Assembly: GCF_003096275.1 (NCBI RefSeq)
Contig: NZ_QENQ01000001.1
Location: forward strand, 3,866,009 to 3,930,008
Direction: 5' to 3'
DNA length: 64,000 nucleotides
From: Sphingomonas pokkalii
GTDB lineage: Bacteria; Pseudomonadota; Alphaproteobacteria; Sphingomonadales; Sphingomonadaceae
Shown: positions 1 to 64,000 of the stretch, piece after piece
How the letters are laid out: every line of letters begins with the position of its first letter
Position numbering within the stretch: position 1 is the first letter of the stretch
Made by a program: the position numbers and the translations under genes
Notes under the pieces: generated by a model
The model's input: the letters and a program-made list of their open reading frames with translations, nothing else
Database searches by the model: none
Told to the model about the DNA's origin: nothing

Positions 1-2
1 CG

Positions 3-275
3 ACCTCGCCCTGGTTCAAGCTTTGGCTGGACGGCGCGTTGCTGGTGGCGTTCGTGGCGATCATGCTGGTCAGTCGGCGATGGTGGCCGATCTGGATCGT
101 CGGTCTGCAGGGAAATGGCGTCCTTGCGCACCTCTCGGCGATCCTGATCCCTGAGCATACCCCGGTGATCTATCGGGTGCTGGAAAGCTTTTGGGGCGTG
201 CCGATGGTGCTGGTGATGGCTGCAGGCGTGATGATGGATCACGCCGCGCACCGATCCGCCCATAGCCGCACCTGA
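3..275 (+). CDS. Hypothetical membrane protein, 5'-truncated by the window edge
   Basis: The frame is open from the first complete codon, so the gene begins left of the window; 90 codons and the stop are visible. The visible part holds two hydrophobic stretches, about residues 10-35 and 63-77 of the fragment, separated by a segment with Trp-Trp and Gly-Asn. The C-terminus is His/Arg-rich and probably cytoplasmic. I do not recognise the family. It ends 18 bp before a MarR-like gene on the same strand and may share its transcript. It could be host DNA just outside the prophage or part of the prophage's left end. Confidence 0.55.
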   Translation, partial: TSPWFKLWLDGALLVAFVAIMLVSRRWWPIWIVGLQGNGVLAHLSAILIPEHTPVIYRVLESFWGVPMVLVMAAGVMMDHAAHRSAHSRT

Positions 276-293
276 TCTTAACGGAGAAACATC

Positions 294-812
294 ATGGGCG
301 ATCTGCGTCGCATGAGCACGCTCGTGCGGATGCTGGCGGATGAAATTCATCGCGCGGAGGACTTGTTCGCCAGCGATACGTCCGCTGCCGAAATCGAACA
401 GGATCTGCTGCCCGATACGCCGGCAGTCCAACCTATCGAGAGTCTGGCGAAAGCGGCCCGCCGCTATGCTCGGTTGCGGCAGAGGCGCGCGGCGCTGTTC
501 ACGTCTGATTTGTTCGCTGACCCAGCGTGGGATATTCTGATCGACCTGTTCGCATCCGAGCACGAGGGCAGGAAGGTGGCCGTGACGAGCGCCTGCTTGG
601 CCTCCGCCGTGCCATCTACCACGGCCTTGCGCTGGCTGAGCCTGCTGGAGCGTGAGCGCCTGGTGGAGCGGGTAGGGGATGCATCGGACAAGCGCCGATC
701 CTTTGTCCAACTCACGCGGCCTGCCGAAGAGTCTATGGCCGCGTGGTTCGGGCTGATGGTGGCGGAATGGGGTTCCGAAGGCGAGTCGCCATCTGGCCGT
801 CGACAGGCCTAG
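294..812 (+). CDS. MarR-type winged-helix transcriptional regulator
   Basis: This 172-residue protein has a winged-helix pattern in its second half. A recognition-helix region around residues 95-125 (ASAVPSTTALRWLSLLERE) is followed by a beta-wing containing GDASDKRR and an LT strand, as in MarR/MarR-like proteins. The N-terminal third is helical and acidic, probably a dimerisation or linker region. The ATG at 294 follows a purine-rich GGAGAAAC leader. The gene converges with phage gene D and the two stop codons overlap by 4 bp (809-812). Its ligand and targets cannot be read from the sequence. It is either a host gene at the prophage edge or a phage-carried regulator. Confidence 0.7.
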   Translation: MGDLRRMSTLVRMLADEIHRAEDLFASDTSAAEIEQDLLPDTPAVQPIESLAKAARRYARLRQRRAALFTSDLFADPAWDILIDLFASEHEGRKVAVTSACLASAVPSTTALRWLSLLERERLVERVGDASDKRRSFVQLTRPAEESMAAWFGLMVAEWGSEGESPSGRRQA

Positions 813-1837
813 CGCTCGCCGCTTGGGGCATTGCCTTTGGATGATAGTTCCAACTTGATCGCCGTCGTAAACCCGCCTCGGTTGTCGAGCTGGTGATCAA
901 CCTCCGATACCAGCCAGGGCTGGGCATCGATCTCCGCCTTGAAGCCTTCCGCCGTGGCGGGCAGCTCGGGGGACACGTCGGCGCGGCCGAGGGACAGGGT
1001 AAGGCCAAGGCTGCGCGGGGCGCGGCCCGCGCGCTTCGATTCGGCGGTGGCGGCGCGGCGCGCCTCGGCTTCGCTGGCATAGACGCGGGAGAGCTTCCGC
1101 TCGGCACCTTCGCCGCTGCCCACTTCCACCTTCCGCTTCCGGGCGCCTTTGCGGTCGTGCCATTCCGCCACCACCTTGCCGGCGGCTTCGCGCTTTTCGA
1201 CGCGGTAGCTGTGCCGATCGCCGTCGCGGCGGCGAATGGTGATGCTGGGCAGCGGCTTGCCGGTAGCGGTGATGCCCGCGCCGATCGGCGCGAAGATCAG
1301 GCAACCCGCCTTGATCGTGGCCACCGCGTCATGCTCGCGGCCGAGCCGACGCAAAAAGGCGATATCGCTCTCGCGCTCCTGCGACAGCGCCTTGACCGCG
1401 ATCGAGGCCAAAGCGGGGGCGCATCGCGCCTTCAGCTTGTTCCGGCCCGCAACCGTCTGGACGACGGCGCCGATCGTCGTCGCGTGCCAGCTCTGTTCGC
1501 GGCGGGTGGTGAGGCTGCTCGCAAAGTCGGCGGCGCTGGCCCTGATGATCACGGTATCGGGCGGCCCGGAATGCTCCACCTCGTCCACCTTGAACCGGCC
1601 CTTGTCGACCAGCCCGGTCGTGACCCCGGCGCCTGCCTTCCAACCGATCTCGACCGTAAGCACCGCACCCCCTGGGGGCAGGGCGAGCTTGCCGTCGCTG
1701 TCATCCAGCACCAGGTCGAGCTGGTCGGCATCGCCGCCGCGCTTTTCGCTGATACGCAGGCTGATCAGGCGCGGCCGGATCTTCGGCGAAAGATCCTTGC
1801 CGTCGAGCGTGATGCGGAAATCGGCCACGGCCGTCAT
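809..1837 (-). CDS. D: Phage late control / tail protein D (P2 GpD family)
   Basis: A 342-residue protein of the P2 GpD family, a baseplate hub component (gp27-like) that joins tail tube and spike. It begins MTAVADFRITLDG; the run of beta-strands, the segment about DSDGKLALPPGG and the CTTSEF-like middle match the family, and P2 D is 387 residues. The ATG at 1837 is preferred over upstream in-frame codons because it makes an ATGA overlap with the stop of U (1834-1837). It is the last gene of the tail operon. The ogr gene that follows D in P2 is missing; a convergent MarR-type gene comes next instead, with overlapping stops. Confidence 0.85.
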   Translation of the reverse strand: MTAVADFRITLDGKDLSPKIRPRLISLRISEKRGGDADQLDLVLDDSDGKLALPPGGAVLTVEIGWKAGAGVTTGLVDKGRFKVDEVEHSGPPDTVIIRASAADFASSLTTRREQSWHATTIGAVVQTVAGRNKLKARCAPALASIAVKALSQERESDIAFLRRLGREHDAVATIKAGCLIFAPIGAGITATGKPLPSITIRRRDGDRHSYRVEKREAAGKVVAEWHDRKGARKRKVEVGSGEGAERKLSRVYASEAEARRAATAESKRAGRAPRSLGLTLSLGRADVSPELPATAEGFKAEIDAQPWLVSEVDHQLDNRGGFTTAIKLELSSKGNAPSGER

Positions 1838-2223
1838 TCGGCGGCGTCCGGCGCTTCCAGCAGGTCGATGCCGAAGTCGATCTGGCGCGGTTGTCCGTTG
1901 GGCAGGAAATGGCGGTGCCGCTCGTCGATCGCGGTGATCACGAAATTGCCCAGCACATTGCCCAGGGCGTCGACCAGCGGCCAATCCTCGCCCTCGGCCG
2001 CCATTTCGATCAGCTGGTCGAGCGAGACGCGGCCGTCCGCCAGCTCGACATGCGCGCTGCCGGACAGGCTGATCGTTTCCAGATCCGCGCCGACGAACTG
2101 GATCGCATCTTTGGCGCCGATGCGGCCATTGCTGGCGAACCGCCAGGCGTGCTTGTGCTGCAGTTCGTCATAAGCAAGCGTGTCGATCGCGAAGACGAAC
2201 ATACCGAGGCTCAACAGCTTCAC
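1834..2223 (-). CDS. U: Phage tail protein U (P2 GpU family)
   Basis: A 129-residue tail-terminator-type protein. The opening LGMFVFAIDTL, the W-R-F-A-S-N-x-R-I-G segment followed by DAIQFVG, and PRQIDFGIDL near the C-terminus correspond to the characteristic GpU pattern. The start is GTG at 2223, overlapping the TGA of the tape-measure gene (GTGA, 2220-2223), so translation is probably coupled. Its own stop overlaps the start of D. P2 GpU is about 159 residues, so this version is somewhat short at the C-terminus. Confidence 0.88.
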   Translation of the reverse strand: MKLLSLGMFVFAIDTLAYDELQHKHAWRFASNGRIGAKDAIQFVGADLETISLSGSAHVELADGRVSLDQLIEMAAEGEDWPLVDALGNVLGNFVITAIDERHRHFLPNGQPRQIDFGIDLLEAPDAAE

Positions 2224-4862
2224 AGGTCATCTCCATCCGGCCGATCGGCCATGGAGCCGCGGCGGCCGGTGCCGATACTGTTGCGGAGCAACTGTTCCAG
2301 CTCGGCGCGGATCAGGCGCGCGAGATCGCGATCGGACTGGCCGGGCTGCTGCTGGATCACGATCGCCCCCGCCGCGATGGTGATCGCGGGCGGCGGCGGC
2401 GGTGCGGCGGCAGCGCTGGGCTTGGCCGAAGCAGCGGCAGGGGCGGCACCGGCGGCCAAGGCCGCCGCCATGGTGGCGACCAGCCCGTGCAGGCGCCGCA
2501 CCTGCTCGCTGCGGAGCGCCTGCAAGGCCGCCATCGGCACCGCATGATCGGCGGTTTCCCGACGCGCCGGCAATTGAAGCAACGGCGCGGGTGGCAAGCC
2601 TGGCGGTTGAGCCGCCATGGCAGCAGTGAGGCGGTTCGCCAGATGGTCGATCCGCTCGACGGGACGGTCCTGATCGCGCGCGATGCCCTGATCGAGGCCC
2701 TGCATCATGAACCCGCCAAAGGACGCGAACAGGCGGGAAGGGGAGTTAATGTCGAGCTTGCTTTTGAACCAGTTGGCGGCCGAGGAAGCGGCGCCGACGA
2801 TCGTGTCCCGGAGCTGCCCCAGCATTCCGGTGATGCCGGTAATGATGCCGCGCACGATATCCCCGCCGGCCGCGACCATGCGTTGCCCGAGCGGCCCGCG
2901 CAACCAGGCGAGCAGGGCCGTGAAGCCCTGCACGAACAGGCCGAGCGGACTGAAATTCAGGAGGATGCGGCCGACGAACTGGATCGCGGCCCCGATGGCG
3001 GACTTGATGCTTTCCCCCAAGCCGGAGAACCAGGTGCCGATCGCTCCCCAATTTGCGTAGATGGCGTAGATGGCAGCGCCAAGGGCAAGGACGCCAAGGA
3101 CCACGCCACCGACGATGCCGATCAGCGGCAGCACCCCGATCCCCAGGGCGGTGGAGACGGCGGCCAAGGCCGCAAACGGCGCGACCAGGCCGGCGATCAG
3201 GATGGCGCCGCCGCCCAGGACCAGAAACAGGGCCGCAAATGCCGCGGCGCCCATTAACAAGCCCTTGGTGAGACCCGGATTGGCGGCGGTCCACTTTGCC
3301 ACGCGATCGGTGAAGGCGTTCGCCTGTTCCAGCACCGCGTTGACGGCGGGCAGTAGCTTGGCGCCGAGCGTGATGCCCAGCGTGCTGGCGTTGACCTGAA
3401 GGCGTTTGGTCTGCTCGGCCGAGTCCTTCATGCGCTCGACGAAATCGCGATCGGTGGTGCCGCCCGCCGCCAGCGCTTCGGCGCGGATGCGGCGATACTC
3501 CTTCATATTGGCGATCAGCGGGCGGAGGCCCTGCTGCACCTGGGCATCCTCGAACAGGTTGCCCAGCTTCGACATATCCCCCTTGAGCGTTTTGTTGGTC
3601 AGCTCGGCAATCGCCTCCAGCGGGGTTTTTCCTTCCGCGTAGAGCTTCTTCAGCGCCTTGGGCAGATCGACGCCCATCTTGTCGAAGGCGCGAACGGTGG
3701 CGGGGGAGCTGATCTTCTGCAGCACGTTCTGCACATTGGTGGCGGCGCTGGCGGCATCGCCGGCTCCTTTCCGCGCGATCTGAAGTGCGGCGGACAGATC
3801 TGCCACCGCGCCCACGCCGTGCTGGCCAAGCCCCTGATAGCCCGCGCTCAGGGCTGGGAAATACTGGGCCATATCCTTCATTTCAAAGGCGCCGGCCTTG
3901 CCGGCCTGCGCCATAATGTCGATCGCGCGGCCGGTCTGCTCGATCGGCACCTTGAGATTGTCGAGATTGGCGAAGCTCGCCGCCGCGAGATCGGCGATCT
4001 CCGCCTTGTACGCGGTGGCGGCGCGGCCGATCGGCGCGATCATCTGGGTAGCCTTGCGGGGATCGAGGCCGAAGCCGCTCAGCACGTCGACGCCCTGCTG
4101 CAGACTTTCGGGCAACTGGTTGGCGGCACGGGCCGCGACCAGCAGGCCGTCGCCCATCTTCGCGGCCTGGGCGCGGGTCAGGTCCGCCTTTTGGGCGATG
4201 TCCGTCATGCCCGCTTCGAACTGCTGTGCCGACGCGACCGCGCCGAGCAGCGGCGCGCCCATCGCGCGGCCGGTCTCGATCGCCGAGAAGCCGCTGGCGG
4301 CCATGCCGGCAGCGGTGCCCTGCATGGCGCCGAAGCGCTCCCGCGCGGCGCCAAGCCGGCGGGCGCGGTCGCTGGCGTGTTGCAGCCGCCGGGTCTGTTC
4401 TTCCAGTTCGCCGTTGGTGCGGGCGATGGCCTGGCGCAGATTGCGCTCGTGCTGCACCAGGCCACCGGCACTGAGGCCGGCTTCCTGCATCCGCGTGCGC
4501 AGGCGTTGCAGTTCGGCACTTTCGCTTTCGTGGCGGGCTTTCAGTTCGGCGGCCGAGCGCTTGGCGGCATCAAACTCGCGCGCGAGTTTGCGCGTCGGCG
4601 TGTCCGCCGCCTGCATCTGGCGCGCCAGCTCGCCAACGCGGGCACGGGTGCTGGCCAGTTGATGCTCGGTGCCGCGCAGATCGCCCTTCAGCGTGCGGAA
4701 GGCTGCCAGGTCGGCCTGGGCGCGGTTGAGCTTCGCAAGCTGGTCGCGGGTATCCTGCAGCGCGCGGGCGGCGCGGCCCGAACCGCTGGCGATATCACGC
4801 AGGGGCCGCGACACCTTGTCGCCTGCCTCCAGCAACATGCGGATGCGGAGGTTGCGTTCCAT
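2220..4862 (-). CDS. T: Phage tail tape measure protein (P2 GpT-type)
   Basis: An 880-residue tape-measure protein that sets tail length and occupies the tube lumen. The first 180 residues are predicted coiled coil, rich in Ala, Arg, Glu and Leu (LRDIASGSGRAARALQD and later heptads). A TP901-like core follows (AxxFExGMTDIAQKADLTRAQ, about residues 215-240). There is a hydrophobic Gly/Ala/Leu/Val segment at about 540-610 and an Ala/Pro-rich C-terminus. The ATG at 4862 has a GAGGA ribosome site 6 nt upstream; an in-frame TTG at 4868 overlaps the preceding stop and is the alternative. It follows E/E', as in P2. Confidence 0.88.
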   Translation of the reverse strand: MERNLRIRMLLEAGDKVSRPLRDIASGSGRAARALQDTRDQLAKLNRAQADLAAFRTLKGDLRGTEHQLASTRARVGELARQMQAADTPTRKLAREFDAAKRSAAELKARHESESAELQRLRTRMQEAGLSAGGLVQHERNLRQAIARTNGELEEQTRRLQHASDRARRLGAARERFGAMQGTAAGMAASGFSAIETGRAMGAPLLGAVASAQQFEAGMTDIAQKADLTRAQAAKMGDGLLVAARAANQLPESLQQGVDVLSGFGLDPRKATQMIAPIGRAATAYKAEIADLAAASFANLDNLKVPIEQTGRAIDIMAQAGKAGAFEMKDMAQYFPALSAGYQGLGQHGVGAVADLSAALQIARKGAGDAASAATNVQNVLQKISSPATVRAFDKMGVDLPKALKKLYAEGKTPLEAIAELTNKTLKGDMSKLGNLFEDAQVQQGLRPLIANMKEYRRIRAEALAAGGTTDRDFVERMKDSAEQTKRLQVNASTLGITLGAKLLPAVNAVLEQANAFTDRVAKWTAANPGLTKGLLMGAAAFAALFLVLGGGAILIAGLVAPFAALAAVSTALGIGVLPLIGIVGGVVLGVLALGAAIYAIYANWGAIGTWFSGLGESIKSAIGAAIQFVGRILLNFSPLGLFVQGFTALLAWLRGPLGQRMVAAGGDIVRGIITGITGMLGQLRDTIVGAASSAANWFKSKLDINSPSRLFASFGGFMMQGLDQGIARDQDRPVERIDHLANRLTAAMAAQPPGLPPAPLLQLPARRETADHAVPMAALQALRSEQVRRLHGLVATMAAALAAGAAPAAASAKPSAAAAPPPPPAITIAAGAIVIQQQPGQSDRDLARLIRAELEQLLRNSIGTGRRGSMADRPDGDDL

Positions 4863-4864
4863 CT

Positions 4865-5310
4865 TCAATCCTCGACGCCGTTCATGGCCTTTAGCCGGTC
4901 GATCGCGCGGGCGTGCCAGCCCATCAGTTCAGGGAGCGCCATGTCGCTCATGACGGGCGGCGGCCAATGAAAGACCGCCGCCACATCCGCCATCACGTCT
5001 TCTACGTGGTTGGGGAGGCCGGCTTCGCAGCCTTCGGCAGCAAAAAATCGACAACCTCGGTGCCGAACTGCAGCATGTCGTTGGGCGCCATCGCGGCGGC
5101 CAGCGGCTTGTGAAGGATCGGCATGGTGATGCGCGGCGCCAGCGTCTCCAGGGAGGCAACGTCGAGCTGCAACAGACTGTTGAGCGCCAGGCCGCGCATC
5201 TCGCCCGAACCGGGCTTGCGGACAGCGATGATGGTGCCGGCGGCGATCACCTCCTTGCCATCGATCTTGATCGGGTCGTCGAGGGTGAAAGTGCGGGTGA
5301 TAGCGGACAT
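4865..5310 (-). CDS. E': E+E' tail chaperone fusion made by -1 frameshift
   Basis: This is the predicted extended product of gene E: 90 codons of E are read to the slippery TTTTTTG (5041-5047), then 58 codons in the -1 frame end at 4865, giving about 148 residues. The -1 tail contains ADVAAVFHWPP and LPELMGWHARAIDRL, the conserved signature of P2 GpE' (a phenylalanine-histidine-tryptophan-proline motif and a Glu-Leu-Met-x-Trp helix). By analogy with P2 and lambda G/GT, the two products act as tape-measure chaperones in a fixed ratio. The tail could also start separately at the ATG at 4993. The interval spans both frames, so a single-frame translation will not reproduce the product. Confidence 0.8.
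5002..5310 (-). CDS. E: Phage tail assembly protein E (P2 GpE)
   Basis: A 102-residue tail assembly protein between the tube (FII) and tape-measure (T) genes. It has the family's beta-rich start (TFTLDDPIKIDGKEV), a central GSGEMRGLALNSLLQLDVASLETLAPRI helix region and a C-terminal FLLPKAAKP tail. The ATG at 5310 sits 42 bp from the end of FII. Codons 89-90 (TTT TTG) form the slippery site for the -1 shift into E'. The in-frame TAG is at 5002-5004. Confidence 0.88.
   Translation of the reverse strand: MSAITRTFTLDDPIKIDGKEVIAAGTIIAVRKPGSGEMRGLALNSLLQLDVASLETLAPRITMPILHKPLAAAMAPNDMLQFGTEVVDFLLPKAAKPASPTT
5041..5047 (-). other. Slippery heptamer T TTT TTG for -1 ribosomal frameshifting
   Basis: On the coding (minus) strand the heptamer reads T TTT TTG in the zero frame of E (last base of GAT, then TTT, then TTG). 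The phase was checked against the E start at 5310. The -1 frame is open through the E' domain to 4865. This is the heptamer type used by P2 between E and E', at the equivalent place. I did not find an obvious downstream stem by eye. Confidence 0.8.
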
Positions 5311-5352
5311 GGGGAAGCCTTTCGATCAGAGGTGTTGGTGCGGGGGTGCCAA

Positions 5353-5859
5353 TCAGGAAATGGCAGCGGTGATCGCCGCGAGGCGGTCGACACCGCCGAC
5401 CCGGTGGACGCCGTTCAGTACGTCGATCTCGATGAGTTCCTGATTGTTCCAGTCGAGCCGGTAGTAGACGGGTGCGAACTTGCATTTGAATTCGCCGCCG
5501 TCACCGATCTTGGCCTCGCCAAAATCCATCTCTTCGTAACGCCCGCGCACCGTCACCTCGATAACGTCGACGTCCCCAGACGCTTCATTCTGCCAGGCAC
5601 CGGAAAATCGCAGATAGGAACCGGCCAGGCCTGGCAGGGCTTCCTGCAACAGGATCGAGCGTTCCGGGCCGCCGAGCGTGAATTCCATTTCCAGGGCTTC
5701 GGCGCCCATGTCGAGCTTGACGGCGCGATCCATGCCGGCACCACGATAGTCTTCCAGCTTGCGGGTGAGCTTCGGCAAGGTGACGCTGGTGGCAATACCC
5801 TTGAAGGTATTTCCTTCCGAGAAGAGGTTCATGTCCTTGAGCTTGCGGGGGATGGCCAT
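5353..5859 (-). CDS. FII: Major tail tube protein FII (P2 GpFII)
   Basis: A 168-residue tail tube protein; P2 FII is 172 residues. Family marks are the opening MAIPRKLKDMNLF, the segment about LTRKLEDYRGAGMDRAVKLD, and VTVRGRYEEMDFGEAKIGD in the second half. It forms the inner tube through which DNA and tape measure pass. The ATG at 5859 is followed by the expected N-terminus. It lies between sheath (FI) and E, in P2 order. Confidence 0.93.
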   Translation of the reverse strand: MAIPRKLKDMNLFSEGNTFKGIATSVTLPKLTRKLEDYRGAGMDRAVKLDMGAEALEMEFTLGGPERSILLQEALPGLAGSYLRFSGAWQNEASGDVDVIEVTVRGRYEEMDFGEAKIGDGGEFKCKFAPVYYRLDWNNQELIEIDVLNGVHRVGGVDRLAAITAAIS

Positions 5860-5897
5860 GGTTCAACCTTTCAATTCTGGTGTGGGAAGGGCCTTGA

Positions 5898-7064
5898 TCA
5901 GGCGGCGACGGCGGCCGAGAAATCGGCGAAGTAGCGGTCGGTGATGCGCTGGGTGAGGCCGAGATTTTCGAGCGGCGGGACCGGGGTATAGTCATAGTCG
6001 ATCTGCAGCTTGCCGGCGCTCAGCTGGTCGATCGGGTTACGGTCGGCATCGAACCAGGCCTTGCCGCCGAGGATCTGGCCGGCCAGCTTCATCGCGCGCA
6101 GTTCGCCGTTGATCGTCTCGACAATGTCCTTGGCCAGGCTGGGGCGTAGCGGCTTGTCGATCGCCCACATCATGCCGTTGCCGATGGTATCGAGCATCAC
6201 CTGGGCGGTGCGCGTCGCGCTTTCGAAGGCGAACAGCGAATCTTCCGAACAGGTGCGCGATCCCCAGATCCGGAAGCCGCCGCCCGCCCGCACCAGCGCC
6301 GAGACCTGGGCGGCGTTGAGCAGATTGGCCTCGCAGCCGGAATCCTGAATATCGAACTGGATATCCTTGGTGAGGCCGATCACGCCGTCCACCGGGACGT
6401 TGCTGATCGTCTTGTGCCAGCCCTGTTCCTTGTCGATGCGGGCGCGCAGGCCGAGCGCGCGTGCGACGCCGTAGCTCACCACCGGATCGCCGCCCGCAGG
6501 ATTGACCGCATAGAAATCGGGATAGACGAGCATCAGCTCGCGCGCGGAGAAGCTCTTGCGGTACGCGATGGCGGCGCTGGTGTCGCCGCCGGTCGCCGCC
6601 GCATAGGCCATCGCCCGCAGCTTCTTCGCGACCGCGATAAGCGCCGTGGTGACCGCCTGGGTATCGAGGCCGGGACAGCCAAGGATACGCGGCTTCACGC
6701 CGAGCTGCGCTTCGGCAGCGAGCAGCGCCTGCATTCCGGTCTTGATGCCCTGGGCGGTGGTGGTGCCGATCACATTGGCCGCCAGCTCGCCTGCGTTGGC
6801 GCCTTCGGCGACGCGCACGATCACCGTCGGACAGCGCACCTGATCGGCGATAGCGCGCACCGCGACAGGGCCGGTGCCCGTGGTGCCCAGATTGGCGAGC
6901 GCCGCATCCGGATCGGTGACCAGCACCGCCTTGTTGAGGGGGAAGGCGGCGGCCTGGGCGGCGGGCGCGGTTACGACCATGCCGATCACCGCCGTTGCCG
7001 CGCTGATCAGGCTGCGCGGGCCGCTACTTTCTTCCTTGATGGTGATGCCGTGCTGAAAGGCCAT
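5898..7064 (-). CDS. FI: Tail sheath protein FI (P2 GpFI)
   Basis: A 388-residue contractile sheath protein; P2 FI is 396. The start MAFQHGITIKEESSGPRSL and the first-domain stretch VIGMVVTAPAA fit the family. The sheath C-terminal domain is seen in FRIWGSRTCSEDSLFAFES and in the closing VPPLENLGLTQRITDRYF. The ATG at 7064 is chosen; the frame stays open further upstream, but that region is coding in other frames for W and V. Its presence shows the phage is a contractile-tailed myovirus. Confidence 0.93.
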   Translation of the reverse strand: MAFQHGITIKEESSGPRSLISAATAVIGMVVTAPAAQAAAFPLNKAVLVTDPDAALANLGTTGTGPVAVRAIADQVRCPTVIVRVAEGANAGELAANVIGTTTAQGIKTGMQALLAAEAQLGVKPRILGCPGLDTQAVTTALIAVAKKLRAMAYAAATGGDTSAAIAYRKSFSARELMLVYPDFYAVNPAGGDPVVSYGVARALGLRARIDKEQGWHKTISNVPVDGVIGLTKDIQFDIQDSGCEANLLNAAQVSALVRAGGGFRIWGSRTCSEDSLFAFESATRTAQVMLDTIGNGMMWAIDKPLRPSLAKDIVETINGELRAMKLAGQILGGKAWFDADRNPIDQLSAGKLQIDYDYTPVPPLENLGLTQRITDRYFADFSAAVAA

Positions 7065-7075
7065 GGGCTGGGCTC

Positions 7076-7447
7076 CTATGCGTAAACGGTGAGGCCGCTG
7101 CGCGAGGCGAGCGGCACGGTGATGCGGGTGCGCAGGTTGGCGCGGGGCCGGTCGGTGCGGGTGCCTTCGACGAGGATGATCCCCTCGCCGGGCCGGGGCT
7201 GTTCCAGGCCGACGCGGGTGACCTTGATCCGCGGTTCCCAGCGGCGAAGCGCGAGCGCGGTGGCCGCGAAGATCCGGATGCGGCTGGCCGGGTTCGCCGG
7301 CTGATCCACCAGATCGGGAAGCAGCGAACCGAATTCGCGCCGGCCGACACGGGTGCCGATCGGCGTGGTGAGGATGCACGCCACGGATTGGGCGAGATGC
7401 GCCTCTCCCTCGATCGGTTTGCCGGTGGCAGCGTCCATGCCCTTCAT
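7076..7447 (-). CDS. W: Baseplate assembly protein W (gp25-like)
   Basis: A 123-residue baseplate wedge protein of the GPW/gp25 family. It carries the family sequence about SVACILTTPIGTRVGRREFG (residues 20-40), then LLPDLVDQP and the IxVxxVxL strand near RIKVTRVGLEQPRPGEG. It helps link the sheath-initiating ring to the wedge. The ATG at 7447 overlaps the stop of V (ATGA, 7444-7447); an internal ATG three codons later is a weaker option. In P2 W precedes J, but here the gene is followed by FI. Confidence 0.9.
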   Translation of the reverse strand: MKGMDAATGKPIEGEAHLAQSVACILTTPIGTRVGRREFGSLLPDLVDQPANPASRIRIFAATALALRRWEPRIKVTRVGLEQPRPGEGIILVEGTRTDRPRANLRTRITVPLASRSGLTVYA

Positions 7448-7995
7448 TGGGCTGTCCCCGAAATGCCGCTGCCGGGCTGCACCTGCGGATGCCTGTGGCC
7501 GGTGAGGCTCTTGCCGGCGGCGACGACATCGTCGGCGCTGGTGATCTTGCCGCTGGCATCCAGCTTGCCTTTGAGGGTGACATCGGCGTTGAGGGTGAGG
7601 CCGCCGGGGGCAGATATCTCCGCCGTGCCGCCGGCACCGATTGCGACGCTGAGCTTGTGGCCCTGTGGATCGTAGCTGATCCGCGTGCCGTCGGGAAAAT
7701 CGATCAGGCACGTGGCATTGCCAGCGGGGGCGGGATGCGTGTCGCTGAACAGTGCGCCGAGAATGACACCGGCGGCAACGTCACCTTCCGGGCAGAACAG
7801 CACCACCTGTTCGCCGACGCTGGGCGGTGCCCAAATGCGCAGCGCACCGGCGCGGGGGGCGGCGAAGGGCAGATCGTCGGTGAGGAGGTCGCCGACGCGC
7901 ACGCGAACCGTGCCCTGGGCAAGATCGACGCGTTCGATCGTGCCCAGGCGCATCAGGTTGCCGATCAGGCGGCGGGGATCGTTGAGGTCGCTCAC
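7444..7995 (-). CDS. V: Baseplate assembly protein V, tail spike (P2 GpV)
   Basis: A 183-residue membrane-piercing spike protein. The N-terminal OB-fold region (LGTIERVDLAQGTVRVRVG) is followed by GALRIWAPPSVGEQVVLFCPEGD, then a beta-helix section with repeated short strands. The C-terminus contains LTGHRHPQV, the His-x-His motif that binds the iron at the tip of P2 V-type spikes. The GTG at 7995 is preferred; another GTG at 8019 would add eight residues, and neither has a convincing ribosome site. A 24-bp palindrome lies about 58 bp upstream of this start (centre to start). Confidence 0.9.
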   Translation of the reverse strand: MSDLNDPRRLIGNLMRLGTIERVDLAQGTVRVRVGDLLTDDLPFAAPRAGALRIWAPPSVGEQVVLFCPEGDVAAGVILGALFSDTHPAPAGNATCLIDFPDGTRISYDPQGHKLSVAIGAGGTAEISAPGGLTLNADVTLKGKLDASGKITSADDVVAAGKSLTGHRHPQVQPGSGISGTAQ

Positions 7996-8041
7996 GGTGC
8001 CGGACTTTGCCCCCGGCACCGCGAACGCGCGCGGGGTTGGG

Positions 8042-8065
8042 CTTGTGAAAGCCCGGTTTCACAAG
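8042..8065. promoter_or_regulatory. Phage 24-bp palindrome, copy 1 (upstream of V)
   Basis: The sequence is CTTGTGAAA, a 6-base spacer GCCCGG, then TTTCACAAG. The arms are perfect 9-bp inverted repeats. It lies in the short gap between the stop of the 77-residue gene (8072) and V. Two more copies with identical arms lie at 12254-12277 and 21360-21383; see those entries. Confidence 0.65.
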
Positions 8066-8071
8066 GGCGGG

Positions 8072-8305
8072 CTATTCGGCGGCGGGTGTGGGTTCCGGGA
8101 CAGGCGGCGGGTTGGTGATCGCGCCGGTTGCAATCTTCACTTCCACCCCAAGCGCGATTTCGGCGATGCGGGCCTCGGTTGCGGCGGTATCATATTTGCC
8201 CTTGGCGGTGGTGCAGATGTTCACGTCGCGGGTGTGGGTGACACCGGCATGTTCGAACGTCACCGATGCTGTGCCGCCGTTCACGCTGTTGATCGTGGTT
8301 TTCAT
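8072..8305 (-). CDS. Hypothetical phage protein, 77 aa
   Basis: A small protein in the position held by the fibre-assembly gene G in P2, but without visible GpG similarity. It begins MKTTINSVNGGTASVTFEH, looks beta-rich, and ends in a Pro-rich NPPPVPEPTPAAE tail. The ATG at 8305 has an excellent AGGAGGAAAA ribosome site. Its place directly after the tail fibre suggests a role in fibre assembly or attachment, but nothing in the sequence proves that. Confidence 0.7.
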   Translation of the reverse strand: MKTTINSVNGGTASVTFEHAGVTHTRDVNICTTAKGKYDTAATEARIAEIALGVEVKIATGAITNPPPVPEPTPAAE

Positions 8306-8339
8306 CGCTTTTTCCTCCTGATGCGAGCGGGGTGGACGC

Positions 8340-10754
8340 TCATTTGCCGATGGTGCGTACCCAGACGCGCGCGGTGCGATCGTCCGCATTCCAGATCTGA
8401 ATCGATGTGGGCGGGCTGCCGATAATGTCGGCGATGCCGGTATTCTGATAATTGTCACGGTTGCCGCTCAGCGCACTGACTCCCAGCGATGGGTGCACCC
8501 ATTCGCTATGGGCGATGGGCAGGGGATAGCTGGCGAAGCTGTCCTGCGGCACCTGCACCCAGCCCCAGGTTTCCTTTCGGCCCGACGCGTAGAGCAGCCA
8601 CCCGCCATTTTCGGAGAGGTTCTGATCGACGACGCGATCATAGGCCGCGCCGTCATAGCCATCGAGCAGATCAGCATCGAGGCCGGAACCGGCGCCGTCA
8701 TTGGCAGCATCCCATATCCGGGCGCCGTTGCGACTGGCCTCCCCCGCGACCAGGAGCGATCCCGACCAGCGCATCTGCCCGGCGGGGCTGAACTGGAAAT
8801 GACCCCATTCGTTGGACAGATCGGGGTTCGTCACCTGAAAATAGGCGAAGCCGCTGGTGGCATTGCCCTTGAGCCGAAACCCACCGGAGCTGCCGGCATT
8901 GGGCGTTGCCGCCGTGACCGGGCCGGTAAAATCTTCGCCGGTGCGCCTGGCGGGCGTGTAGCCGAGCCGGGCGACAATGTCGGCATAATAGCTGCTATCG
9001 CGGCCATCGAGGAGGTCCGCGTCGAGCCCGGAGCCGGCACCATCATTGCCCGCGTGCCAGGCGCGTCCGCCCTGCAGCCGCGCCTCACCCGTATTGCGCG
9101 CGATCTGGAACGGTGTGTCGATAAAGGCGCCATCATCGGCATAGCGATTGATGAAGAAATCGCTGGCGTTGTTGCCGCCGCTTTCGTCTTGGGCACCGGA
9201 CATTCCGAGCAGCCAGCGGCGCCCGCTCGGCCGCTCAATGCTGAAACCGCCATAATAGCTGCCGGCCCCGGCGATCATGCGATTGACCGCTTCGCCGCCG
9301 GTGGAGACTATGAGCGACCCCGTGAAGCTGTCGCCTGCGCGGTTGGCGGGGGTATAGCCCAGGCGCGCGGCGATGTTCGTGTAATAGCTGCCCTGCTGGC
9401 CATCGAGCAGATCGGCATCGAGGCCTGAGCCGGCGCCGTCATTGGCGGCATCCCAAAGCAGTGCGCCGTTACGGCTGGCATTTCCCGCCACCAGAAGCGA
9501 TCCCGACCAGCGCATCTGGCCGGCGGCAGTGAACTGGAGATTGCCCCATTCGCTGGTCGCATCGGGGTTCGTTACCTGAAAATAGGCGAAGCCGCTGGTG
9601 GCGTTGGCCTTGAGGCGAAACCCGCCGGAAGTGCCGGTGTTGGGGGTTGCCGCCGCGACGGGGCCAGTGAAGTCCTCGCCGGTGCGATTGGCAGGGGTGT
9701 AGCCGAGGCGACCGACGACGTCGCCATAATAGCTGCTATCACGACCATCGAGGAGGTCCGCGTCGAGCCCGGAGCCGGCGCCGTCATTGCCTGCGTGCCA
9801 AACGCGATTGGCCTGGGCCCGCACCTCACCGGTGTTGCGGGTGATCTGGAACGGCGTGTCGATAAAGGCACCGTCGTCGGCGTAGCGGTTGATGAAGAAA
9901 TCGCTGGCGCTGTTGCCGCCGCTTTCTGCCTGGGCACCGGACATGCCGAACAGCCAGCGGCGCCCGCTCGGCCGCTCAATGCTGAAACCGCCATAGTAGC
10001 TGCCGGCCCCGGCGATCATGCGATTGACCGCCTCACCCCCTGTGGTGACGGTGATCGCTCCGGTGAAGTTGTCACCGGCACGGTTGGCGGGCGTGTAGCC
10101 CAAGCGTGCCGGGATGTTCGCATAATAGCTGCCCTGCTGGCCATCGAGCAGATCGGCGTCGAGGCCGGAGCCGGCGCCATCGTTGCTCGCTCGCCAGATA
10201 TCGGCGCCCCAGCTCGCCAGCCGGGCGGCGATGCTGAAGCTGAGGCCTTTTGGGGTGACGGCGCGGCGATCTTCGGTGCCGGTGGCGGTTTCCGCATCTG
10301 TCGCCAGTTCGACGACGCCCGCTGTTTCGGTGGTGGCTGCGGGATTTAGGAAGTTGGTGGCGCCGAAGGTTAGGGCAGATGCCGCGATATCGGTGAAGCG
10401 AATATCGAGCGCGAGTAGGAGCATTGCCTGCGCCGATTTCTCGACCAGGATGCTGCTCTGGCCATACGCCGCGAACAGGGTGCCATCGGCCAGGTACAGC
10501 GCGATCGAGCGCACGGAATAGACGCTGCTGCTTTCATCTCGCACGGTGACATGGATCGTATCGGCGGCGACAGCGTCCCCGGCGATGGTGCTGATCCGCT
10601 TGGTTTCATCCGGCAGGGTCGTGGTGGCGGCGCTGGCCGTGATCGCGGTGGCGGATACGCCAATCGCAGCGATCCGGACGGCGCTGGTGCCGTCGCGGCT
10701 AGCGTTGACGATCGCGGCGCGGCCGGCGTTGGTGACAGTGAGGGTGAGCGGCAT
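8340..10754 (-). CDS. H: Tail fibre / tail collar protein H with tandem repeats
   Basis: An 804-residue receptor-binding fibre. The N-terminal 150 residues resemble the P2 GpH/DUF3751 collar-attachment domain (PLTLTVTNAGRAAIV; RSIALYLADGTLFAAYGQ). A TAGVVELATDAETATGTEDRRAVTPKGL linker is shared by many fibres. The shaft holds five copies of NDGAGSGLDADLLDG, most followed by RLGYTPANRAGD-like units, arranged as two nearly identical blocks of about 247 residues. The C-terminal part after the fifth copy (YDGAAYDRVVDQNLSENGG...) is unique and probably contacts the receptor. The start at 10754 follows gene I by 12 bp. Confidence 0.88.
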   Translation of the reverse strand: MPLTLTVTNAGRAAIVNASRDGTSAVRIAAIGVSATAITASAATTTLPDETKRISTIAGDAVAADTIHVTVRDESSSVYSVRSIALYLADGTLFAAYGQSSILVEKSAQAMLLLALDIRFTDIAASALTFGATNFLNPAATTETAGVVELATDAETATGTEDRRAVTPKGLSFSIAARLASWGADIWRASNDGAGSGLDADLLDGQQGSYYANIPARLGYTPANRAGDNFTGAITVTTGGEAVNRMIAGAGSYYGGFSIERPSGRRWLFGMSGAQAESGGNSASDFFINRYADDGAFIDTPFQITRNTGEVRAQANRVWHAGNDGAGSGLDADLLDGRDSSYYGDVVGRLGYTPANRTGEDFTGPVAAATPNTGTSGGFRLKANATSGFAYFQVTNPDATSEWGNLQFTAAGQMRWSGSLLVAGNASRNGALLWDAANDGAGSGLDADLLDGQQGSYYTNIAARLGYTPANRAGDSFTGSLIVSTGGEAVNRMIAGAGSYYGGFSIERPSGRRWLLGMSGAQDESGGNNASDFFINRYADDGAFIDTPFQIARNTGEARLQGGRAWHAGNDGAGSGLDADLLDGRDSSYYADIVARLGYTPARRTGEDFTGPVTAATPNAGSSGGFRLKGNATSGFAYFQVTNPDLSNEWGHFQFSPAGQMRWSGSLLVAGEASRNGARIWDAANDGAGSGLDADLLDGYDGAAYDRVVDQNLSENGGWLLYASGRKETWGWVQVPQDSFASYPLPIAHSEWVHPSLGVSALSGNRDNYQNTGIADIIGSPPTSIQIWNADDRTARVWVRTIGK
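8658..10190 (-). repeat. Internal tandem repeats of the tail fibre gene
   Basis: Five copies of a motif of about 48 bp encoding NDGAGSGLDADLLDG lie near 8658-8704, 9003-9050, 9400-9446, 9743-9790 and 10139-10190. Copies alternate between two flanking types (QQGSYY and RDSSYY), so the array is two long units of about 740 bp plus a final half. Similarity between the two long units extends over most of their length (for example the GEAVNRMIAGAGSYYGGF segment in both), pointing to recent duplication or gene conversion. Confidence 0.85.
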
Positions 10755-10766
10755 CGCGGGCTCCGA

Positions 10767-11309
10767 TCAGGCGGTGAGCTGTAGACGGGTGAAGAGGACG
10801 GGGCGGGCGACCGCGATAAGGCCGGCGGTGCCGGTGAAGCGCAGCCCTTGGGTGAAGGTGAAGGAAGAGCGCACCGGCTTGGTTCGGCGCACTTCGCTGA
10901 TCACAGCCTCTGCGAACGCCGCGGTGGCGGGGGCGCCGTCATTGCCGCTCAGCTCGACAGCCAGCGAGAAGCTGTGCGGTGGACCGGGCGGCGAGAGCTG
11001 CCACCATTCGCGCAACGCCACCGCACCGCCGAAGGATTCCACCACGGCGCGCACCGATGCGGCGGTTCCCTTCCGGCGCTGGATCTCGATCGCGCGGCGA
11101 ACACGGGCGCGCTTCACCGGCTCAGGCCAGTCGCTCGACCAGGCATCGATCGATACCGCCCAGGCAAGATAGGGAAGCAGCGGCAGCGGACAGCGATCGG
11201 GATCGATCAGTGACCGGAGCGGCACCGGCAGATCGCCTAGCCGGGCGGTCGCCGCTTCCAGCGCGCGTTCCAGCGCGGAGGCGTTCGGCGGCAGCAGGCT
11301 GCCGCTCAT
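10767..11309 (-). CDS. I: Phage tail protein I (baseplate)
   Basis: A 180-residue baseplate protein of the P2 GpI family (P2 I is 176 residues). It begins MSGSLLPPNASALERALEAA. The family segment LPLLPYLAWAVSIDAWSSDWPE lies at about residues 45-65, followed by KRARVRRAIEIQRRKGTAASV. The ATG at 11309 overlaps the stop of J (ATGA, 11306-11309). GpI works with J to build the baseplate wedge that anchors the fibres encoded next. Confidence 0.92.
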   Translation of the reverse strand: MSGSLLPPNASALERALEAATARLGDLPVPLRSLIDPDRCPLPLLPYLAWAVSIDAWSSDWPEPVKRARVRRAIEIQRRKGTAASVRAVVESFGGAVALREWWQLSPPGPPHSFSLAVELSGNDGAPATAAFAEAVISEVRRTKPVRSSFTFTQGLRFTGTAGLIAVARPVLFTRLQLTA

Positions 11310-12208
11310 TCGCCGGTGCCCGCATAGGTGATGGTGATGCCAGTGCACCAGCCGGCCTGGGTGCGATCGATGGCGATATCGGCTGCGGGGAAGCTCAGCG
11401 CGACATTCTGGACGCCTTCGGCATGAAGTGCCGCGATGATGCCGGAGCGGGTGATGTCCATGCCAAGCCGGTGCTGGCGATCACGATAGGCCTCGACGCG
11501 GCGCTGTGCCTCGGCCAGCACGATGCCATCATCCGGACCGCTGAAGGTCGTGAGCGTGGCGACGATCTGATAAGGTACGATCGTCGCGGACTGCACCGTT
11601 ACCGCATCGGTGAGCGGGCGAACCGTTTCGTCCGAAACATGGGCGGCAACCTTGGCGAGCAAGGCGGGCGAGGCGGTGCCATCGCCCGCCCGAGACAGCA
11701 CCGTCACCAGTACCCTACCGGGTGCGGGGCTAGTGGCGCTCGCATCCAGCACATCGCCATCGGCGGAACGGGCGTGGAAGATATAGGCGCCCTCCGGCCC
11801 GGCGACCGAGAAGCCTTCGGGCGCCAGCACCAGGCGGGCGCGCAGTGCGGTATCTTCCTCATAGGTGGGCGGGATGTCGTTGGCGGGGGCGCCGGGACTG
11901 AGCTGGAGCCGGGCGACCGACATCAACGCGGCGAGGTGATCAAGATCGGTGCCGGTGGCGAACGCCGGCATCACCGCCTTCGCGGCATCGTTCACCCGCC
12001 CGCGCAGCATCAACTCGCGATAGGCGCAGACCTGTAGCAGCATCACCGCTGGGTCGGACTCGACGGTCGCGTCGAATCCGGGAACCAGCGCCTGCAGGCT
12101 GGAGAGCATTTCAGCATAGATATCTTCGAAGCTGAGCGGCTCGATTACGGTCGGTGCCGGCAAGCGCGAGAGATCCACGGCGGTAAAGGTGGCGGAGGTG
12201 TCGGCCAT
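11306..12208 (-). CDS. J: Baseplate assembly protein J
   Basis: A 300-residue baseplate wedge protein of the GpJ/gp6-like family; P2 J is 302 residues. Family marks include SFEDIYAEMLSSLQALVPGFD (residues 27-47), ESDPAVMLLQVCAYRELMLRGRVNDAAKAVMPAFATGTDLDHLA and the C-terminal GVQNVALSFPAADIAIDRTQAGWC. The ATG at 12208 is preferred; ATG 12217 would add three residues. A long-stemmed palindrome (12248-12283) lies directly upstream, and a cargo gene separates J from S. Confidence 0.92.
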   Translation of the reverse strand: MADTSATFTAVDLSRLPAPTVIEPLSFEDIYAEMLSSLQALVPGFDATVESDPAVMLLQVCAYRELMLRGRVNDAAKAVMPAFATGTDLDHLAALMSVARLQLSPGAPANDIPPTYEEDTALRARLVLAPEGFSVAGPEGAYIFHARSADGDVLDASATSPAPGRVLVTVLSRAGDGTASPALLAKVAAHVSDETVRPLTDAVTVQSATIVPYQIVATLTTFSGPDDGIVLAEAQRRVEAYRDRQHRLGMDITRSGIIAALHAEGVQNVALSFPAADIAIDRTQAGWCTGITITYAGTGE

Positions 12209-12247
12209 GCCGCCCATGTCGCGGCGGCATGGGCGTGCAGGCTAGCG

Positions 12248-12283
12248 GCGGTCCTTGTGAAATGTTGGTTTCACAAGGACCGC
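12248..12283. promoter_or_regulatory. Phage palindrome, copy 2, with extended 15-bp stem
   Basis: The shared 24-bp core is CTTGTGAAA, spacer TGTTGG, TTTCACAAG (12254-12277). Here the stem continues outward with GCGGTC on the left and GACCGC on the right, giving a perfect 15-bp stem with a 6-base loop. It lies between the stop of the secreted cargo gene (12308) and baseplate gene J. There is no T-run on either side, so it is not a standard intrinsic terminator. Confidence 0.65.
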
Positions 12284-12307
12284 AGCGGGGCGAAGGGAAG
12301 GCAGTTC

Positions 12308-13030
12308 CTAAAAGGTGTCGCGCGTAGGAACCGCTGCGAGGCGAGACTTGGCTGTGGATTTCACAAGCTGCGCGGCGGCGTTCCGGGTCGGTGAATCCAG
12401 CCCCAAATCGAGACGTAGTTCGCGATTGGTCGCGAACGCTGTAAGGGTCGTTTCGCTGCCCCAGTTATTGCAGCGATCTCCCTTATTGTATTCGCACCAT
12501 ATAAGCGAGATGTGATCGGCTGCAGTTACACTTGAAGATAATGTGCTCAAGCCATATTTTTGTGTGATATTTGCGCGAATTCCCTCGATCGTCCGACCGG
12601 ACATTGGACTGGTGTATAGGATTTTCGATACACGTTGGCCCGTCGGCGTAGTGTAAAAGTCGATGTCCCAAATGCTGCCTGTGTCGTCCGAGAGACCCAT
12701 GCCGCTGGTGTGTGCTGGGAGTTTGAAGTCCGAGCTCTTTCCCTGAAGACGGCTCATTTGGAGAGACACTTCCTCCTCGAAAGATCGAGCGCCCGTCGCG
12801 TGCCATTTGACGCGCATTCCCTTGGCCGAAGCGACCCGGAGAACTTCCGCCGGGGTCATTCCGAGTTTGACCCCACCGATGTCGAATGTGGAGGGGCGTC
12901 CCTTGATGAAGGGGGTTTGCGCCAGATTTGAATCGCCGTCGCTTGCGATCACTTCCGGCCGAACCTGTGCGATGCCCGGCGTTGCGAGCAATAAGCCCAT
13001 TGTTCCAAGAAGTCTGAAGCTGGCGTGCAT
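12308..13030 (-). CDS. Secreted protein of unknown function, phage cargo (moron)
   Basis: A 240-residue protein with a clear signal peptide (MHASFRLLGTMGLLLATPGIAQ, cut after Ala-Gln), so it is exported to the periplasm or beyond. The mature part has FDIGGVKLGMTPAEV near its start, a two-cysteine segment (CEYNKGDRCNNW) that could form a disulfide, and a C-terminus rich in Ala and Ser. It is visibly more AT-rich than the flanking tail genes and interrupts the S-J order of the tail cluster, both signs of late acquisition. The ATG at 13030 has an AAGGGA ribosome site. No tail or lysis function is evident; envelope modification or lysogenic conversion is inference. Confidence 0.75.
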   Translation of the reverse strand: MHASFRLLGTMGLLLATPGIAQVRPEVIASDGDSNLAQTPFIKGRPSTFDIGGVKLGMTPAEVLRVASAKGMRVKWHATGARSFEEEVSLQMSRLQGKSSDFKLPAHTSGMGLSDDTGSIWDIDFYTTPTGQRVSKILYTSPMSGRTIEGIRANITQKYGLSTLSSSVTAADHISLIWCEYNKGDRCNNWGSETTLTAFATNRELRLDLGLDSPTRNAAAQLVKSTAKSRLAAVPTRDTF

Positions 13031-13115
13031 GATCGTCCCTTGATGTTGGTTCGCTGCCCGTGCGGGCACCACCAATTCTCTGTCGATCAATTCCTTATGA
13101 TTGGTGACCGACTCT

Positions 13116-13787
13116 TCACGAAGCGACACCACCAATGTGGCGTAGCAGCAGATCGAGCATGGCGCCGGCCTCCCTATCCGTGAGGCCGAGCAGTTCGCGG
13201 CGCGGATAGCGCACGGGCTTTGCCTTGGCGGAAGGCCGGTCCATCAACCCCTCCTGCGAGACACTGGCGATTTCGGACACGCGGCCGGCGAAACCGACCC
13301 ACGCCTCGCGGTCGCTGGCGCCCGCCCGTAGATTGCGGCCGTTGCGCAGCTTGCGGAACATCGCGGCGCGGCGGATGCCGCCCTGCCGGCGATATTTGCC
13401 GCCACTCTTGTTCTGTTCTTCCGGTTCGAGCGGCAGCCAGCGATCCACCTTGTCCCAGAAGAAGCTGCGGATGCCGCCGGCTTCGACGTCATAGCCGGTG
13501 AGCAGTTTCCCTTCGTGTGCCCAGCTCTTCATCAGCACGAGCCGGGGTTCGGCCGCGCCCTTGGGATAGAGGAACTTCACCGCGTAGTTGCCGGGGCGGG
13601 GCGCGGGCTTTGTCTTGCGCGGCACATAGGCGCTGCCGTCCGGGTTCTGCTGGCGGCCGATGCGGGCGGATTGCGCGCGTTGCAGATCCTTCGCCATCGC
13701 GCGAAGCATCCGGCGGCGCTCGGGGGGCGCGGTTGCGCGGAGAAGTGCCCCCGCGATCCGCTCCAGCTCGGCGAGGTCGCGGTTCAT
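13116..13787 (-). CDS. S: Phage virion morphogenesis / tail completion protein S
   Basis: A 223-residue protein of the P2 GpS family (P2 S is about 150, so this one is longer). It begins MNRDLAELERIAGALLRA; family features are LRAMAKDLQRAQSARIGRQQNPDGSAYVPRK and the GxxxxAAMFRKLRNGRNLRA segment. It works with R to complete the tail and join it to the head. The ATG at 13787 overlaps the stop of R (ATGA, 13784-13787). Confidence 0.87.
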   Translation of the reverse strand: MNRDLAELERIAGALLRATAPPERRRMLRAMAKDLQRAQSARIGRQQNPDGSAYVPRKTKPAPRPGNYAVKFLYPKGAAEPRLVLMKSWAHEGKLLTGYDVEAGGIRSFFWDKVDRWLPLEPEEQNKSGGKYRRQGGIRRAAMFRKLRNGRNLRAGASDREAWVGFAGRVSEIASVSQEGLMDRPSAKAKPVRYPRRELLGLTDREAGAMLDLLLRHIGGVAS

Positions 13788-14278
13788 TCGCCATGCTCCG
13801 CCACCAGGCGGGTTTCGTCCGCCGGTGCGTCGCGCAGGAACAGGTGCCAGAGCGGAACGCAACAGAGGCCGTCGAACGCGTCGGTAAGCCGGGGTGCTTC
13901 CGGGTGTGCGGTGGTGAAGCCGCCGGACGCCTGGGGCTGGACGGTGACAATCTCGGTCAGCTCGATCCAGATCGACACGTCGGCAGCGTCGCTGGCCAGG
14001 AGTTCCGATTCGAAGCGAAACGGTTCCTGCTGGCCCGCCTGCAGCAGATCGGGCTGGGCATCGGCGATCCAGGCCAGGATCGGCACCATCAGGCCATCGA
14101 TTGCGCCGGCATATTCCTGCAAGACAAGATTGAGCGTGTAGCGATATTCGAAGGCGAGCGTGCCCGGCCCGGCCGCGACGCGCCCGCGATCGACAAACAT
14201 GCTGAGCTTGGCGGGATCGTCGCGCAGCTGCGGCACATGGGCCAGCAGTACCCGGCGGAGGCCATCAGGCTTCTGCAT
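13784..14278 (-). CDS. R: Phage tail completion protein R
   Basis: A 164-residue protein like P2 GpR (155 residues). Recognisable segments are MQKPDGLRRVLLAHVPQLRDDPAKLSMFVDRG at the start, then FEYRYTLNLVLQEYAGAIDGLMVPILAWIADAQPDLL. Two ATGs are possible, 14278 and 14296; the first keeps the overlap with the upstream 53-codon gene short. The stop overlaps the start of S. Confidence 0.88.
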   Translation of the reverse strand: MQKPDGLRRVLLAHVPQLRDDPAKLSMFVDRGRVAAGPGTLAFEYRYTLNLVLQEYAGAIDGLMVPILAWIADAQPDLLQAGQQEPFRFESELLASDAADVSIWIELTEIVTVQPQASGGFTTAHPEAPRLTDAFDGLCCVPLWHLFLRDAPADETRLVAEHGE

Positions 14279-14426
14279 CAATCTGGGCCCCGTCATCCGC
14301 CGGCTGGATCGGTATCAGGCGCGTGCCGGCACCGAATACCAGCGCCGGATCATAGTCCGTCACACCATCCCATTCGATCCGATCGATCGCCTCGCCCGAG
14401 GCATTGAGGACGAGATATGCTGCCAT
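14265..14426 (-). CDS. Small phage protein, 53 aa, upstream of R
   Basis: An open frame runs from ATG 14426 to the stop at 14265-14267 and overlaps the start of R by 14 bp. The product (MAAYLVLNASGEAIDRIEWD...) continues with a GVTDYDPALVFGAGTRLIPI stretch and an acidic tail. The upstream region GAAGGAGGG-like (read on the minus strand: TCTGAAGGAGGGCCGC) is a good ribosome site. Such short beta-rich proteins often sit beside tail-adhesin genes. No function is recognised. Confidence 0.75.
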   Translation of the reverse strand: MAAYLVLNASGEAIDRIEWDGVTDYDPALVFGAGTRLIPIQPADDGAQIDAEA

Positions 14427-14437
14427 GCGGCCCTCCT

Positions 14438-15637
14438 TCAGAAATACCAGGTGATGCGCAGCTCGCCGCGCCCGCCGGTGCCGCCGGCACCAGACAGGCT
14501 GGGACTATCACTGGCGCCGCCCCCGCCGCCGCCGCCGCCAGGCGAACCGCCATCGCCACCGGCGATGCCCGCGCCCGTGGTCTGGCCGGAGGGGCCGCCA
14601 CCACCACCGCCGCCGCCGCTCTGGATGAAATCGTTGCTGACGCTGCCGCCGGCAGTGCCGGCGTTGCTGCCACCTGCGGCTGCTGTCGGGCTATGGGTGG
14701 AGCCGGCACCACCTGCGCCGGCCGCGCGGACGACATTGGTGGCGTCGATACCACCGCCACCGCCGCCGCCGCCGGTGGCACCGGCACCACCGGCACCAGC
14801 CGAGGCGCTGAACGTGCCGGAACCGCCCGCGCCGCTGGATCCAAAGGTGCCGCCGCCGGGGCTCGCGCCGCCGATCGCGTTGGCGGTCCAGCCGCCAACG
14901 CCGCCGCTGCCGCCGGCAGCGCTGACCATGCTGCCGAGCAAGGTTGTGCCGCCATTGCCGCCGGTGACGCCGCCGCTGTCCGTTCGCGCGGGCCCGCCGC
15001 TGCCACCGGCACCGATCGTCACGCTTTCGGTCGCGCCATGCGCTGCCGCCGGCATACGCAGATACTGTACGGCCCCGCCCGCACCGCCGCCGCCGCCGGT
15101 GCGGGTGGTGGCGCTGCCCCCCGATCGTCCCGAGCCGCCGCCGCCGCCGCCGCCGATCGCCATCACCTCCAGCGCCGTCGCCAGGGGCGGCTTTACGCTG
15201 CCGGCGGCGCCCGTGGCGCTGCTTGCATATATCAGCCGCAAGGGCGCGAGGCCCCAGCGCTGCACAACCCAGGCGGTGCCCGCCCAGAGCAGCAGAACCC
15301 AATCCGATGGGGAGGAGAGCCAGGCGAGATCGGAATTTGTGGCGCGGATGGTGACTCGATTGGCCGAGCTATCGTCCTTCCGGATCACCAGCACGTCACC
15401 GGGGGTGAGGCCCGTGCCAGGCAGCGTTAGGACCAGCGGCGCGGCGCTTGCATTGGCGACGATCATTTTGCCCGCGCTGGTCGCCGGGATTGCGCCGCTG
15501 GCGACGCGGTTCTCGATTTCCTGGCGCCGCGCGTACAGCTCCTCGAAATTGCTGTTCGCCTTGATCCAGGCATCGCGATCCGGTTCGCCCTTGCCGTCGT
15601 TGGGGCTCTGGCCAACGCCGATGATCTGTCGGGCCAT
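14438..15637 (-). CDS. Glycine-rich adhesin-like tail protein
   Basis: A 399-residue protein. The first 150 residues form a globular region (MARQIIGVGQSPNDGKGEPD...) with WIKANSNFEELYAR, a motif seen at the N-terminus of phage tip and fibre proteins. From about residue 160 to 390 there are repeated Gly-only runs of up to nine residues separated by short Ser/Ala/Thr segments, ending in GRGELRITWYF. Polyglycine-rich domains of this kind form polyglycine-II bundles in gp38-type adhesins (T-even and Salmonella S16 phages). Its position upstream of R is outside the fibre region. The function as a receptor-binding tip is inference. Confidence 0.75.
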   Translation of the reverse strand: MARQIIGVGQSPNDGKGEPDRDAWIKANSNFEELYARRQEIENRVASGAIPATSAGKMIVANASAAPLVLTLPGTGLTPGDVLVIRKDDSSANRVTIRATNSDLAWLSSPSDWVLLLWAGTAWVVQRWGLAPLRLIYASSATGAAGSVKPPLATALEVMAIGGGGGGGSGRSGGSATTRTGGGGGAGGAVQYLRMPAAAHGATESVTIGAGGSGGPARTDSGGVTGGNGGTTLLGSMVSAAGGSGGVGGWTANAIGGASPGGGTFGSSGAGGSGTFSASAGAGGAGATGGGGGGGGIDATNVVRAAGAGGAGSTHSPTAAAGGSNAGTAGGSVSNDFIQSGGGGGGGGPSGQTTGAGIAGGDGGSPGGGGGGGGASDSPSLSGAGGTGGRGELRITWYF

Positions 15638-15640
15638 CGC

Positions 15641-15778
15641 TCAGCTCCTGTCGGTGGTGTAGAGAGTGGAATCGGTGGTTTTGGTGGTGCGGTCGACCGT
15701 GCGAGAAAGCAGCGCGGTGATGCGCGTCCGTACCGCCAGCAGCACCGGCGCGACGCCCAGGCCGAGGCCGATCTTCAC
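15641..15778 (-). CDS. Small phage protein, 45 aa
   Basis: It starts with GTG at 15778, which overlaps the stop of the upstream 92-residue gene (GTGA, 15775-15778), and ends 3 bp before the Gly-rich gene. The product begins VKIGLGLGVAPVLLAVRTR, a short hydrophobic stretch, followed by a Thr/Arg-rich tail. The overlap is the main evidence that it is translated. No family is recognised. Confidence 0.55.
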   Translation of the reverse strand: MKIGLGLGVAPVLLAVRTRITALLSRTVDRTTKTTDSTLYTTDRS

Positions 15779-16053
15779 AGCCAGGCCTCGATCTGGGTTG
15801 CGGTGGTTCCCGAAACTTCCAGCTTGAGGATCGACCAGGGCAGGATCTGGCCCGCCTCGATACGGCTGTCGCGAGTCTGGCCGGATGCCATTACCATCCG
15901 GATCGTGCCGCTGTTGCCGAGGCAACGGATCGCGCGCGAGGGGCGCGGCAGGGGCGTTCCCGCGACGGCGGCCATCACGTCGGTCGCCGCGCCCTGGGCG
16001 GCGATGGCGTCAAGCTGCTGGGACTGCAGTTCGGCGGTGGCGACTTTGCTCAT
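15775..16053 (-). CDS. Hypothetical phage protein, 92 aa
   Basis: It begins MSKVATAELQSQQLDAIAAQ, then a Pro-rich loop (GTPLPRPSRAIRCLGNSGTIRMVMASG) and a C-terminal strand-rich part ending TTATQIEAWL. The ATG at 16053 overlaps the stop of the Rz1-like gene (16050-16053). Coupled overlaps on both sides put it in the same operon as the lysis genes. Function unknown; a minor virion protein is possible. Confidence 0.7.
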   Translation of the reverse strand: MSKVATAELQSQQLDAIAAQGAATDVMAAVAGTPLPRPSRAIRCLGNSGTIRMVMASGQTRDSRIEAGQILPWSILKLEVSGTTATQIEAWL

Positions 16054-16376
16054 GGATGGTTCTCCGGTTCGGTGGGGCAGGTGCCGGGAGCGATCCACGC
16101 GACCAGGCGGCGGAAGCGGACACGCTGATCGCGATCGTGCAGCACCAGGGTTTTGAGGGCGGTGCGCAGCGGCGCCGGCAGGATCGCCACCTGATCGGTG
16201 GGGAAGGCCGGGGGCGGTTCCGGGCAGGCGAGCAGGTTAGCAGGTGGCGTGTCTTTCACCGGCACCGCCACGATTTCCGCCGGCCGATGCTCAAGGCGCG
16301 GGCTGCATCCCGCCAAGGCGATTGAGAGCAGCGAACCAATCGCCATCAACGCGGTCATCGGCGCGGATCTGCGCAT
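16050..16376 (-). CDS. Rz1-like outer-membrane spanin lipoprotein
   Basis: A 108-residue lipoprotein with a lipobox ending Leu-Ala-Gly-Cys; Cys24 would be lipid-modified and the protein sorted to the outer membrane. The start overlaps the 3' end of the Rz-like gene by about 86 bp in another frame, the usual layout for Rz/Rz1 (P2 LysB/LysC) pairs. The mature part carries a Pro-rich stretch (CPEPPPAFP). It acts in the last lysis step by fusing inner and outer membranes with the Rz-like protein. Confidence 0.75.
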   Translation of the reverse strand: MRRSAPMTALMAIGSLLSIALAGCSPRLEHRPAEIVAVPVKDTPPANLLACPEPPPAFPTDQVAILPAPLRTALKTLVLHDRDQRVRFRRLVAWIAPGTCPTEPENHP

Positions 16377-16809
16377 CGGCTTTCTCCATGGTCTTGAGAG
16401 CTGCGGCCCGGTTTCCGGACTCGGTGGCGGCGGCGGTGCGATCGTGCGTCGACTTGGTGTCGCGTTCGGCAGCGGCCGAGGTGAGGACGCGGGCGGTGGC
16501 AGCGAGCGTGTCGCTGCGGAATGTCGCCAGATCCTTCACGGCTTCGCGGCAGACCGCGCCGCGCGGCATCACCACCTTGTGGCGCTTGCCGGCCGCGTCG
16601 GTGCGCTCGATCGTCGTGGCTTCGATGCCGGTGCCGGCGTGGGCGCAGGTTTCGCGCGCCCAGCTTGCCCAGGCATCCCGGTCGGCGCGGACCCGACGCG
16701 CGTCGACGTACAGGGCAGCGGTGGCGATGCCGAGCGCAATCAGCACCAGCCAGCTATTGCCCGCCCATTTGTGCAGCGCCCTGGTGGCGCCGATGATCAG
16801 CCGGATCAT
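16291..16809 (-). CDS. Rz-like inner-membrane spanin
   Basis: A 172-residue protein with one N-terminal membrane helix (about residues 19-35, NSWLVLIALGIATAALYVD) followed by a long charged helical periplasmic domain, as expected of an i-spanin. The ATG at 16809 overlaps the lysozyme stop (ATGA, 16806-16809). The Rz1-like gene begins inside its 3' end. Identity rests on topology, position after lysozyme and the embedded lipoprotein gene rather than on sequence motifs. Confidence 0.75.
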   Translation of the reverse strand: MIRLIIGATRALHKWAGNSWLVLIALGIATAALYVDARRVRADRDAWASWARETCAHAGTGIEATTIERTDAAGKRHKVVMPRGAVCREAVKDLATFRSDTLAATARVLTSAAAERDTKSTHDRTAAATESGNRAAALKTMEKADAQIRADDRVDGDWFAALNRLGGMQPAP

Positions 16810-17288
16810 GCGGTTCCCTTCTCCATCATCGTGGCGAGGCGTTCGGCACGGGCGCCGACCTGGCGCGCCCAGAGCGACGTGCGCATTCGGGCGGCGGCGC
16901 CTACGAAATCGCCGCGTTCCATCCTGGCGAGCGTGTTCTTGAAGCCGAGCAGGCGTCCGATGCCGAGGTTGAAGCACATGTTGAGCAGGGCACGCTGGCG
17001 CACGTCGCTCAGGCCCCGCCACCAAGGCAGCTTGGCGTCGAGCTGGCGTTCGCAGGCAGCGATATCGTTCGCGAACAGCGCGCGGGACTGTTCGCGGGTG
17101 ATGCCGTTCTTGAGAACGCTTGCCAGCGTGATACCGAGCGCGGCCGTTTCGGCAGGCGATATCCTCACATCGTCCAGATTGCGCCCGATGCCGATCGTGC
17201 GCTTGCCGGCGGGGCAGCGATAGACCTTGAACCGCTCGCCTTCGTCGCGGATCAGCTCGGCGGCCAGCGCATCGCGATCATAAGTCAC
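16806..17288 (-). CDS. Endolysin, T4-type lysozyme (GH24)
   Basis: A 160-residue muramidase that cleaves peptidoglycan at lysis. The catalytic region reads IRDEGERFKVYRCPAGKRTI: Glu, eight residues, Cys, five residues, Thr. This is the Glu-(8)-Asp/Cys-(5)-Thr triad spacing of T4-like lysozymes, here with Cys in the Asp20 position. GIGRNLDD follows directly. The C-terminal half has RALLNMCFNLGIGRLLGFKNTLA and W near the end. No signal or SAR helix is present, so export should depend on the holin just upstream. The GTG at 17288 overlaps the holin stop (GTGA). Confidence 0.9.
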   Translation of the reverse strand: MTYDRDALAAELIRDEGERFKVYRCPAGKRTIGIGRNLDDVRISPAETAALGITLASVLKNGITREQSRALFANDIAACERQLDAKLPWWRGLSDVRQRALLNMCFNLGIGRLLGFKNTLARMERGDFVGAAARMRTSLWARQVGARAERLATMMEKGTA

Positions 17289-17629
17289 TGATCGCCTCCC
17301 TTGCCCAGGAAGTGGTCGCGCAAGCTGGCGGGGATGGTGCCGGCGACGTCGGCCGCCGCCGCGATGAACCGGGGCGTGGCTTCGAAAGCGATCATGCCGA
17401 TGGTGAAGGCGATGCCCTGCAGCACGAAAGGATCGAGCGACCAGATCGCGCCGATCGCGCGGCCCGCGAACCACGAGACGACGATGCCCACGGCAAGCTG
17501 CACGAAGCGTTCGCGCCAGGTAAGGCCCTTGCGCCAGGCGAGCCCCACCGCTGCGCCGATCGCGCCGGGTGCGATGCCGGACAGGATGGCGAAACACGCG
17601 TCGAGCAGGGCCGCGATCTTCTGTTCCAT
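17285..17629 (-). CDS. Holin-like membrane protein
   Basis: A 114-residue protein with three hydrophobic segments, about residues 8-29 (LLDACFAILSGIAPGAIGAAVG), 45-62 and 67-85, and a charged C-terminus. It sits directly upstream of the endolysin with overlapping codons, the usual holin position. The ATG at 17629 is preferred: TGGAG lies about 7 nt upstream, while the TTG at 17635 would have no spacing. The holin class is not assigned. Confidence 0.75.
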   Translation of the reverse strand: MEQKIAALLDACFAILSGIAPGAIGAAVGLAWRKGLTWRERFVQLAVGIVVSWFAGRAIGAIWSLDPFVLQGIAFTIGMIAFEATPRFIAAAADVAGTIPASLRDHFLGKGGDQ

Positions 17630-17631
17630 GG

Positions 17632-17847
17632 TCAACTCCAGAGCTGGACCGTCTCGCGCACCGGCGGAGCTTGGGCGGCGATCGGGGGGACGGTGACCGG
17701 CGTGCCGATCGGAAGGGTGGCGCCGCGATCGGCAAGGCCGGGATTGGCCGCGAGGACGGCATCAAGGGTTTCCGGGCCGAGCCCGCGTTCGCGCCACAAC
17801 AGCTCGTCCAGCGTGTCGCCCTGGCGCGCGGTCAGCACGTCGGCCAT
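17632..17847 (-). CDS. X: Tail protein X (P2 GpX)
   Basis: A 71-residue LysM-like tail protein. The pattern MADVLTARQGDTLDELLWRERG, then VLAANPGLADRGATLPIGTPVTVP, is typical of GpX. The ATG at 17847 shares one base with the stop of L (TGATG). It lies between head-completion gene L and the lysis genes exactly as in P2. Confidence 0.92.
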   Translation of the reverse strand: MADVLTARQGDTLDELLWRERGLGPETLDAVLAANPGLADRGATLPIGTPVTVPPIAAQAPPVRETVQLWS

Positions 17848-18320
17848 CACAGCAGCTCCACATTGGTGCGGGGCTGGCCGAGGATGCGGCGCACGGCATG
17901 GAGCGCGTCGCGGCGCAGCTCGCCGATCGAGGCGTCCAGTTCGTCCACCTTGCGCTGGCCGGCGCCGGTCAGGTCGACATCGCGTTGCCGTTCGACGAGC
18001 AGGGCCTTCGTCCAGGCACCCACGGCAAGCTGGTACAGCACCAGGTTGCGCGTCGAACCGTCGAGCGGCGGAGACGGCACATCGGCGAAGCGGGCGGCGG
18101 TCTGGTCGGCGCGCCAGCTTTCGAGCTGGTCGTTCGTCCAGAGGATCGCTTCGCGCACCGCGTCGCGCAGACGTTCCGCCGGCATGTCCGTGGGAATGCG
18201 GCGCGCCTTGCGCAGATCGGCGGGATCGATGTCCGGAAACCAGCCGTCATTGACGATCGGCGCAGCACCAGCGGCGGCGGGCGGCGGCTTCAGTTCGGGG
18301 GTGCAGGCGAACCCGCTCAT
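17847..18320 (-). CDS. L: Head completion / stabilisation protein L
   Basis: A 157-residue P2 GpL-type protein that stabilises filled heads. Family segments include GWFPDIDPADLRKARRIPTD and RLRDAVREAILWTNDQLESWRA, with LGQPRTNVELL at the C-terminus. The ATG at 18320 has GAGGA at a 6-nt spacing; the ATG at 18326 would overlap that ribosome site. Confidence 0.9.
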   Translation of the reverse strand: MSGFACTPELKPPPAAAGAAPIVNDGWFPDIDPADLRKARRIPTDMPAERLRDAVREAILWTNDQLESWRADQTAARFADVPSPPLDGSTRNLVLYQLAVGAWTKALLVERQRDVDLTGAGQRKVDELDASIGELRRDALHAVRRILGQPRTNVELL

Positions 18321-18440
18321 ATCCATTCCTCGGGTGGCGCCCCCGGCAAACGGGGGTGGGGATCGGGTCCGCGACGGCCCTCAGCCGGAAGGCTCTCCCG
18401 TCGCGCGCGATCCGCCCCCGAGCGCCGGGGGGCGAGCTGG

Positions 18441-19310
18441 TCAGGCGTCCTGGGTGGACGCGGGGTCGGCGGGCGGCGGCGGCGTGGCGGCTTCGAGCTG
18501 CTTCTCCAGCTTGCGAATGCGGCCCGTCACACCGACGCGGTCGTCGAGCTGATGGGCGCGGCGGAGCGCGTCGAGCGCCTTGGCAAGGGCGCGCGGCTGG
18601 TCTTCCGCCGAGAGCAGCGCCTCGGCACCGAGCGCAGTCTCCTGCCCGATCGCCTTGTAGAGCTTGGCGCGGATCTGATCGTGCATGTCCGCGTCCGCCG
18701 TAAGGCTCTCGGTGGCGTAGAGAATGCCCAGGTCGAAGCACTGGCCGGCGGCCTGCGCTTTGATCGCAGCGGTGGCGATCTCTTCGGCGACCAGGGCAGC
18801 GGTGGTGCGCTGGTAGCGGGCAGGCATGGGCAGATCGTGGAGCAGCATATGTTCGGCCAGCTCCAGCGCACCGCGATATTCGCCCACGTCGATCAGCCAG
18901 ACCATGATGGTGGGGATCACTTCGTCCGCCACCGCCTTGCCGGTCTCGGCCGAGACGCGCAGGCGCGCCATCACCCAATCGCGATAGGCGGGCAGCATTT
19001 CGCGCTTCGCCTCGATCTTCTTCTCGATCGACTGGATCGCCTTCAGCCGGCGCATGTCGTGCACCAGGCGCAGCATGATCTGGGCGTCGGGGCCATCCCC
19101 AGCACCGGGATCGAGGGCGGCGGGATCTTCGATCGCGGCAAGCGCCGCGTGCCGCAGGGCGTGCAGGCGCGCGGGGCTGGCTGCGACGATCGCGGTGACG
19201 GGCAGGGGTTCCTGCCCGCCCTCGCCCTGGGGCGCGGCAACGATCGGGTGGGCGTGATCGGGCTTGGCCGCATTGGCGAAGCGTTCACGATGCTGGCGAG
19301 CTGGGCTCAT
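18441..19310 (-). CDS. M: Terminase small subunit (P2 GpM, endonuclease)
   Basis: A 289-residue protein matching P2 GpM, which with GpP cuts and packages DNA at cos. It begins MSPARQHRERFANAA. Core segments are LPAYRDWVMARLRVS, DEVIPTIMVWLIDVGEYRGALELAEHMLLH and LPARYQRTTAALVAEEIA-like sequence in the middle. The C-terminal 100 residues are helical and end in a Pro-rich tail. It lies between capsid N and head completion L. Confidence 0.92.
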   Translation of the reverse strand: MSPARQHRERFANAAKPDHAHPIVAAPQGEGGQEPLPVTAIVAASPARLHALRHAALAAIEDPAALDPGAGDGPDAQIMLRLVHDMRRLKAIQSIEKKIEAKREMLPAYRDWVMARLRVSAETGKAVADEVIPTIMVWLIDVGEYRGALELAEHMLLHDLPMPARYQRTTAALVAEEIATAAIKAQAAGQCFDLGILYATESLTADADMHDQIRAKLYKAIGQETALGAEALLSAEDQPRALAKALDALRRAHQLDDRVGVTGRIRKLEKQLEAATPPPPADPASTQDA

Positions 19311-19363
19311 GATGCGTTCCGGTGCTGGATAGGGGGAGGGCGGGCAGGACTTGGCGCAGGTCC

Positions 19364-20419
19364 TCAGACCTTCGGGCCAAGCTGGATGTTCTCGACCAGC
19401 GCCGCCTTGCCGTATTCCTCGACCATGAAGGCGTCGTTCACCGACTCGTAGTTGGCGATCTGGTCGAGGGCGGATTCCTCGACGATGTTCCGGCGGTTCG
19501 AGCCAACCTGCCAGTAATAGGACAGGTTCTTGAGGCTGGTGACCATCAGGGCATCGGGCGGGAAGTTCGGCACCTGCATGGTCGGCTTGCCGCCGAGCTG
19601 GCGGCTCGACATCAGCACATCGCGCGCGACCATTTCGGTGGCGGTGTTGCCGGCCTCGTTCACGATCTTGAAGTATTTCTCGTGGACGAGATCGCTGCCG
19701 ACGATCACCACAAGATCGGTGGCACCCCGGAACTGCTCGTGCAGCAGATTGTGGATGACGTCGAAGACCAGCGCGTCGAGGTTCACATAGTCCGCGGTGC
19801 CCGCTTCCGACACATAGACCTTGAGCTGATCCTTGCCGCCATGGGACATGACGCGGTCCGGCGCGTAGGTCCGCATCTTGTAGAGCCAGCCGTAATTGAC
19901 GTCCTGAAGCAGCGGATAAGCGGCGCGGTCCGTCTGGACTTCGGCCTTTACGCCGTTGAAGCCGATGGTGATGATGTCCTGTGCCTTCTGGACGATCACC
20001 GCATCGCGGCAGAGCTGCTGGAATTCGGGACGATGCGCCCAGCTATCGAGCAGGGCATAGGGCCAGGCATAGTCGTAGTTGGTCTGCTTCGCGATGTACT
20101 GGTCGATCGCTTCGCTGCCGAACGGGCTGGTCGGCGTGCGGCGCTGGCCGGCGGCAGTGTTGGTACGGCCGGCGAGCGAACGGGTGACGCCCACGCCAAC
20201 ACGATCGCCGATCTGGGAAATGACCGGGACGACGTTGATCCGCGAAAGGAAGTCGCTGCTGAGCTGCAGCTTGGCCTGCAACTTCTGTTCGATGGCGGGC
20301 GCGACGGCGAATTTCTTGATCTCGGCCGAGCCGGCGGCGAAGAAGCTGCCGCTGAGACCGTTCAGCTTCGCGATCTGGCCGAGATAGCCGTTGAACAGCT
20401 CGCGGGTATAATTCTGCAT
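19364..20419 (-). CDS. N: Major capsid protein (P2 GpN)
   Basis: A 351-residue P2-family major capsid protein (P2 N is 357). It begins MQNYTRELFNGYLGQIAKLNG. Typical segments are FLSRINVVPVISQIGDRVG, the QRRTPTSPF loop and RNIVEESALDQIANYESVNDAFMVEEYGK near the C-terminus. The N-terminal part is probably trimmed by the GpO protease encoded just upstream. The ATG at 20419 is 45 bp downstream of the O stop. Confidence 0.95.
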   Translation of the reverse strand: MQNYTRELFNGYLGQIAKLNGLSGSFFAAGSAEIKKFAVAPAIEQKLQAKLQLSSDFLSRINVVPVISQIGDRVGVGVTRSLAGRTNTAAGQRRTPTSPFGSEAIDQYIAKQTNYDYAWPYALLDSWAHRPEFQQLCRDAVIVQKAQDIITIGFNGVKAEVQTDRAAYPLLQDVNYGWLYKMRTYAPDRVMSHGGKDQLKVYVSEAGTADYVNLDALVFDVIHNLLHEQFRGATDLVVIVGSDLVHEKYFKIVNEAGNTATEMVARDVLMSSRQLGGKPTMQVPNFPPDALMVTSLKNLSYYWQVGSNRRNIVEESALDQIANYESVNDAFMVEEYGKAALVENIQLGPKV

Positions 20420-20464
20420 GGAAATGCTCCGGGGTGCGGGAAAGGGGCGCGGGCGGGGAGGGGA

Positions 20465-21268
20465 TCAGCAATCGGTGAGGTGCTGGCCGCTGGCGCCGGT
20501 GGCGGGCGGGCGGCTGAAGCCGGCGGGCGTGGCTTCGAGCTGGCCTTTGAGCGTCGCCAGTTCGGCCTGCGTCGCCGCGATGGCGTCATGCGCAGGCTTG
20601 ACGGCCGCCGCGACGGCATCGCTAATCGCCTGGGTGAAGGCGCCAAAGTCCAAATTGTCGTTCGCCGCCTTGGGCTGGGGCTTGGGCTTTTCCTCGTCGT
20701 CGCCTGTGCGGTTGAACATCGCGGCGACCTTGGCGAAGCCGGCGACGATCGCGTCGGCGATGCCGGTGGTGCCCGCATCGAATTCGATCGTCACCGGCTC
20801 GCTCGACGCGGTGAACATCGTGCCGGGCGCGGTGCGTGCGAACTGCAGTTTCTGGGTGCCGATGCTTGCGGGGGTGTCGGTGAAGGCCAGGCCGATCAGG
20901 CCGATCTTGCCGGTGCCGGCATAGTCCGGAGTCAGTTCCACCGACGGATAGGGCTTCTGGCCCTCGGTCGATAGCTTGACCAGCTGCTCATTGGCTTCGA
21001 CCTGCACGTAGAGCGCACGGCGGGTTTCCGACTTGCCGGCGATGCTGAATTCGTCGTCCTGCGCCTTCACGGCGACCACGTCGCCATAGCCGTTGAACGG
21101 CGGTTCGGGGCTGAACCCGGCGATATGCTCGATGTTGATCCGCGGCGAATAGGTCTCGCGGTTGAAGGTGGCGACGACGTCGTCGATCATTTCGGGCGTG
21201 ACCGTTCGGCCGTCGCTGATCGTCTGACCGGCGACGAATGCGCGGAAGAACCGGGAGAGTTTGGCCAT
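20465..21268 (-). CDS. O: Capsid scaffolding protein / serine protease O
   Basis: A 267-residue prohead protease plus scaffold. P2 GpO uses Asp19, His48 and Ser107; here Asp19 (SDGR), His48 (NIEHIAG) and Ser109 (PYPSVEL) are in place. The protease domain covers about residues 1-140, a Lys/Asp-rich linker (GDDEEKPKPQPK) follows, and the C-terminal scaffold is helical (AVAAAVKPAHDAIAATQAEL). It starts the leftward capsid operon and diverges from terminase P. A 24-bp palindrome lies in the shared promoter region. Confidence 0.93.
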   Translation of the reverse strand: MAKLSRFFRAFVAGQTISDGRTVTPEMIDDVVATFNRETYSPRINIEHIAGFSPEPPFNGYGDVVAVKAQDDEFSIAGKSETRRALYVQVEANEQLVKLSTEGQKPYPSVELTPDYAGTGKIGLIGLAFTDTPASIGTQKLQFARTAPGTMFTASSEPVTIEFDAGTTGIADAIVAGFAKVAAMFNRTGDDEEKPKPQPKAANDNLDFGAFTQAISDAVAAAVKPAHDAIAATQAELATLKGQLEATPAGFSRPPATGASGQHLTDC

Positions 21269-21357
21269 GGCGGTGCTGGTCCCTTGAGATGATCGCGGCG
21301 GTGCGTTTTTGCGTGCCGCGAAAAGGGACCGGATCGGGGCGTCTTCTCAAGCGAGCT

Positions 21358-21385
21358 GCCTTGTGAAATGCCGGTTTCACAAGGC
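21358..21385. promoter_or_regulatory. Phage palindrome, copy 3, between divergent O and P
   Basis: The core is CTTGTGAAA, spacer TGCCGG, TTTCACAAG (21360-21383), with two further pairs outward (GC and GC), an 11-bp stem in all. It stands between the divergent starts of scaffold O (21268) and terminase P (21432), about 60 bp from the P start. With no gene ending here, a terminator role is unlikely at this copy; an operator or activator site fits better. Confidence 0.7.
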
Positions 21386-21431
21386 TGGACGCTCAATGGC
21401 CGGGGGCAGGCGTGGCTAGGTTCGCGGCGCC

Positions 21432-23663
21432 ATGCATCCCGCCGACGAACCCCTGCCAGCTTCGACGATGCCCATACCCGTGGATGCGCGTCGCCAGGCG
21501 CGCAGCCTTTATTGGCGCTATTGGACGATCACCCAGATTGCCGAGGAGCTGGGGCTAAAGCGGGCCACCGTGGAAGCGTGGCGCGTGCGCGATCGGTGGG
21601 ACGACGCGCCAGCGCTCACAAAGATCGAGGACGCGATCGAGGCCCGCATCGTCGGGCTGATCGACAAGGACAAGAAGACCCCCGGCGATTTCAAGGAAAT
21701 CGACCTGTTGATGCGCGCCGTGACCAGTGCCGCGCGGGTACGCCGCTATGAAGCGCCGGGTGGGCACGAAGGCGACCTGAACGAAAGAGTCGCCAACCGG
21801 AACGCGGGCGAGAAGAAGAAGCCGAGAACCAACTATTTCACCCGCGAACAGGTGGAGGAGCTGGAGCGCATCTTCCACGACGAGCTGTTCGATTATCAGC
21901 GCGATTGGTGGGAGGCGCGCGACGAGCGCACCCGCATGATCCTGAAATCGCGCCAGATCGGCGCGACGTGGTATTTCGCGCGGGAAGCGCTGCTCGACGC
22001 GCTGCGCGGGCGCGGCAACATGATCTTCCTGTCCGCCTCGAAGAGCCAGGCGCATATCTTCCGCAACTACATCATCCAGTTCGCGGCGCGGGTGGGCGTG
22101 AAGCTGCAGGGCGATCCGATCGTGATCGATGCGGAAACGCTGCCCGAGGGCGAGGATCTGCCGCAGCTGATCTTCCTGGGCACCAATGCCCGCACCGCCC
22201 AGGGCTATCACGGCAATTTCTACTTCGACGAGTTCTTCTGGACCTATGGCTTCGAGGAGCTGAACAAGGTCGCCAGCGGCATGGCGATGCACAAGAAGTG
22301 GCGGAAAACCTACTTCTCGACGCCGTCGACCGTGGCCCATCAGGCGCACGCCTATTGGACCGGCGAGCGCCGCAACCGGCGGGTGAAGAAAGAGCAGCGC
22401 ATCACGATCGACGTGGGCCATGCCCGGCTGCGCACGGGCACGCGGTGCGAAGACAATGTGTGGCGCCAGATCGTGACGATCGAGGACGCGGAGGCGCGCG
22501 GTTGCGACCTGTTCGATCTGGATGAGCTGCGCATCGAATATGCGCCCGACGAATTCGCCAATCTGCTGCTCTGCCAGTTCGTCGACGACAGCCTGTCGGC
22601 CTTCAAGTTCAACGAGCTGCAAAAGGCGACGGTCGACGCCATGGTCGATTGGACGGACGTCAACCTGCTGGCGCCGCGTCCGGTCGGCAATCGCGCGGCG
22701 TGGGCGGGCTATGATCCGCAGGAGAGCGAGGACGGCGACAATGCCGCGCTGGTGATTGCGCTGCCGCCGGAAGGGCCGGGGGGCAAGTTCCGGCTGCTGG
22801 AGAAGCACCAGTTGCGCGGGCTGGATTACCAGGCGCAGGCGGAATTCATCCGCCAGCGGCTGGCGCGCTACAACTGCACCTATCTGGGCATCGACGCGAC
22901 CGGCATCGGATCGGCCGTCTATCAGCTGCTGCAGGACAAGGTGCGCGGCTGCACCAAGATCGAATATTCGCTCGAATCCAAGACCCAGATGGTGATGAAG
23001 GCGCAGCACAGCTTTTCGCGCGGCCGGATCGAGTTCGACGCGGGCTGGATCGACCTGCAGTCGAGCTTCCTGTCGATCAAGAAGGCGCTCACCAGCTCGG
23101 GCAAGGCGATCACCTTCAAGGCGAGCCGTGGCGGCGAAGATACCGGCCATGCCGATCTGGCCTGGGCGGTGATGCACATCCTGATCAACGAACCTCTGGA
23201 CGGCAGCGCGCGGCCGAAGACGCGCATGGAGATAGTCGATGGCGAAGCGGAACCGGGCGAGGGCGATGTCTCGGCAGGAAGCGGGAGCGGCCTTGTCTGG
23301 GGCGTTGGTGCCGGCGAACGATATGGCCGAGGCGGAGGGCCGCTCGGCGGGCATGTCATTCAGCTTCGGCGATCCGGAGCCGGTGCTGAGCCGGCGCGAA
23401 CTGCTCGACATGGCCGAATGCTGGCACAATGGCCGGTGGTACGAACCGCCGGTGCCACTCGACGGCCTGGCGCGCGCCTTCCGGGTTTCGCCGCACCACA
23501 GCAGCGCGATCATGCTCAAGCGCAACCTGCTGGTCGCGTCGTTCGCGCCGTCGGCGTTGCTCGGCACCGCTGCCTTCGAAGCGCTCGCCCAGGACTTTCT
23601 GGTGTTCGGCAACGGCTATCTGGAGGAGCAGCGCAACGTGCTGGGCGGCGTGCTGCGCTATAA
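21432..23663 (+). CDS. P: Terminase large subunit (P2 GpP) with abnormally long 3' overlap
   Basis: The packaging ATPase/nuclease. An N-terminal helix-turn-helix (about residues 27-50, YWTITQIAEELGLKRATVEAW) is followed by the variant Walker A KSRQIGATW (about 172-180), Walker B FYFDEFFW (about 263), and nuclease residues in GYDPQESEDGDN (about 426), GIDATGIG (about 486) and GHADLAWA (about 573). The family usually ends near residue 600, around MEIVDGEAE. Here the frame stays open another 140 codons inside the portal gene, giving 743 residues with an Arg/Gly/Ala-rich tail that looks out of frame. Either the stop is lost or a base error removed it. Confidence 0.85.
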   Translation: MHPADEPLPASTMPIPVDARRQARSLYWRYWTITQIAEELGLKRATVEAWRVRDRWDDAPALTKIEDAIEARIVGLIDKDKKTPGDFKEIDLLMRAVTSAARVRRYEAPGGHEGDLNERVANRNAGEKKKPRTNYFTREQVEELERIFHDELFDYQRDWWEARDERTRMILKSRQIGATWYFAREALLDALRGRGNMIFLSASKSQAHIFRNYIIQFAARVGVKLQGDPIVIDAETLPEGEDLPQLIFLGTNARTAQGYHGNFYFDEFFWTYGFEELNKVASGMAMHKKWRKTYFSTPSTVAHQAHAYWTGERRNRRVKKEQRITIDVGHARLRTGTRCEDNVWRQIVTIEDAEARGCDLFDLDELRIEYAPDEFANLLLCQFVDDSLSAFKFNELQKATVDAMVDWTDVNLLAPRPVGNRAAWAGYDPQESEDGDNAALVIALPPEGPGGKFRLLEKHQLRGLDYQAQAEFIRQRLARYNCTYLGIDATGIGSAVYQLLQDKVRGCTKIEYSLESKTQMVMKAQHSFSRGRIEFDAGWIDLQSSFLSIKKALTSSGKAITFKASRGGEDTGHADLAWAVMHILINEPLDGSARPKTRMEIVDGEAEPGEGDVSAGSGSGLVWGVGAGERYGRGGGPLGGHVIQLRRSGAGAEPARTARHGRMLAQWPVVRTAGATRRPGARLPGFAAPQQRDHAQAQPAGRVVRAVGVARHRCLRSARPGLSGVRQRLSGGAAQRAGRRAAL

Positions 23664-24318
23664 GCACGCCATCGCCAAATATACCCGGCGCGGGGTGGAG
23701 GAGGGGCGCTTCTTCTACGTGCCCGGCGGTCGCGACGAGATGGAGTTCGCGCCGGGTAGCGTGTTTCAGGTGCGCCAGCCCGATGTGAACCAGGAGATTT
23801 ATGGCGTGCCGGAATATCTGAGCGCGCTGCAGTCCGCGCTGCTGAACGAAGCCGCGACGCTGTTCCGGCGCCGCTATTATCTGAACGGCAGCCATGCCGG
23901 CTACATCCTCTACGCCACCGGTGAGATCGACCAGAAGGATACCGACGCGCTCAAGGCGGCGTTGAAAGCTTCGCGCGGGCCGGGCAATTTCCGGAACCTG
24001 TTCGTCCATGCGCCGAACGGCAAGGAAGGATCGCTCAAGATCCTGCCGATCGCGGAGGTGGGCGCGAAGGACGAATTCCTCGGCATCAAGAACGCGACGC
24101 GCGACGATGTGCTGGCCGCGCACCGCACACCGCCGCAGGTGCTGGGCATCGTGCCGGCCCAAGGGTCGAGCGGGTTCGGCAATCCGCTCCAGGCTGTCGA
24201 CATGTTCTTCGATCTGGAAATCGTGCCGCTGCAGGTGCGGCTACTGCAGCTTAACGAGCTGATCGGGCGCGAGGTGATCCGGTTCCGCGAGCGCAAGCCG
24301 ATGGCCGCCGTTGCCTGA
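23239..24318 (+). CDS. Q: Portal protein (P2 GpQ)
   Basis: A 359-residue portal protein (P2 Q is 344) that forms the DNA gate of the head. Typical sequence includes SFSFGDPEPVLSRRELLDM, HSSAIMLKRNLL, FLVFGNGYLEE and the C-terminal HRTPPQVLGIVPAQGSSGFGN. The ATG at 23239 lies inside the terminase gene in another frame. P and Q form the plus-strand packaging operon, divergent from O-N-M-L, as in P2. Confidence 0.93.
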   Translation: MAKRNRARAMSRQEAGAALSGALVPANDMAEAEGRSAGMSFSFGDPEPVLSRRELLDMAECWHNGRWYEPPVPLDGLARAFRVSPHHSSAIMLKRNLLVASFAPSALLGTAAFEALAQDFLVFGNGYLEEQRNVLGGVLRYKHAIAKYTRRGVEEGRFFYVPGGRDEMEFAPGSVFQVRQPDVNQEIYGVPEYLSALQSALLNEAATLFRRRYYLNGSHAGYILYATGEIDQKDTDALKAALKASRGPGNFRNLFVHAPNGKEGSLKILPIAEVGAKDEFLGIKNATRDDVLAAHRTPPQVLGIVPAQGSSGFGNPLQAVDMFFDLEIVPLQVRLLQLNELIGREVIRFRERKPMAAVA

Positions 24319-24461
24319 TTTTGCCGAAGGCGAATCGCCGCTTTCCTACAGCCTGTCGGGTGTGCCAGCCCTGGGAGTATCCGCCGGTCGCAGTGCGCCA
24401 GCGGGTGCAATCGCGTCGCTGATCAGCGACGCCCACCCCCAGAAGAGGCAAAGCTTCCACC
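24319..24461. other. Gap after Q: candidate cos region
   Basis: These 143 bp separate the portal stop from the methyltransferase. In P2 the cos site lies just beyond the 3' end of Q, so this is where the packaging site is expected. The segment GCCGCTTTCCTAC near 24337-24349 is only loosely like the P2 cos core, and I do not claim a cut position. The right part holds a perfect palindrome (24413-24432). Confidence 0.3.
24413..24432. promoter_or_regulatory. 20-bp perfect palindrome centred on GATC
   Basis: The left arm GCGTCGCTGA and the right arm TCAGCGACGC are exact reverse complements, with GATC at the centre (24421-24424). It lies 30 bp before the start codon of the adenine methyltransferase, a good position for an operator controlled by binding, methylation or both. 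The match of a GATC centre to a Dam-like gene is suggestive but the enzyme's target is not known. Confidence 0.55.
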
Positions 24462-25307
24462 ATGTTGAGTGCCGTAACCCCCGTTTCCCCCGCCGCCGGC
24501 TATATCGGCGGCAAGCGCAATCTCGCGGGCCGCATCACCCGGATTATCGAACAGGTCGACCATCAGCTCTATGCGGAGCCCTTTGTCGGCATGGGTGGGA
24601 TCTTTCTCCGCCGCCGCCAGCGCCCCAAGGCGGAAGTGATCAACGACGTGAGCGGCGACGTCGTGACATTCTTCCGTGTGCTGCAGGAGCATTATCCGTA
24701 CTTCGTCGATATGCTGAAATTCCGGGTGGCGAGCCGGGGTGAGTTCGAGCGCCTGCGCGCGATGCCCGCGGATCGGCTGACCGATCTGCAGCGGGCGGCG
24801 CGGTTCTTGTATCTGCAGCGGCTTGGATTTGGCGGGCGCGTGCATGGCCGGACCTTCGGTGTCGATGCCAGCCAGGGCGCGCGATTCAATGTCACGAAGC
24901 TGGAGCCGCTGCTGGCCGATATTCACGATCGCCTGGCCGGGGTGGTGATCGAGCAGCTGCACTATTCCACCTTCATCACCCGCTATGATCGCCCTCGCGC
25001 GCTTTTCTACCTCGATCCGCCCTATTGGGGATGCGAGACCGACTATGGCCAGGACGTGTTCGGGCGCGAGGACTTCGAACGGCTCGCCGCCCAACTCGGC
25101 ACCATGAAGGGCAAGTTCTTGCTGTCGCTGAACGATACGCCCGGCGTGCGGGAAGTGTTCGGTGCATTCGGCATCATGCCGGTCGAAACGACCTATACGG
25201 TGAGCAGGGGAAATGCCTCAAAAGCGGGCGAGCTGCTGATTGCGAACTTCGCGATCGGGAGTAACACAGCTTCATGCGTCCGCGCCGGCCAAGGCTTATC
25301 GAAATAG
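24462..25307 (+). CDS. DNA adenine-N6 methyltransferase, D12 class (Dam-like)
   Basis: A 281-residue enzyme that transfers methyl from S-adenosylmethionine to adenine. Motif X is AGYIGGKRNLA (residues 12-22), motif I is AEPFVGMGGIFL (38-49) and catalytic motif IV is FYLDPPYWG (about 181-189). Between IV and the end there is LLSLNDTPGVREVF. The target-recognition part is in the middle (ARFLYLQRLGFGGRVHG). Typical D12 enzymes are 260-290 residues, so it is full length. No restriction enzyme is nearby, so a solitary phage methyltransferase (protection from host restriction or regulation) is likely. Confidence 0.88.
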   Translation: MLSAVTPVSPAAGYIGGKRNLAGRITRIIEQVDHQLYAEPFVGMGGIFLRRRQRPKAEVINDVSGDVVTFFRVLQEHYPYFVDMLKFRVASRGEFERLRAMPADRLTDLQRAARFLYLQRLGFGGRVHGRTFGVDASQGARFNVTKLEPLLADIHDRLAGVVIEQLHYSTFITRYDRPRALFYLDPPYWGCETDYGQDVFGREDFERLAAQLGTMKGKFLLSLNDTPGVREVFGAFGIMPVETTYTVSRGNASKAGELLIANFAIGSNTASCVRAGQGLSK

Positions 25308-25319
25308 AGTTTGTGGTGC

Positions 25320-25355
25320 TGGCCATCCTTTCCCTTATCGCGGGAGGGATGGCCA
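25320..25355 (+). terminator. Hairpin between convergent genes, candidate terminator
   Basis: TGGCCATCC at the left and GGATGGCCA at the right form a perfect 9-bp outer stem, with CCC/GGG pairing further inside. It starts 13 bp after the methyltransferase stop, and a gene converges from the other side. Only a weak T-rich stretch follows (CTCTCGGCTTTTG), so termination efficiency is uncertain. Confidence 0.5.
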
Positions 25356-25379
25356 TCTCTCGGCTTTTGAGCGCCCTGT

Positions 25380-25604
25380 TCAGATAAGTTCCGTAGGGCG
25401 TGCGTAATAGATGGTGTAGGGCGTGCCTGCATCGAAAGCGCGGATACATGCAATCTTTGCTGCGTTGGCTTCGCTGAAAAAACCACAATGAACTTCGTTC
25501 CCGTCGAATACGTTGAAGCAACCCTTCTGTTCATAAATCCAAAATTCCACAGTTACGACTCCATTTGTTGGAGCCGGGATGCTCGATATAGTATCAGGCA
25601 GCAA
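25380..25604 (-). CDS. Hypothetical protein, 74 aa
   Basis: A small, markedly AT-richer gene than its surroundings. The product has VTVEFWIYEQKGCFNVFDGNE, then AAKIACIRAFDAG and a Tyr-rich end. The only near start is TTG at 25604, four bases after the stop of the zinc-ribbon gene, so translation would be coupled. It converges on the methyltransferase gene. The composition suggests a recently acquired accessory gene; function unknown. Confidence 0.5.
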   Translation of the reverse strand: MLPDTISSIPAPTNGVVTVEFWIYEQKGCFNVFDGNEVHCGFFSEANAAKIACIRAFDAGTPYTIYYARPTELI

Positions 25605-25607
25605 CTC

Positions 25608-25910
25608 TTATCTGCGAAGGCCGCGGATTAATCTCTCCCACTGTTCTTCGTTGTTGGGAAATCGATTAGGCGCGGTCGGCTCTTGGGCACATGGCCGCGC
25701 TCTGGCGCTGGCGGGGCGGCCGCCGCACTGCAAGCAGTAGAGATGGTCGCGGAGCAGGTGCAGCGCTGTCGGCCAGCGGTGGCACCGATACCACCGCTCC
25801 AGGCGCCGCGCGTCGATCACAGCGCTGTGCCCGCACCCACATTGGACCAACACGTTGAAGCCCCGGCGGGTGATATCGCCGAGCGTGTCATAGCGATGAT
25901 TCGCGCTCAT
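25608..25910 (-). CDS. Zinc-ribbon-like protein, 100 aa
   Basis: Cysteines and histidines are arranged as metal ligands: Cys24, Cys26 and His28 (QCGCGH), Cys43 and His44, then Cys59 and Cys62 (YCLQCGG). The segment between them is basic and helical (DARRLERWYRCHRW). Such a small zinc protein could bind nucleic acid. P2 Ogr is also a small zinc-finger protein, but the Cys spacing is different and the position is different, so I do not call it Ogr. The ATG at 25910 starts MSANHRYDTLGDI. Confidence 0.65.
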   Translation of the reverse strand: MSANHRYDTLGDITRRGFNVLVQCGCGHSAVIDARRLERWYRCHRWPTALHLLRDHLYCLQCGGRPASARARPCAQEPTAPNRFPNNEEQWERLIRGLRR

Positions 25911-26164
25911 GGGTGAGCATCACCGAAGTCGGGTTGCGAATGAAACATAACAAGAACATTATTGGGCGATGCGCGCCCGAGTCTACAACCTGCACGATCC
26001 GCGACTCTCCCAAACCCGCAGTTCTCCCGCGCGACCGGGAAAGGCTAAAACTGGGACGAAGCCGCCGTTCCCATGCTTCCGGTTAAGCGTCACCTTTCGC
26101 CAAGAGCCGACGTGGAGCGCTTATCCCCGGATCGTGCGTTTAGGTCTGAAGTCGGGTGGGTGCG

Positions 26165-26824
26165 CTAGACTTCGGTAGATGGACGTGTGGCAGCGTCATG
26201 CTCGAATGCGATGATCTTCACTGCGCTGCGGCGACGAAACAGCCTTGCGACCGCGCGAGCTCCCGTTCGCGTCCAACGGACAAGAGGACCGTGCAGAAGC
26301 TTGTCGCGTTCGTACCGAAAATGCAGTGTAGCTTCCCAGACATACCGGATTGATGAATGCACGTTTGAGGCAGGCTCGATCCGCCGGTTGCGTAGCGTGG
26401 TCTCGATGTCTCCCAACGCCAACGGCAGAGCCATAATCCATTCGACGACGCCGACCGCAGCGGCATCATTGAGCGACAGGGTTTGGATCCCTGCTATCGC
26501 TCTACGCACTATCGACAGCCCAATCTCGATCTGGCCGCCCGATGTTTCGCGGAAGTCGTCATCCGTGCTGTCATCATAGATCGGCACGGCCTCGATTGCC
26601 TCAACTAGCCCGATGAGGAAGGTCAATATGCCGATGGCCTTTGCGCGTCCGGCCCGACCAGCGCGGGTGGACTGGATGATAACGAACCAGAGCGCGCCGA
26701 CGGTACCGATCGCCGCAAGTGCGTCCCAGTTGAACCAGCTCGTCATATCGGAGAGGAACGACCAGATCGGGCGGAGCCATTCGGGCGGATGTTTCACCAG
26801 CCAAGGCTCCAGAAGCGTCGCCAT
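26165..26824 (-). CDS. Membrane protein of unknown function (cassette gene 3)
   Basis: A 219-residue protein with two adjacent membrane helices, about residues 35-52 (LAAIGTVGALWFVIIQS) and 63-80 (AIGILTFLIGLVEAIEA). A soluble C-terminal domain of about 135 residues follows (RETSGGQIEIGLSIVRRAI; WEATLHFRYERDKLLHGPL). It is the last gene of a three-gene minus-strand set, 39 bp after the previous gene. No family is recognised. Base composition is lower in GC than the phage structural genes. Confidence 0.65.
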   Translation of the reverse strand: MATLLEPWLVKHPPEWLRPIWSFLSDMTSWFNWDALAAIGTVGALWFVIIQSTRAGRAGRAKAIGILTFLIGLVEAIEAVPIYDDSTDDDFRETSGGQIEIGLSIVRRAIAGIQTLSLNDAAAVGVVEWIMALPLALGDIETTLRNRRIEPASNVHSSIRYVWEATLHFRYERDKLLHGPLVRWTRTGARAVARLFRRRSAVKIIAFEHDAATRPSTEV

Positions 26825-26863
26825 GTTTCAGTCATGTCGCGCTATTCCTGCTGTTGTCCGAGT

Positions 26864-27529
26864 TCATAGCGGGGCAGCCTGCGCTGGGCCGGTCGTTGCG
26901 GCGGGGAGGTCGATAAATTCCAGCCAGAGTGTGCGAGCATAATGTTCGCCGAAACGGCGCATCCGCCAGACCGCCGCGCAGAGCATCACCCCGAGTACGA
27001 TCAAAAGCGTGGTCTGTCCGCGATGGGCAAAGATTGACCAGCCGAGCGCGAGTGTCGACGCAGCCACCAAGCCTCGAAAAAGCCCGTACGTACGGCTAAA
27101 CGTATCGATGCGGGCAGATCTCCCGGCAGCCTGCACGCGCGTATAGGCGCGTGCCGTGATGGCGCGGAAAACCGGATATGGAACGCTATCCAGTTTGGCG
27201 CTCTCGCCTTCCATGGCGACCAGCCTGGCGTCTAGAATCTTCCGTTGCGCCGGCGAGATCAGCCGCTGCTCGGCATTGCGGACATAGCTGCTCGGCAGGC
27301 CCCGAAACAACCAAACTGGAGCCTCGACTAGATTACCAAAAGCCTGGATCAGATGTCCAAGTACAAAAGCGACCATCACGAAAAGCCCCAAATCGCCGAC
27401 GGTTAGTCCGTCGCCATTCACGAATCTCTTGAACAGCGGAACCTCCGAGGCGAGCAGCAGCGCCACCAGCGTACCGGGTGTTATGATGCCAATGACCTCG
27501 TAGGGGTCGAAACTCTTGCTGGTTTCCAT
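26864..27529 (-). CDS. Four-helix membrane protein of unknown function (cassette gene 2)
   Basis: A 221-residue protein. It begins METSKSFDPYEVIGIITPGTLVALLLA, in which an ITPG turn sits at the start of the first membrane helix. Further hydrophobic segments lie at about residues 45-62, 150-168 and 172-188, with a soluble loop of about 85 residues between helices 2 and 3 (NAEQRLISPAQRKILDARLVAM). The ATG at 27529 is 4 bp after the stop of the MBL-fold gene, so the two are almost certainly co-translated. Function unknown; proteins with this short N-terminal topology often accompany soluble sensor or nuclease partners in accessory regions. Confidence 0.65.
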   Translation of the reverse strand: METSKSFDPYEVIGIITPGTLVALLLASEVPLFKRFVNGDGLTVGDLGLFVMVAFVLGHLIQAFGNLVEAPVWLFRGLPSSYVRNAEQRLISPAQRKILDARLVAMEGESAKLDSVPYPVFRAITARAYTRVQAAGRSARIDTFSRTYGLFRGLVAASTLALGWSIFAHRGQTTLLIVLGVMLCAAVWRMRRFGEHYARTLWLEFIDLPAATTGPAQAAPL

Positions 27530-27533
27530 CTTG

Positions 27534-28439
27534 TCACTGACCGAGCGGCGCGAAGATGTTGCGCCGGATACCGGGTTTGGGCGCCGCCAGTGCAGCGAGT
27601 GCCGATTGCCTGGATGGAGTTACGAGATAGCTGCTGTCGGCGGCGACATCGATCGTAATTGACCCGTCGCACCGCGTGGTCATCACCTTGCGGCGCGGCT
27701 GGCCGAAGAGACCTACCGGCTTCGACAGATCGGGGATGCCTATCGTTCGATTCGCGTACCAATCGCGAGTTTCCTGCGTACCGTGCTTCTTGGGCCCGTC
27801 GGAGAAGATCACCAACTCCGGCTTGCAGAAGTTGAAGACTTCTTCGCAGCATCCATTCTCGCGGCCGTGATGCGATGCGACATAGACCTGCGTGGTTGCC
27901 AGTTTCGCAGCAAAGCCCGGCATGCGTAGCAGTTTGCGCCAGCCGGGTCGCTCAAGGTCGCCGCCGAACAAGATGGTGAAGCCGCCGAAGGACACAAACA
28001 CCGCGAGGCTTAAATTGTTGGTGTCTCGAAAGTCGACACCGTAGCGGTTCCAATAGGCCTGCCACCTCACACCGCCTAGATCGTTCGACCAATCGCCGAG
28101 AAAACCTGCACCGTGCTGCTGAAAAATCTCAGTCGCCTTGGTGACTCCGCCCCTCATCCCGCCGAATACCTTCATCGTCCGAAGCGCCTGTGCATCGACC
28201 GTTGGATTGCTAACGATGGCGCCGAGCGGGCAGTTGTTCCAAAGCGAGGAAAGATCCTCGCAATGATCCTCGTCGAGGTTCAGCAGCATCAACGTATCAA
28301 TGCGCTCGCTGTGGTAGGCGATAGACGGGAACCAGGAGCGGTTGAGGCTGAGGCCGCAATCGAGCATTATCCGGTGGCCGGCCGGCCCGGTGACGACAGC
28401 GCAGCCGCCATGATCGACATCGTGAATCTGAATCCGCAT
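27534..28439 (-). CDS. ComEC/Rec2-like metallo-beta-lactamase-fold protein (cassette gene 1)
   Basis: A 301-residue soluble MBL-fold protein resembling the C-terminal domain of ComEC. Recognisable points are IQIHDVDHGGCAVV and MLDCGLS at the start, LNLDEDHCEDL at about residues 53-63, LFGGDLERPGW at about 158 and VASHHGRENG at about 187. The usual THxDxDH is altered: the first His position is Asn/Leu while the Asp-x-Asp-His part is kept. No channel domain is present, so it is not a DNA-uptake ComEC. With the two membrane proteins behind it, it forms a compact accessory operon in a P2 prophage cargo region. A hydrolase for a nucleotide or nucleic acid is the most likely activity. Confidence 0.75.
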   Translation of the reverse strand: MRIQIHDVDHGGCAVVTGPAGHRIMLDCGLSLNRSWFPSIAYHSERIDTLMLLNLDEDHCEDLSSLWNNCPLGAIVSNPTVDAQALRTMKVFGGMRGGVTKATEIFQQHGAGFLGDWSNDLGGVRWQAYWNRYGVDFRDTNNLSLAVFVSFGGFTILFGGDLERPGWRKLLRMPGFAAKLATTQVYVASHHGRENGCCEEVFNFCKPELVIFSDGPKKHGTQETRDWYANRTIGIPDLSKPVGLFGQPRRKVMTTRCDGSITIDVAADSSYLVTPSRQSALAALAAPKPGIRRNIFAPLGQ

Positions 28440-28909
28440 GTGCCGCCCCGCATCTAGCGCTGTGCATCAACGTAACCTGTGGCGGTGCCGTCATGACACC
28501 TAATCCAGCCCCGTAACAATAAGGCGTGTTCCCGACTTGTTCAACCATCGTGGAAGGGCCGCATGGCGCGGCGATGGAAATTCGGCTATCGCCCCGCATT
28601 GGCTATCGCCCGAATTTTCCAAGTCGACTTGATCTCACCCCGATTACTGACGCGCCCTGCCTTAGATCGAGCGGGAGCCGCGAGTGCGGAATAACAATTG
28701 CCAGCCACTACCGCAGATGAAGCGAGCAGGGCAGCCAATGACCGCTTTCGGCCTGAGCGGTCGTTCCCACCCGCTCATGGGAACGGCGTACTCTGGTCGG
28801 CAGCCGTCGGTGCCGAATTTCGCATTCTGGTGGAAAGCGGACCGCCCGTTGTTCGGCGGGTTGCCATCGTCTGCAACGATCCGCTGATGGTCAACGTCGA
28901 GCGAAGACC
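28440..28909. other. Non-coding 470-bp stretch with repeat copy A
   Basis: I see no convincing gene here. The left third is AT-richer and may hold the promoter of the MBL cassette. From about 28669 onward it consists of repeat copy A and, from about 28826, sequence shared with 60.82-60.94 kb that leads into the 3' end of the SRPBCC gene. Confidence 0.6.
28669..28815. repeat. Direct repeat copy A, left of the SRPBCC gene
   Basis: About 145 bp, diverged but clearly alignable with copy B (29408-29560). Shared blocks are CGGGAGCCG, then GCCAATG(A/G)CCGCTTTCGGCC followed by GAGCGGTCGTTCC, then GCT-ATGGGAACGGC. The CCGCTTTCGGCC(T/C)GAGCGG block is itself a small hairpin. Orientation is the same in both copies. 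Confidence 0.7.
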
Positions 28910-29335
28910 TTAACGCGCGGATACCGCCTCTGCGCGCTTTTGATAGTTGGACAGGATGGCTTGCCACCCCTGCTGCTGCATCTCGGCCGCGTTCTCGGAC
29001 TCAGCGTCAAACGTGGTCGTCACGACAGTTCCGGCTGCAGACGGCTGAAAGGTCGTGCGGCTCTGTCGCCCATCGCCAAGTAAGATCGTCAGGGCGCGTG
29101 GGGCGTCGACTTCAGCGTAGGTACCTTCGAAGTCGAACCCAAAGCTTCCGTCTTTCGCTTCCATTCGCGCCTTGTGGACTCCGCCGACCTGGAGATTCGT
29201 TGTTGCCGTCGGGCAGTGCCAGTCATCATTGGCGAAGTTCCACCGGGTGATCTCACTGGGATCTGTGTAGACGCGCCATGCCTCCTCGGGAGAAAGAGGC
29301 ACCTCGGTCGTCACGGTGATCTTCTGCGTAGGCAT
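28910..29335 (-). CDS. SRPBCC / AHSA1-type protein
   Basis: A 141-residue START-like domain protein with a hydrophobic ligand pocket. The family pattern is ITVTTEVPLSPEEAWRVYTDPSEITRWN at the start, GSFGFDFEGTYAEVDAPRALTILLGDGR in the middle and a C-terminal helix ending LSNYQKRAEAVSAR. Its ligand is unknown. It lies between two direct repeats of about 145 bp, and a relic of the same gene end occurs at 60896-60937 outside the prophage. It looks like a chromosomal-type gene rather than a phage gene. Confidence 0.85.
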   Translation of the reverse strand: MPTQKITVTTEVPLSPEEAWRVYTDPSEITRWNFANDDWHCPTATTNLQVGGVHKARMEAKDGSFGFDFEGTYAEVDAPRALTILLGDGRQSRTTFQPSAAGTVVTTTFDAESENAAEMQQQGWQAILSNYQKRAEAVSAR

Positions 29336-29407
29336 GTCTCACTCCCATGTTGGGGTCGGAAATCACAGCATAACGCAAGCCGCAGGCGGGCGCATGTCCG
29401 CTATTGG

Positions 29408-29560
29408 GGCGGGAGCCGCCAGTGTGGAAAATCGATTCCCGGGCAATGCCGCCGATCAAGGGATTGGAGCCGCCAATGGCCGCTTTCGGCCCGAGCGGTC
29501 GTTCCAGGCCGCTGATGGGAACGGCCTGAGTTGGTCGCAAGCCTCCGCGACCCCGAACGC
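29408..29560. repeat. Direct repeat copy B, right of the SRPBCC gene
   Basis: Partner of copy A (28669-28815), same orientation, with the blocks GGCGGGAGCCG, GCCGCTTTCGGCC, GAGCGGTCGTTCC and GATGGGAACGGC in the same order. The stretch just before it (29344-29407, CCCATGTTGG through GGGCGCATGTCCG) also occurs at 60937-61000. Confidence 0.7.
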
Positions 29561-29928
29561 GCGCTTTTCCCCCCGCCTCGCCCGCCCGCTTTTCGTGTCG
29601 CTTTTGATGCGGCGAGATCTCGGTGAGGCCAGCGCAGAGGGGCACGCAGACACCCGTGATGCGATTTGATGCAGTCCGGCCTAGTTTGCCGGGGCCTACC
29701 ACCTAACCGCGGGCAGATCCGCAGAAGCTGGCATGGCACGCTTTGTGCTCGTCCCCCACGATAGCCATCGGGCGGCGCAAGCCGCCCGGTCCTGAACGCC
29801 GCACTGGGCGATCAGGGTGGTGAAGCGTGGGCACGCTGGGGCTTGGGGGACAATCAAACTGCGCATGGGCTCGCTCAAGCGAGCCCATTCCTCCTCATCT
29901 TAATTTCTCAGGGTGGACAGAGCACATT
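29561..29928. other. Non-coding stretch between repeat B and the winged-helix gene
   Basis: No supported gene. A minus-strand frame of about 55-60 codons (29696-29878) exists, but it lacks a ribosome site and any recognisable pattern. A strong hairpin lies at 29865-29888. Confidence 0.5.
29865..29888. terminator. Strong hairpin downstream of the winged-helix gene
   Basis: ATGGGCTCGCT and AGCGAGCCCAT are perfect 11-base arms separated by CA (10-bp stem with a 4-base loop in practice). On the minus strand it lies 40 bp after the stop of the winged-helix gene at 29929, where a terminator is expected, but no T-tract follows on that strand. On the plus strand TCCTCCTCATCTTAATTT follows. Confidence 0.45.
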
Positions 29929-30777
29929 CTATGTACTCGCGCTTTCGCGAAGGGCGACACCGGCGCCGAGGGCAGCGAGCGCCTGGCGCAAAGCGGGGTC
30001 TTGCGGCTCGCGGGTGGCGCGGCCGGCGATCGCCTTGGGGACGCTACCCAAGCGGCGGAGCTTCATCACCAGGAGCTGACAGTAGCGCTGGAAAACCCGC
30101 CCGGCCATCTTGGCCCGATGCTCGAAATAATAGGCGTTGCTGGTCTGCTCGCGCTGTGGGGCAAACTCGCCTTCGTTGGCGGTTTTGACCGTGCGGCGCA
30201 CCCAAGCGATGAAGCCGTGGTCGCGGAGGCGCTGAAGCGCGGCGATCACGCTGTTGCGGTGGCAGCCGGCACGATCGGCGATCGTCTCGATCGCGGGGAA
30301 CAGTCGACCAGTGGCGAAGTCGATCGTCTGAAGAAGTGCCTCGAGCACGGTGATGTCGATGCGCCGCAACCGCCCGTCCGCCGCCCGCAGGTAGCCGCTG
30401 ACCTTCCCTAGCTCTTGGCGGAGAAGGGCAGGGCGCCCCGGCGCGGCCTCGCCGCCGGCGACGTATTGGTCGAGCTCGGCCGAAAGTGCGGCGTGCCGTT
30501 GGCGCGCTTCGCGAACCTCAGCGAGGGGGTATTCCCGCCAGAGAAGCTGGAACAGTTCCTTCGCAGTCTGGATCAGCGCCTCGCGGTGCGCGATGCCTTG
30601 GCCGACGCTGCCGTCGCCGATCGGCCGCCAGGGCTTGGCCCGCGCGTCGTCCACGTCATAGCTGTCGCGGTGCGGCGTGCGGCGCTTGCCCTCGGGATCG
30701 TGATCCGGGCCCCGCGTCTTGCCCTGCAGACTGGCGCTCACGCCCTTGAGGATCTGGCGTACGGAGCGGACCGTCAT
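29929..30777 (-). CDS. Winged-helix protein resembling plasmid/island replication initiators
   Basis: A 282-residue basic protein. A winged helix-turn-helix lies at about residues 165-200: LFPAIETIADRAGCHRNSV is the helix-turn-helix, and LQRLRDHGFIAWVRR provides the following helix and wing. The N-terminus is charged and probably disordered; a helical region precedes the DNA-binding domain. Proteins of this layout occur beside P4-type integrases in alphaproteobacterial islands and resemble plasmid replication factors. The gene lies 16 bp after the integrase stop, in the position where P2 has C, cox, B and A. It may be the element's regulator or replication initiator; which one is inference. 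Confidence 0.65.
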   Translation of the reverse strand: MTVRSVRQILKGVSASLQGKTRGPDHDPEGKRRTPHRDSYDVDDARAKPWRPIGDGSVGQGIAHREALIQTAKELFQLLWREYPLAEVREARQRHAALSAELDQYVAGGEAAPGRPALLRQELGKVSGYLRAADGRLRRIDITVLEALLQTIDFATGRLFPAIETIADRAGCHRNSVIAALQRLRDHGFIAWVRRTVKTANEGEFAPQREQTSNAYYFEHRAKMAGRVFQRYCQLLVMKLRRLGSVPKAIAGRATREPQDPALRQALAALGAGVALRESAST

Positions 30778-30793
30778 GCGCGGCCCCCCGACG

Positions 30794-32083
30794 TCAGCGT
30801 TTCCGTATACGCGCGCCCCGCATGACGAGGTCGGCCGGTGCCGGCATGCCCTTCATGAGCATGTCCCCCCAGCTCTGCCCGATATCCCGGCGTCGCCCCA
30901 TATAGAGCGAGCGGTTGTAGACCACCTCCACGCCACCAGGGATATGCGCGAGCATCATGTCGATAATCTCGCGATCCGTGAGGCGATCGTCGAGCGCCGC
31001 CTGTTCGTTCATGATGGTCGAGAAGCTCGCACGCCAGCCATGCGGAACATGGCGGCCGGTAAGCCCCGCGTCGCGATATCGCCGGCTGATCGTGCTGTTC
31101 GAGATCGGCTTGCGCGGATCGGAATACCCGGGGAACAGATAGGTGCTGCCGGATAGCTCCAGCGCCAGCTTCACGACCGCCGCTGCATGCGTGGAAAGCG
31201 GGATTACAAACTCGTAGGCCAAGTCGCGCTTCTGCTTGCGCGTCAGCTTCATCTTCGCGGCCGGAATGCGCCAGATCGGATTGGACGTGTCCAGCTGCTC
31301 GAACTCGCCCCGCTCCGCCAGCTGCACCACGCCAGGGCGCGCTGCCGTCAGTGCCAGCAGCCGAGAGGCGAGAAGTGTTCCCCAATAGACCGGCGCAGAC
31401 TCGACGGCGACGAGCGCGGAACGTGCCGCCTCGATCTTCGTCTGCGCGGGACGGAGCTTGGGCGAACGAGCGACGAGGGCTTTGCTGATGATCGCAGCCG
31501 GATCCATCATGCCGCGACCAGTCGCGATCGCATGCACGAAGACATCCGAAATGTGCGAGCGCACGCGGTGCGCCATTTCGATCGCCCCGGTCTCCTCTAC
31601 CGCGCGAACTACCTCCAGCACCAAGGGCGCGGTGATTTCCGTAATCGGCAGCGTGCCTAGATCCGGGAACACGTGTCGCTCGAGGCGCTCCATGATCTGC
31701 TGGCTGTATCTGGCGTCCAGCGATCGCGCGCGAATCTGGTGAAGCTCCCGTGCTATCGATTCGAAGGTCACTTGCGCGGTGACCGACGCGGCCGCGCGCT
31801 GCTGACGGCGACGAACACCCGGATCGATTCCCTCGCGAAGCAGCTTTCTCGCTGCATCTCGCGCTTCGCGCGCCTCCAGCAGCGTAACCTCGGGGTAGGT
31901 GCCCAGCACCAGCTTCCGTTCGACCTGCCCGGGCTTGCTGTCCGGCCGGGCCCCGAATCGGTACTTGAACCGCCAGGACTTCGCACCCGCCGGTGTCACG
32001 TAAAGATAGAGCCCGTTGGCGTCCGTAAGCTTGTAGGGTTTCTCGCGCGCCGCCGCTTTCCGGCACTGCAAGTCGGTAAGCAC
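30794..32083 (-). CDS. int: P4-type tyrosine integrase
   Basis: A 429-residue site-specific recombinase. The DUF4102 arm-binding domain is at the N-terminus (LTDLQCRKAAAREKPYKLTD, then GLYLYVTPAGAKSWRFKYRF). The catalytic domain shows Arg in LTAARPGVVQLA (about 249), His-x-x-Arg in VPHGWRASF (about 346-350), and His plus Tyr in LAHIPGGVEVVYNRSLY (Tyr about 388). The GTG at 32083 with GGGGGAA upstream gives the usual family N-terminus; longer frames up to 32167 read into the tRNA-proximal region. It is next to tRNA-Asn, the probable attachment target. Confidence 0.92.
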   Translation of the reverse strand: MLTDLQCRKAAAREKPYKLTDANGLYLYVTPAGAKSWRFKYRFGARPDSKPGQVERKLVLGTYPEVTLLEAREARDAARKLLREGIDPGVRRRQQRAAASVTAQVTFESIARELHQIRARSLDARYSQQIMERLERHVFPDLGTLPITEITAPLVLEVVRAVEETGAIEMAHRVRSHISDVFVHAIATGRGMMDPAAIISKALVARSPKLRPAQTKIEAARSALVAVESAPVYWGTLLASRLLALTAARPGVVQLAERGEFEQLDTSNPIWRIPAAKMKLTRKQKRDLAYEFVIPLSTHAAAVVKLALELSGSTYLFPGYSDPRKPISNSTISRRYRDAGLTGRHVPHGWRASFSTIMNEQAALDDRLTDREIIDMMLAHIPGGVEVVYNRSLYMGRRRDIGQSWGDMLMKGMPAPADLVMRGARIRKR

Positions 32084-32232
32084 AATTCCCCCCAGCTGCA
32101 GCCCCCAGCGAGGCCCCCAGATTGGTGGCCCTAGCATGAATAGCCGTGACCGTCGCTGACCGCGCAATGTCGCGAAAATGTGAGTATTTCAAGGGGTGAG
32201 GACCGGTCGTAACCGGCCCTGACAACAGCAGA

Positions 32233-32307
32233 TGGCTCCCCGAGTAGGATTCGAACCTACGACCATTCGATTAACAGTCGAATGCTCTACCGCTGAGCTA
32301 TCGGGGA
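32233..32307 (-). tRNA. tRNA-Asn (anticodon GTT)
   Basis: On the minus strand the gene reads TCCCCGATAGCTCAG at its 5' end. The D arm follows, then an anticodon stem-loop GACTGTTAATC with anticodon GTT, a T arm GGTTCGAATCC and the acceptor end TCGGGGAGCCA. The acceptor stem pairs TCCCCGA with TCGGGGA and CCA is encoded. The integrase lies immediately beyond the 3' end, so the phage attachment core should be within the tRNA 3' half. Confidence 0.95.
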
Positions 32308-32390
32308 CCACTCTGGTCAACCCCTCGGCGGTGGGTCACCGCGTCGGGAGGCGCGCCTATAGCAGTGGATTTTCGGACATTGCAAGGGCC

Positions 32391-33167
32391 TTATGCAATG
32401 AATTGTTCCATCGTTATCCGATCGTCCAGCGCGTGCTCGGGATCGAACAGCAAGGTCAGGTCCCGCATCCGATCGATTTCGACGTGAACATGCGCCACTT
32501 CGCGAATCTCGCGCTGATCCGCGACGGCGCTTACCGGGCGTTTTTCCGCCTCCAGTACGCGGATATCGATGCGGCTTTTCTCGGGCAGGATCGCGCCTCG
32601 CCAGCGCCGGGGGCGGAACGGGCTGATCGGCGTGAGGGCCACCAGCGCCGATCCCAGCGGAAGAATCGGTCCCTGCGCCGAAAAATTATAGGCGGTGGAG
32701 CCCGCGGGCGTGGCGACGAGAATGCCGTCGCATACCAGTTCCGGGATCACGATCCGGCCGTTGATGGTGACTTCCAGCTTCGCCGTCTGGCGGGTTTCGC
32801 GCAGCAAAGATGCTTCGTTGATCGCAGGCAGAACGCACGTCTCGCCCTCGACCGTCGTCGCCGTCATCGCCAGCGGGGCGACTCGGAAGGGCCGAGCGCG
32901 TTCCAGCCGCTGGATCAGCCCGTCGAGCCGCCAATCGTTCATCAGGAAGCCGACGGTCCCCAGATTCATGCCGAACACGGGCAGTAGCCGGCGGCGTTCC
33001 AGCATCGCGTGCAGCGTCTGCAGCATAAAGCCGTCGCCACCCAGCGCCACGACCTCCTCGGCGGCATCGACCGGCACCCAGTCATAGGTCTGGCGCAGTT
33101 CCTCTGCGGCCGTCTGTGCGGGCGGCGTCGGGGATGCCAGCAATGCACGCGGCTTGGGCCCGCTCAT
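32391..33167 (-). CDS. nadK: NAD kinase
   Basis: A 258-residue ATP-NAD kinase that makes NADP. The diagnostic GGDG motif is at residues 43-46, Asn-Glu at 117-118 (PAINEAS), the catalytic-region Asp in LVCDGILVATPAGSTAYN (145-162) and the Gly-rich tail SAQGPILP. Length is typical of alphaproteobacterial enzymes. The start overlaps the stop of moaA (ATGA, 33164-33167), so the two are translationally coupled. Confidence 0.95.
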   Translation of the reverse strand: MSGPKPRALLASPTPPAQTAAEELRQTYDWVPVDAAEEVVALGGDGFMLQTLHAMLERRRLLPVFGMNLGTVGFLMNDWRLDGLIQRLERARPFRVAPLAMTATTVEGETCVLPAINEASLLRETRQTAKLEVTINGRIVIPELVCDGILVATPAGSTAYNFSAQGPILPLGSALVALTPISPFRPRRWRGAILPEKSRIDIRVLEAEKRPVSAVADQREIREVAHVHVEIDRMRDLTLLFDPEHALDDRITMEQFIA

Positions 33168-34180
33168 CCGCCGGTCACGCTCATATGGCGGGCAACGGCC
33201 GGTGCGGCGCCAGCCTCGATGCGGAAATCATGGCGCTCCGGCTTGGCGGCAAGGGCTCGATCGATCGCTTCGTCCACGGCGTGTATTCCCCCCTCCCGGA
33301 TCGCTTTTTTCAGGTCCACCGAATCCTCGTGGCCCAGGCACATATGCAGTCTGCCATCGGTGGAAAGCCGAACGCGGTTGCAGGTTGCACAGAAATTGTT
33401 GGTGAGCGGCGAGATCAGCCCGAGCCGGCTGCCGCTTTCGTCGATTCGCCAATAGCGGGCGGGGCCGCCGCTGTCATGGCTGTCGGGGGCCAGCGCGAAT
33501 CGCGGCTTGAGCCGCGCCATCACCTCGGTCAGCGGCAGGAAGCGATCGGCGCGATCCTCATCGATCCTGCCCATCGGCATGGTCTCGATCAGCGAAAGGT
33601 CCATGCCGTTCGCCACGACCCAGGCTAGCATCGACGGGATCTCGTCCTCGTTCAGCCCGCGTAGCGCGACCATGTTGATCTTCACGCGAAGTCCGGCGAT
33701 TCGGGCAGCCTCGATCCCCGCCAGCACCTGCGCGACGTCACCGTGGCGGGTGATATGGCGAAACATCGCCGGATCGCGGCTGTCGAGGCTCACATTCACC
33801 CGGCGCACCCCTGCCGCGAACAGCCCTTCGGCATGATCGGCCAGTCGCGTCGCGTTGGTGGTCAGGGTCAGTTCGGCGAGGCCCTGGCCGATCTGGCGGC
33901 CGAGCTGCTCGACCAGCGTCATCATGTTCCGGCGGACGAGCGGTTCGCCGCCGGTCAGGCGAATCTTGGTCACGCCGCGCGCCACGAATCGCTCCGCGAT
34001 TTGCGCCAGCTCCTCCAGGCGGAGCACGGCATCGCGCGGCAGGAACTGCATATGCTCGGCCATGCAGTAGCGGCAGCGCAAGTCGCAGCGATCGGTTACC
34101 GAGATGCGCAGATACCGAATCGCGCGTCCATGGCGATCGACCAGCGAAGGCGGCGTCGCGAGGGCGGGGGCGCTGGCCAT
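33164..34180 (-). CDS. moaA: GTP 3',8-cyclase MoaA (molybdenum cofactor synthesis)
   Basis: A 338-residue radical SAM enzyme that converts GTP to 3',8-cyclo-dihydro-GTP, the first step of molybdopterin synthesis. The SAM cluster cysteines are Cys32, Cys36 and Cys39 (CDLRCRYC), the SAM-binding GGEP is at 77-80, and the second cluster uses Cys264, Cys267 and Cys281. The protein ends in the Gly-Gly needed by MoaA. ATG 34180 follows GGAGG-like sequence; the long upstream open frame is discarded because it runs through the divergent EAL gene. It is coupled with nadK. Confidence 0.95.
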   Translation of the reverse strand: MASAPALATPPSLVDRHGRAIRYLRISVTDRCDLRCRYCMAEHMQFLPRDAVLRLEELAQIAERFVARGVTKIRLTGGEPLVRRNMMTLVEQLGRQIGQGLAELTLTTNATRLADHAEGLFAAGVRRVNVSLDSRDPAMFRHITRHGDVAQVLAGIEAARIAGLRVKINMVALRGLNEDEIPSMLAWVVANGMDLSLIETMPMGRIDEDRADRFLPLTEVMARLKPRFALAPDSHDSGGPARYWRIDESGSRLGLISPLTNNFCATCNRVRLSTDGRLHMCLGHEDSVDLKKAIREGGIHAVDEAIDRALAAKPERHDFRIEAGAAPAVARHMSVTGG

Positions 34181-34194
34181 CCCGCGGAGGTAAG

Positions 34195-34218
34195 GCCTTG
34201 TGCCGCCGCGCACAAGGC
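34195..34218. promoter_or_regulatory. Inverted repeat between moaA and the EAL gene
   Basis: GCCTTGTGC and GCACAAGGC are perfect 9-bp arms with a 6-base spacer CGCCGC, located in the 78-bp divergent gap. Its position, 15 bp upstream of the moaA start and 41 bp upstream of the EAL gene start, fits an operator or a 5'-leader hairpin. The outer arms resemble those of the phage palindrome (CCTTGTG/CACAAGG) but the inner bases differ. Confidence 0.4.
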
Positions 34219-34258
34219 TTGGATGGCGGAGTGCGCCGCGAGCCGCTATCGAACCTGC

Positions 34259-36244
34259 ATGGAAGAAGGCTTCACGATCGTCCAGACCCCGGCATCCGCG
34301 GCGGAAACCCCCGTTTTCGTTCTCTCCTTCCGCCAGCGGGATGAAGTGGCGGCGGCCGCGGCCGGCGGTGGCTGGCGGGTGGTCGCCGCGAGACGAAGCG
34401 AAGGGCTGGAAACGCGATTCCTCGCCAGCGGGGCGTCCGTGGTGGTAATCGATGCCCGCGGTGCGATGAGCGAGGGGCTGGAGGCGGCACGCCTGCTCGG
34501 CGTTACGGTGAAGGCCTATGGCGCCGCGATGCTGATCCTCGTTTCGCAGAGCGACACGGTGCACATGGGCCGCTTCTTCGAGGCGGGCGCCACCCATTTT
34601 CTGGGCAGCCCGATGTCGTCTGCCGCGATCGCCCATGCCATCCGCTTCGCCGAACGCTATGTCGAGCGGCTGTCGGGCTGGGCGGGGCAGGGGGCGATTG
34701 TCGCGGATCCGCTCGGCTGGCATTTCGATCGGGAGCTGGGATCGGTGGAACTCACTCCGGCGCTGGCGCAGCTGCTCGATCTGCCCGAGGCGCCGGGGAT
34801 GCGCGCGCTGCTGAAGCGCCTGGACGCATCCGATCGCCGGCTGGCGCGGGCGGCGCTGCGGCGGCTGCGCGATGCTGGCTCGACGGCGTTCGCCCACGAT
34901 CTGCCGGGCAAGGGCCGTGTCGTGCAGCATTTGCAATATGATCCGGAAAGCGGCCGCGTCGATGCCTTGGTCGAGCCGCTGGGCATGGCGCCGGATGCCG
35001 GGGCGGTGGTGCGCGATGTGCTGACCGGTGCGCGCGATGCGCCGAGCGCGCGGCGCTGGATCGATCGGGCGCTCGGCAAAGGCGAGCGGGTCGGCATGGT
35101 ACTGATCGGCCTGGCCCGCTTCGACACGATCAATACTGCCTATGGCCGCGCCGCCGGCGACGACTTGCTGCGTGGCGTTTCACGCCGGGTGGCAGAGGCG
35201 GCGCGGGAGACGCTGGGAACGCAGGCCGTGGTATCGCGCATCGGCGGATCGGATTTCCTCGCTGCGGCGATCGATCCGGGCACGCCGGCGCTGCGCATCG
35301 CCGCACGGCGCGTCGAGGAGACGCTGGCCCGGCCGTTCGTCGCGGCCGGGGAACTGGTGCATCTCGGCGCCCGCGTGGTGATTACCGAAAGCGTGGCCGG
35401 CGACGGCGCTGCGGGTCTGCTGCGGCGGGCGAGCGAAACGCTGTTGGGCGAGGGAGCAGTGCGGCCGGGCAACGGCCCGTCGGTCGAATCGCTGATCGGC
35501 GATCTCCGGCGCGCGATGGACCGGGGCGAGATCGGCGTATTGTTCCAGCCGCAACTTGAAGTGGCGAGGGGGCAGATCGTTGGTGTCGAGGCGCTGGCGC
35601 GGTGGCAGCATCCGCAACATGGCGAAATCGGCGCCGAGCTGCTGTTCGCTGCGGCCGATCGTGCGGGGCTTTCCGCCGTGCTTAGCGAACATGTCCAGCG
35701 GCGCGCCCTGAGCATCGCGGCGAAATGGCCGCGGTCGCTGGAGCATATCCGACTTTCGATCAACGTCACCGCCGGGGATGTCGGCCGTGCCGGTTTCGGG
35801 GAAAGCCTGCTCGGCTGGATCGATTCAGCGGGGTTCCCGCGCGGGCGGCTGACGATCGAGATCACCGAAAGCGGGATCATGGCCGATCTCAGCGATGCCG
35901 CGCGCCTGTTGTCCAATCTGCGGACGGCAGGGTGCCGGGTGGCGATCGACGATTTCGGTACCGGCTATTCCAGCCTCGCCTATTTGAAGGCGCTGCCGCT
36001 CGACTATCTCAAGATCGACAAGAGGCTGTCGAGCGAGATCACCGGTTCGGCGCGGGATCGGATCGTGGTGCGCGGCGTGATCGATATGGCGCGATCGCTT
36101 GGCCTTTCGGTCGTTGCCGAAGGGGTGGAGACGGAGCAGCAGCTGGATATGCTGGCCAAGGAGGGATGCCAGTATTTCCAGGGCTTCCTCTGCTCCGGCC
36201 CGATCGACGTACCGGCGCTCGCGGCGCTGGTACGCGACTGGTAG
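34259..36244 (+). CDS. Cyclic-di-GMP phosphodiesterase: pseudo-receiver, degenerate GGDEF, EAL
   Basis: A 661-residue signalling protein. Residues 1-135 look like a receiver-like fold without the usual phospho-acceptor triad. A GGDEF domain follows, but its signature is IGGSDF (about 328) instead of GG(D/E)EF, so diguanylate cyclase activity is unlikely. The EAL domain is complete: VEALARWQHP (about 442), IEITESGIM, DDFGTGYSSLAYLKALPLDYLKID and AEGVETEQQ. It should hydrolyse c-di-GMP to pGpG. ATG 34259 is the first start that avoids the divergent moaA gene. No membrane segment is seen. Confidence 0.9.
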   Translation: MEEGFTIVQTPASAAETPVFVLSFRQRDEVAAAAAGGGWRVVAARRSEGLETRFLASGASVVVIDARGAMSEGLEAARLLGVTVKAYGAAMLILVSQSDTVHMGRFFEAGATHFLGSPMSSAAIAHAIRFAERYVERLSGWAGQGAIVADPLGWHFDRELGSVELTPALAQLLDLPEAPGMRALLKRLDASDRRLARAALRRLRDAGSTAFAHDLPGKGRVVQHLQYDPESGRVDALVEPLGMAPDAGAVVRDVLTGARDAPSARRWIDRALGKGERVGMVLIGLARFDTINTAYGRAAGDDLLRGVSRRVAEAARETLGTQAVVSRIGGSDFLAAAIDPGTPALRIAARRVEETLARPFVAAGELVHLGARVVITESVAGDGAAGLLRRASETLLGEGAVRPGNGPSVESLIGDLRRAMDRGEIGVLFQPQLEVARGQIVGVEALARWQHPQHGEIGAELLFAAADRAGLSAVLSEHVQRRALSIAAKWPRSLEHIRLSINVTAGDVGRAGFGESLLGWIDSAGFPRGRLTIEITESGIMADLSDAARLLSNLRTAGCRVAIDDFGTGYSSLAYLKALPLDYLKIDKRLSSEITGSARDRIVVRGVIDMARSLGLSVVAEGVETEQQLDMLAKEGCQYFQGFLCSGPIDVPALAALVRDW

Positions 36245-36253
36245 GCGCTCGGC

Positions 36254-37720
36254 TTACAGGTCCGGGCGGGTCAGCGCGGCTACGGCGGCGGAAGGCAACT
36301 GGCGGAAGCTGCCGCTGCGGGCGCCGCCGCCGGTGGTGCGGAACTGTGCGGCAAGCGTGGCGAGCTCGCCAACTTCGCTGCTCAGATTCTGCGCGGCGGC
36401 CGAGGTCTGCTCCACCATTGCGGCATTTTGCTGGGTCGCACGATCCATCGCGCCCACCGCGTTGGAGATTTCGCTGATCGCGGTGGACTGCGCGGCGTTG
36501 TCCGCCGCCATGCTGCCCAGCAGATCATGCACCTGGCTGACATCGCCCGAAATATTGGCGAGCGCGCCATCCACCTTCTGAACGGCATCGACGGCCGTAA
36601 CGATTTCCGCCTGCGTCATGGTCAACTGCTCGCGGGCACGGCCAGCTTCTTCCTCGGCGCGCATCGCCAGCGCGGAAACCAGATCGGCGACCACCGCGAA
36701 GCCGCGGCCCGCTTCCCCGGCACGGCCGGCTTCAACGGCCGCGTTCATCGCCAGGACGCGTGTCTGGAACGCGATCTTGTCCAGGCCCTCGATCACGCTG
36801 TCCGTGCCCTTTGCGGCTTCGGATACCCTGCCCATCGCCTGCACCGCCTCGTCGACGATCCCGCGGCCCTGGCTGACGGTGGCAATCGCCTGATCGGCCC
36901 GCCCCACGGTGTGGTTGGCGGCATCAGCGGTGGAGCGGAAACGCGTTTCCATCTGCGTCACCGCCGCGGTGGTTTCTTCCAGCGAGGCGGCGTTGCCTTG
37001 GGTACGGCGCGAGAGATCCTCGGCCGCCTGCGAGATTTCGTTGATTCCCGAACGGATGCGCTGGGTGCCTTCGCCGACCGATCCGATGATCTCGCGGATG
37101 CGCGTCAGCGTGCGGTTATAGCTGCTTTCGAGCGCCGCGAAGGTCTTGGGCAGGCCGCTCAGCTCGTTGGTCAGATCACCTTCCGCGAGCGCGTTCAAGG
37201 CGTTTTCGAACGAGGTGATCGCCGCGTCCCGTTCGGCCTGGGCTTCCTCGAAATAGATCGACAGCGAGACTTCCATATCCAACAGCGCCGCCTTCACCAG
37301 CGCGATCGTCGCCTGTTCGGTGCTGGGGCCGCGGAATAGCCGCATCGGGCGCCGGAACGGGCTGTTCAGCCGGTGCACGCCAGCGATCAGATGGTGCAGC
37401 AGGATCGCATAGCTGCCGACATACCAGCGCGGCTCCAGGCCGATATGCGCGTGGGTCGCGCCGATGCGGCGGGCGCTGGCATAGTAATCGTGATTGAAAT
37501 CTGCCGCCGAAATGCGCGCCCAGTGCTTTTCCTGGGCTGCCTTGGCGCGGTTCATATGGGCCTGATCGCGGAAGAAACGCGATGTTTCTGGCGTCATCGC
37601 CGCGCGAGCATAGAATTTGTCCAGCGCGTCGCTTAGTGTAGCCTCAACAAATGGCTGGGTGCTTCGCAGTACCTGGCGCTGGCTCTCATCCAGCTCCATG
37701 AAGCTGAGCCGCGATTTCAT
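36254..37720 (-). CDS. Globin-coupled methyl-accepting chemotaxis protein (HemAT-like)
   Basis: A 488-residue cytoplasmic receptor without membrane helices. The first 165 residues are a globin-coupled sensor domain; the proximal-His region reads THAHIGLEPRWYVGSY, which predicts haem binding and oxygen sensing. The C-terminal half is a chemoreceptor signalling hairpin whose tip keeps IAFQTRVLAMNAAVEAGRAGEAGRGFAVVAD with only small changes. The start at 37720 gives MKSRLSFMELDE. It lies next to a c-di-GMP phosphodiesterase gene with convergent stops (36244/36254). A link from oxygen to motility is plausible. Confidence 0.9.
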   Translation of the reverse strand: MKSRLSFMELDESQRQVLRSTQPFVEATLSDALDKFYARAAMTPETSRFFRDQAHMNRAKAAQEKHWARISAADFNHDYYASARRIGATHAHIGLEPRWYVGSYAILLHHLIAGVHRLNSPFRRPMRLFRGPSTEQATIALVKAALLDMEVSLSIYFEEAQAERDAAITSFENALNALAEGDLTNELSGLPKTFAALESSYNRTLTRIREIIGSVGEGTQRIRSGINEISQAAEDLSRRTQGNAASLEETTAAVTQMETRFRSTADAANHTVGRADQAIATVSQGRGIVDEAVQAMGRVSEAAKGTDSVIEGLDKIAFQTRVLAMNAAVEAGRAGEAGRGFAVVADLVSALAMRAEEEAGRAREQLTMTQAEIVTAVDAVQKVDGALANISGDVSQVHDLLGSMAADNAAQSTAISEISNAVGAMDRATQQNAAMVEQTSAAAQNLSSEVGELATLAAQFRTTGGGARSGSFRQLPSAAVAALTRPDL

Positions 37721-37912
37721 CTGTTCAGGCAAGGGGCAGTCCTTTCGGTTCCGGATAGGGGTGTGTCGCCTCGCCGGGGGCACACATTTACTGCATCATA
37801 GAATGCACCAAAGGACAGGGTGGGGTTTTAGGTATTTTACCGGAAACATTGCCGATATGTATCTGAATGTTTCCAAATGGTCCCTGCACTATTGTGCAAA
37901 AGGAGCCGAACC

Positions 37913-38323
37913 ATGTTGATCGCGATGGCGCTTTTCTTCGCCGCTTCGGATGATGCTCGGGCGGCGATCGATGTGGCGATGGCGGATAGCGTTGCAGGCT
38001 GGAATGCCGGGGACGTGGAACGCTTCATGGCTGTCTATTCGGAAGCACCGGAAACTAGCTTCGTGGCCGAAAGCGGACTGGTGCGCGGCAAGGTGGCGAT
38101 GACGGCACGCTATCGCGCGAAATATGATTTCGCCGATACGGCCAAGCGCGGGAAACTGACGATTGAGCGGATCGACTATCGCCCGCTTGGGCCTGGCTAT
38201 GCGCTGTATATCGGGCGCTACACGCTACGTTACCCGGATGGGCGCAGCGCGTCCGGGCCCACCAGCCTCGTGCTGCACCGCGAGGCTGGTGGGTGGAAGA
38301 TCATCGCCGATCACAGCAGTTGA
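37913..38323 (+). CDS. SnoaL/DUF4440-like secreted protein
   Basis: A 136-residue protein of the NTF2-like fold. After a short signal peptide (MLIAMALFFAASDDARA) it has AMADSVAGWNAGDVERFMAVYSE, VRGKVAMTARYRAKY, and ends in LHREAGGWKIIADHSS, all typical of DUF4440/SnoaL-like proteins. An AAAGGAG ribosome site precedes the ATG. A small inverted repeat TGCAC-TATT-GTGCA (37885-37898) touches that ribosome site and might affect translation. Its substrate is unknown. Confidence 0.8.
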   Translation: MLIAMALFFAASDDARAAIDVAMADSVAGWNAGDVERFMAVYSEAPETSFVAESGLVRGKVAMTARYRAKYDFADTAKRGKLTIERIDYRPLGPGYALYIGRYTLRYPDGRSASGPTSLVLHREAGGWKIIADHSS

Positions 38324-38330
38324 GGGCGGG

Positions 38331-41300
38331 TCAGCCCGCCGCCTTGGCAAGCCCCCGCGACAGCTGGAGCGCGCCGTGCAGCCGCGCCGCGGGGTTCGCC
38401 CAGGCGCGATTGATCACCAGCTTCATGTCCGGCCGCAGTCGGGCGGTCTCCCCCAGCTTCTCGACATAGGCGATCAGTCCGGCCGGGTTGGGGAAATGGT
38501 CGTTGTGGAACGACACCAGCGCGCCCTTCGGGCCCAGGTCCAGCTTGGCGATGCACGCGCGCTTGGCGTTGAGCTTGGTCTCGATCAGGCGCAGCAGGTT
38601 CTCGGTGGGCTCGGGCAGCTTGCCGAAACGGTCGATCAGCTCGGCGGCGAAGCTCTCGATGCCGTCCGTCTCCTCCACCTCGTTCAGGCGGCGATACAGG
38701 CCCATGCGCAGGTCGAGGTCCGGCACATAGTCCTCAGGGATCATGATCGGCGCGTCGACGGTGATCTGCGGCGACAGGTCCTTGGGCCGTGCGTCGTCGC
38801 GCAGGCCGCCGGCCTTGGCTTCCAGGATCGCCTCTTCCAGCATCGACTGGTAGAGTTCGTAGCCCACTTCCTTGATGTGGCCCGACTGCTCGTCGCCGAG
38901 CAGGTTGCCCGCGCCGCGAATGTCGAGATCGTGGCTGGCGAGCTGGAAGCCCGCGCCCAGGCTCTCCAGGTCGGACAGCACCTTTAGTCGCTTTTCCGCC
39001 GTTTCGGTCATCTGCCGTTCGGGCGGGGTGGTCATATAGGCATAGGCGCGGGTCTTGGCGCGCCCGACGCGGCCGCGCAGCTGGTAAAGCTGGGCGAGGC
39101 CGAACTTGTCCGCACGGTTGATCACCAGCGTGTTGGCGCTCGGAATGTCGAGCCCGCTCTCGACGATGGTGGTTGACACCAGCACCTCGAATTTCTTGTC
39201 GTAGAAGGCAGAGATACGCTCCTCGACTTCGGTGGGCGACATCTGGCCGTGGGCGACGACGTAGCGCACCTCGGGCACTTCGTTTCGCAGGAATTCCTCG
39301 ATCTCCGGCAGGTCGGCGATACGGGGCGTGACGAAATAGCTCTGGCCGCCGCGATAATGTTCGCGAAGGAGCGCCTCGCGCAACACGACGGGGTCCCAGG
39401 GCATCACATAGGTGCGCACCGCGAGGCGATCGACCGGCGGCGTCTGGATCACCGATAGTTCGCGCAAGCCGCTCATCGCCATCTGCAGCGTGCGCGGGAT
39501 CGGCGTTGCGGTGAGGGTGAGGACGTGGACGTCGGTCTTCAGCGCCTTCAGCCGTTCCTTGTGGGTGACGCCGAAGCGCTGTTCCTCGTCGACGATCACC
39601 AGGCCGAGGCGCTTGAAGTCGATGTTCTTGGCGAGCACCGCATGGGTGCCGACGACGATGTCGATCGTGCCCGCGGCGAGCCCGTCCTTGACCTTCTTGG
39701 TCTCGCCGGCGGTGACCAGGCGCGAGAGGCGGCCGATCTCCAGCGGGAAGCCTTCGAACCGCGTCTTGAAGTTGTTGTAGTGCTGGCGGGCGAGCAGCGT
39801 CGTGGGGCACACCACCGCCACTTGCAACCCGGCCATCGCCGCAACGAAGGCGGCGCGCAGCGCGACCTCGGTCTTGCCGAAGCCGACATCGCCGACGACG
39901 AGCCGGTCCATCGGGCGGCCGGCAGCAAGATCCGACAGCACGTCGCCGATCGCGCGGTCCTGATCGTCGGTTTCCTCATAAGGGAAGCGATCGACGAACG
40001 CCGGGTAGCCGCCATGATCCGGCTCGGCGATCTCGGCGCCGCGGGTGGCGCGCAGCGCGGCGGTGGCGATCAACTCACCGGCGATCTCGCGGATCCGCTC
40101 CTTCATTCGCGCCTTGCGACGCTGCCAGGCCTCGCCGCCCAACCGGTCGAGTGTCGCACCTTCCTCGCCCGAGCCGTAGCGGCTCAGCACTTCGAGATTC
40201 TCGACCGGCACGTAGAGCTTGTCGCCGCCGGCATATTCGAGCGCGACACAGTCGTGCGGCGCCTTCTGCACCGGGATCTGGGTCAGGCCTTCGTAGCGGC
40301 CGATGCCATGGTCGATATGGACGACCAGGTCGCCGGGCGACAGCGTCGCCAGCTCCTGGAGGAAGGCATCGGTATTCTTGCGGCGCTTCGAACGGCGGAC
40401 GAGGCGGTCGCCGAGCATGTCCTGTTCGGTGAGCACCGCCACGTCCGGCGCGGTGAAGCCATGGTCCAGCGGCAGCACCACCAGCGCGACCTGCAGCCCG
40501 CTGCCGTTCGGATTGGCGACGCCGAGCGCCGGTTGCCAGCCATCGACCGGCACCGCGCCGGTGAGGCCGTGATCCTCCAGCAGCCCCTTCAGCCGCTCGC
40601 GCGCGCCGTTGGAATAGCTGGCGAGCACCGGCTTCTTGCCTTCCTTGCGCAGCGCCTTGAGGTGGGCGACCACCGCCTCATAGACGTTGCTGCCGGCGGC
40701 GCGCTCGGGCGCGAAATCGCGGGGGCCGTCGACGCCGAACTCCACCACCCGATCCGATTCGGGCTCGTGGAACGAGGTGGCGAGGTGCATCGGCAGCGCC
40801 TCGACCTTGGCCTGCCATTCCTTGGCGAGCAGATAGAGGTCGCCGGCCTTGAGCGGGCGATAGCTGCCCGGATCCGCCGACTGCGCCCGGATGCGGTTGT
40901 CCTGATAGTCCTTGATCGCCTCAAAGCGCTGCTCGGCGGCGGCCGGCGCGCCGCTGTCGCGGACGATCACGGCATGGTCGGGCAGATGGTCGAAGAGCGT
41001 TTCCAGCCGCTCTTCGAATAGCGGCAGCCAATGCTCCATGCCGGCAAGGCGGCGGCCTTCACTGATCGCCTGGTAGAGCGGGTCGCCCGTGGCGGTGGCG
41101 CCGAAGCGGTCGCGATAGCCCGAGCGGAAGCGCTTGATGCTCTCCTCGTCGAGCAAGGCCTCGCTGGCGGGGAGCAGGGTGAAGCCATCGACGCGGCCGG
41201 TGGTGCGCTGGTCCTGCGGGTCGAAGGTGCGGACGCTTTCGATCTCGTCGCCGAAGAAGTCGAGCCGCAGCGCCTGTTCGGCGCCGCTCGGGAACAGGTC

Positions 41301-41804
41301 GACCAGGCCGCCGCGCACGGCGAACTCGCCATGATCGTTGACCGTCTCTACCCGGACATAACCGTTCGCCTGGAGCAGCGACGCCAGCTTGTCGAGCCCG
41401 ATGCGCTCGCCCGGCGCGAGCCGCGCGACCAACTGCCGGATGCGGAAGGGCGTCAGCGTCCGCTGCGTTGCGGCGTTGACCGTGGTAACGATCAGGCGCG
41501 GCGCCTCGCTCTTCGCCTGAAGCGCGTGGAGCGTCGCCAGCCGTTCCGCCATCACCCGCAGCGTCGGGCTGGCGCGATCATAGGGCAGGCAGTCCCATGC
41601 CGGGAAAGACAGGATTTCCAGCTCCGGCGCGAAGAATCCCGCAGTGCCCGCCACCGCCCGCATTCCCGCTTCGTCGGCGGCGATGAACACGGCGATGCGG
41701 CCTGCACGGGCGAGATCGGCAAGCATCCAGGGCAGGAAGCCGCCCGGCACACCGGCGAGCGTGAGCGGTTGCTGGGCGGAAAGGATCTTCTTCAGCTCTG
41801 GCAT
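38331..41804 (-). CDS. mfd: Transcription-repair coupling factor Mfd
   Basis: An 1157-residue DNA translocase that removes stalled RNA polymerase and recruits UvrA. The UvrB-like N-terminal domains (PAWDCLPYDRASPTL) are followed by the RNA-polymerase-interacting domain (PGDLVVHIDHGIGRYEGL, about 490) and the RecG-like motor with Walker A VVGDVGFGKTE (about 640), DEEQ box (IVDEEQRFG, about 738) and motifs QLRGRVGR and the C-terminal TRCF domain. Length is normal. The gene ends 8 bp from the convergent SnoaL-like gene. Confidence 0.96.
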   Translation of the reverse strand: MPELKKILSAQQPLTLAGVPGGFLPWMLADLARAGRIAVFIAADEAGMRAVAGTAGFFAPELEILSFPAWDCLPYDRASPTLRVMAERLATLHALQAKSEAPRLIVTTVNAATQRTLTPFRIRQLVARLAPGERIGLDKLASLLQANGYVRVETVNDHGEFAVRGGLVDLFPSGAEQALRLDFFGDEIESVRTFDPQDQRTTGRVDGFTLLPASEALLDEESIKRFRSGYRDRFGATATGDPLYQAISEGRRLAGMEHWLPLFEERLETLFDHLPDHAVIVRDSGAPAAAEQRFEAIKDYQDNRIRAQSADPGSYRPLKAGDLYLLAKEWQAKVEALPMHLATSFHEPESDRVVEFGVDGPRDFAPERAAGSNVYEAVVAHLKALRKEGKKPVLASYSNGARERLKGLLEDHGLTGAVPVDGWQPALGVANPNGSGLQVALVVLPLDHGFTAPDVAVLTEQDMLGDRLVRRSKRRKNTDAFLQELATLSPGDLVVHIDHGIGRYEGLTQIPVQKAPHDCVALEYAGGDKLYVPVENLEVLSRYGSGEEGATLDRLGGEAWQRRKARMKERIREIAGELIATAALRATRGAEIAEPDHGGYPAFVDRFPYEETDDQDRAIGDVLSDLAAGRPMDRLVVGDVGFGKTEVALRAAFVAAMAGLQVAVVCPTTLLARQHYNNFKTRFEGFPLEIGRLSRLVTAGETKKVKDGLAAGTIDIVVGTHAVLAKNIDFKRLGLVIVDEEQRFGVTHKERLKALKTDVHVLTLTATPIPRTLQMAMSGLRELSVIQTPPVDRLAVRTYVMPWDPVVLREALLREHYRGGQSYFVTPRIADLPEIEEFLRNEVPEVRYVVAHGQMSPTEVEERISAFYDKKFEVLVSTTIVESGLDIPSANTLVINRADKFGLAQLYQLRGRVGRAKTRAYAYMTTPPERQMTETAEKRLKVLSDLESLGAGFQLASHDLDIRGAGNLLGDEQSGHIKEVGYELYQSMLEEAILEAKAGGLRDDARPKDLSPQITVDAPIMIPEDYVPDLDLRMGLYRRLNEVEETDGIESFAAELIDRFGKLPEPTENLLRLIETKLNAKRACIAKLDLGPKGALVSFHNDHFPNPAGLIAYVEKLGETARLRPDMKLVINRAWANPAARLHGALQLSRGLAKAAG

Positions 41805-41888
41805 GAGGTCTCGTGTAACGGAATTGCTTCCACCCTCCCGCCGAAAGAAGCGCGGGAGCGGCGCGGCGCCGATATCAAAGGATCGCGG

Positions 41889-42155
41889 TCATTCGGAAAT
41901 CGGCACGTAATTCAGCGTCTTGAGCGCATCCAGAATCGTGCCCCGGAAGCGCTCTGGGGCCTCGGCGGTTCCCATCGCCCAAGCCATGATGTCGACATCC
42001 TGTTCTTCCAGCAGCGCTTCGAACAGCGCGATTTCCGCCTCTGTCCAGCCTTCGCCATGCTGGTCGAAAAACCCGCCGATCAACAGGTCGGCTTCCTTGG
42101 TGCCGCGATGCCAGCTGCGAAAGCGCAGACGCTTGAGGCGGGTTTCACGATCCAT
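41889..42155 (-). CDS. sdhE: FAD assembly factor SdhE
   Basis: An 88-residue protein that helps attach FAD to succinate dehydrogenase. The RGxxE motif is present as HRGTKEAD near the N-terminus, followed by LLIGGFFDQH and a helical acidic C-terminus. The ATG at 42155 gives the usual start MDRETRLKRLRFRSW. It stands between mfd and recG, a common neighbourhood in sphingomonads. Confidence 0.93.
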   Translation of the reverse strand: MDRETRLKRLRFRSWHRGTKEADLLIGGFFDQHGEGWTEAEIALFEALLEEQDVDIMAWAMGTAEAPERFRGTILDALKTLNYVPISE

Positions 42156-42340
42156 GGGACGCTCCGACGGCAAGAGGCCGACTGCGCTGCATTACGCGCT
42201 CGGCTGGGTTCAATCCGCGCATCAGATAGGTGCGGCGGCTCCGAATGGCCAGTGTGGATATTGTCGCCCTATGGGGCAGGTTGTTAACGTTGATATGCTC
42301 TAACTGCGCTCGTCACGCCTGAATTGGGACGAGTCGAACC

Positions 42341-42583
42341 ATGAGTGAATTCCTGAACAACCGCCCGCGCTTCGTGATGTTGAAGTCGATCAATGGCGAG
42401 CCGATGCTCGTCAACGTCTCGTCTGTGCGTACGGTCTCGACGATCAACATGGCGGGTGCGGACTTCGGTGTCATCTCCTTCGGCAAGGAGCATGAAGTCG
42501 TCATCGGTTCGTCGGTGCCGGAAGTGGTGCAGGCGATCGAAGCGGCACTGGCGACCAACAGCTCGATCTTCACCGCCGCCTGA
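42341..42583 (+). CDS. Hypothetical protein, 80 aa
   Basis: A small soluble protein (MSEFLNNRPRFVMLKSING...) with a beta-rich middle (PMLVNVSSVRTVSTINMAGADFGVISFG) and a helical end. It lies 42 bp upstream of recG on the same strand and may be co-transcribed. I do not recognise a family. The codon use looks like that of its neighbours. Confidence 0.8.
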   Translation: MSEFLNNRPRFVMLKSINGEPMLVNVSSVRTVSTINMAGADFGVISFGKEHEVVIGSSVPEVVQAIEAALATNSSIFTAA

Positions 42584-42624
42584 GCGGGTTTGTCAGCCGC
42601 ATCGCCGCGCGATAGGGCGGGGCG

Positions 42625-44688
42625 ATGCGACCCGAGCTTCTCAACCCGCTTTTCGCCGAGGTTACCGCGCTGAAGGGCATCGGCCCGGCGCTGGCGCGGC
42701 CGATGGAGCGGCTTGGCCTCGCGCGCGTGGTGGATGTCGCTTTCCATCTGCCGACCGGCTTTGTCGATCGGCTACCGCGCGACGAACTCGATATGGCGGA
42801 TTCGGGCAAGGTCATCGCGATCACGCTCACGCCCGTCCAGTATCGATTCGGCGGTGGGGCGCGCTCGCCGGCGCGGGTGCAGGCAGTGGACGCGCGCGGC
42901 AATCACGTCAGCCTCGTCTATTTCGGCGGCAGTTCCGGCTGGGCCAAGAAGCTGCTGCCGCTGAACGAGCCGCGCTGGGTTTCCGGCAAGCTGGAACATT
43001 ATGGTCAGGAACTGCAGATGGTCCACCCGGACCATGTGCTGCCGCTCGACCAGGTCGAAAGCGTCGGCGGCCGCGAGGCGATCTATCCGTGTTCCGAAGG
43101 CATCACCTCGAAGCGCATCGCCGCACTGGCCGCGCAGGCGATCGAGCGCGCGCCCGAACTCCCCGAATGGATCGAACCGAGCCTCAAGGCGCAGAAGGGC
43201 TGGCCGGATTGGCGCGATGCCCTGGCGCGCATCCACGCCGACCCGGCCGACGCCAAGGCCCGCGAACGCCTTGCCTATGACGAAGTGTTCGCCAACCAGT
43301 TGGCGCTGCTGCTGGTGCGTGGCGAGGCTCGGGCGAAGCGGGGGCGGGCGCTGCTCGGCGACGGTCGGCTGCGCGATGCCCTGAAGCTCCCATACGCTCC
43401 CACCGGTGCCCAGGCCCGGACGATCCGGGAGATCGAAGGCGATATGGCGCAGTCCCAGCCGATGCTGCGGTTGCTCCAGGGCGATGTCGGATCGGGCAAG
43501 ACGCTGGTGGCAACGATGGCGCTGCTGATCGCGGCGGAGGCGGGGGCGCAGGGCGCGCTGCTTGCGCCCACCGAAATCCTTGCGCGCCAGCATTATGAAA
43601 CGCTCGGCCGCACGCTGGGCGGGCTGGGCATCAACGTCGCGATCCTGACCGGCCGGGATAAGGGCCGTGCCCGCGAAGCGACGTTGATGGGCCTCGCCGC
43701 TGGCGAGATCGATATCCTGATCGGCACCCATGCGATCTTCCAGGAAGGCGTCACCTATCGCGATCTCGGGTTGGTGGTGGTCGACGAGCAGCATCGCTTC
43801 GGCGTCGCCCAGCGGATGATGCTCCAGGCCAAGGCAGAACGGCCGCCGCACCTGCTGGTGATGACGGCCACCCCGATCCCGCGTACGCTTACGCTCGCCC
43901 AATATGGCGAAATGGACGTCAGTCGGCTCGACGAGATGCCGCCCGGCCGTCAGCCGATCGAGACCAGCGTGATTTCCGAGGAGCGGCTTGGCGAGGTGGT
44001 GGGCGGCCTGGGCCGCCATCTCGCGAAGGGCGGGCAGGCATATTGGGTGTGCCCGCTGGTGGAGGAAAGCGAGAAAAGCGATCTCGCCGCCGCCGAGGCG
44101 CGCGCCGCCGAACTACAGGCCCATTTCGGGTCCAAGGTCGGCCTGGTTCATGGCCGGATGAAAGGGCCGGAAAAGGATGCGGTGATGGCGCGCTTCGCGG
44201 CTGGCGAGATCGGCGTGCTCGTCGCCACAACGGTCATCGAAGTCGGTGTCGATGTGCCGAACGCCACCCTGATCGTGATCGAACATGCGGATCGATTCGG
44301 CTTGGCCCAGCTGCATCAGCTGCGTGGACGGGTGGGGCGAGGCGGCGGGCGCTCGGTGTGTATTCTGCTGCGCGGCAATGCGCTCAGCGAAACGTCTCGT
44401 GCGCGGCTCGCGCTGATGCGCGAAAGCAACGACGGTTTCCGCATTGCCGAGGAAGATCTGCGACTGCGCGGCGCGGGTGAACTGCTCGGCACGCGCCAGT
44501 CCGGCGATATGCAGTTCCGGCTGGCCGCGCCGGACATGCTGCCGGGGTTGCTGCCCGCTGCGAATGGCGACGCGCGTCTGCTCGTTGATCGCGATGGCGG
44601 CCTGAGCGGCGAGCGCGGGCAGGCGGCTAGGGTCGCCCTGTATCTCTTCGAGCGCGACGCGGCGGTTGGGCTGCTCCGCGCAGGCTAA
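42625..44688 (+). CDS. recG: ATP-dependent DNA helicase RecG
   Basis: A 687-residue helicase that remodels stalled replication forks and Holliday junctions. The N-terminal wedge domain begins LNPLFAEVTALKGIGPALARPMERLG. The motor has Walker A LLQGDVGSGKTLV (about 285-297), the DEQH box VVDEQHRFG (about 384), TATPIPRTL, and QLRGRVGRGG. Length is typical. Its stop overlaps the stop of the convergent PilZ gene by 4 bp. Confidence 0.96.
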   Translation: MRPELLNPLFAEVTALKGIGPALARPMERLGLARVVDVAFHLPTGFVDRLPRDELDMADSGKVIAITLTPVQYRFGGGARSPARVQAVDARGNHVSLVYFGGSSGWAKKLLPLNEPRWVSGKLEHYGQELQMVHPDHVLPLDQVESVGGREAIYPCSEGITSKRIAALAAQAIERAPELPEWIEPSLKAQKGWPDWRDALARIHADPADAKARERLAYDEVFANQLALLLVRGEARAKRGRALLGDGRLRDALKLPYAPTGAQARTIREIEGDMAQSQPMLRLLQGDVGSGKTLVATMALLIAAEAGAQGALLAPTEILARQHYETLGRTLGGLGINVAILTGRDKGRAREATLMGLAAGEIDILIGTHAIFQEGVTYRDLGLVVVDEQHRFGVAQRMMLQAKAERPPHLLVMTATPIPRTLTLAQYGEMDVSRLDEMPPGRQPIETSVISEERLGEVVGGLGRHLAKGGQAYWVCPLVEESEKSDLAAAEARAAELQAHFGSKVGLVHGRMKGPEKDAVMARFAAGEIGVLVATTVIEVGVDVPNATLIVIEHADRFGLAQLHQLRGRVGRGGGRSVCILLRGNALSETSRARLALMRESNDGFRIAEEDLRLRGAGELLGTRQSGDMQFRLAAPDMLPGLLPAANGDARLLVDRDGGLSGERGQAARVALYLFERDAAVGLLRAG

Positions 44689-45014
44689 TTCCGGGCTATC
44701 GCGCGCATCGCAGTCAGCATCGTGTTATAGGCGTCGGGCGCGATGCGCTGCTCGAACTGGCAGCCGATGCGTCCGCCCAGCGCCCAGCGGATCTGCGCAT
44801 CGATTCGACCGATATCGGGCAGGTCGATGCTGATCACGTCGCCGGGGTGCAGCACGGCTTCGCACCGTGCCATCAGTCCGTCTTCCGATATGTTGACGAC
44901 CAGCAGGGCGAGCGACGCCGCGCCCGGCCCGATGGCACGGGCGCGATGCTGCACTTCGTCACGACTGATCAACCGGCCATCGATCGCGGCCGGCATTGCC
45001 CCGGTTGAACGCAC
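44685..45014 (-). CDS. PilZ-domain protein (c-di-GMP binding)
   Basis: A 109-residue single-domain PilZ protein. The first motif RxxxR is seen as QHRARA, and the second as VNISEDGLMAR; the C-terminal strand contains IRWALGGRIGCQFEQRI. The GTG at 45014 has a GAGGGA ribosome site; ATG 44996 would remove six residues. It is a candidate target of the c-di-GMP pool controlled by the EAL protein at 34.3 kb. The stop overlaps recG's stop. Confidence 0.82.
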   Translation of the reverse strand: MRSTGAMPAAIDGRLISRDEVQHRARAIGPGAASLALLVVNISEDGLMARCEAVLHPGDVISIDLPDIGRIDAQIRWALGGRIGCQFEQRIAPDAYNTMLTAMRAIARN

Positions 45015-45100
45015 TTTGTCCCTCGTCAAATACTGGAGGTACCGTTCGGATTTACGGTGCGCGCGTAAATTGCCGGACAAGAGAGGTGGTTAACGGCCCG

Positions 45101-46327
45101 TCAGGCCCCCGGCTTCAACAGGCCGTGATGCTTCTTCCCGGCGGAAAGACGGACCTCGCCGGCAACATCGATCGTCATTGTCTCGTCGTCGATCTTCTCG
45201 CCTTCGACGCGCGCGCCGCCGCCCTTGATCAGCCGCCGTGCCTCGGCCTTGGAGGCGCAGAAGCCGAGGCCAACCAGCGCATCGACCACGCTGATGCTGC
45301 CGCTGACCGCCAGCGTCGGCAATGCGCCGCCGGCGGCACCTTCCTCGAAGGTCTTGCGCGCGGTCTCGGCAGCTTCCTCGGCTGCCGCGCGGCCGCGGCA
45401 CATGGCCGTCGCCTCGTTGGCGAGTATCTTCTTGGCCTCGTTGATCTCGGCGCCGTCCAGCGCTTCGAGCCGGGCGATCTCGTCGAGCGGCAGATCGGTG
45501 AACAGCCGCAGGAAGCGGCCGACGTCGCGATCGTCGGTGTTCCGCCAGAACTGCCAGTAATCATAGTGCGACAGCTGGTCCGGGTTGAGCCACACCGCGC
45601 CGGACATGGTCTTGCCCATCTTGCCGCCGTCCGCCGTCGTGATCAGCGGCGTGGTGACGCCGTAGACTTCGGTCCCGTCGGCACGGCGCGACAGCTCGAT
45701 GCCGTTGACGATGTTGCCCCACTGGTCCGATCCGCCCATCTGCAGGCGGCAGCCGGCGCGGCGCGACAGCTCCAGGAAGTCATAGCCCTGGAGAATCATG
45801 TAGTTGAATTCGAGGAAGCTCAGCGACTGTTCGCGATCGAGCCGCAGCTTGACTGAATCGAAGCTCAGCATCCGGTTGATCGAGAAATGCCGGCCAATGT
45901 CGCGCAGGAAGGGGATGTATTCGAGCTTGTCGAGCCATTCGGCATTGTCGAGCATCACCGCATCGGTGGGGCCATCACCGAAGGTGAGGAAGTTCTCGAA
46001 CACCGTCTTGATCGAGGCGATGTTGCTGCCGATCGTGTCGAGCGTCAGCATCTTGCGGGCTTCGTCCTTGAAGCTCGGATCGCCGATCTTGCCGGTGCCG
46101 CCGCCCATCAGCACGATCGGCTTGTGGCCCGCCTGCTGGAGGCGGCGCAGCAGCATGATCTGCACCAGGCTGCCGACATGCAGCGACGGCGCGGTGGGAT
46201 CGAAGCCGATATAGCCAGGCACGATCTGCTTGGCGGCGAGCGCGTCGAGGCCCTCGGCGTCGGTCACCTGGTGGATGTACCCGCGCGAGGCGAGCAGGCG
46301 GAGCAGATCGGAGCTGTATTCGGTCAT
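45101..46327 (-). CDS. tyrS: Tyrosyl-tRNA synthetase
   Basis: A 408-residue class I synthetase that charges tRNA-Tyr. The HIGH-type motif is SLHVGSL within [13 protein letters not shown]. The tyrosine site includes [14 protein letters not shown] and [10 protein letters not shown]. The KMSKS motif is present as [12 protein letters not shown]-terminal S4-like RNA-binding domain is visible ([17 protein letters not shown]). ATG 46327 matches the family start [16 protein letters not shown]. Confidence 0.96.
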
Positions 46328-46376
46328 GGTGCGAGCGCGCATAGCCAAAGCGCGCGCCCGCGTCATCCCCGGCGGT

Positions 46377-47093
46377 TCAGTCCTGGGTCTGCAACTCCCA
46401 GCTGGCGTGCTGCACGTCATGGCGCCTTGCAAGATGGGCGATGATGCTGTCGAGTTCGGCATCGAGCGCGGCGGTGGAGACCAGCCGGGCGCGCATTTCG
46501 ATACGATCGTCAGGCCGTTCGATCGTTTCGATTTCGGCGACCGGATAGCGCATCAGTTCCAGATGGTCTGTCAGCAGGTCGCGGAGGCGATCGACTTCGG
46601 CGGGCACCGTGGTAAGCGTCACGAAATAGGTCGCCTCCACCTGCCCGCCGGCCAGCGGCACCCGGTTGATCGCGTTGACCACCGGTCGCAGCAGCGTGTT
46701 GCCCGCAACCACGAAGATGGCCAGCGTTGCCGCCTCGGCGGCCATGTCGGTGCCCGCACAGGCGCCGACCGCCGCCGAGCACCACAGCGTCGCCGCGGTA
46801 TTGAGGCCGCGGACGTTCATGCCTTCTTTCATGATCACGCCGGCGCCAAGAAAGCCGATGCCCGAAACCACATAGGATATCACGCGCACTGCCTCGATAT
46901 CGCCGGCAAGGCGCTGCGCGAGATCGACGAATGCCGCAGCACCGAGCGCGACCAGCGCATTGGTCCGCAGGCCTGCGGTTCGCTGGCGGAATTGCCGTTC
47001 GGCGCCGATGGCCGCGCCGAGCAGCAGCGCCAGCGTGTAGCTCACCAGGGTATCGAGATAGGCGGCGGAGTGGAACGTCTGAAGAAAGTGCAT
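46377..47093 (-). CDS. MgtC/SapB-family membrane protein
   Basis: A 238-residue protein with four or five membrane helices in the first 145 residues. The family signature appears as [30 protein letters not shown], then [17 protein letters not shown] and [17 protein letters not shown]. The C-terminal 90 residues form a soluble ACT-like domain ([19 protein letters not shown]). MgtC proteins affect growth at low magnesium in some bacteria. It lies downstream of tyrS in reverse and is probably its own transcription unit. Confidence 0.9.
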
Positions 47094-47223
47094 GGCGGCC
47101 AGCCCTGGCGAATCGGTACGGGTATCGGGGCTGCGCTTGCGCTTGCACTAACGCGCAGGCAAGCGGCGGCGGCATCGACGCGGCGGCTTTCAAACGCGCG
47201 ATCGCTTTTCTAGGTTGGGCAGG

Positions 47224-47739
47224 ATGATCCGATTGGTTCCGCATCCTGCCATGCCGCCCCGTGCCGTAGCCGGCCTTACCTGCACGCTCCTGCGCCACGG
47301 GGACCTGCTCGACATCCGCTATCGGGTGGAGGCATCGCCCGGAGCATTATTGCTGCCGCCGCCAGCGGAACCGCGGCGCACCGATGGCTTATGGCGGTCG
47401 ACCTGTTTCGAACTTTTCGCGAAGGGCGGGGGGCAGGGCTATAGCGAGTTCAACTTCGCGCCTTCCTCCCAATGGGCGGCCTATCGCTTCACGGGGCGGC
47501 GGGAAGGCATGGCGCCTCTGGAAATGCCGGTCGTGCCATCGATCGTCTGGGACGATGAGAATCCGGGCCTTTCGGCCCGGTTGCACGGGATCGCGCCGGG
47601 CCCCCTGTGGTGCGGCGTTACCGCGGTCCTCCAGGAAAAGGGCGGCACGGTCTCCTACTGGGCGCTGCGGCATGGCGGCAACCAGCCTGATTTCCACGAT
47701 CCGCATTGCTTTGTGCTCGAAGTGCCGCCAGCAGACTGA
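47224..47739 (+). CDS. DOMON-like domain protein
   Basis: A 171-residue protein with features of the DOMON-like family seen in sphingomonads: DGLWRSTCFELFAK, GYSEFNFAPSSQWAAYRF and the ending YWALRHGGNQPDFHDPHCFVLEV. The fold is a beta sandwich; haem or sugar binding is known for some DOMON domains but the ligand here is unknown. ATG 47224 is chosen. It ends 5 bp before the NamZ gene and is probably co-transcribed with it. Confidence 0.85.
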   Translation: MIRLVPHPAMPPRAVAGLTCTLLRHGDLLDIRYRVEASPGALLLPPPAEPRRTDGLWRSTCFELFAKGGGQGYSEFNFAPSSQWAAYRFTGRREGMAPLEMPVVPSIVWDDENPGLSARLHGIAPGPLWCGVTAVLQEKGGTVSYWALRHGGNQPDFHDPHCFVLEVPPAD

Positions 47740-47744
47740 ACCCT

Positions 47745-48941
47745 ATGCTTTTCGGAATCGATCGCCTCCTCGCCGACGCCAGCCTGCGCCAGCCGCTTGA
47801 AGGAAAACGGGTGGCGCTGCTCGCCCATCCTGCGTCGCTTACCAGCAATCTTACCCATTCGCTCGATGCGTTGGTCGCTGCGGGGGTTAACATCAGCGCG
47901 GTGTTCGGCCCGCAGCACGGTGTCCGGGGCGATCTGCAGGATAACATGATGGAGTCCCCGGACTTCATCGATCCTGTCTATCGGGTCCCGGTGTTCAGCC
48001 TCTACGGCGAGGTCCGCCGACCGACCGACGCCTCGATGGACAGCTTCGACGTGATGCTCGTCGACCTCCAGGATGTGGGCTGCCGCATCTACACCTTCGT
48101 GACCACGTTGCTCTACGTCCTCGAAGCGGCGGCGAAGCACGGCAAGGCCGTGTGGGTGCTGGATCGGCCCAATCCGGCCGGTCGCCCGGTGGAGGGACTT
48201 ACGCTGCTGCCCGGCTGGGAAAGTTTCGTCGGGGCGGGGCCGATGCCGATGCGGCACGGCATGACCCTTGGGGAGCTCGGACACTGGTTCATCGCGCATT
48301 ATGCGCTGGACCTGGCCTATCGCGTCATTCCGATGCAGGACTGGCAGCCGGAGGCGGCGCCGGGCCATGGCTGGCCGCCCGAACGGCCCTGGATCAACCC
48401 GAGCCCCAATGCCGCCAACGTCAACATGGCCCGCGCTTATGCCGGCACGGTGATGCTGGAAGGCACGACGCTGTCCGAAGGTCGGGGCACGACGCGGCCG
48501 CTCGAGCTGTTCGGCGCGCCGGACATCGATGCGCAGGCGGTTATTGCGGAGATGGAACGACTTGCGCCCGCTTGGCTGGCCGGCTGTACGCTGCGGCCGA
48601 TGTGGTTCCAGCCGACCTTCCACAAGCATGTCGGCCAGCTTTGTGCCGGCGTGTTCGTCCATGCCGAGGGGCCGGGCTATGATCATGCCGCGTTCCGCCC
48701 GTGGCGCGTACAGGCGCTGGGGTTCAAGGCAATCCGTGCGCTTATGCCGGACTATGCCTTGTGGCGCGATTTCCCGTATGAATATGTGTTCGACAAGCTG
48801 GCGATCGACGTGATCAATGGCGGTCCGGGCCTGCGGCAATGGGTCGACGATGCGGGGGCGACGCCCGCCGATCTGGACGCGCTTGCCGGGCCGGATGAAG
48901 CCGCGTGGGCCGAATTGCGGCGCCCGTATCTGATCTATTGA
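47745..48941 (+). CDS. namZ: Exo-beta-N-acetylmuramidase NamZ-like (DUF1343)
   Basis: A 398-residue enzyme of the DUF1343 family, some members of which release MurNAc from the non-reducing end of peptidoglycan fragments. Characteristic sequence: VALLAHPASLTSN, FGPQHGVRGDLQDNM, VFSLYGEVRRPT, DLQDVGCRIYTFV and RPNPAGRP, then EGTTLSEGRGTTRPLELFGAPD. No signal peptide is seen, so it probably acts in the cytoplasm or is exported differently. It forms a set with the DOMON-like gene (5 bp upstream) and the next gene (12 bp downstream). Confidence 0.9.
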   Translation: MLFGIDRLLADASLRQPLEGKRVALLAHPASLTSNLTHSLDALVAAGVNISAVFGPQHGVRGDLQDNMMESPDFIDPVYRVPVFSLYGEVRRPTDASMDSFDVMLVDLQDVGCRIYTFVTTLLYVLEAAAKHGKAVWVLDRPNPAGRPVEGLTLLPGWESFVGAGPMPMRHGMTLGELGHWFIAHYALDLAYRVIPMQDWQPEAAPGHGWPPERPWINPSPNAANVNMARAYAGTVMLEGTTLSEGRGTTRPLELFGAPDIDAQAVIAEMERLAPAWLAGCTLRPMWFQPTFHKHVGQLCAGVFVHAEGPGYDHAAFRPWRVQALGFKAIRALMPDYALWRDFPYEYVFDKLAIDVINGGPGLRQWVDDAGATPADLDALAGPDEAAWAELRRPYLIY

Positions 48942-48953
48942 GGGGGGAGCGAC

Positions 48954-50147
48954 ATGGTTACCCAGGCACGCCCGCTCGCCGGTCTCGTCTTCGCGGTGGA
49001 GGAGGCGGCCGATCGACCCGGCGCGCTCGTCGGCAGCCTGCCATTCGGCGGCATGACCCTGCTGGAATATCAGGTGCGATTGCTCGCCGGTGTTGGTGCC
49101 GAACAGGTGCTGGTCGCGGTCGGGCGCGTCACCCCGGCCTTCCTTTCCGCGATCGAGCGGGCGGGGCGGGGGCAGCTTGACATCGAGATCGTCCGCTCGG
49201 CCGAGGAAGCCGCAGAGAAGGTGCTGCGCGATGCCGACGTGCTGGTGCTGGCGGACGGCCTCGTCACCATCGATCCGGTAATGGAGCGCATGGCCGCCGA
49301 GCCTCATAACGCCCTGCTCGTTACCGACGATGCCGAATCGCCGGCGGCGATCGAACGGTTGGACATGCGCAACTGCTGGGCCGGAATCGCCCGGATCCAG
49401 GCGGCGCACCTCGCCCAGATCGCCACCATGCCGGAGGATTACGACTTCCAGTCGGCACTGCTGCGGGTCGCGGCGCAGTCGGGCGCGCTGCAGGTGCCGC
49501 TGGCGCCGGTCTGGGCGCGTGCCGGCCACGCCGTCGAACATAGCGCCGAGGGGCTGGCCGCGCGGAACGACTCGGTGCTGGCCGCGCTGAGCGATCGCCG
49601 TACCCTCTGGGCGGATCGCTGGGTGTTCGCGCGCGCGGCACGCTACGTCCTTCCGCAGCTGGTCGCGCGCGAAATTCCCGACTGGGCGCCGCTGGTGGCG
49701 GGTGGGGTGTGCGGGCTGGGCGCGATCGCGGCGACGCTTGCCGGCTGGCAGGGCGTCGGGGCGTGCGTCGCCCTGCTGTCCGCGCTGGGGCTCGCCACCG
49801 GCGCGGCCCATGCGGCGCTGCGCGGCGAAGAGCCGCGTGCCCGCCGTATCGAAGCGGCGGTGTTCGTCCTGTTCGGGCTGCTGATCGTCGCCAATGGCTG
49901 GCGGGTGCATCTTGCGCTGGGAACGGCGGCGCCGTTGCTACTGGCATCGGGCGCCCTGGTCGCGCAGCTGCTGGCGGAACGGGTGCCGGCGCCGCGGCGG
50001 CGATGGTGGGGCAATGCCTCTGCGCAATTGCTGCTCTTCGCTCCCTTCGCGATAGCGGGCGTTCCGCTAGTCGGGCTAGTCGCTGCACAGCTTTATGCCG
50101 CTGCCACGCTGGCGGCCGCCATCGAGGCGATTCGCGATCGATCTTAG
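48954..50147 (+). CDS. Nucleotidyltransferase-like protein fused to a membrane domain
   Basis: A 397-residue protein. Residues 1-215 resemble a sugar nucleotidyltransferase fold: GLVFAVEEAADRPGALVGSLPFGGMTLLEYQVRLLA, and a DVLVLADGLVTID segment like the LxGD region. From about 245 there are five to six membrane helices. The layout resembles cytidylyltransferase/CDP-alcohol transferase fusions, but the CDP-alcohol motif (DG-x2-AR...) is not present, so the membrane part is either a different family or inactive. It stands between namZ and a DUF2336-like gene. Confidence 0.65.
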   Translation: MVTQARPLAGLVFAVEEAADRPGALVGSLPFGGMTLLEYQVRLLAGVGAEQVLVAVGRVTPAFLSAIERAGRGQLDIEIVRSAEEAAEKVLRDADVLVLADGLVTIDPVMERMAAEPHNALLVTDDAESPAAIERLDMRNCWAGIARIQAAHLAQIATMPEDYDFQSALLRVAAQSGALQVPLAPVWARAGHAVEHSAEGLAARNDSVLAALSDRRTLWADRWVFARAARYVLPQLVAREIPDWAPLVAGGVCGLGAIAATLAGWQGVGACVALLSALGLATGAAHAALRGEEPRARRIEAAVFVLFGLLIVANGWRVHLALGTAAPLLLASGALVAQLLAERVPAPRRRWWGNASAQLLLFAPFAIAGVPLVGLVAAQLYAAATLAAAIEAIRDRS

Positions 50148-50182
50148 GCTGGGCTTAATCCCCGTCGCGTAAAGATGCCGCG

Positions 50183-51256
50183 ATGTCGGGCGACTTTGCC
50201 GATACGCGCCGGGATTTCCTCATGGGCGCCGAGGATCTGCTGAGGCGTGCCGCAGCGGCCGAACGGCGCGCGCGGACGGCGATTGCCGCCGCCGCCCAGG
50301 ATTTCTCGGTGCCGGATTCGCTCCGCCTGGAGGAAGCCACTCGCAATGGCATGACGGCGCTGCTCGCGCAGTGGATCGGCGCGGCGGAGCGCCAGCTCGC
50401 CGATTTCGCCACGCCGGGTGCGGGCGGCACCTTTCCGCTGCTGTGCGCTGCCGGCCTGCTCAACGATTGGGCGTTGACCGAGGCTCTGATCGGGCAGGTG
50501 CGGCAAGATCAACTGGCCAAGGCGTTGCCGCATCAGGCACCGCGCGATCCCGCCCAGCCCAGCCTGCTCAGCCGCTTCGTCGATCATCCGGCAGCCACGA
50601 TCGCCGAGGCCGCGCGCGATCTTCTCTATGCCGCATCGTGCAGCGAAGATCCCGAAGCGGGCGGGCGGCGCGCGCCGCGGCACCTGCAGGCACGATTGCT
50701 CTGGTGGGTAGCGGCCGCGATGCGGGAACAGGCCGGATCCCGGGCCGACATCGCGTTCGACGAAGCGCTGTGCACGGCGGTGCGCGCCGCGCTGGTGGTG
50801 CTGGATGCGTCGTCGCGGGGCGCGGTGGAGCCGGTTGCGATGCGGTTCGCCGCTGCGGTCGGAGCGTCGCTCCACCCCGTGCCGTACCTGCTGCTCGAAG
50901 CGCTGCGGGATCGCCGCCTCGTGCTGTTTCTCGCGATTCTCGCCCATGCCGCGCGGATCGACTATGCCGATGCGCGGGCTCTGGCGCTTGATCGGGAACC
51001 TGACCGGCTGTTGCTGGCCCTCCATGCTGTCGGCGTGGAACGCGATGGCATGGCGCAGATCGGCTTCCTTCTTTGCGATGCCGATCGCCACCGCGATGTC
51101 GCGGTACTGGCCGATCGCCTGGATGCGGTGGTCGCGCTGGATCGAGCCGACGCCGCGACGGTGCTGGCAGCCCTTCGGCTGGACCCCGCCTATCATGCGG
51201 CGCGGGCGGCCATTCGACGGGGGGCGATGACAGGGTGGGTTGAGGGTGCCCGATGA
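50183..51256 (+). CDS. DUF2336-like alpha-helical protein
   Basis: A 357-residue, almost entirely helical protein, rich in Ala, Arg, Leu and Asp with no membrane segment. Repeated HEAT-like segments such as SLLSRFVDHPAATIAEAARDLLYAAS and LLLALHAVGVERDGMAQIGFLLCDADRHRD suggest the DUF2336 family found in alphaproteobacteria. Its 3' end overlaps the start of the HATPase gene, so the two are likely partners in one signalling unit. The family call is moderate. Confidence 0.6.
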   Translation: MSGDFADTRRDFLMGAEDLLRRAAAAERRARTAIAAAAQDFSVPDSLRLEEATRNGMTALLAQWIGAAERQLADFATPGAGGTFPLLCAAGLLNDWALTEALIGQVRQDQLAKALPHQAPRDPAQPSLLSRFVDHPAATIAEAARDLLYAASCSEDPEAGGRRAPRHLQARLLWWVAAAMREQAGSRADIAFDEALCTAVRAALVVLDASSRGAVEPVAMRFAAAVGASLHPVPYLLLEALRDRRLVLFLAILAHAARIDYADARALALDREPDRLLLALHAVGVERDGMAQIGFLLCDADRHRDVAVLADRLDAVVALDRADAATVLAALRLDPAYHAARAAIRRGAMTGWVEGAR

Positions 51257-52631
51257 AGCGAGCCCCCTGGCGATCGCGCGCCTCGATGCTGCCGGGCGGC
51301 TGATCGATGCGGAACCGCTGCTCAGCGCCCTGAACAGCCGTGCCGGCGGGCGCATCGGCGCCCCCCTTGCCGTGCCGGGAATCGCGGCGCTGGCCAGCCT
51401 GTCGCATCGTCTGGGCATCCATATCTCCCGCGCGGTGGTGGCGGCAGACGGCGAGACGGAACTCGATCTCTGGGTGCGCGCCGGACCAGATCGCGGCGGC
51501 GTGCGCTTGGAGGTCAGCGGGTGGCGGCCCCGTGCGGCCTGGCGCCCCGCCACCGATCCCGATCGCGAGCGGGACTTCTTCCGCACCTATGCGGAACTGC
51601 GCTGGGAAACGGATGCGTCGCTTCGGCTGACCTTCGTCTCCCCGGATGCAGGCGCCCACTACGGGTTCGATCCGCGGACGATGCTGGGCCAGCCATTGAC
51701 CCGCCTTTTCGCACTGGCCCAGGATATGGAGGGGCAATTGCCCATCCTCTCCGCGGTGTCGGCAAGGGCGCGCTTTGACGGTCAGCGGGCAGAAGTGCGC
51801 GGCACCGGCCAATGGGTACAGCTGGAAGCGCGGCCCCGGAGCGATCCGGCGGGCCGGTTTGCCGGCTTTGTCGGCGCGGCCCATGGTGCGGCGGGTGGGG
51901 CGCCGGCCGTCGCGCGTGGCACTGCCGCGCCCGCATCGATCCCGCAACTTGCCTTTCCGCCCGGCTTCGCGCGGCGGCTGGAGCGGGCGCTGCAAGGGCC
52001 GCTGGCAAGGATCATAGCGGCGGCGGAGGCGATCGCGGACGCGGAAAGCGACGCGCCGGTGCACGCGGACTATGTCGGCTATGCCGCCGACATCGCCGGT
52101 GCGGGGCGCCACCTTCTCGCGCTGGTGGAGGATCTCGCCGACCTGCAATCGGCGGAACAAGCCGCCCTGGCCACCGCGTCCGAGGCGGTCGATCTGGCGG
52201 ATGTCGCCCGACGGGCGGCCGCGCTGCTTGCGATCCGTGCAAGCGATGCGGGAATCGCCATCGCGCCGCCTCCGGCACAGGCCATGTTGCGTGTGACCGG
52301 GGACTTTCGCCGCGTGCTTCAGGTGTTGGTCAACCTGATCGGCAATGCCGTGCGCTATTCGCCCAGCGGGGGCACCGTGCGCATCACGCTGGAGCAAGAG
52401 GACGGCATCGGCCGCGTCGTCATTGCCGATCAGGGCAAGGGCATTCCTGCGCGGGATCACGAACGGATCTTCGAGAAGTTCGCGCGGCTCGATCCGGCCG
52501 AACCAGGCGGAAGCGGCCTTGGACTATATATCGCGCGGCGCCTTGCGCGGGCGATGGGCGGCGATCTGACGGTCGAAAGCGCGCCCGCGATGGGGGCGCG
52601 CTTCCTGCTTTCCTTGCCCCTGCGGGACTAG
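51246..52631 (+). CDS. PAS-HATPase signalling protein lacking the phosphoacceptor histidine
   Basis: A 461-residue protein built like a sensor kinase. A PAS-like domain (about 115-200) contains LRLTFVSPDAGAHYGFDP. The dimerisation helix reads LERALQGPLARIIAAAEAI where a kinase would have a His-Glu-Leu-Arg-Thr-Pro-Leu box; the His is replaced. The ATP-binding domain is intact: N box VLVNLIGNAVRYSP, G1 DQGKGIP, F box FEKFARLDP and G2 GSGLGLYIARRLA. GTG 51246 is chosen over a TTG two codons earlier. It overlaps the DUF2336-like gene by 11 bp. It may not autophosphorylate. Confidence 0.85.
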   Translation: MPDEASPLAIARLDAAGRLIDAEPLLSALNSRAGGRIGAPLAVPGIAALASLSHRLGIHISRAVVAADGETELDLWVRAGPDRGGVRLEVSGWRPRAAWRPATDPDRERDFFRTYAELRWETDASLRLTFVSPDAGAHYGFDPRTMLGQPLTRLFALAQDMEGQLPILSAVSARARFDGQRAEVRGTGQWVQLEARPRSDPAGRFAGFVGAAHGAAGGAPAVARGTAAPASIPQLAFPPGFARRLERALQGPLARIIAAAEAIADAESDAPVHADYVGYAADIAGAGRHLLALVEDLADLQSAEQAALATASEAVDLADVARRAAALLAIRASDAGIAIAPPPAQAMLRVTGDFRRVLQVLVNLIGNAVRYSPSGGTVRITLEQEDGIGRVVIADQGKGIPARDHERIFEKFARLDPAEPGGSGLGLYIARRLARAMGGDLTVESAPAMGARFLLSLPLRD

Positions 52632-52668
52632 GCCGGGCGCATCCGGTATCTGCGCGCCGGGCCTTGCG

Positions 52669-52956
52669 TTAGCGGCGGCGGCATATCTCCACCGGGCGGC
52701 CATAACGCCATTCCGTCCAGCAAACCCGGCGGCCGTGATAGCGATAGTCCCGGTTCCAGCCATAGGGACGGCCCCGATCCCAACCGCGGTGCCGTCCGCG
52801 ATCCCAATGGTGGCGGCCTTCCCAGCGATCGTGGCGATCGTAGCGATGCTCGTAACGGTCGCGCGGATGGCCCCAGCCCTGGGCGTTGGCGGCGGTTGCT
52901 CCGGTAATGCCGGTAATGGCAAGCCCGGCGACGGCGATGATCCTGATCAGTTTCAT
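52669..52956 (-). CDS. Small secreted Arg/Tyr/Trp/His-rich protein
   Basis: A 95-residue protein with a signal peptide (MKLIRIIAVAGLAITGITGATA, cut near ANAQ). The mature part is dominated by Arg, Asp, His, Tyr, Trp and Gly in short repeats such as HRYDRHDRWEGRHHWDRG, and contains two cysteines near the end. Similar small proteins are frequent in sphingomonads. The function is unknown; envelope or metal association is possible. Confidence 0.8.
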   Translation of the reverse strand: MKLIRIIAVAGLAITGITGATAANAQGWGHPRDRYEHRYDRHDRWEGRHHWDRGRHRGWDRGRPYGWNRDYRYHGRRVCWTEWRYGRPVEICRRR

Positions 52957-53036
52957 TGGCTCCACCTCTTCTTCGATGAAGCAAGTTTTACGCATTGCTT
53001 TGCTGCACGACGCTGAACCGGATTGTAGGCTTTGGT

Positions 53037-54362
53037 TCATCTGCGCATCATTTGCAGGATGCGGGCATGGGCTCCCCGGCCGAGGGGATTGAACGCCATC
53101 GCCAGGCAGGAAAGCAGAAAGAATCCCAGCGGCGCTACCACGATCGTCCAGCGCATGGTGGCAAGCGTTGCGGTCTGTTGTTCGGCATTGGCGACATAGC
53201 CGGCCGATCCGAAACCAAACCCCAGGATCAGCGTAGCGGCTCCGATTGCGACGCGCTGGAGCAGGGCGGCCATGCCGAACACCGCGCCCTCCACGCGAAG
53301 GCCGGTGGTGCGCTCGCCATATTCGATGGTATTGGGCAGCATCGCCCAGAAGACGAAATGCAGGCCGACGATCGCGGCCTGCATCGCGACGAGATAGAGC
53401 TGCATCCCGGTGGCGCTGCCGATCCGAAGCCCACCGAACAGCACCAGCCCAAGGATGCACAAGCCTGCCGCGACGAACCATGACGATCGTCCCCCGATCG
53501 ATCGTTGCAGCAGCATCCATGCCGGTACCGCCAACCCGCTCATCACCCCCATCCAGCCGAGCGCCGCCTGGCCGGCCGCCGCATCGTGGAGGAAATACTT
53601 GAAATAATAGAGCACCGATTTGCCTAGGATCGACGTCGCGACGATCATTGCCATCATCGCCAGGTTGAGCGACACGAAGGCACGGTTGGCCGCCATGCTG
53701 CGGAGCGCCGCCCTGATCGAGGGGCGCTGCTTGGCGGCGGCCTCGGGCTCCGCGGCTACCCGGTAGCTGGCGCCGACGATCAGCAGAATAGCGGTGCCGA
53801 TCGCTGCGGACAGCGCTGCCGCCCCCAGATAGGCGCGGGCGGGCACTGCGGTGCCGGCGATCCAGCCGCCGATCGGGATGGTGCCGCGGGCTACCGCCAC
53901 CCAGGCAAGGGTCCCGAACACCATGCGCGCGCCGGCGATGAAGGCGCGATCGCGGCTGTCGCTGCTGATCCGGGCGGACATCGCGAGATAGGGGATGTTG
54001 ACCGCGGCATAGGCGGTTCGGAACAGCAGGTGGCCGCCCAGCACCAGCGCGATGCCGCCCGCACCGTCCAGCGCTGGCGGAAGATAGGTCAGCACGAACG
54101 TCAGACCCAGCGGTATCGCGCCCAGCATCAGCACCCGGCCATGGCCGCCGAGCGGCCGCCATCTATCGGCCAGCGTGCCGGCCGCGAAGTTCACCCCGCC
54201 GTCCCAGATGGTGGCGATGGTATAGATCGCCGCCGCCGTTGCCACCGGCAGGCCCAGCGCATCGGTGTAGTAGAACAGCAGGAACAGCATCAGCCCCTGC
54301 CAGTAGAGATTGAAGGCGAAGTCGCCGAAGGCGAACAGCAGCAGTCGCGGGCGCCGGATCAT
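53037..54362 (-). CDS. GPH/MelB-type sugar:cation symporter
   Basis: A 441-residue permease with about 12 membrane helices. The GPH family pattern appears in the first helices (LYWQGLMLFLLFYYTDALGLP), in IWDGGVNFAAGTLADRW and in YAAVNIPYLAMSARISSDSRDRA. ATG 54362 overlaps the stop of the DUF885 gene (ATGA, 54359-54362), so transport and peptidase genes are translated together. Substrate unknown; a small glycoside or peptide-linked sugar is possible. Confidence 0.85.
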   Translation of the reverse strand: MIRRPRLLLFAFGDFAFNLYWQGLMLFLLFYYTDALGLPVATAAAIYTIATIWDGGVNFAAGTLADRWRPLGGHGRVLMLGAIPLGLTFVLTYLPPALDGAGGIALVLGGHLLFRTAYAAVNIPYLAMSARISSDSRDRAFIAGARMVFGTLAWVAVARGTIPIGGWIAGTAVPARAYLGAAALSAAIGTAILLIVGASYRVAAEPEAAAKQRPSIRAALRSMAANRAFVSLNLAMMAMIVATSILGKSVLYYFKYFLHDAAAGQAALGWMGVMSGLAVPAWMLLQRSIGGRSSWFVAAGLCILGLVLFGGLRIGSATGMQLYLVAMQAAIVGLHFVFWAMLPNTIEYGERTTGLRVEGAVFGMAALLQRVAIGAATLILGFGFGSAGYVANAEQQTATLATMRWTIVVAPLGFFLLSCLAMAFNPLGRGAHARILQMMRR

Positions 54363-55852
54363 CTCGCCGATTCCACCGTCGCGCGGAACTGATCGGTGCG
54401 CATTCGCCCATGCGCCAGCAGCCGGTGGTGGAAGGGGATAGCGGGGCGTCCCCGCGACAGATCCTCGATCGCCAGCCATGCCATCGCCTCGGCGGCGCGC
54501 AGGGCCGGTTCCAGCACGATCCGGTTCAGGTCTGCGGCGAAGGGGGCGAAATAGGCGGGCTCGCCCATCCAGGCCTGCAGCTTGCCCAGCGCTTGCGCGT
54601 GGGACCAGCCATCCAGATGGATGCCCAGATCCGCCAGCGCGCGGGTGATGCGGAACAGTCGCCAATGGCACAGCCCAAGCTCGCCCAGCGCGTCGCCGCG
54701 ATAGGCGCCCTCCGCCGCGGCCAAGTGTTCGGCATAGATTGCCCAGCCCTCCGCGAACGCGGCGGCATATTCGATGCGCAGCGGATGCGGCGAGGCTGCG
54801 GCTTCGATCGGCAACTGCACCATATGGCCGGGCAGCAACTCGTGATGGACGACCGCGGGCAAGGTCCAGCGCGGCCGCCGACGGATGTCGTTCAGGTCGA
54901 CGACATAGCTGCCGGGCCGCGATCCTTCCGGCAACTGGCGATATCCCTGGCGGCCTGCTGCTTCCTCCGTCCGTGACATTCGCTGGACGTGGACGGACGA
55001 CACCGAGGGCGGCAGCGGGCCGAACGCCCCGGGCAGTCGCGCCCGCGCCGCTTCGAGCAGCAGGTTCATGTCGGCGACGGCGCGGTCCCGCCCGGCATCA
55101 TCGTCTGGGTAGAGGCCGTCGGGATCGTGCCACAGCGCGGTGAAGCGGGCGCCGACGCTGCCGCTGTGCCGTCCGATCTGCTGGAAAAGCGCGTCGGCGC
55201 GGGCCAGCGTCCGCGCCAATTCCCGTTCGAGCCTCTGGCGCAGCGCGCCGGGATCGGCATCGTCGCCGGCGAAGCGGCGCAGCAACAGGCGGTAATAGTC
55301 GTCACCGTCCGGTAGCGCGGCCATGCCCGGCGGCGGCGCATCCGCTGCGAGTGTCCGCAGCAGCGCTTCCTGTTCGGCCAGGGCCTCGGCGCGCGGGCCG
55401 GCCGCCGAATTGCGGGCGGATTCCATCGCCGCGATGGTCGGTTCGATCAGGCCCCGAGGCAGGCGCACGCCGTGTGCGGCGTCAGACCGCAACGCGGCGG
55501 TTTCACGCCGGATCGTCTCCGCCGTTGCGTCCGTGCGCAGCCAGGCACCGTTGCCAGTGGTAACGAGATAGCGGCTTTTGCCCAGCCGGCCAAAAGGGAA
55601 ACGTCGCGCGAGTTCGATATCGATCGCCAGGCCCGCCCGTGCTGTGAGCAGGTCCAAGCGTGGCGATGGGGGGAGGGATGCGGCGTCGATTTTTCGCAGC
55701 GCCGCCAATGCCGCCGTCCGGTCGTGGGCGGCCGAGTCGAGCAAAGTCCGCAGATGCGCGGCGGCGGTTTCGCTGGCGGCTTCGGGTATCAGCGGTGGAG
55801 CCAGCAGTGCGGCGGCGCCGGCCAGCAGCGATCGTCGGGAAAGGCTATCCAC
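54359..55852 (-). CDS. DUF885-family peptidase, Tat-type signal
   Basis: A 497-residue zinc-dependent hydrolase-like protein. The metal motif is HHELLPGHMVQLP (about residues 330-342), with a glutamate in AFAEGWAIYAEHLA downstream, the DUF885 pattern. The N-terminus SLSRRSLLAGAAALLAPPL looks like a Tat signal, so it is exported folded. The GTG at 55852 has an AGAGGA site; an upstream frame to 56017 has no good start. The gene overlaps the transporter gene. DUF885 members include dipeptidyl carboxypeptidase-type enzymes. Confidence 0.85.
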   Translation of the reverse strand: MDSLSRRSLLAGAAALLAPPLIPEAASETAAAHLRTLLDSAAHDRTAALAALRKIDAASLPPSPRLDLLTARAGLAIDIELARRFPFGRLGKSRYLVTTGNGAWLRTDATAETIRRETAALRSDAAHGVRLPRGLIEPTIAAMESARNSAAGPRAEALAEQEALLRTLAADAPPPGMAALPDGDDYYRLLLRRFAGDDADPGALRQRLERELARTLARADALFQQIGRHSGSVGARFTALWHDPDGLYPDDDAGRDRAVADMNLLLEAARARLPGAFGPLPPSVSSVHVQRMSRTEEAAGRQGYRQLPEGSRPGSYVVDLNDIRRRPRWTLPAVVHHELLPGHMVQLPIEAAASPHPLRIEYAAAFAEGWAIYAEHLAAAEGAYRGDALGELGLCHWRLFRITRALADLGIHLDGWSHAQALGKLQAWMGEPAYFAPFAADLNRIVLEPALRAAEAMAWLAIEDLSRGRPAIPFHHRLLAHGRMRTDQFRATVESAR

Positions 55853-56174
55853 TTGAATCCTCTTTGAAACCAAGGGCTTTTGCACGGTGCTTGGCGATGT
55901 CGCAACGGTCAGAACGGTCAGGTCCTGCGCCAGTGCGGGGGCGCCGCGGGTTGAAAGGATACTGGCTGGTACGATTTTCGCTTGACGCTGCGGAAGGCGG
56001 GTATAGATACGCGCCACCGAAACGAAGTGTCACGTGCCGTTACGGGCGTGCGCAACGAAGCCGCTCCCGGGCGGCGGATCACGGTGGAGTTTTCGGACGG
56101 AACGGCAGGGTGGTGCCCGCAACCGGGTGCACCAAAAGGGGGCTGGCATCCGTCGTGTAGAGAAAGTGCTGGCC
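55853..56174. other. Non-coding 322-bp divergent region
   Basis: No supported gene. A sigma70-like promoter may face right: TTGACG (about 55980) and TAGATA 16 bp later (about 56002). It would serve the 128-residue gene. The rest holds nothing I can name. Confidence 0.35.
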
Positions 56175-56561
56175 ATGGCGTATCTGGATCTTTCCCATCT
56201 TCGCGGCCGGTCGGTCGCTGCGCCGCGCGATCTGATCCAGCAGGCGGTCGCCACGCTGTCCAACCTGGAATGGCAGGTGCTTGCCCTTGCCCGTCGCGAT
56301 GGGTTGTCGTCGCTGGAGCTGCCGGGCCGCTGGTCCGTCCTGATCGCCAGGATCTTCGGCCGTGAGCGTGCAAACCCGCGGCTGGCCGATCCCCGGCTGG
56401 AAGCGCTGCGACGCATCGCGGTGCTCGCCTGGCACAAGGGCGATAGCCTGCCCGAGCACGAAATCGCCGCCTTTCACGCAGCGGGCTATTCAGCCGAGCA
56501 GCTCGGGCTGGTGCTCGATCATGTCGGCGGTACGGCAAGCAAGGCCGGGCCCGCGCAGTAA
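56175..56561 (+). CDS. Hypothetical protein, 128 aa
   Basis: A soluble, mostly helical protein starting MAYLDLSHLRGRSVAAPRD. It contains LEWQVLALARRDGLSSLELPG and a C-terminal helix-turn region (LPEHEIAAFHAAGYSAEQLGLVL). The frame is open further upstream, but the ATG at 56175 is the first with normal codon use after it. Family not recognised; a small regulatory protein is possible. Confidence 0.75.
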   Translation: MAYLDLSHLRGRSVAAPRDLIQQAVATLSNLEWQVLALARRDGLSSLELPGRWSVLIARIFGRERANPRLADPRLEALRRIAVLAWHKGDSLPEHEIAAFHAAGYSAEQLGLVLDHVGGTASKAGPAQ

Positions 56562-56584
56562 CGCCGGCCCGGCACCGCTTCGCC

Positions 56585-56902
56585 TTACTGGTTCTTTTCT
56601 TCGCTCTCGCGATCCGCATCGCGATTGATCCGGGACGTCATCCCGGTCGCGGCGGCATCCGCTTCCGTCTGATCGCGATCGCTGAACGGCGTCGGCGTCG
56701 CCGTGGGCACGGGCTCGGGCGCCACGTTGGCGGTAGGCATCGCCGCCGGCTCTTCGGTCGACACATTCACGTCGGCCGGGGTTTCCGGCACCGTGATCTC
56801 GGTAACATTGGCGTCGGGAGGCGTGGGGGCATCGTTGCCCCCGCCGCACGCGGCGAGCGTGAGCCCTGCACCGGCCAGAATCGCGATAGTGCGCAGCTTC
56901 AT
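56585..56902 (-). CDS. Small lipoprotein
   Basis: A 105-residue protein with a lipoprotein signal peptide ending Leu-Ala-Ala-Cys (Cys19). The mature part is acidic and Pro/Thr/Ala-rich (APTPPDANVTEITVPETP; PVPTATPTPF), probably disordered. It is 23 bp from the L,D-transpeptidase stop and probably forms a transcript with it. No function is recognised. Confidence 0.85.
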   Translation of the reverse strand: MKLRTIAILAGAGLTLAACGGGNDAPTPPDANVTEITVPETPADVNVSTEEPAAMPTANVAPEPVPTATPTPFSDRDQTEADAAATGMTSRINRDADRESEEKNQ

Positions 56903-56925
56903 GGGATCGTCCTTTCGTTGAGGCG

Positions 56926-58506
56926 TTACGAAGCGGTCGCGGCGCTGACGGCCGCGCGTGCTTCGATCTTGTCGGCGAGCAGCTTGTCCCAGCCATAGGG
57001 ATCATCGCGGAAGTTCATCGTGCCGTCGGAACTCGCGAACGCTGTCCAGTATAGCAGATAGACCGCAACCTGGTCGGCGTCGGCCAGGCGCACGCGAACC
57101 GTCTTGGTGCCTTCCAACTGGGCTGCGATCGCATCGGGCTGCCAGTTGGGATCGTTCTTGAGCAGCAACTCCGCCAGCGGCCCCGGCTTTTCCAGTCGGA
57201 CGCAGCCATGGCTGTCCAGCCGGCTATAGCTGTTGAAGCCGGACTGCACCGGCGTGTCGTGCAGATAGACGGCATAGGGATTGTCGAAGTCGAACTTGAA
57301 GCGGCCCAGCGCGCTTCTCGGCCCGGATTCCTGCTGCAGGCGGCGGTCCGGACCCGTGCCGATGATGCGATAGCCGTGCGCCTTCAGATAGCCTTCGCCC
57401 TTGGGCCAGAGTTCCTTGGCGGCGATCCCGCTCGGCACGTTCCACGGCGGATTGAGCACGATCGAATGGATGCGCGATTGCAGCATCGGCGTCTCGTTGC
57501 CCGGCCGACCGGTGACCGCTTTCATCGAGGCGATCGGGCTGTCACCTTCGAACACGGTCATCACCGCCGCTGCGATGTTCACCTGGATGCGCTTGGCGGG
57601 CAACTCCTGCGGCAGCCAGCGCCAGCGCTCCATATTGGCCATGATCTGGCGGACGCGCGCCTCTACCGGCACGTTCAGCGCGGCGAGTGTACCGGTGGAT
57701 ACGACGCCGGTGGGGCGCAGGCCATATCGGCGTTGCGCGCGCAGAACCGCATCCTGCAGGTCCTGGTCGAACGTGTCGCCGCTCGTCGCAACCTGTTTGT
57801 CCTCGACCGCGAGCCGCTTGCGCAGCGCCCGAACGCGCGCGCCGCTGGCGCCCTTGCCAAGATCGGGCCCCGGCGTCAGCTTCGGCCAGCCGCCTGCGGT
57901 GAGGATGGCGCGATAGGCCACCAGCCCTTTTTCCAGCCCGTCATAGCCCGCATAGGGCGGCGGCAGCGAACGCACCCAGGCGGCGATCCGATCGCGCTTA
58001 ACCGCATCGGCAAAGCCCGGCAGCGGATCGAACGCGGCGGGGCGAAGGCCCCAATCGTTGATGAAGTCGCTGCTGTCGAGCCGTCCGGAATGGACGGCGC
58101 GGGCATAATCGAGTGCCGCACGCACCAGCCCGTCGCTATCGTTCGGCAGCGATACGGTGCTCGTCATCCGGCGCAGGCCCTGTGCCAGCCCGGCTTCCGG
58201 GAGCAGCTGGCGTAATTCGGCCATCTGCCGGCTGCTCAGCACGGGCAGCGGAATGACCTGCCGGGGTTGGATCGGCGGCGTCGGTACCGCCTGCGGCGGC
58301 TGCGCGGCCGGGGCGGCGGGGGGGGGCGTGGGCGTCGGCGTGGCGGCGGGGGGCTGTGCCTGCGGCTTGGCCTGTTGCGGCTTGGCTGCGGGGATCAATC
58401 GAAACTGCGCGGCAGCCGGAGAAGCGGCCATGCTGGCCAGCACGATCGCCGTTGCCATGTTCCGCGCCAAGCTACCTTCACCGAACCGCTTTTTCGTTTC
58501 GTCCAC
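56926..58506 (-). CDS. L,D-transpeptidase, YcbB-like
   Basis: A 526-residue exported enzyme that forms 3-3 peptidoglycan cross-links. A signal peptide (ending PAAAQ) is followed by a Pro/Ala/Gln-rich linker, a scaffold domain, a peptidoglycan-binding domain (VRALRKRLAVEDKQ, ~245-300), and the YkuD domain. Its catalytic motif is YLHDTPVQSGFN...DSHGCVRLEKP, with the nucleophilic Cys in SHGCVR. GTG 58506 with a GGAG upstream gives a good signal peptide; ATG 58458 would lose the positive N-region. Confidence 0.9.
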   Translation of the reverse strand: MDETKKRFGEGSLARNMATAIVLASMAASPAAAQFRLIPAAKPQQAKPQAQPPAATPTPTPPPAAPAAQPPQAVPTPPIQPRQVIPLPVLSSRQMAELRQLLPEAGLAQGLRRMTSTVSLPNDSDGLVRAALDYARAVHSGRLDSSDFINDWGLRPAAFDPLPGFADAVKRDRIAAWVRSLPPPYAGYDGLEKGLVAYRAILTAGGWPKLTPGPDLGKGASGARVRALRKRLAVEDKQVATSGDTFDQDLQDAVLRAQRRYGLRPTGVVSTGTLAALNVPVEARVRQIMANMERWRWLPQELPAKRIQVNIAAAVMTVFEGDSPIASMKAVTGRPGNETPMLQSRIHSIVLNPPWNVPSGIAAKELWPKGEGYLKAHGYRIIGTGPDRRLQQESGPRSALGRFKFDFDNPYAVYLHDTPVQSGFNSYSRLDSHGCVRLEKPGPLAELLLKNDPNWQPDAIAAQLEGTKTVRVRLADADQVAVYLLYWTAFASSDGTMNFRDDPYGWDKLLADKIEARAAVSAATAS

Positions 58507-58666
58507 GCACAATACTCCACTCGTCGCGTCGTTTACCAACAATAGCCCCTATAGGCGAGGCAGGGGCGCGGATGCGAGCGCGAAAACCCGCCCGCTGCTT
58601 GACTTTTGGCAACGTTGTCGGGATGCGTTGCGGCAACAGAAGCATCAAGGGCAGGAGGGGATCGCT

Positions 58667-59995
58667 TTGGCTTCCGCACGTTCCACGCAGACCACGCTGG
58701 CATTCGCCGCGGTAACAACGCTGTTCTTCGCCTGGGGGTTCATCACCTCGCTCGTCGATCCACTGGTGGCGGCCGTGAAGGGTGTCTTCACCCTCACCAA
58801 TTTCCAGGCGCAGGCGAGCGCAACGGCGTTCTTCCTCGCCTATTTCGTCGTGTCGCTGCCGGCCGCTGCGCTGGTGTCGCGCCTCAAGGCGGTGCCCGCG
58901 ATCCTGCTGGCGCTCTGCACGATGATCGCCGGCTGCCTGTTGATGCTGCTGGCGGCGAACCTCGCCAATTACTGGGTCGTGCTGCTGGGCCTGTTTGTGC
59001 TCGCAAGCGGCATCACCGTGCTCCAGGTGGCGGCGAACCCGCTGGCGGCGGCGCTGGGCGATCCCAAGGGCAGCCATTTTCGCCTGGTGCTGAGCCAGAC
59101 CTTCAACTCCTTCGGCACCTTCCTCGGCCCGCTGCTCGGTGCGCATCTCTTCCTCCAGGGTGTGGAGGTGAAGGACGGCACCGCGGTAACGGAGTCGGTG
59201 CGGGCGCAGGCATTGGCCGGCATCGACACCGCTTATCTGTGGATCTGCGGCCTGATCGCCGCGCTGGCCGTGTTCTTCTTCCTCAGCCGCCGCGTCGTGA
59301 CCCAGGCCGCGCCGAAGCCGGCCGCGGCAACCGGGCTCTTGAGCGCCTTTTCCTCGCCCTGGGCATTGTTCGGCGCGCTGGGCATCTTCCTCTATGTCGG
59401 TGCCGAAGTCTCGATCGGGACGCAGATGGCGCTGTTCCTGAACGACAACAGCGTGTGGGGCCAGTCGAACGCGCCGTTCGGCGTCCCGCTGCTCGGTACG
59501 CTGATGGGCAGCGACGGTGTCCCCGGCGTCTCGCTGCAGGAAGCCGGCAAGGCCGTCGCATTCTATTGGGGCGGCGCGATGGTCGGCCGCGCGCTCGGCT
59601 CGTTGCTGCTCACCCGCGTCCGGGCGGACAGGCTGCTGGCGCTGTTCACCGTGATCGCGGCGGCGATGTGCCTCTATGTCGTGCTGGTCGGCGGCGTCAC
59701 CGCGGGCTTTGTCGCCCTGGCGATCGGGCTGTTCAACTCGATCATGTTCCCGGTCATCTTCACGCTGACGCTCGAGCGTTCGGCGGCGAGCGAGGAGGCG
59801 ACCTCGGGCCTGTTGTGTACCGCGATCGTCGGCGGCGCGGTGCTGCCGCTGCTGGTCGGCAAGGTCGCCGATCTGCACGGCTATGCCTTCGCGTTGATCG
59901 TGCCGGCGCTGTGCTACCTCGTCCTGTGCGGTTTCGCGGTGGCGGCGGGGCGTACGCGCCCTGTGCGCATCGGGGGTGGTGCATCGATCCATTGA
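58667..59995 (+). CDS. Fucose-permease (FHS) family sugar transporter
   Basis: A 442-residue major facilitator with 12 predicted helices. FHS-type marks are LFFAWGFITSLVDPLV in the first helix, FNSFGTFLGPLLGAHLFL in the middle and WGGAMVGRALGSLLL in the second half. The start is TTG at 58667, supported by GGAGGGG 7 nt upstream; the upstream open frame lies in the divergent transpeptidase gene. It leads a rightward group with an SGNH hydrolase. A sugar from plant or bacterial polymers is the likely substrate. Confidence 0.9.
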   Translation: MASARSTQTTLAFAAVTTLFFAWGFITSLVDPLVAAVKGVFTLTNFQAQASATAFFLAYFVVSLPAAALVSRLKAVPAILLALCTMIAGCLLMLLAANLANYWVVLLGLFVLASGITVLQVAANPLAAALGDPKGSHFRLVLSQTFNSFGTFLGPLLGAHLFLQGVEVKDGTAVTESVRAQALAGIDTAYLWICGLIAALAVFFFLSRRVVTQAAPKPAAATGLLSAFSSPWALFGALGIFLYVGAEVSIGTQMALFLNDNSVWGQSNAPFGVPLLGTLMGSDGVPGVSLQEAGKAVAFYWGGAMVGRALGSLLLTRVRADRLLALFTVIAAAMCLYVVLVGGVTAGFVALAIGLFNSIMFPVIFTLTLERSAASEEATSGLLCTAIVGGAVLPLLVGKVADLHGYAFALIVPALCYLVLCGFAVAAGRTRPVRIGGGASIH

Positions 59996-60039
59996 CGGCG
60001 GTGGTACGTCCTGCAAGCATTCCGCCGAGGAGAGAAAAC

Positions 60040-60771
60040 ATGCCCCTTCGTCGTCGTTCGCTGCTCGTCGGCGCGCTTGCGCTGCCCATGGTCGCCCGCG
60101 CCCAGGCCCAGGCGCAGGCCCCGGAAAGCTGGGAGCAGCGCAAGGAGCGTCTGTTGCACGAGGACTGGCCGGAACTCAGCCGCTATGCGGAGGACAATCG
60201 CCGCATTCTCGCGTCCGGCGCGAAGGTGAATATCGTCTTCCTCGGCGATTCGATCACCGAGGGGTGGAAGTCGAAGCGTCCGGGTTTCTTCACCCCCGGC
60301 CGCGTCGGCCGCGGCATTGGCGGGCAGACCACGCCGCAGATGGTGCTGCGGATGATGTCCGATGTCGTACAGCTCAAGCCGCGCTTCCTGCATTTGATGG
60401 CAGGCACGAACGATATCGCCGGCAATACCGGCAAGATGACCCACGCGCAGACCTTCGACAATTTCAGGATGATGACGCAGATCGCCAAGGCCAATGGGAT
60501 CGACGTGATCCTGGCATCGGTGCCGCCGGCGGATCATTTCCCCTGGCGGCCTGGCCTGGAGGTGATCCAGCCGATCCGCACGATCAATGCCTGGCTGCGC
60601 GACTATGCCAAGGCCGAGCGCCACGCCTGGATCGACTATACCCCCGTGCTGGGTGACGCGGCCGGCGCGATGAAACCGGGTATGGCCTATGACGGCGTGC
60701 ATCCCACCGAAGCCGGCTATGATGCGATGGCCGCCGTGATCGAGCCGCTGCTGCGGTCCCGCAAGATCTAG
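60040..60771 (+). CDS. SGNH/GDSL-type hydrolase
   Basis: A 243-residue exported esterase. The signal peptide looks Tat-like (MPLRRRSLLVGALALPMVARA). The four SGNH blocks are visible: FLGDSITEGW (catalytic Ser), GIGGQTT, MAGTNDIAGN and DGVHPTEAGY (Asp and His). Family members remove acetyl or acyl groups from sugars and lipids. A GAGGAGAG ribosome site precedes ATG 60040. It lies 44 bp after the transporter and is probably in the same operon. Confidence 0.9.
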   Translation: MPLRRRSLLVGALALPMVARAQAQAQAPESWEQRKERLLHEDWPELSRYAEDNRRILASGAKVNIVFLGDSITEGWKSKRPGFFTPGRVGRGIGGQTTPQMVLRMMSDVVQLKPRFLHLMAGTNDIAGNTGKMTHAQTFDNFRMMTQIAKANGIDVILASVPPADHFPWRPGLEVIQPIRTINAWLRDYAKAERHAWIDYTPVLGDAAGAMKPGMAYDGVHPTEAGYDAMAAVIEPLLRSRKI

Positions 60772-61200
60772 GCGCGAACCCCACCTACTGCGCCCGGCGC
60801 AGGGGGGGGCGGCTGGCATTGGCGGGAAGCGAACAGCCCATTTGTTCGGTGGATCGTTACTGTGCGCAACGATCCGCGAACGTCGAGCGAGGAGGTTACC
60901 GCGCGGCGACCGACTTTGCGCGTTTCTGATAGTTGGCCCATGTTGGAACCGGGAAGGGCAGCGTAGCGCAAGCGGTATCCGCGCGCATGTCCGTTGATGG
61001 GTGCGCGCGGCCGGTCCGGCTTGATTGTGTTGGAAAAGGCCGCGTCGGGCGCCGGTTGGCATGATGGTCTGGGGAATGCCTTGTGGGTCTCTCGTCCGCG
61101 ATGTTGGGTTGGGCTCGGCCCTCTATCGGGGAGCGTGCCGCAGCTTGGAAACTGCGATCTCCCCCGGTAGGGGCGGTGGCCAATGGATGGAGGAGTTCGC
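60772..61200. other. Non-coding 429-bp stretch holding a relic of the SRPBCC repeat
   Basis: No intact gene. From about 60820 to 61000 it matches the sequence around the prophage's SRPBCC gene (28826-28950 joined directly to 29344-29407), with the body of the gene missing. The last 60 bp carry GGAGGAG for the oxidoreductase gene. Confidence 0.6.
60896..60937 (-). pseudogene. SRPBCC gene relic (last 13 codons)
   Basis: The minus strand reads ANYQKRAKSVAAR and a stop, closely matching SNYQKRAEAVSAR at the end of the intact gene at 28910-29335. Immediately upstream the sequence jumps to GGCCCATGTTGG, the equivalent of 29344-29353, which is normally beyond the start codon. So roughly 390 bp of coding sequence is absent. 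Confidence 0.7.
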
Positions 61201-62226
61201 ATGATCCGAACGGGCCTGATCGGCTTCGGCCTGGGCGGCACCGCCTTTCACGCGCCGTTGATCGCTGCGGTGGAGGGGCTGGTGCTTGCCGCGGTGGGCA
61301 CGTCGCGCGGCGAAGCGGTGGCCGCGGCCTATCCGGGCGTGCCGGCGATATCGCCCGCGGCGCTGATCGCCGATCCCGCGATCGACCTGGTGGTGATCTC
61401 CACGCCCAACGCGACGCATTTCGAACTGGCCCAGGCCGCGCTAAGGGCGGGCAAGCATGTCGTCGTCGATAAGCCGCTGACGCCTTCTGCCTCGCAGGCA
61501 GAGGCGCTGATCGCACTGGCAGAGGCCGGCGAGCGGCTGTTGGTGCCCTTCCACAATCGTCGGTGGGACAGCGATTTCCTGGCGGTGCGGGCGCTGGTCG
61601 AAAGCGGTCGGCTGGGTGAAATCGCGCTGTTCGAAGCGCATTGGGATCGTTTCCGTCCCGATCTCGCCCAGGCCTGGAAGGAAGCGCCGGATGCGGGAGC
61701 GGGGCAATTGCTCGATCTCGGTTCCCATATGATCGATCAGATGCTGGTGCTGTTCGGGATGCCGGACGCGGTCGATGCCGATCTGGCGCGCCAGCGCAGC
61801 GGCAGCCAGGTCGACGATTATTTCGCGCTCACCTTCCATTATGGCGATCGCCGCGCGGTGCTTGCCAGCTCACGGTTGATCGCCGCGCCGCGTCCGCGCT
61901 TCGGGCTCCATGGCCATGGCGGCAGTTTCGTCAAATATGGTCTCGATCCACAGGAAGCGGCGCTGCGCGGGGGCGGATCGGTGCACGATCCGGCGCATGG
62001 GCTGGAAGATCCGGCGCTCCATGGCCGGCTGACCTTGCCCGACGGGACGGTGGAAACCTTGGCCTCCGCGCGCGGCGACTATCGGCAATTCTATGCGGGC
62101 GTGGTCGCGGCCATTCGCGACGGCGCCGGCCCGCCGGTCCTCGCATCGGATGCGCTTGCCGGGTTGCGGCTGATGGATGCGGCGCGGCAGAGCGCCGAAG
62201 ACGGCCGACGCATCCGCTTGTGCTAG
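61201..62226 (+). CDS. Gfo/Idh/MocA family oxidoreductase
   Basis: A 341-residue NAD(P)-dependent sugar dehydrogenase. The Rossmann start is RTGLIGFGLGGTAFHAPLI, followed by VVISTPNATHFELAQAALRAGKHVVVDKPLT, with the conserved Lys-Pro of the active region. The C-terminal domain has LLDLGSHMIDQML with the expected His. ATG 61201 has GGAGGAG at a 5-nt spacing. It stands between the transporter/SGNH pair and the GH3 gene, consistent with a sugar-use locus. Confidence 0.92.
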   Translation: MIRTGLIGFGLGGTAFHAPLIAAVEGLVLAAVGTSRGEAVAAAYPGVPAISPAALIADPAIDLVVISTPNATHFELAQAALRAGKHVVVDKPLTPSASQAEALIALAEAGERLLVPFHNRRWDSDFLAVRALVESGRLGEIALFEAHWDRFRPDLAQAWKEAPDAGAGQLLDLGSHMIDQMLVLFGMPDAVDADLARQRSGSQVDDYFALTFHYGDRRAVLASSRLIAAPRPRFGLHGHGGSFVKYGLDPQEAALRGGGSVHDPAHGLEDPALHGRLTLPDGTVETLASARGDYRQFYAGVVAAIRDGAGPPVLASDALAGLRLMDAARQSAEDGRRIRLC

Positions 62227-62302
62227 GGCGCCAGCTTCCGCCGGCACCTTCGGCAGGACCCGCCGCGTGGGGGGCTGCCGAAGGCACCGGCGGGCGCGTC
62301 GT

Positions 62303-64000
62303 TCAGGGGCGCCAGCCGGCCGGCAGCGTACGGGCGGGAAGCTGCACGGTGGCGGTGGCGGTGATCTCGTCGGCCGAATGGCCGAGCAGGATCTTGTAGG
62401 TGCCGCCTGCGATCTTCCAGCTGTTCGATGCTTCGTCGAACGTCGCGAACAGGCGCGGATCGACCGTCAGCGACACCGGCTTGGCGGCGCCGGGGGCCAG
62501 CACCACCTTCTGGAATCCGCCGAGGCGCTTGGGCGCCTCCCAGCCGCTGCCGGACAGATAGACCTGCGCCACGTCCGCGCCAGAGCGTTTGCCGGTGTTG
62601 CGAACGGTGAAGCTTACGGTCACCTTGCCCTTCGGCGCCGCCGCCTTCAGCCCGGCATAGGCGAAGCTGGTGTAGGAAAGGCCGTGGCCGAACGCGAAAT
62701 GCGGCTTGTCGCCCTTCGCATCATACCATTTGTAGCCGATCGCCGCGCCTTCGGCGTAGCGGGTTTCTCCCTCGTTCGGCGCGCTCGGCTTGGCCAGCTG
62801 GGAAAGGCTGCGCGGGAAGCTGACGGGCAGGTGGCCGGACGGATTGACCTTGCCGGTCAGCACATTGGCGATCGCTTCGCCGCCCGCGGTGCCGGGATAC
62901 CAGGCTTCCAGGATCGCGGCGGTCTTGTCTGCCCAAGGCATCAGCACCGGGCCGCCGGTTTCCAGGACCACGATCGTCTTGGCGTTCGCGCCGGTTACCG
63001 CGTCGATCAGGCCATCCTGATTGTCGGTCAGCGTCAGCGAGGGATCGAAGGCTTCGCCCGCCCACTGCGTCGCGAAGACGATGGCGATATCCGCCTGGCG
63101 CGCGGCGGCGGCCGCCGCGCCGGCATCGCGGCCGTCGAGATAGGTGATCGTCGCGCCGGGCAACTGGCGGCGCAGCGCGTCTACCGGCGAGGACGGGTGG
63201 TACATCACCGGGCCGGGCCAGAATTTGGGGTCGAGGCCCGGCACGGCATTGCCGCCCACCGGATAGACCAGCGACGATCCGCCGCCTGCCAGGACGCCCT
63301 TGTCGGCATGGCCGCCGATCACGACGATGCGGCGCGCGGTGGCTGCCAGGGGCAGTGCATCGCCGGCATTCTTCAGCAGCACGATGCCCGCCTCTGCGTC
63401 GGCGCGGGTGATCGCGGCATGGCTGGTGAGCATCGCCGGCGGCAGGTCCATCGGCGCGCTGGTGATCGGATGGTCGAACAGGCCATGTGCGAACATCGAA
63501 CGCAGGATGCGGTGCGCCATCTCGTCGAGCCGAGCCTTGCTTACCTGCCCCTTCGCCACGGCTGCCTTAAGCGGTTCGCGGAAATAGGGCTGCTCGTCGA
63601 ACGGCCAGCCGGATTCCTGCTCCAGACCGGCATTGGCGGCGGCGACGGTGGAATGGGTGGCGCCCCAGTCGGACATCACGAAGCCCTTCCAGCCCCAGTC
63701 GCGGCGCAGGACATCGGTCAGCAGCCAGGGCTGTTCGCAGGCATAGATGCCGTTGATCTTGTTATAGGCGCACATCACCGAACCCGGGTTCGAACGCTCG
63801 ATCGCGAATTTGAAGGCGAGCAGGTCGCTCATCTGCGCGGCAGCGCGGTCGATCACCGCGTTCATCTTGAAGCGATCGGTTTCCTGGTCGTTGATCGCAT
63901 AGTGCTTCACGGTGGAAATGATGTTGTTCGATTGGATACCGGCGATCTGCGCGCCCACCATCGTGCCGGCAAGTAGCGGATCTTCGCCGCCATATTCGAA
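62303..64000 (-). CDS. GH3 family beta-glucosidase (5'-truncated by the window edge)
   Basis: 566 codons and no start before the right edge; the frame begins with FEYGGEDPLLAGTM, an internal GH3 sequence. The nucleophile region is MSDWGATHSTV (Asp in SDW). The C-terminal (alpha/beta) domain has VVLETGGPVLMPWADK and AYAEGAAIGYKWYDAKGDKPHFAFGHGLSYTSF-like segments, and a fibronectin-III-like end (FTVRNTGKRSGADVAQVYLS). It hydrolyses beta-linked glucosides or similar. It converges with the Gfo/Idh gene. Confidence 0.93.
   Translation of the reverse strand, partial: FEYGGEDPLLAGTMVGAQIAGIQSNNIISTVKHYAINDQETDRFKMNAVIDRAAAQMSDLLAFKFAIERSNPGSVMCAYNKINGIYACEQPWLLTDVLRRDWGWKGFVMSDWGATHSTVAAANAGLEQESGWPFDEQPYFREPLKAAVAKGQVSKARLDEMAHRILRSMFAHGLFDHPITSAPMDLPPAMLTSHAAITRADAEAGIVLLKNAGDALPLAATARRIVVIGGHADKGVLAGGGSSLVYPVGGNAVPGLDPKFWPGPVMYHPSSPVDALRRQLPGATITYLDGRDAGAAAAAARQADIAIVFATQWAGEAFDPSLTLTDNQDGLIDAVTGANAKTIVVLETGGPVLMPWADKTAAILEAWYPGTAGGEAIANVLTGKVNPSGHLPVSFPRSLSQLAKPSAPNEGETRYAEGAAIGYKWYDAKGDKPHFAFGHGLSYTSFAYAGLKAAAPKGKVTVSFTVRNTGKRSGADVAQVYLSGSGWEAPKRLGGFQKVVLAPGAAKPVSLTVDPRLFATFDEASNSWKIAGGTYKILLGHSADEITATATVQLPARTLPAGWRP

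What the first reader, a model, noticed from the sequence alone, without database searches (positions are those of the whole stretch)
26165..28439. Compact accessory operon: ComEC-like MBL protein plus two membrane proteins
Three minus-strand genes with 4-bp and 39-bp gaps code for a soluble MBL-fold protein without a ComEC channel, a four-helix membrane protein and a two-helix membrane protein with a soluble domain. They lie between the packaging genes and the integrase, the side where P2 carries tin and old, and they are lower in GC than the structural genes. The first His of the MBL metal motif is altered. A sensor/hydrolase paired with membrane effectors is a common design in phage-borne defence or exclusion systems. 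I know no named system with this exact composition.
Basis: inference. Interest (0 to 1): 0.65.

Follow-up and report, generated by a model that had tools for sequence, protein, structure and literature searches.

The report
Prophage ComEC-like nuclease with membrane partner
A bacterial virus dormant in a chromosome carries a soluble relative of a DNA-cutting competence enzyme next to a four-helix membrane protein, a pairing that recurs in other bacteria, often near defence genes, and is probably an untested anti-phage system.

Summary
In detail: three minus-strand genes, gaps 4 and 39 bp, GC about 0.60 against 0.66, between portal/terminase and integrase of a 40.3-kb P2-like prophage in tRNA-Asn. 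They are not one conserved three-gene system. The conserved unit is the pair MBL + 4-TM protein; the third gene looks coding but has no relative in any collection searched. The MBL matches PADLOC's unpublished candidate PDC-M48B (E 1e-57); its closest solved fold is the ComEC nuclease domain. The 4-TM protein's family includes members that match PADLOC's PDC-M48A and Csx27 models; the window copy matches neither. Of 93 related loci, 65 carry one of two membrane-protein families beside the MBL, and 27 an E2-E1-JAB homologue. The altered first metal histidine is a family trait: NxDxDH in 80 of 91. Two related prophages carry Septu or R-M-like genes in the same slot. Best reading: a two-gene anti-phage module in which the 4-TM protein anchors and controls a metal-dependent DNase. 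Defence is likely; the mechanism is inferred. It is a diverged variant of a candidate for which no test was found; its partner-swapping design resembles the protease-MBL modules shown in 2025.

The parts
27534..28439 (-). ComEC-like MBL protein, 301 aa (PADLOC PDC-M48B family), proposed effector nuclease
   Evidence: PDLC04674 E 1e-57; AlphaFold2 pLDDT 91.2; best PDB fold 9ic4, ComEC MBL domain, E 3e-15, TM-score 0.72 by target length, 0.64 by query length
28263..28280 (-). metal motif N54-L-D56-E-D58-H59 (NxDxDH)
   Evidence: NxDxDH in 80 of 91 readable family members; aligned to HxDxDH of ComEC
27861..27875 (-). motif S189-H-H-G-R193, second metal/substrate site (role by analogy with ComEC)
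   Evidence: H190, H191, G192 and R193 invariant in the 26-row alignment, S189 nearly so
26864..27529 (-). four-helix membrane protein P2, 221 aa (family A, Csx27/PDC-M48A-like), proposed anchor and sensor
   Evidence: homologue directly after the MBL in L024 (63%), L004 (58%), L043 (37%); pLDDT 86.7; middle loop 11 K/R against 5 D/E, so probably cytoplasmic
26165..26824 (-). membrane protein P3, 219 aa, orphan; membership of the system unproved
   Evidence: coding signal; no relative
25608..25910 (-). 100-aa prophage gene that marks one edge of the cargo slot
   Evidence: found in 4 of 17 related prophage stretches
29929..30777 (-). replication-initiation-like gene that marks the other edge of the slot
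   Evidence: PHROG replication initiation hits, best E 6e-6; found in 10 of 17 related prophage stretches
30794..32167 (-). prophage integrase
   Evidence: phrog_1 E 3.4e-34
32221..32252 (.). right attachment repeat at the 3' end of tRNA-Asn; the other 32-bp copy begins 8.08 kb left of the window
   Evidence: exact 32-bp direct repeat, spacing 40,300 bp
23239..24318 (+). prophage portal protein
   Evidence: phrog_68 E 1.4e-136

Best explanation
A prophage-borne, two-gene anti-phage (or superinfection-exclusion) module. The MBL is a soluble, metal-dependent deoxyribonuclease related to the ComEC nuclease domain. The four-helix protein P2 sits in the inner membrane, holds the MBL at the membrane and keeps it inactive until phage entry or membrane disturbance is sensed; the released or activated nuclease then degrades incoming phage DNA, or all DNA in the infected cell. 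P3 is a lineage-specific extra. Shown: gene anatomy, homology, recurrent pairing, conserved metal site, defence genes beside several relatives. Inferred: binding of P2 to the MBL, nuclease activity, trigger and outcome.
For: PDC-M48B match. A ComEC MBL domain is the best profile hit (9ic4, E 4e-16) and fold in the PDB, and that domain is a Mn-dependent nuclease (PMC12455585, passages). MBL nucleases of Hachiman and AVAST are defence DNases (PMC12799240, abstract, passages, sections 8-9). D56, D58, H59 and H190, which correspond to metal/catalytic residues of ComEC, are kept; NxDxDH in 80 of 91. The MBL has a membrane-protein neighbour in 55 of 85 loci where the simple gene caller kept it, against 18 of 206 other 250-400-aa genes in the same loci (Fisher p 3e-22). 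P2's family: 15 of 21 members match Csx27 and up to 7 a PDC-M48A model at E <= 0.05, against 1 of 21 (E 0.045) and 0 of 21 for the other membrane family. Same slot in two related prophages: Septu PtuA/PtuB; Eco57I-type methylase + GmrSD_N. A 17-20-aa P2-like remnant (70%) directly follows the MBL in L005/L023 (short, E 0.011 and 0.001, and the two loci have identical MBLs).
Against: No phage or nuclease assay. N in place of the first metal histidine could lower or change activity. P2 itself matches no PADLOC, Pfam, NCBIfam or PHROG model and its model has no convincing PDB match. In 28 of 93 loci neither family A nor family B was found beside the MBL, although 11 or so of these have another membrane protein there. 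Neighbours of only 11 of the 93 loci were scanned with family libraries, picked by me, and no random control for defence genes was run. The pair is rare: a single-sequence search found a P2 relative in 2 of 396 genomes of the order, one of them the window's own. No MBL relative was found in the 50,697 phage records.
Confidence: 0.5

Rival explanations
1. The membrane protein is the toxic effector (a pore or depolarising channel, as shown for Csx28, another accessory protein of type VI-B CRISPR), and the MBL is the sensor or switch that restrains it or processes a signal.
For: P2's family matches the Csx27 model; Csx28 forms an octameric pore (PMC12669027, passage); the MBL keeps an almost invariant site, which also suits a signal hydrolase.
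Against: The closest solved relatives of the MBL are nuclease domains of ComEC and defence MBLs act as effectors (PMC12799240). The MBL is constant while the membrane partner differs (A 3, B 3, other 2 within a 100/99-supported clade of 8), which fits an effector with exchangeable controllers better.
Confidence: 0.2
2. The MBL is a phosphodiesterase acting on envelope or lipid head groups, like the pneumococcal phosphorylcholine esterase Pce/CbpE, and the pair alters the cell surface so that phages cannot enter.
For: Pce/CbpE is the next-best fold after ComEC and a strong profile hit (E 4e-12; E 1e-11); the prophage location suits exclusion.
Against: The MBL has one weak hydrophobic stretch (142-160) that the model makes beta-strand; no signal-peptide tool was run. 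The positively charged loop of P2 suggests that a soluble partner would act inside. PADLOC's nearest named relatives are LmuA, RTasMBL and Avs1a.
Confidence: 0.1
3. Not defence: an accessory module that serves the prophage or other mobile elements (DNA transfer, stability, lysogenic conversion).
For: Relatives lie on plasmids, several near integrases, recombinases or transposases; never tested.
Against: E2-E1-JAB homologues in 27 of 93 loci; SIR2, type I R-M, DUF499, DUF1156, AAA_14 and Eco57I genes beside single relatives; defence cargo in the same prophage slot.
Confidence: 0.15
4. The three genes do form one system and P3 is an essential, fast-diverging third component.
For: Same strand, 39-bp gap, same GC and codon signal; a membrane protein.
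Against: No P3 relative in the loci of the other 92 MBLs (best E 0.18 by phmmer; none by tblastn); the pair occurs without it in L004, L024 and L043.
Confidence: 0.2

Closest known systems
PADLOC candidate system PDC-M48 (PDC-M48A + PDC-M48B families), unpublished
   Same: MBL matches PDC-M48B at E 1e-57; members of P2's family match PDC-M48A down to 8e-65
   Different: P2 itself matches no PDC-M48A model; no test of the candidate was found (no paper of the library contains 'PDC-M48'; no bioRxiv held); PADLOC's own rule for the system was not seen
E2-E1-JAB triple-module operon with MBL (Iyer et al. 2006, group 6a, PMC1779556, passages)
   Same: 27 of 93 loci with this MBL have an E1/E2/JAB homologue, including the near relatives L020-L023
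   Different: the window stretch 22001-34000 has no such gene
Trypsin-MBL and caspase-MBL gated nucleases (Hachiman, AVAST, Lamassu, DRT, Canu; PMC12799240)
   Same: ComEC-like MBL recurrently paired with a controller and moved among unrelated defence systems; LmuA/Avs1a similarity of the family
   Different: partner is a membrane protein, not a protease; no disordered insertion in the model apart from the C-terminal tail; NxDxDH site
ComEC/Rec2 MBL domain
   Same: fold and most catalytic residues
   Different: no channel or OB domain; first metal His replaced by Asn
Csx27 (type VI-B CRISPR accessory membrane protein)
   Same: 15 of 21 members of P2's family match its PADLOC model, best E 7e-7
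   Different: window P2 does not; CRISPR context was not examined
Kiwa (KwaA + KwaB)
   Same: design: inner-membrane sensor plus soluble DNA-binding partner (PMC12904381, passage)
   Different: only 1 of 21 family A members touches KwaA (E 0.0047); MBL instead of KwaB

Membership tests
PDC-M48 (PADLOC) | MBL component PDC-M48B | tested here: met
   E 1e-57, residues 1-267 of 301
PDC-M48 (PADLOC) | membrane component PDC-M48A | tested here: not met
   P2 gives no PDC-M48A hit at E <= 1; kinship to members is shown only through its family. Not filed as a full member
E2-E1-JAB + MBL operon (group 6a) | E2-E1-JAB protein in the same operon | tested here: not met
   window chain is MBL-P2-P3 only and no E1 homologue in 22001-34000; own-genome search with PF14457 found none, but its controls rang nowhere, so absence from the genome is open
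ComEC | MBL domain homologous to ComEC | tested here: met
ComEC | competence/channel transmembrane domain | tested here: not met
   301-aa MBL-only protein
protease-gated MBL nucleases | adjacent trypsin- or caspase-like protease | tested here: not met
   P2 and P3 have no Pfam hit at E <= 1; genes further away were not scanned for proteases
protease-gated MBL nucleases | two disordered gating insertions over the active site | tested here: not met
   every block of ten residues up to 280 has mean pLDDT 82 or more; only the C-terminal tail is disordered. By confidence only, coordinates were not inspected
Csx27 | sequence match to the Csx27 profile | tested here: inconclusive
   15 of 21 family members match, window P2 does not
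Csx27 | Cas13b / type VI-B CRISPR locus | not tested
   no CRISPR search was run
Kiwa | KwaA and KwaB | tested here: not met
   no KwaA or KwaB hit for the three window proteins at E <= 1
any anti-phage system | protection against phage in vivo | not testable with these tools
   needs plaque assays

The most novel reading that the evidence does not exclude
A widespread, partner-swapping defence module: ComEC-type nucleases with a mostly fixed NxDxDH metal site, each controlled by an inner-membrane protein drawn from at least two families with no detectable kinship (a Csx27-like one and a so far unlisted 'SLKSLNMKW' one), and repeatedly taken up by E2-E1-JAB and other defence neighbourhoods. 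It would be the membrane-controlled counterpart of the protease-gated MBL nucleases, and would suggest a role for Csx27-type proteins as membrane sensors that license an effector.
Probability: 0.35. Interest if true: 0.8.

Novelty: new variant of a known kind. Interest (0 to 1): 0.55.

Why it matters
If right, MBL + membrane protein is a general way of arming a DNase at the cell envelope, parallel to the protease-gated MBL nucleases described in 2025, and it gives a testable partner-based hypothesis for Csx27-like proteins and for the unexplained MBL gene of bacterial ubiquitin-like operons. It is also a compact two-gene system for laboratory test, and it shows that the lost histidine is no sign of a dead gene: the change is shared by 80 of 91 relatives read.

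Tried and rejected
P2 fold search in the PDB: no match with E <= 0.001 by Foldseek; VIA-align 2 gives only generic helical matches, best Z 6.8. The A3 profile against PDB sequences: one match, E 0.5, not accepted. Link between membrane families A and B: hhalign probability 37 (E 4e-4), not accepted. Idea that the altered histidine marks a decaying gene: rejected, the motif is shared (the scan that collected 80 of the loci used patterns allowing N or H there, so the share is no unbiased census). Idea that the cassette travels with this phage group: MBL, P2 and P3 give no tblastn hit (E <= 1e-4) in the 17 related prophage stretches fetched (L136, L141 and L144 are only 8.2, 6.0 and 2.9 kb). P2 relatives in genome G343 lie at contig ends, truncated, with unknown neighbours. 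Sigma-70 and terminator scans gave about what shuffles give. Rows dropped: L103 had no MBL by profile; seven short or partial MBLs were left out of the tree; two MBLs had no letters at the motif columns; eight MBLs were not kept by the simple gene caller in the adjacency test. Some loci end at contig ends (for example L054, L083), so a missing partner there means little. BREX paper PMC12839542: Csx27 occurs only in its reference list (passages). Literature searches: 9 of 10 used; for those with many hits only the listed rows were seen.
Full report
What is there. Three minus-strand ORFs lie at 27534-28439 (MBL, 301 aa), 26864-27529 (P2, 221 aa) and 26165-26824 (P3, 219 aa) with gaps of 4 and 39 bases. 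Their GC is 0.596, 0.598 and 0.595; the window's is 0.662. Codon usage trained on 14 other genes of the window is positive only in the stated frame of each gene, and negative in the stretches on either side, so P3 is probably a real gene although no relative was found.

Where it lies. The neighbours are terminase, portal and a DNA methyltransferase on one side and a replication-initiation-like gene and integrase on the other; further left are scaffold, capsid, baseplate, tail fibre, sheath and tape-measure genes. The integrase abuts tRNA-Asn, and a 32-bp copy of the tRNA's 3' end lies 40,300 bases to the left, outside the window. The genes are therefore cargo of an integrated P2-like prophage.

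The slot. A portal search of 201 genomes of the genus, the own one included, found matches in 64; the best others are 89-90% identical, and many of the weakest (E above 1e-6) are probably other portal families. Seventeen stretches with portal and downstream DNA were fetched. None of the 17 gives a hit to MBL, P2 or P3. The 100-aa gene that flanks the cassette was found in 4 of 17 and the replication-like gene in 10 of 17; both are in 3 (L147, L149, L150). In two of these three the stretch between them holds defence genes: L147 has Septu PtuA (E 1e-160) and PtuB (E 1e-70); L150 has an Eco57I-type methyltransferase (E 5e-109), a GmrSD_N protein (E 5e-21) and a PDC-S33 match (E 3e-8). In L149 three ORFs between the methyltransferase gene and the 100-aa gene had no PADLOC match. 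L136, whose slot edges were not found, has a trypsin-like protease beyond its methyltransferase gene (E 2e-13). ORFs of 13 of the 17 stretches were listed, and ten ORFs from four of them were scanned with PADLOC. This is a variable cargo slot that has taken defence genes at least twice.

The MBL. PADLOC names it PDC-M48B (E 1e-57); weaker matches are LmuA (5e-5) and Avs1a (0.035); over 26 members all match PDC-M48B, 23 LmuA, 17 RTasMBL and 4 Avs1a. PDC families are unpublished PADLOC candidates, with validation pending for most (PMC12988326, passages; PMC11514479, passages). Pfam and NCBIfam give only matches under their cut-offs, Lactamase_B_2 and ComEC. A 26-row profile finds the ComEC MBL domain 9ic4 best in the PDB (E 4e-16), and the AlphaFold2 model (mean pLDDT 91.2) finds the same entry first (E 3e-15, TM-score 0.72 by target length, 0.64 by query length); pneumococcal phosphorylcholine esterase is next. 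In that ComEC the motif is H-x-D-x-D-H with Mn-dependent nuclease activity (PMC12455585, passages); here it is N-L-D-E-D-H, aligned position for position. Across 93 loci (the window, 8 plasmid loci, one genome locus, 80 loci, 3 viral contigs) 91 could be read at these columns: NxDxDH 80, HxDxDH 6, HxHxDH 5. D27, D161, H190, H191 and R193 are nearly constant. The change is a family trait, not decay. The collecting patterns allowed N or H at that place, so the share depends on the search.

The partner. The MBL is usually beside a membrane protein. With a simple gene caller, 55 of the 85 MBLs that it kept (of 93) have an adjacent same-strand protein of 140-310 aa with two or more membrane segments, against 18 of 206 other genes of 250-400 aa in the same loci (Fisher p 3e-22; near-identical loci were not thinned out). 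A looser search found a membrane ORF of any length from 120 aa near the MBL in 72 of 93. Profiles built from these proteins assign family A (P2-like) in 27 and family B in 38 of 93 loci, 65 together (same strand, within 1.3 kb; the profiles were built from members, so one search is the independent test). The two families show no convincing relation. P2 belongs to family A by sequence: phmmer E 2e-79 to L004, 9e-39 to L043, 9e-6 to L011, 1e-4 to L094. In a 17-row alignment Y10, G19, G58, R152 and R189 are invariant. Of 21 family A members 15 match PADLOC's Csx27, and up to 7 match one PDC-M48A model (E <= 0.05; best E over the three models 8e-65); of 21 family B members 1 matches Csx27, weakly (E 0.045), and none PDC-M48A. 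P2 itself matches none of these. Homologues of P2 lie directly after the MBL in L024 (63%), L004 (58%) and L043 (37%). In L005 and L023, which carry an E2-E1-JAB operon and identical MBLs, 17-20 residues like the start of P2 follow the MBL (70%; E 0.011 and 0.001), probably a trace of the same pair. P2's model is confident (pLDDT 86.7), finds no convincing PDB match, and its long middle loop is positively charged (11 K/R, 5 D/E), so probably cytoplasmic.

Neighbourhoods. E2-E1-JAB homologues occur in 27 of 93 loci, the arrangement described as group 6a in 2006 (PMC1779556, passages). In scans of picked neighbours (proteins from 11 of the 93 loci, no census and no random control) single loci showed SIR2 (L026), type I R-M (L005, from its annotation), DUF499 (L048), a type I specificity protein (L077), an Eco57I methylase (L090), and a SNF2 helicase, AAA_14 and DUF1156 methyltransferase on either side of the pair (L043); family B proteins, the 266-aa gene of L004 and the ATPase of L024 gave no Pfam match above the cut-off. 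In the MBL tree the window lies in a clade of 8 (support 100/99; 6 distinct sequences) in which the membrane partner is family A in 3, family B in 3 and another in 2; that other one, in L005/L023, joins family A only by single-linkage clustering. So the MBL stays and the partner changes.

P3. No relative in plasmids (E <= 0.01), phages (E <= 0.1), viral contigs (close relatives only), 295 other genomes of the order, or the loci fetched. The genome-contig collection was not searched for it, its one scan having gone to the MBL. P3 may be a passenger or a lineage-specific addition.

Rarity. A P2 relative occurs in 2 of 396 genomes of the order, the window's own included (single-sequence search); the MBL itself in 2 of 61 relatives, the second only a partial match at 35%; the PDC-M48B model finds 5 of 289 genomes of the class, three of them weakly; MBL relatives are in 19 plasmid records, in no phage record of 50,697, and in 4 viral contigs, three of them confirmed by profile.

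How it most likely works. By homology the MBL is a metal-dependent DNase; by design it resembles the MBL nucleases that are held inactive and released by a trypsin- or caspase-like partner in Hachiman, AVAST and Canu (PMC12799240: abstract, passages, sections 8 and 9). Here the partner is a membrane protein, and the model gives no sign of gating insertions. The simplest reading is that P2 anchors and restrains the MBL at the inner membrane and activates it on phage entry, much as KwaA senses infection and brings KwaB to the injection site in Kiwa (PMC12904381, passage). Trigger, binding and cutting are inference.

Novelty. The kind (ComEC-like MBL with a partner in defence loci) is known. The pair exists as a PADLOC candidate; 'PDC-M48' is in no paper of the library, and searches for MBL with a membrane partner or Csx27 showed no description in the rows listed (bioRxiv is not held, and subscription journals mostly are not). 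New here, as far as seen: the diverged P2 branch, the shared NxDxDH site, family B as a second partner without a convincing PADLOC match, partner swapping, and the prophage slot.

Noticed in passing
window 8043-8064, 12255-12276, 21361-21382: A perfect palindrome TTGTGAAA-N6-TTTCACAA three times between prophage late gene blocks (0.02 expected by chance; none in the 18 kb to the left); perhaps the site of a phage late-gene regulator.
   Followed up: partly
window 28735-28762 and 29473-29500: An intergenic repeat (GACCGCTNNGGCCGAAAGCGGNCATTGG), two copies flanking the gene 28910-29335 beside the cassette (0 expected); by eye, similar strings stand before the MBL in L004.
   Followed up: partly
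L147 6637-11470, L150 3342-8819, L136 1-5590, L149 2013-7615: The same region in related prophages carries Septu, an Eco57I-methylase/GmrSD_N set, a trypsin-like protease beside a 557-aa gene, and unidentified cargo including a 167-aa protein with five hydrophobic segments: a promising place to look for new defence genes.
   Followed up: partly
L058 5843-6520 and family B members: Family B, a conserved membrane protein (SLKSLNMKWLV) near the MBL in 38 of 93 loci, has no convincing PADLOC match in 21 members and no Pfam match in the 2 members scanned.
   Followed up: partly
L048 4009-4965, L071 4022-4978, L046 3094-4086: Several loci carry a second, divergent MBL protein directly before the first, after a membrane protein.
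   Followed up: no
L004 7568-9048: In Polymorphobacter the MBL-P2 pair is followed by two other uncharacterised genes (266 and 227 aa) in place of P3.
   Followed up: no
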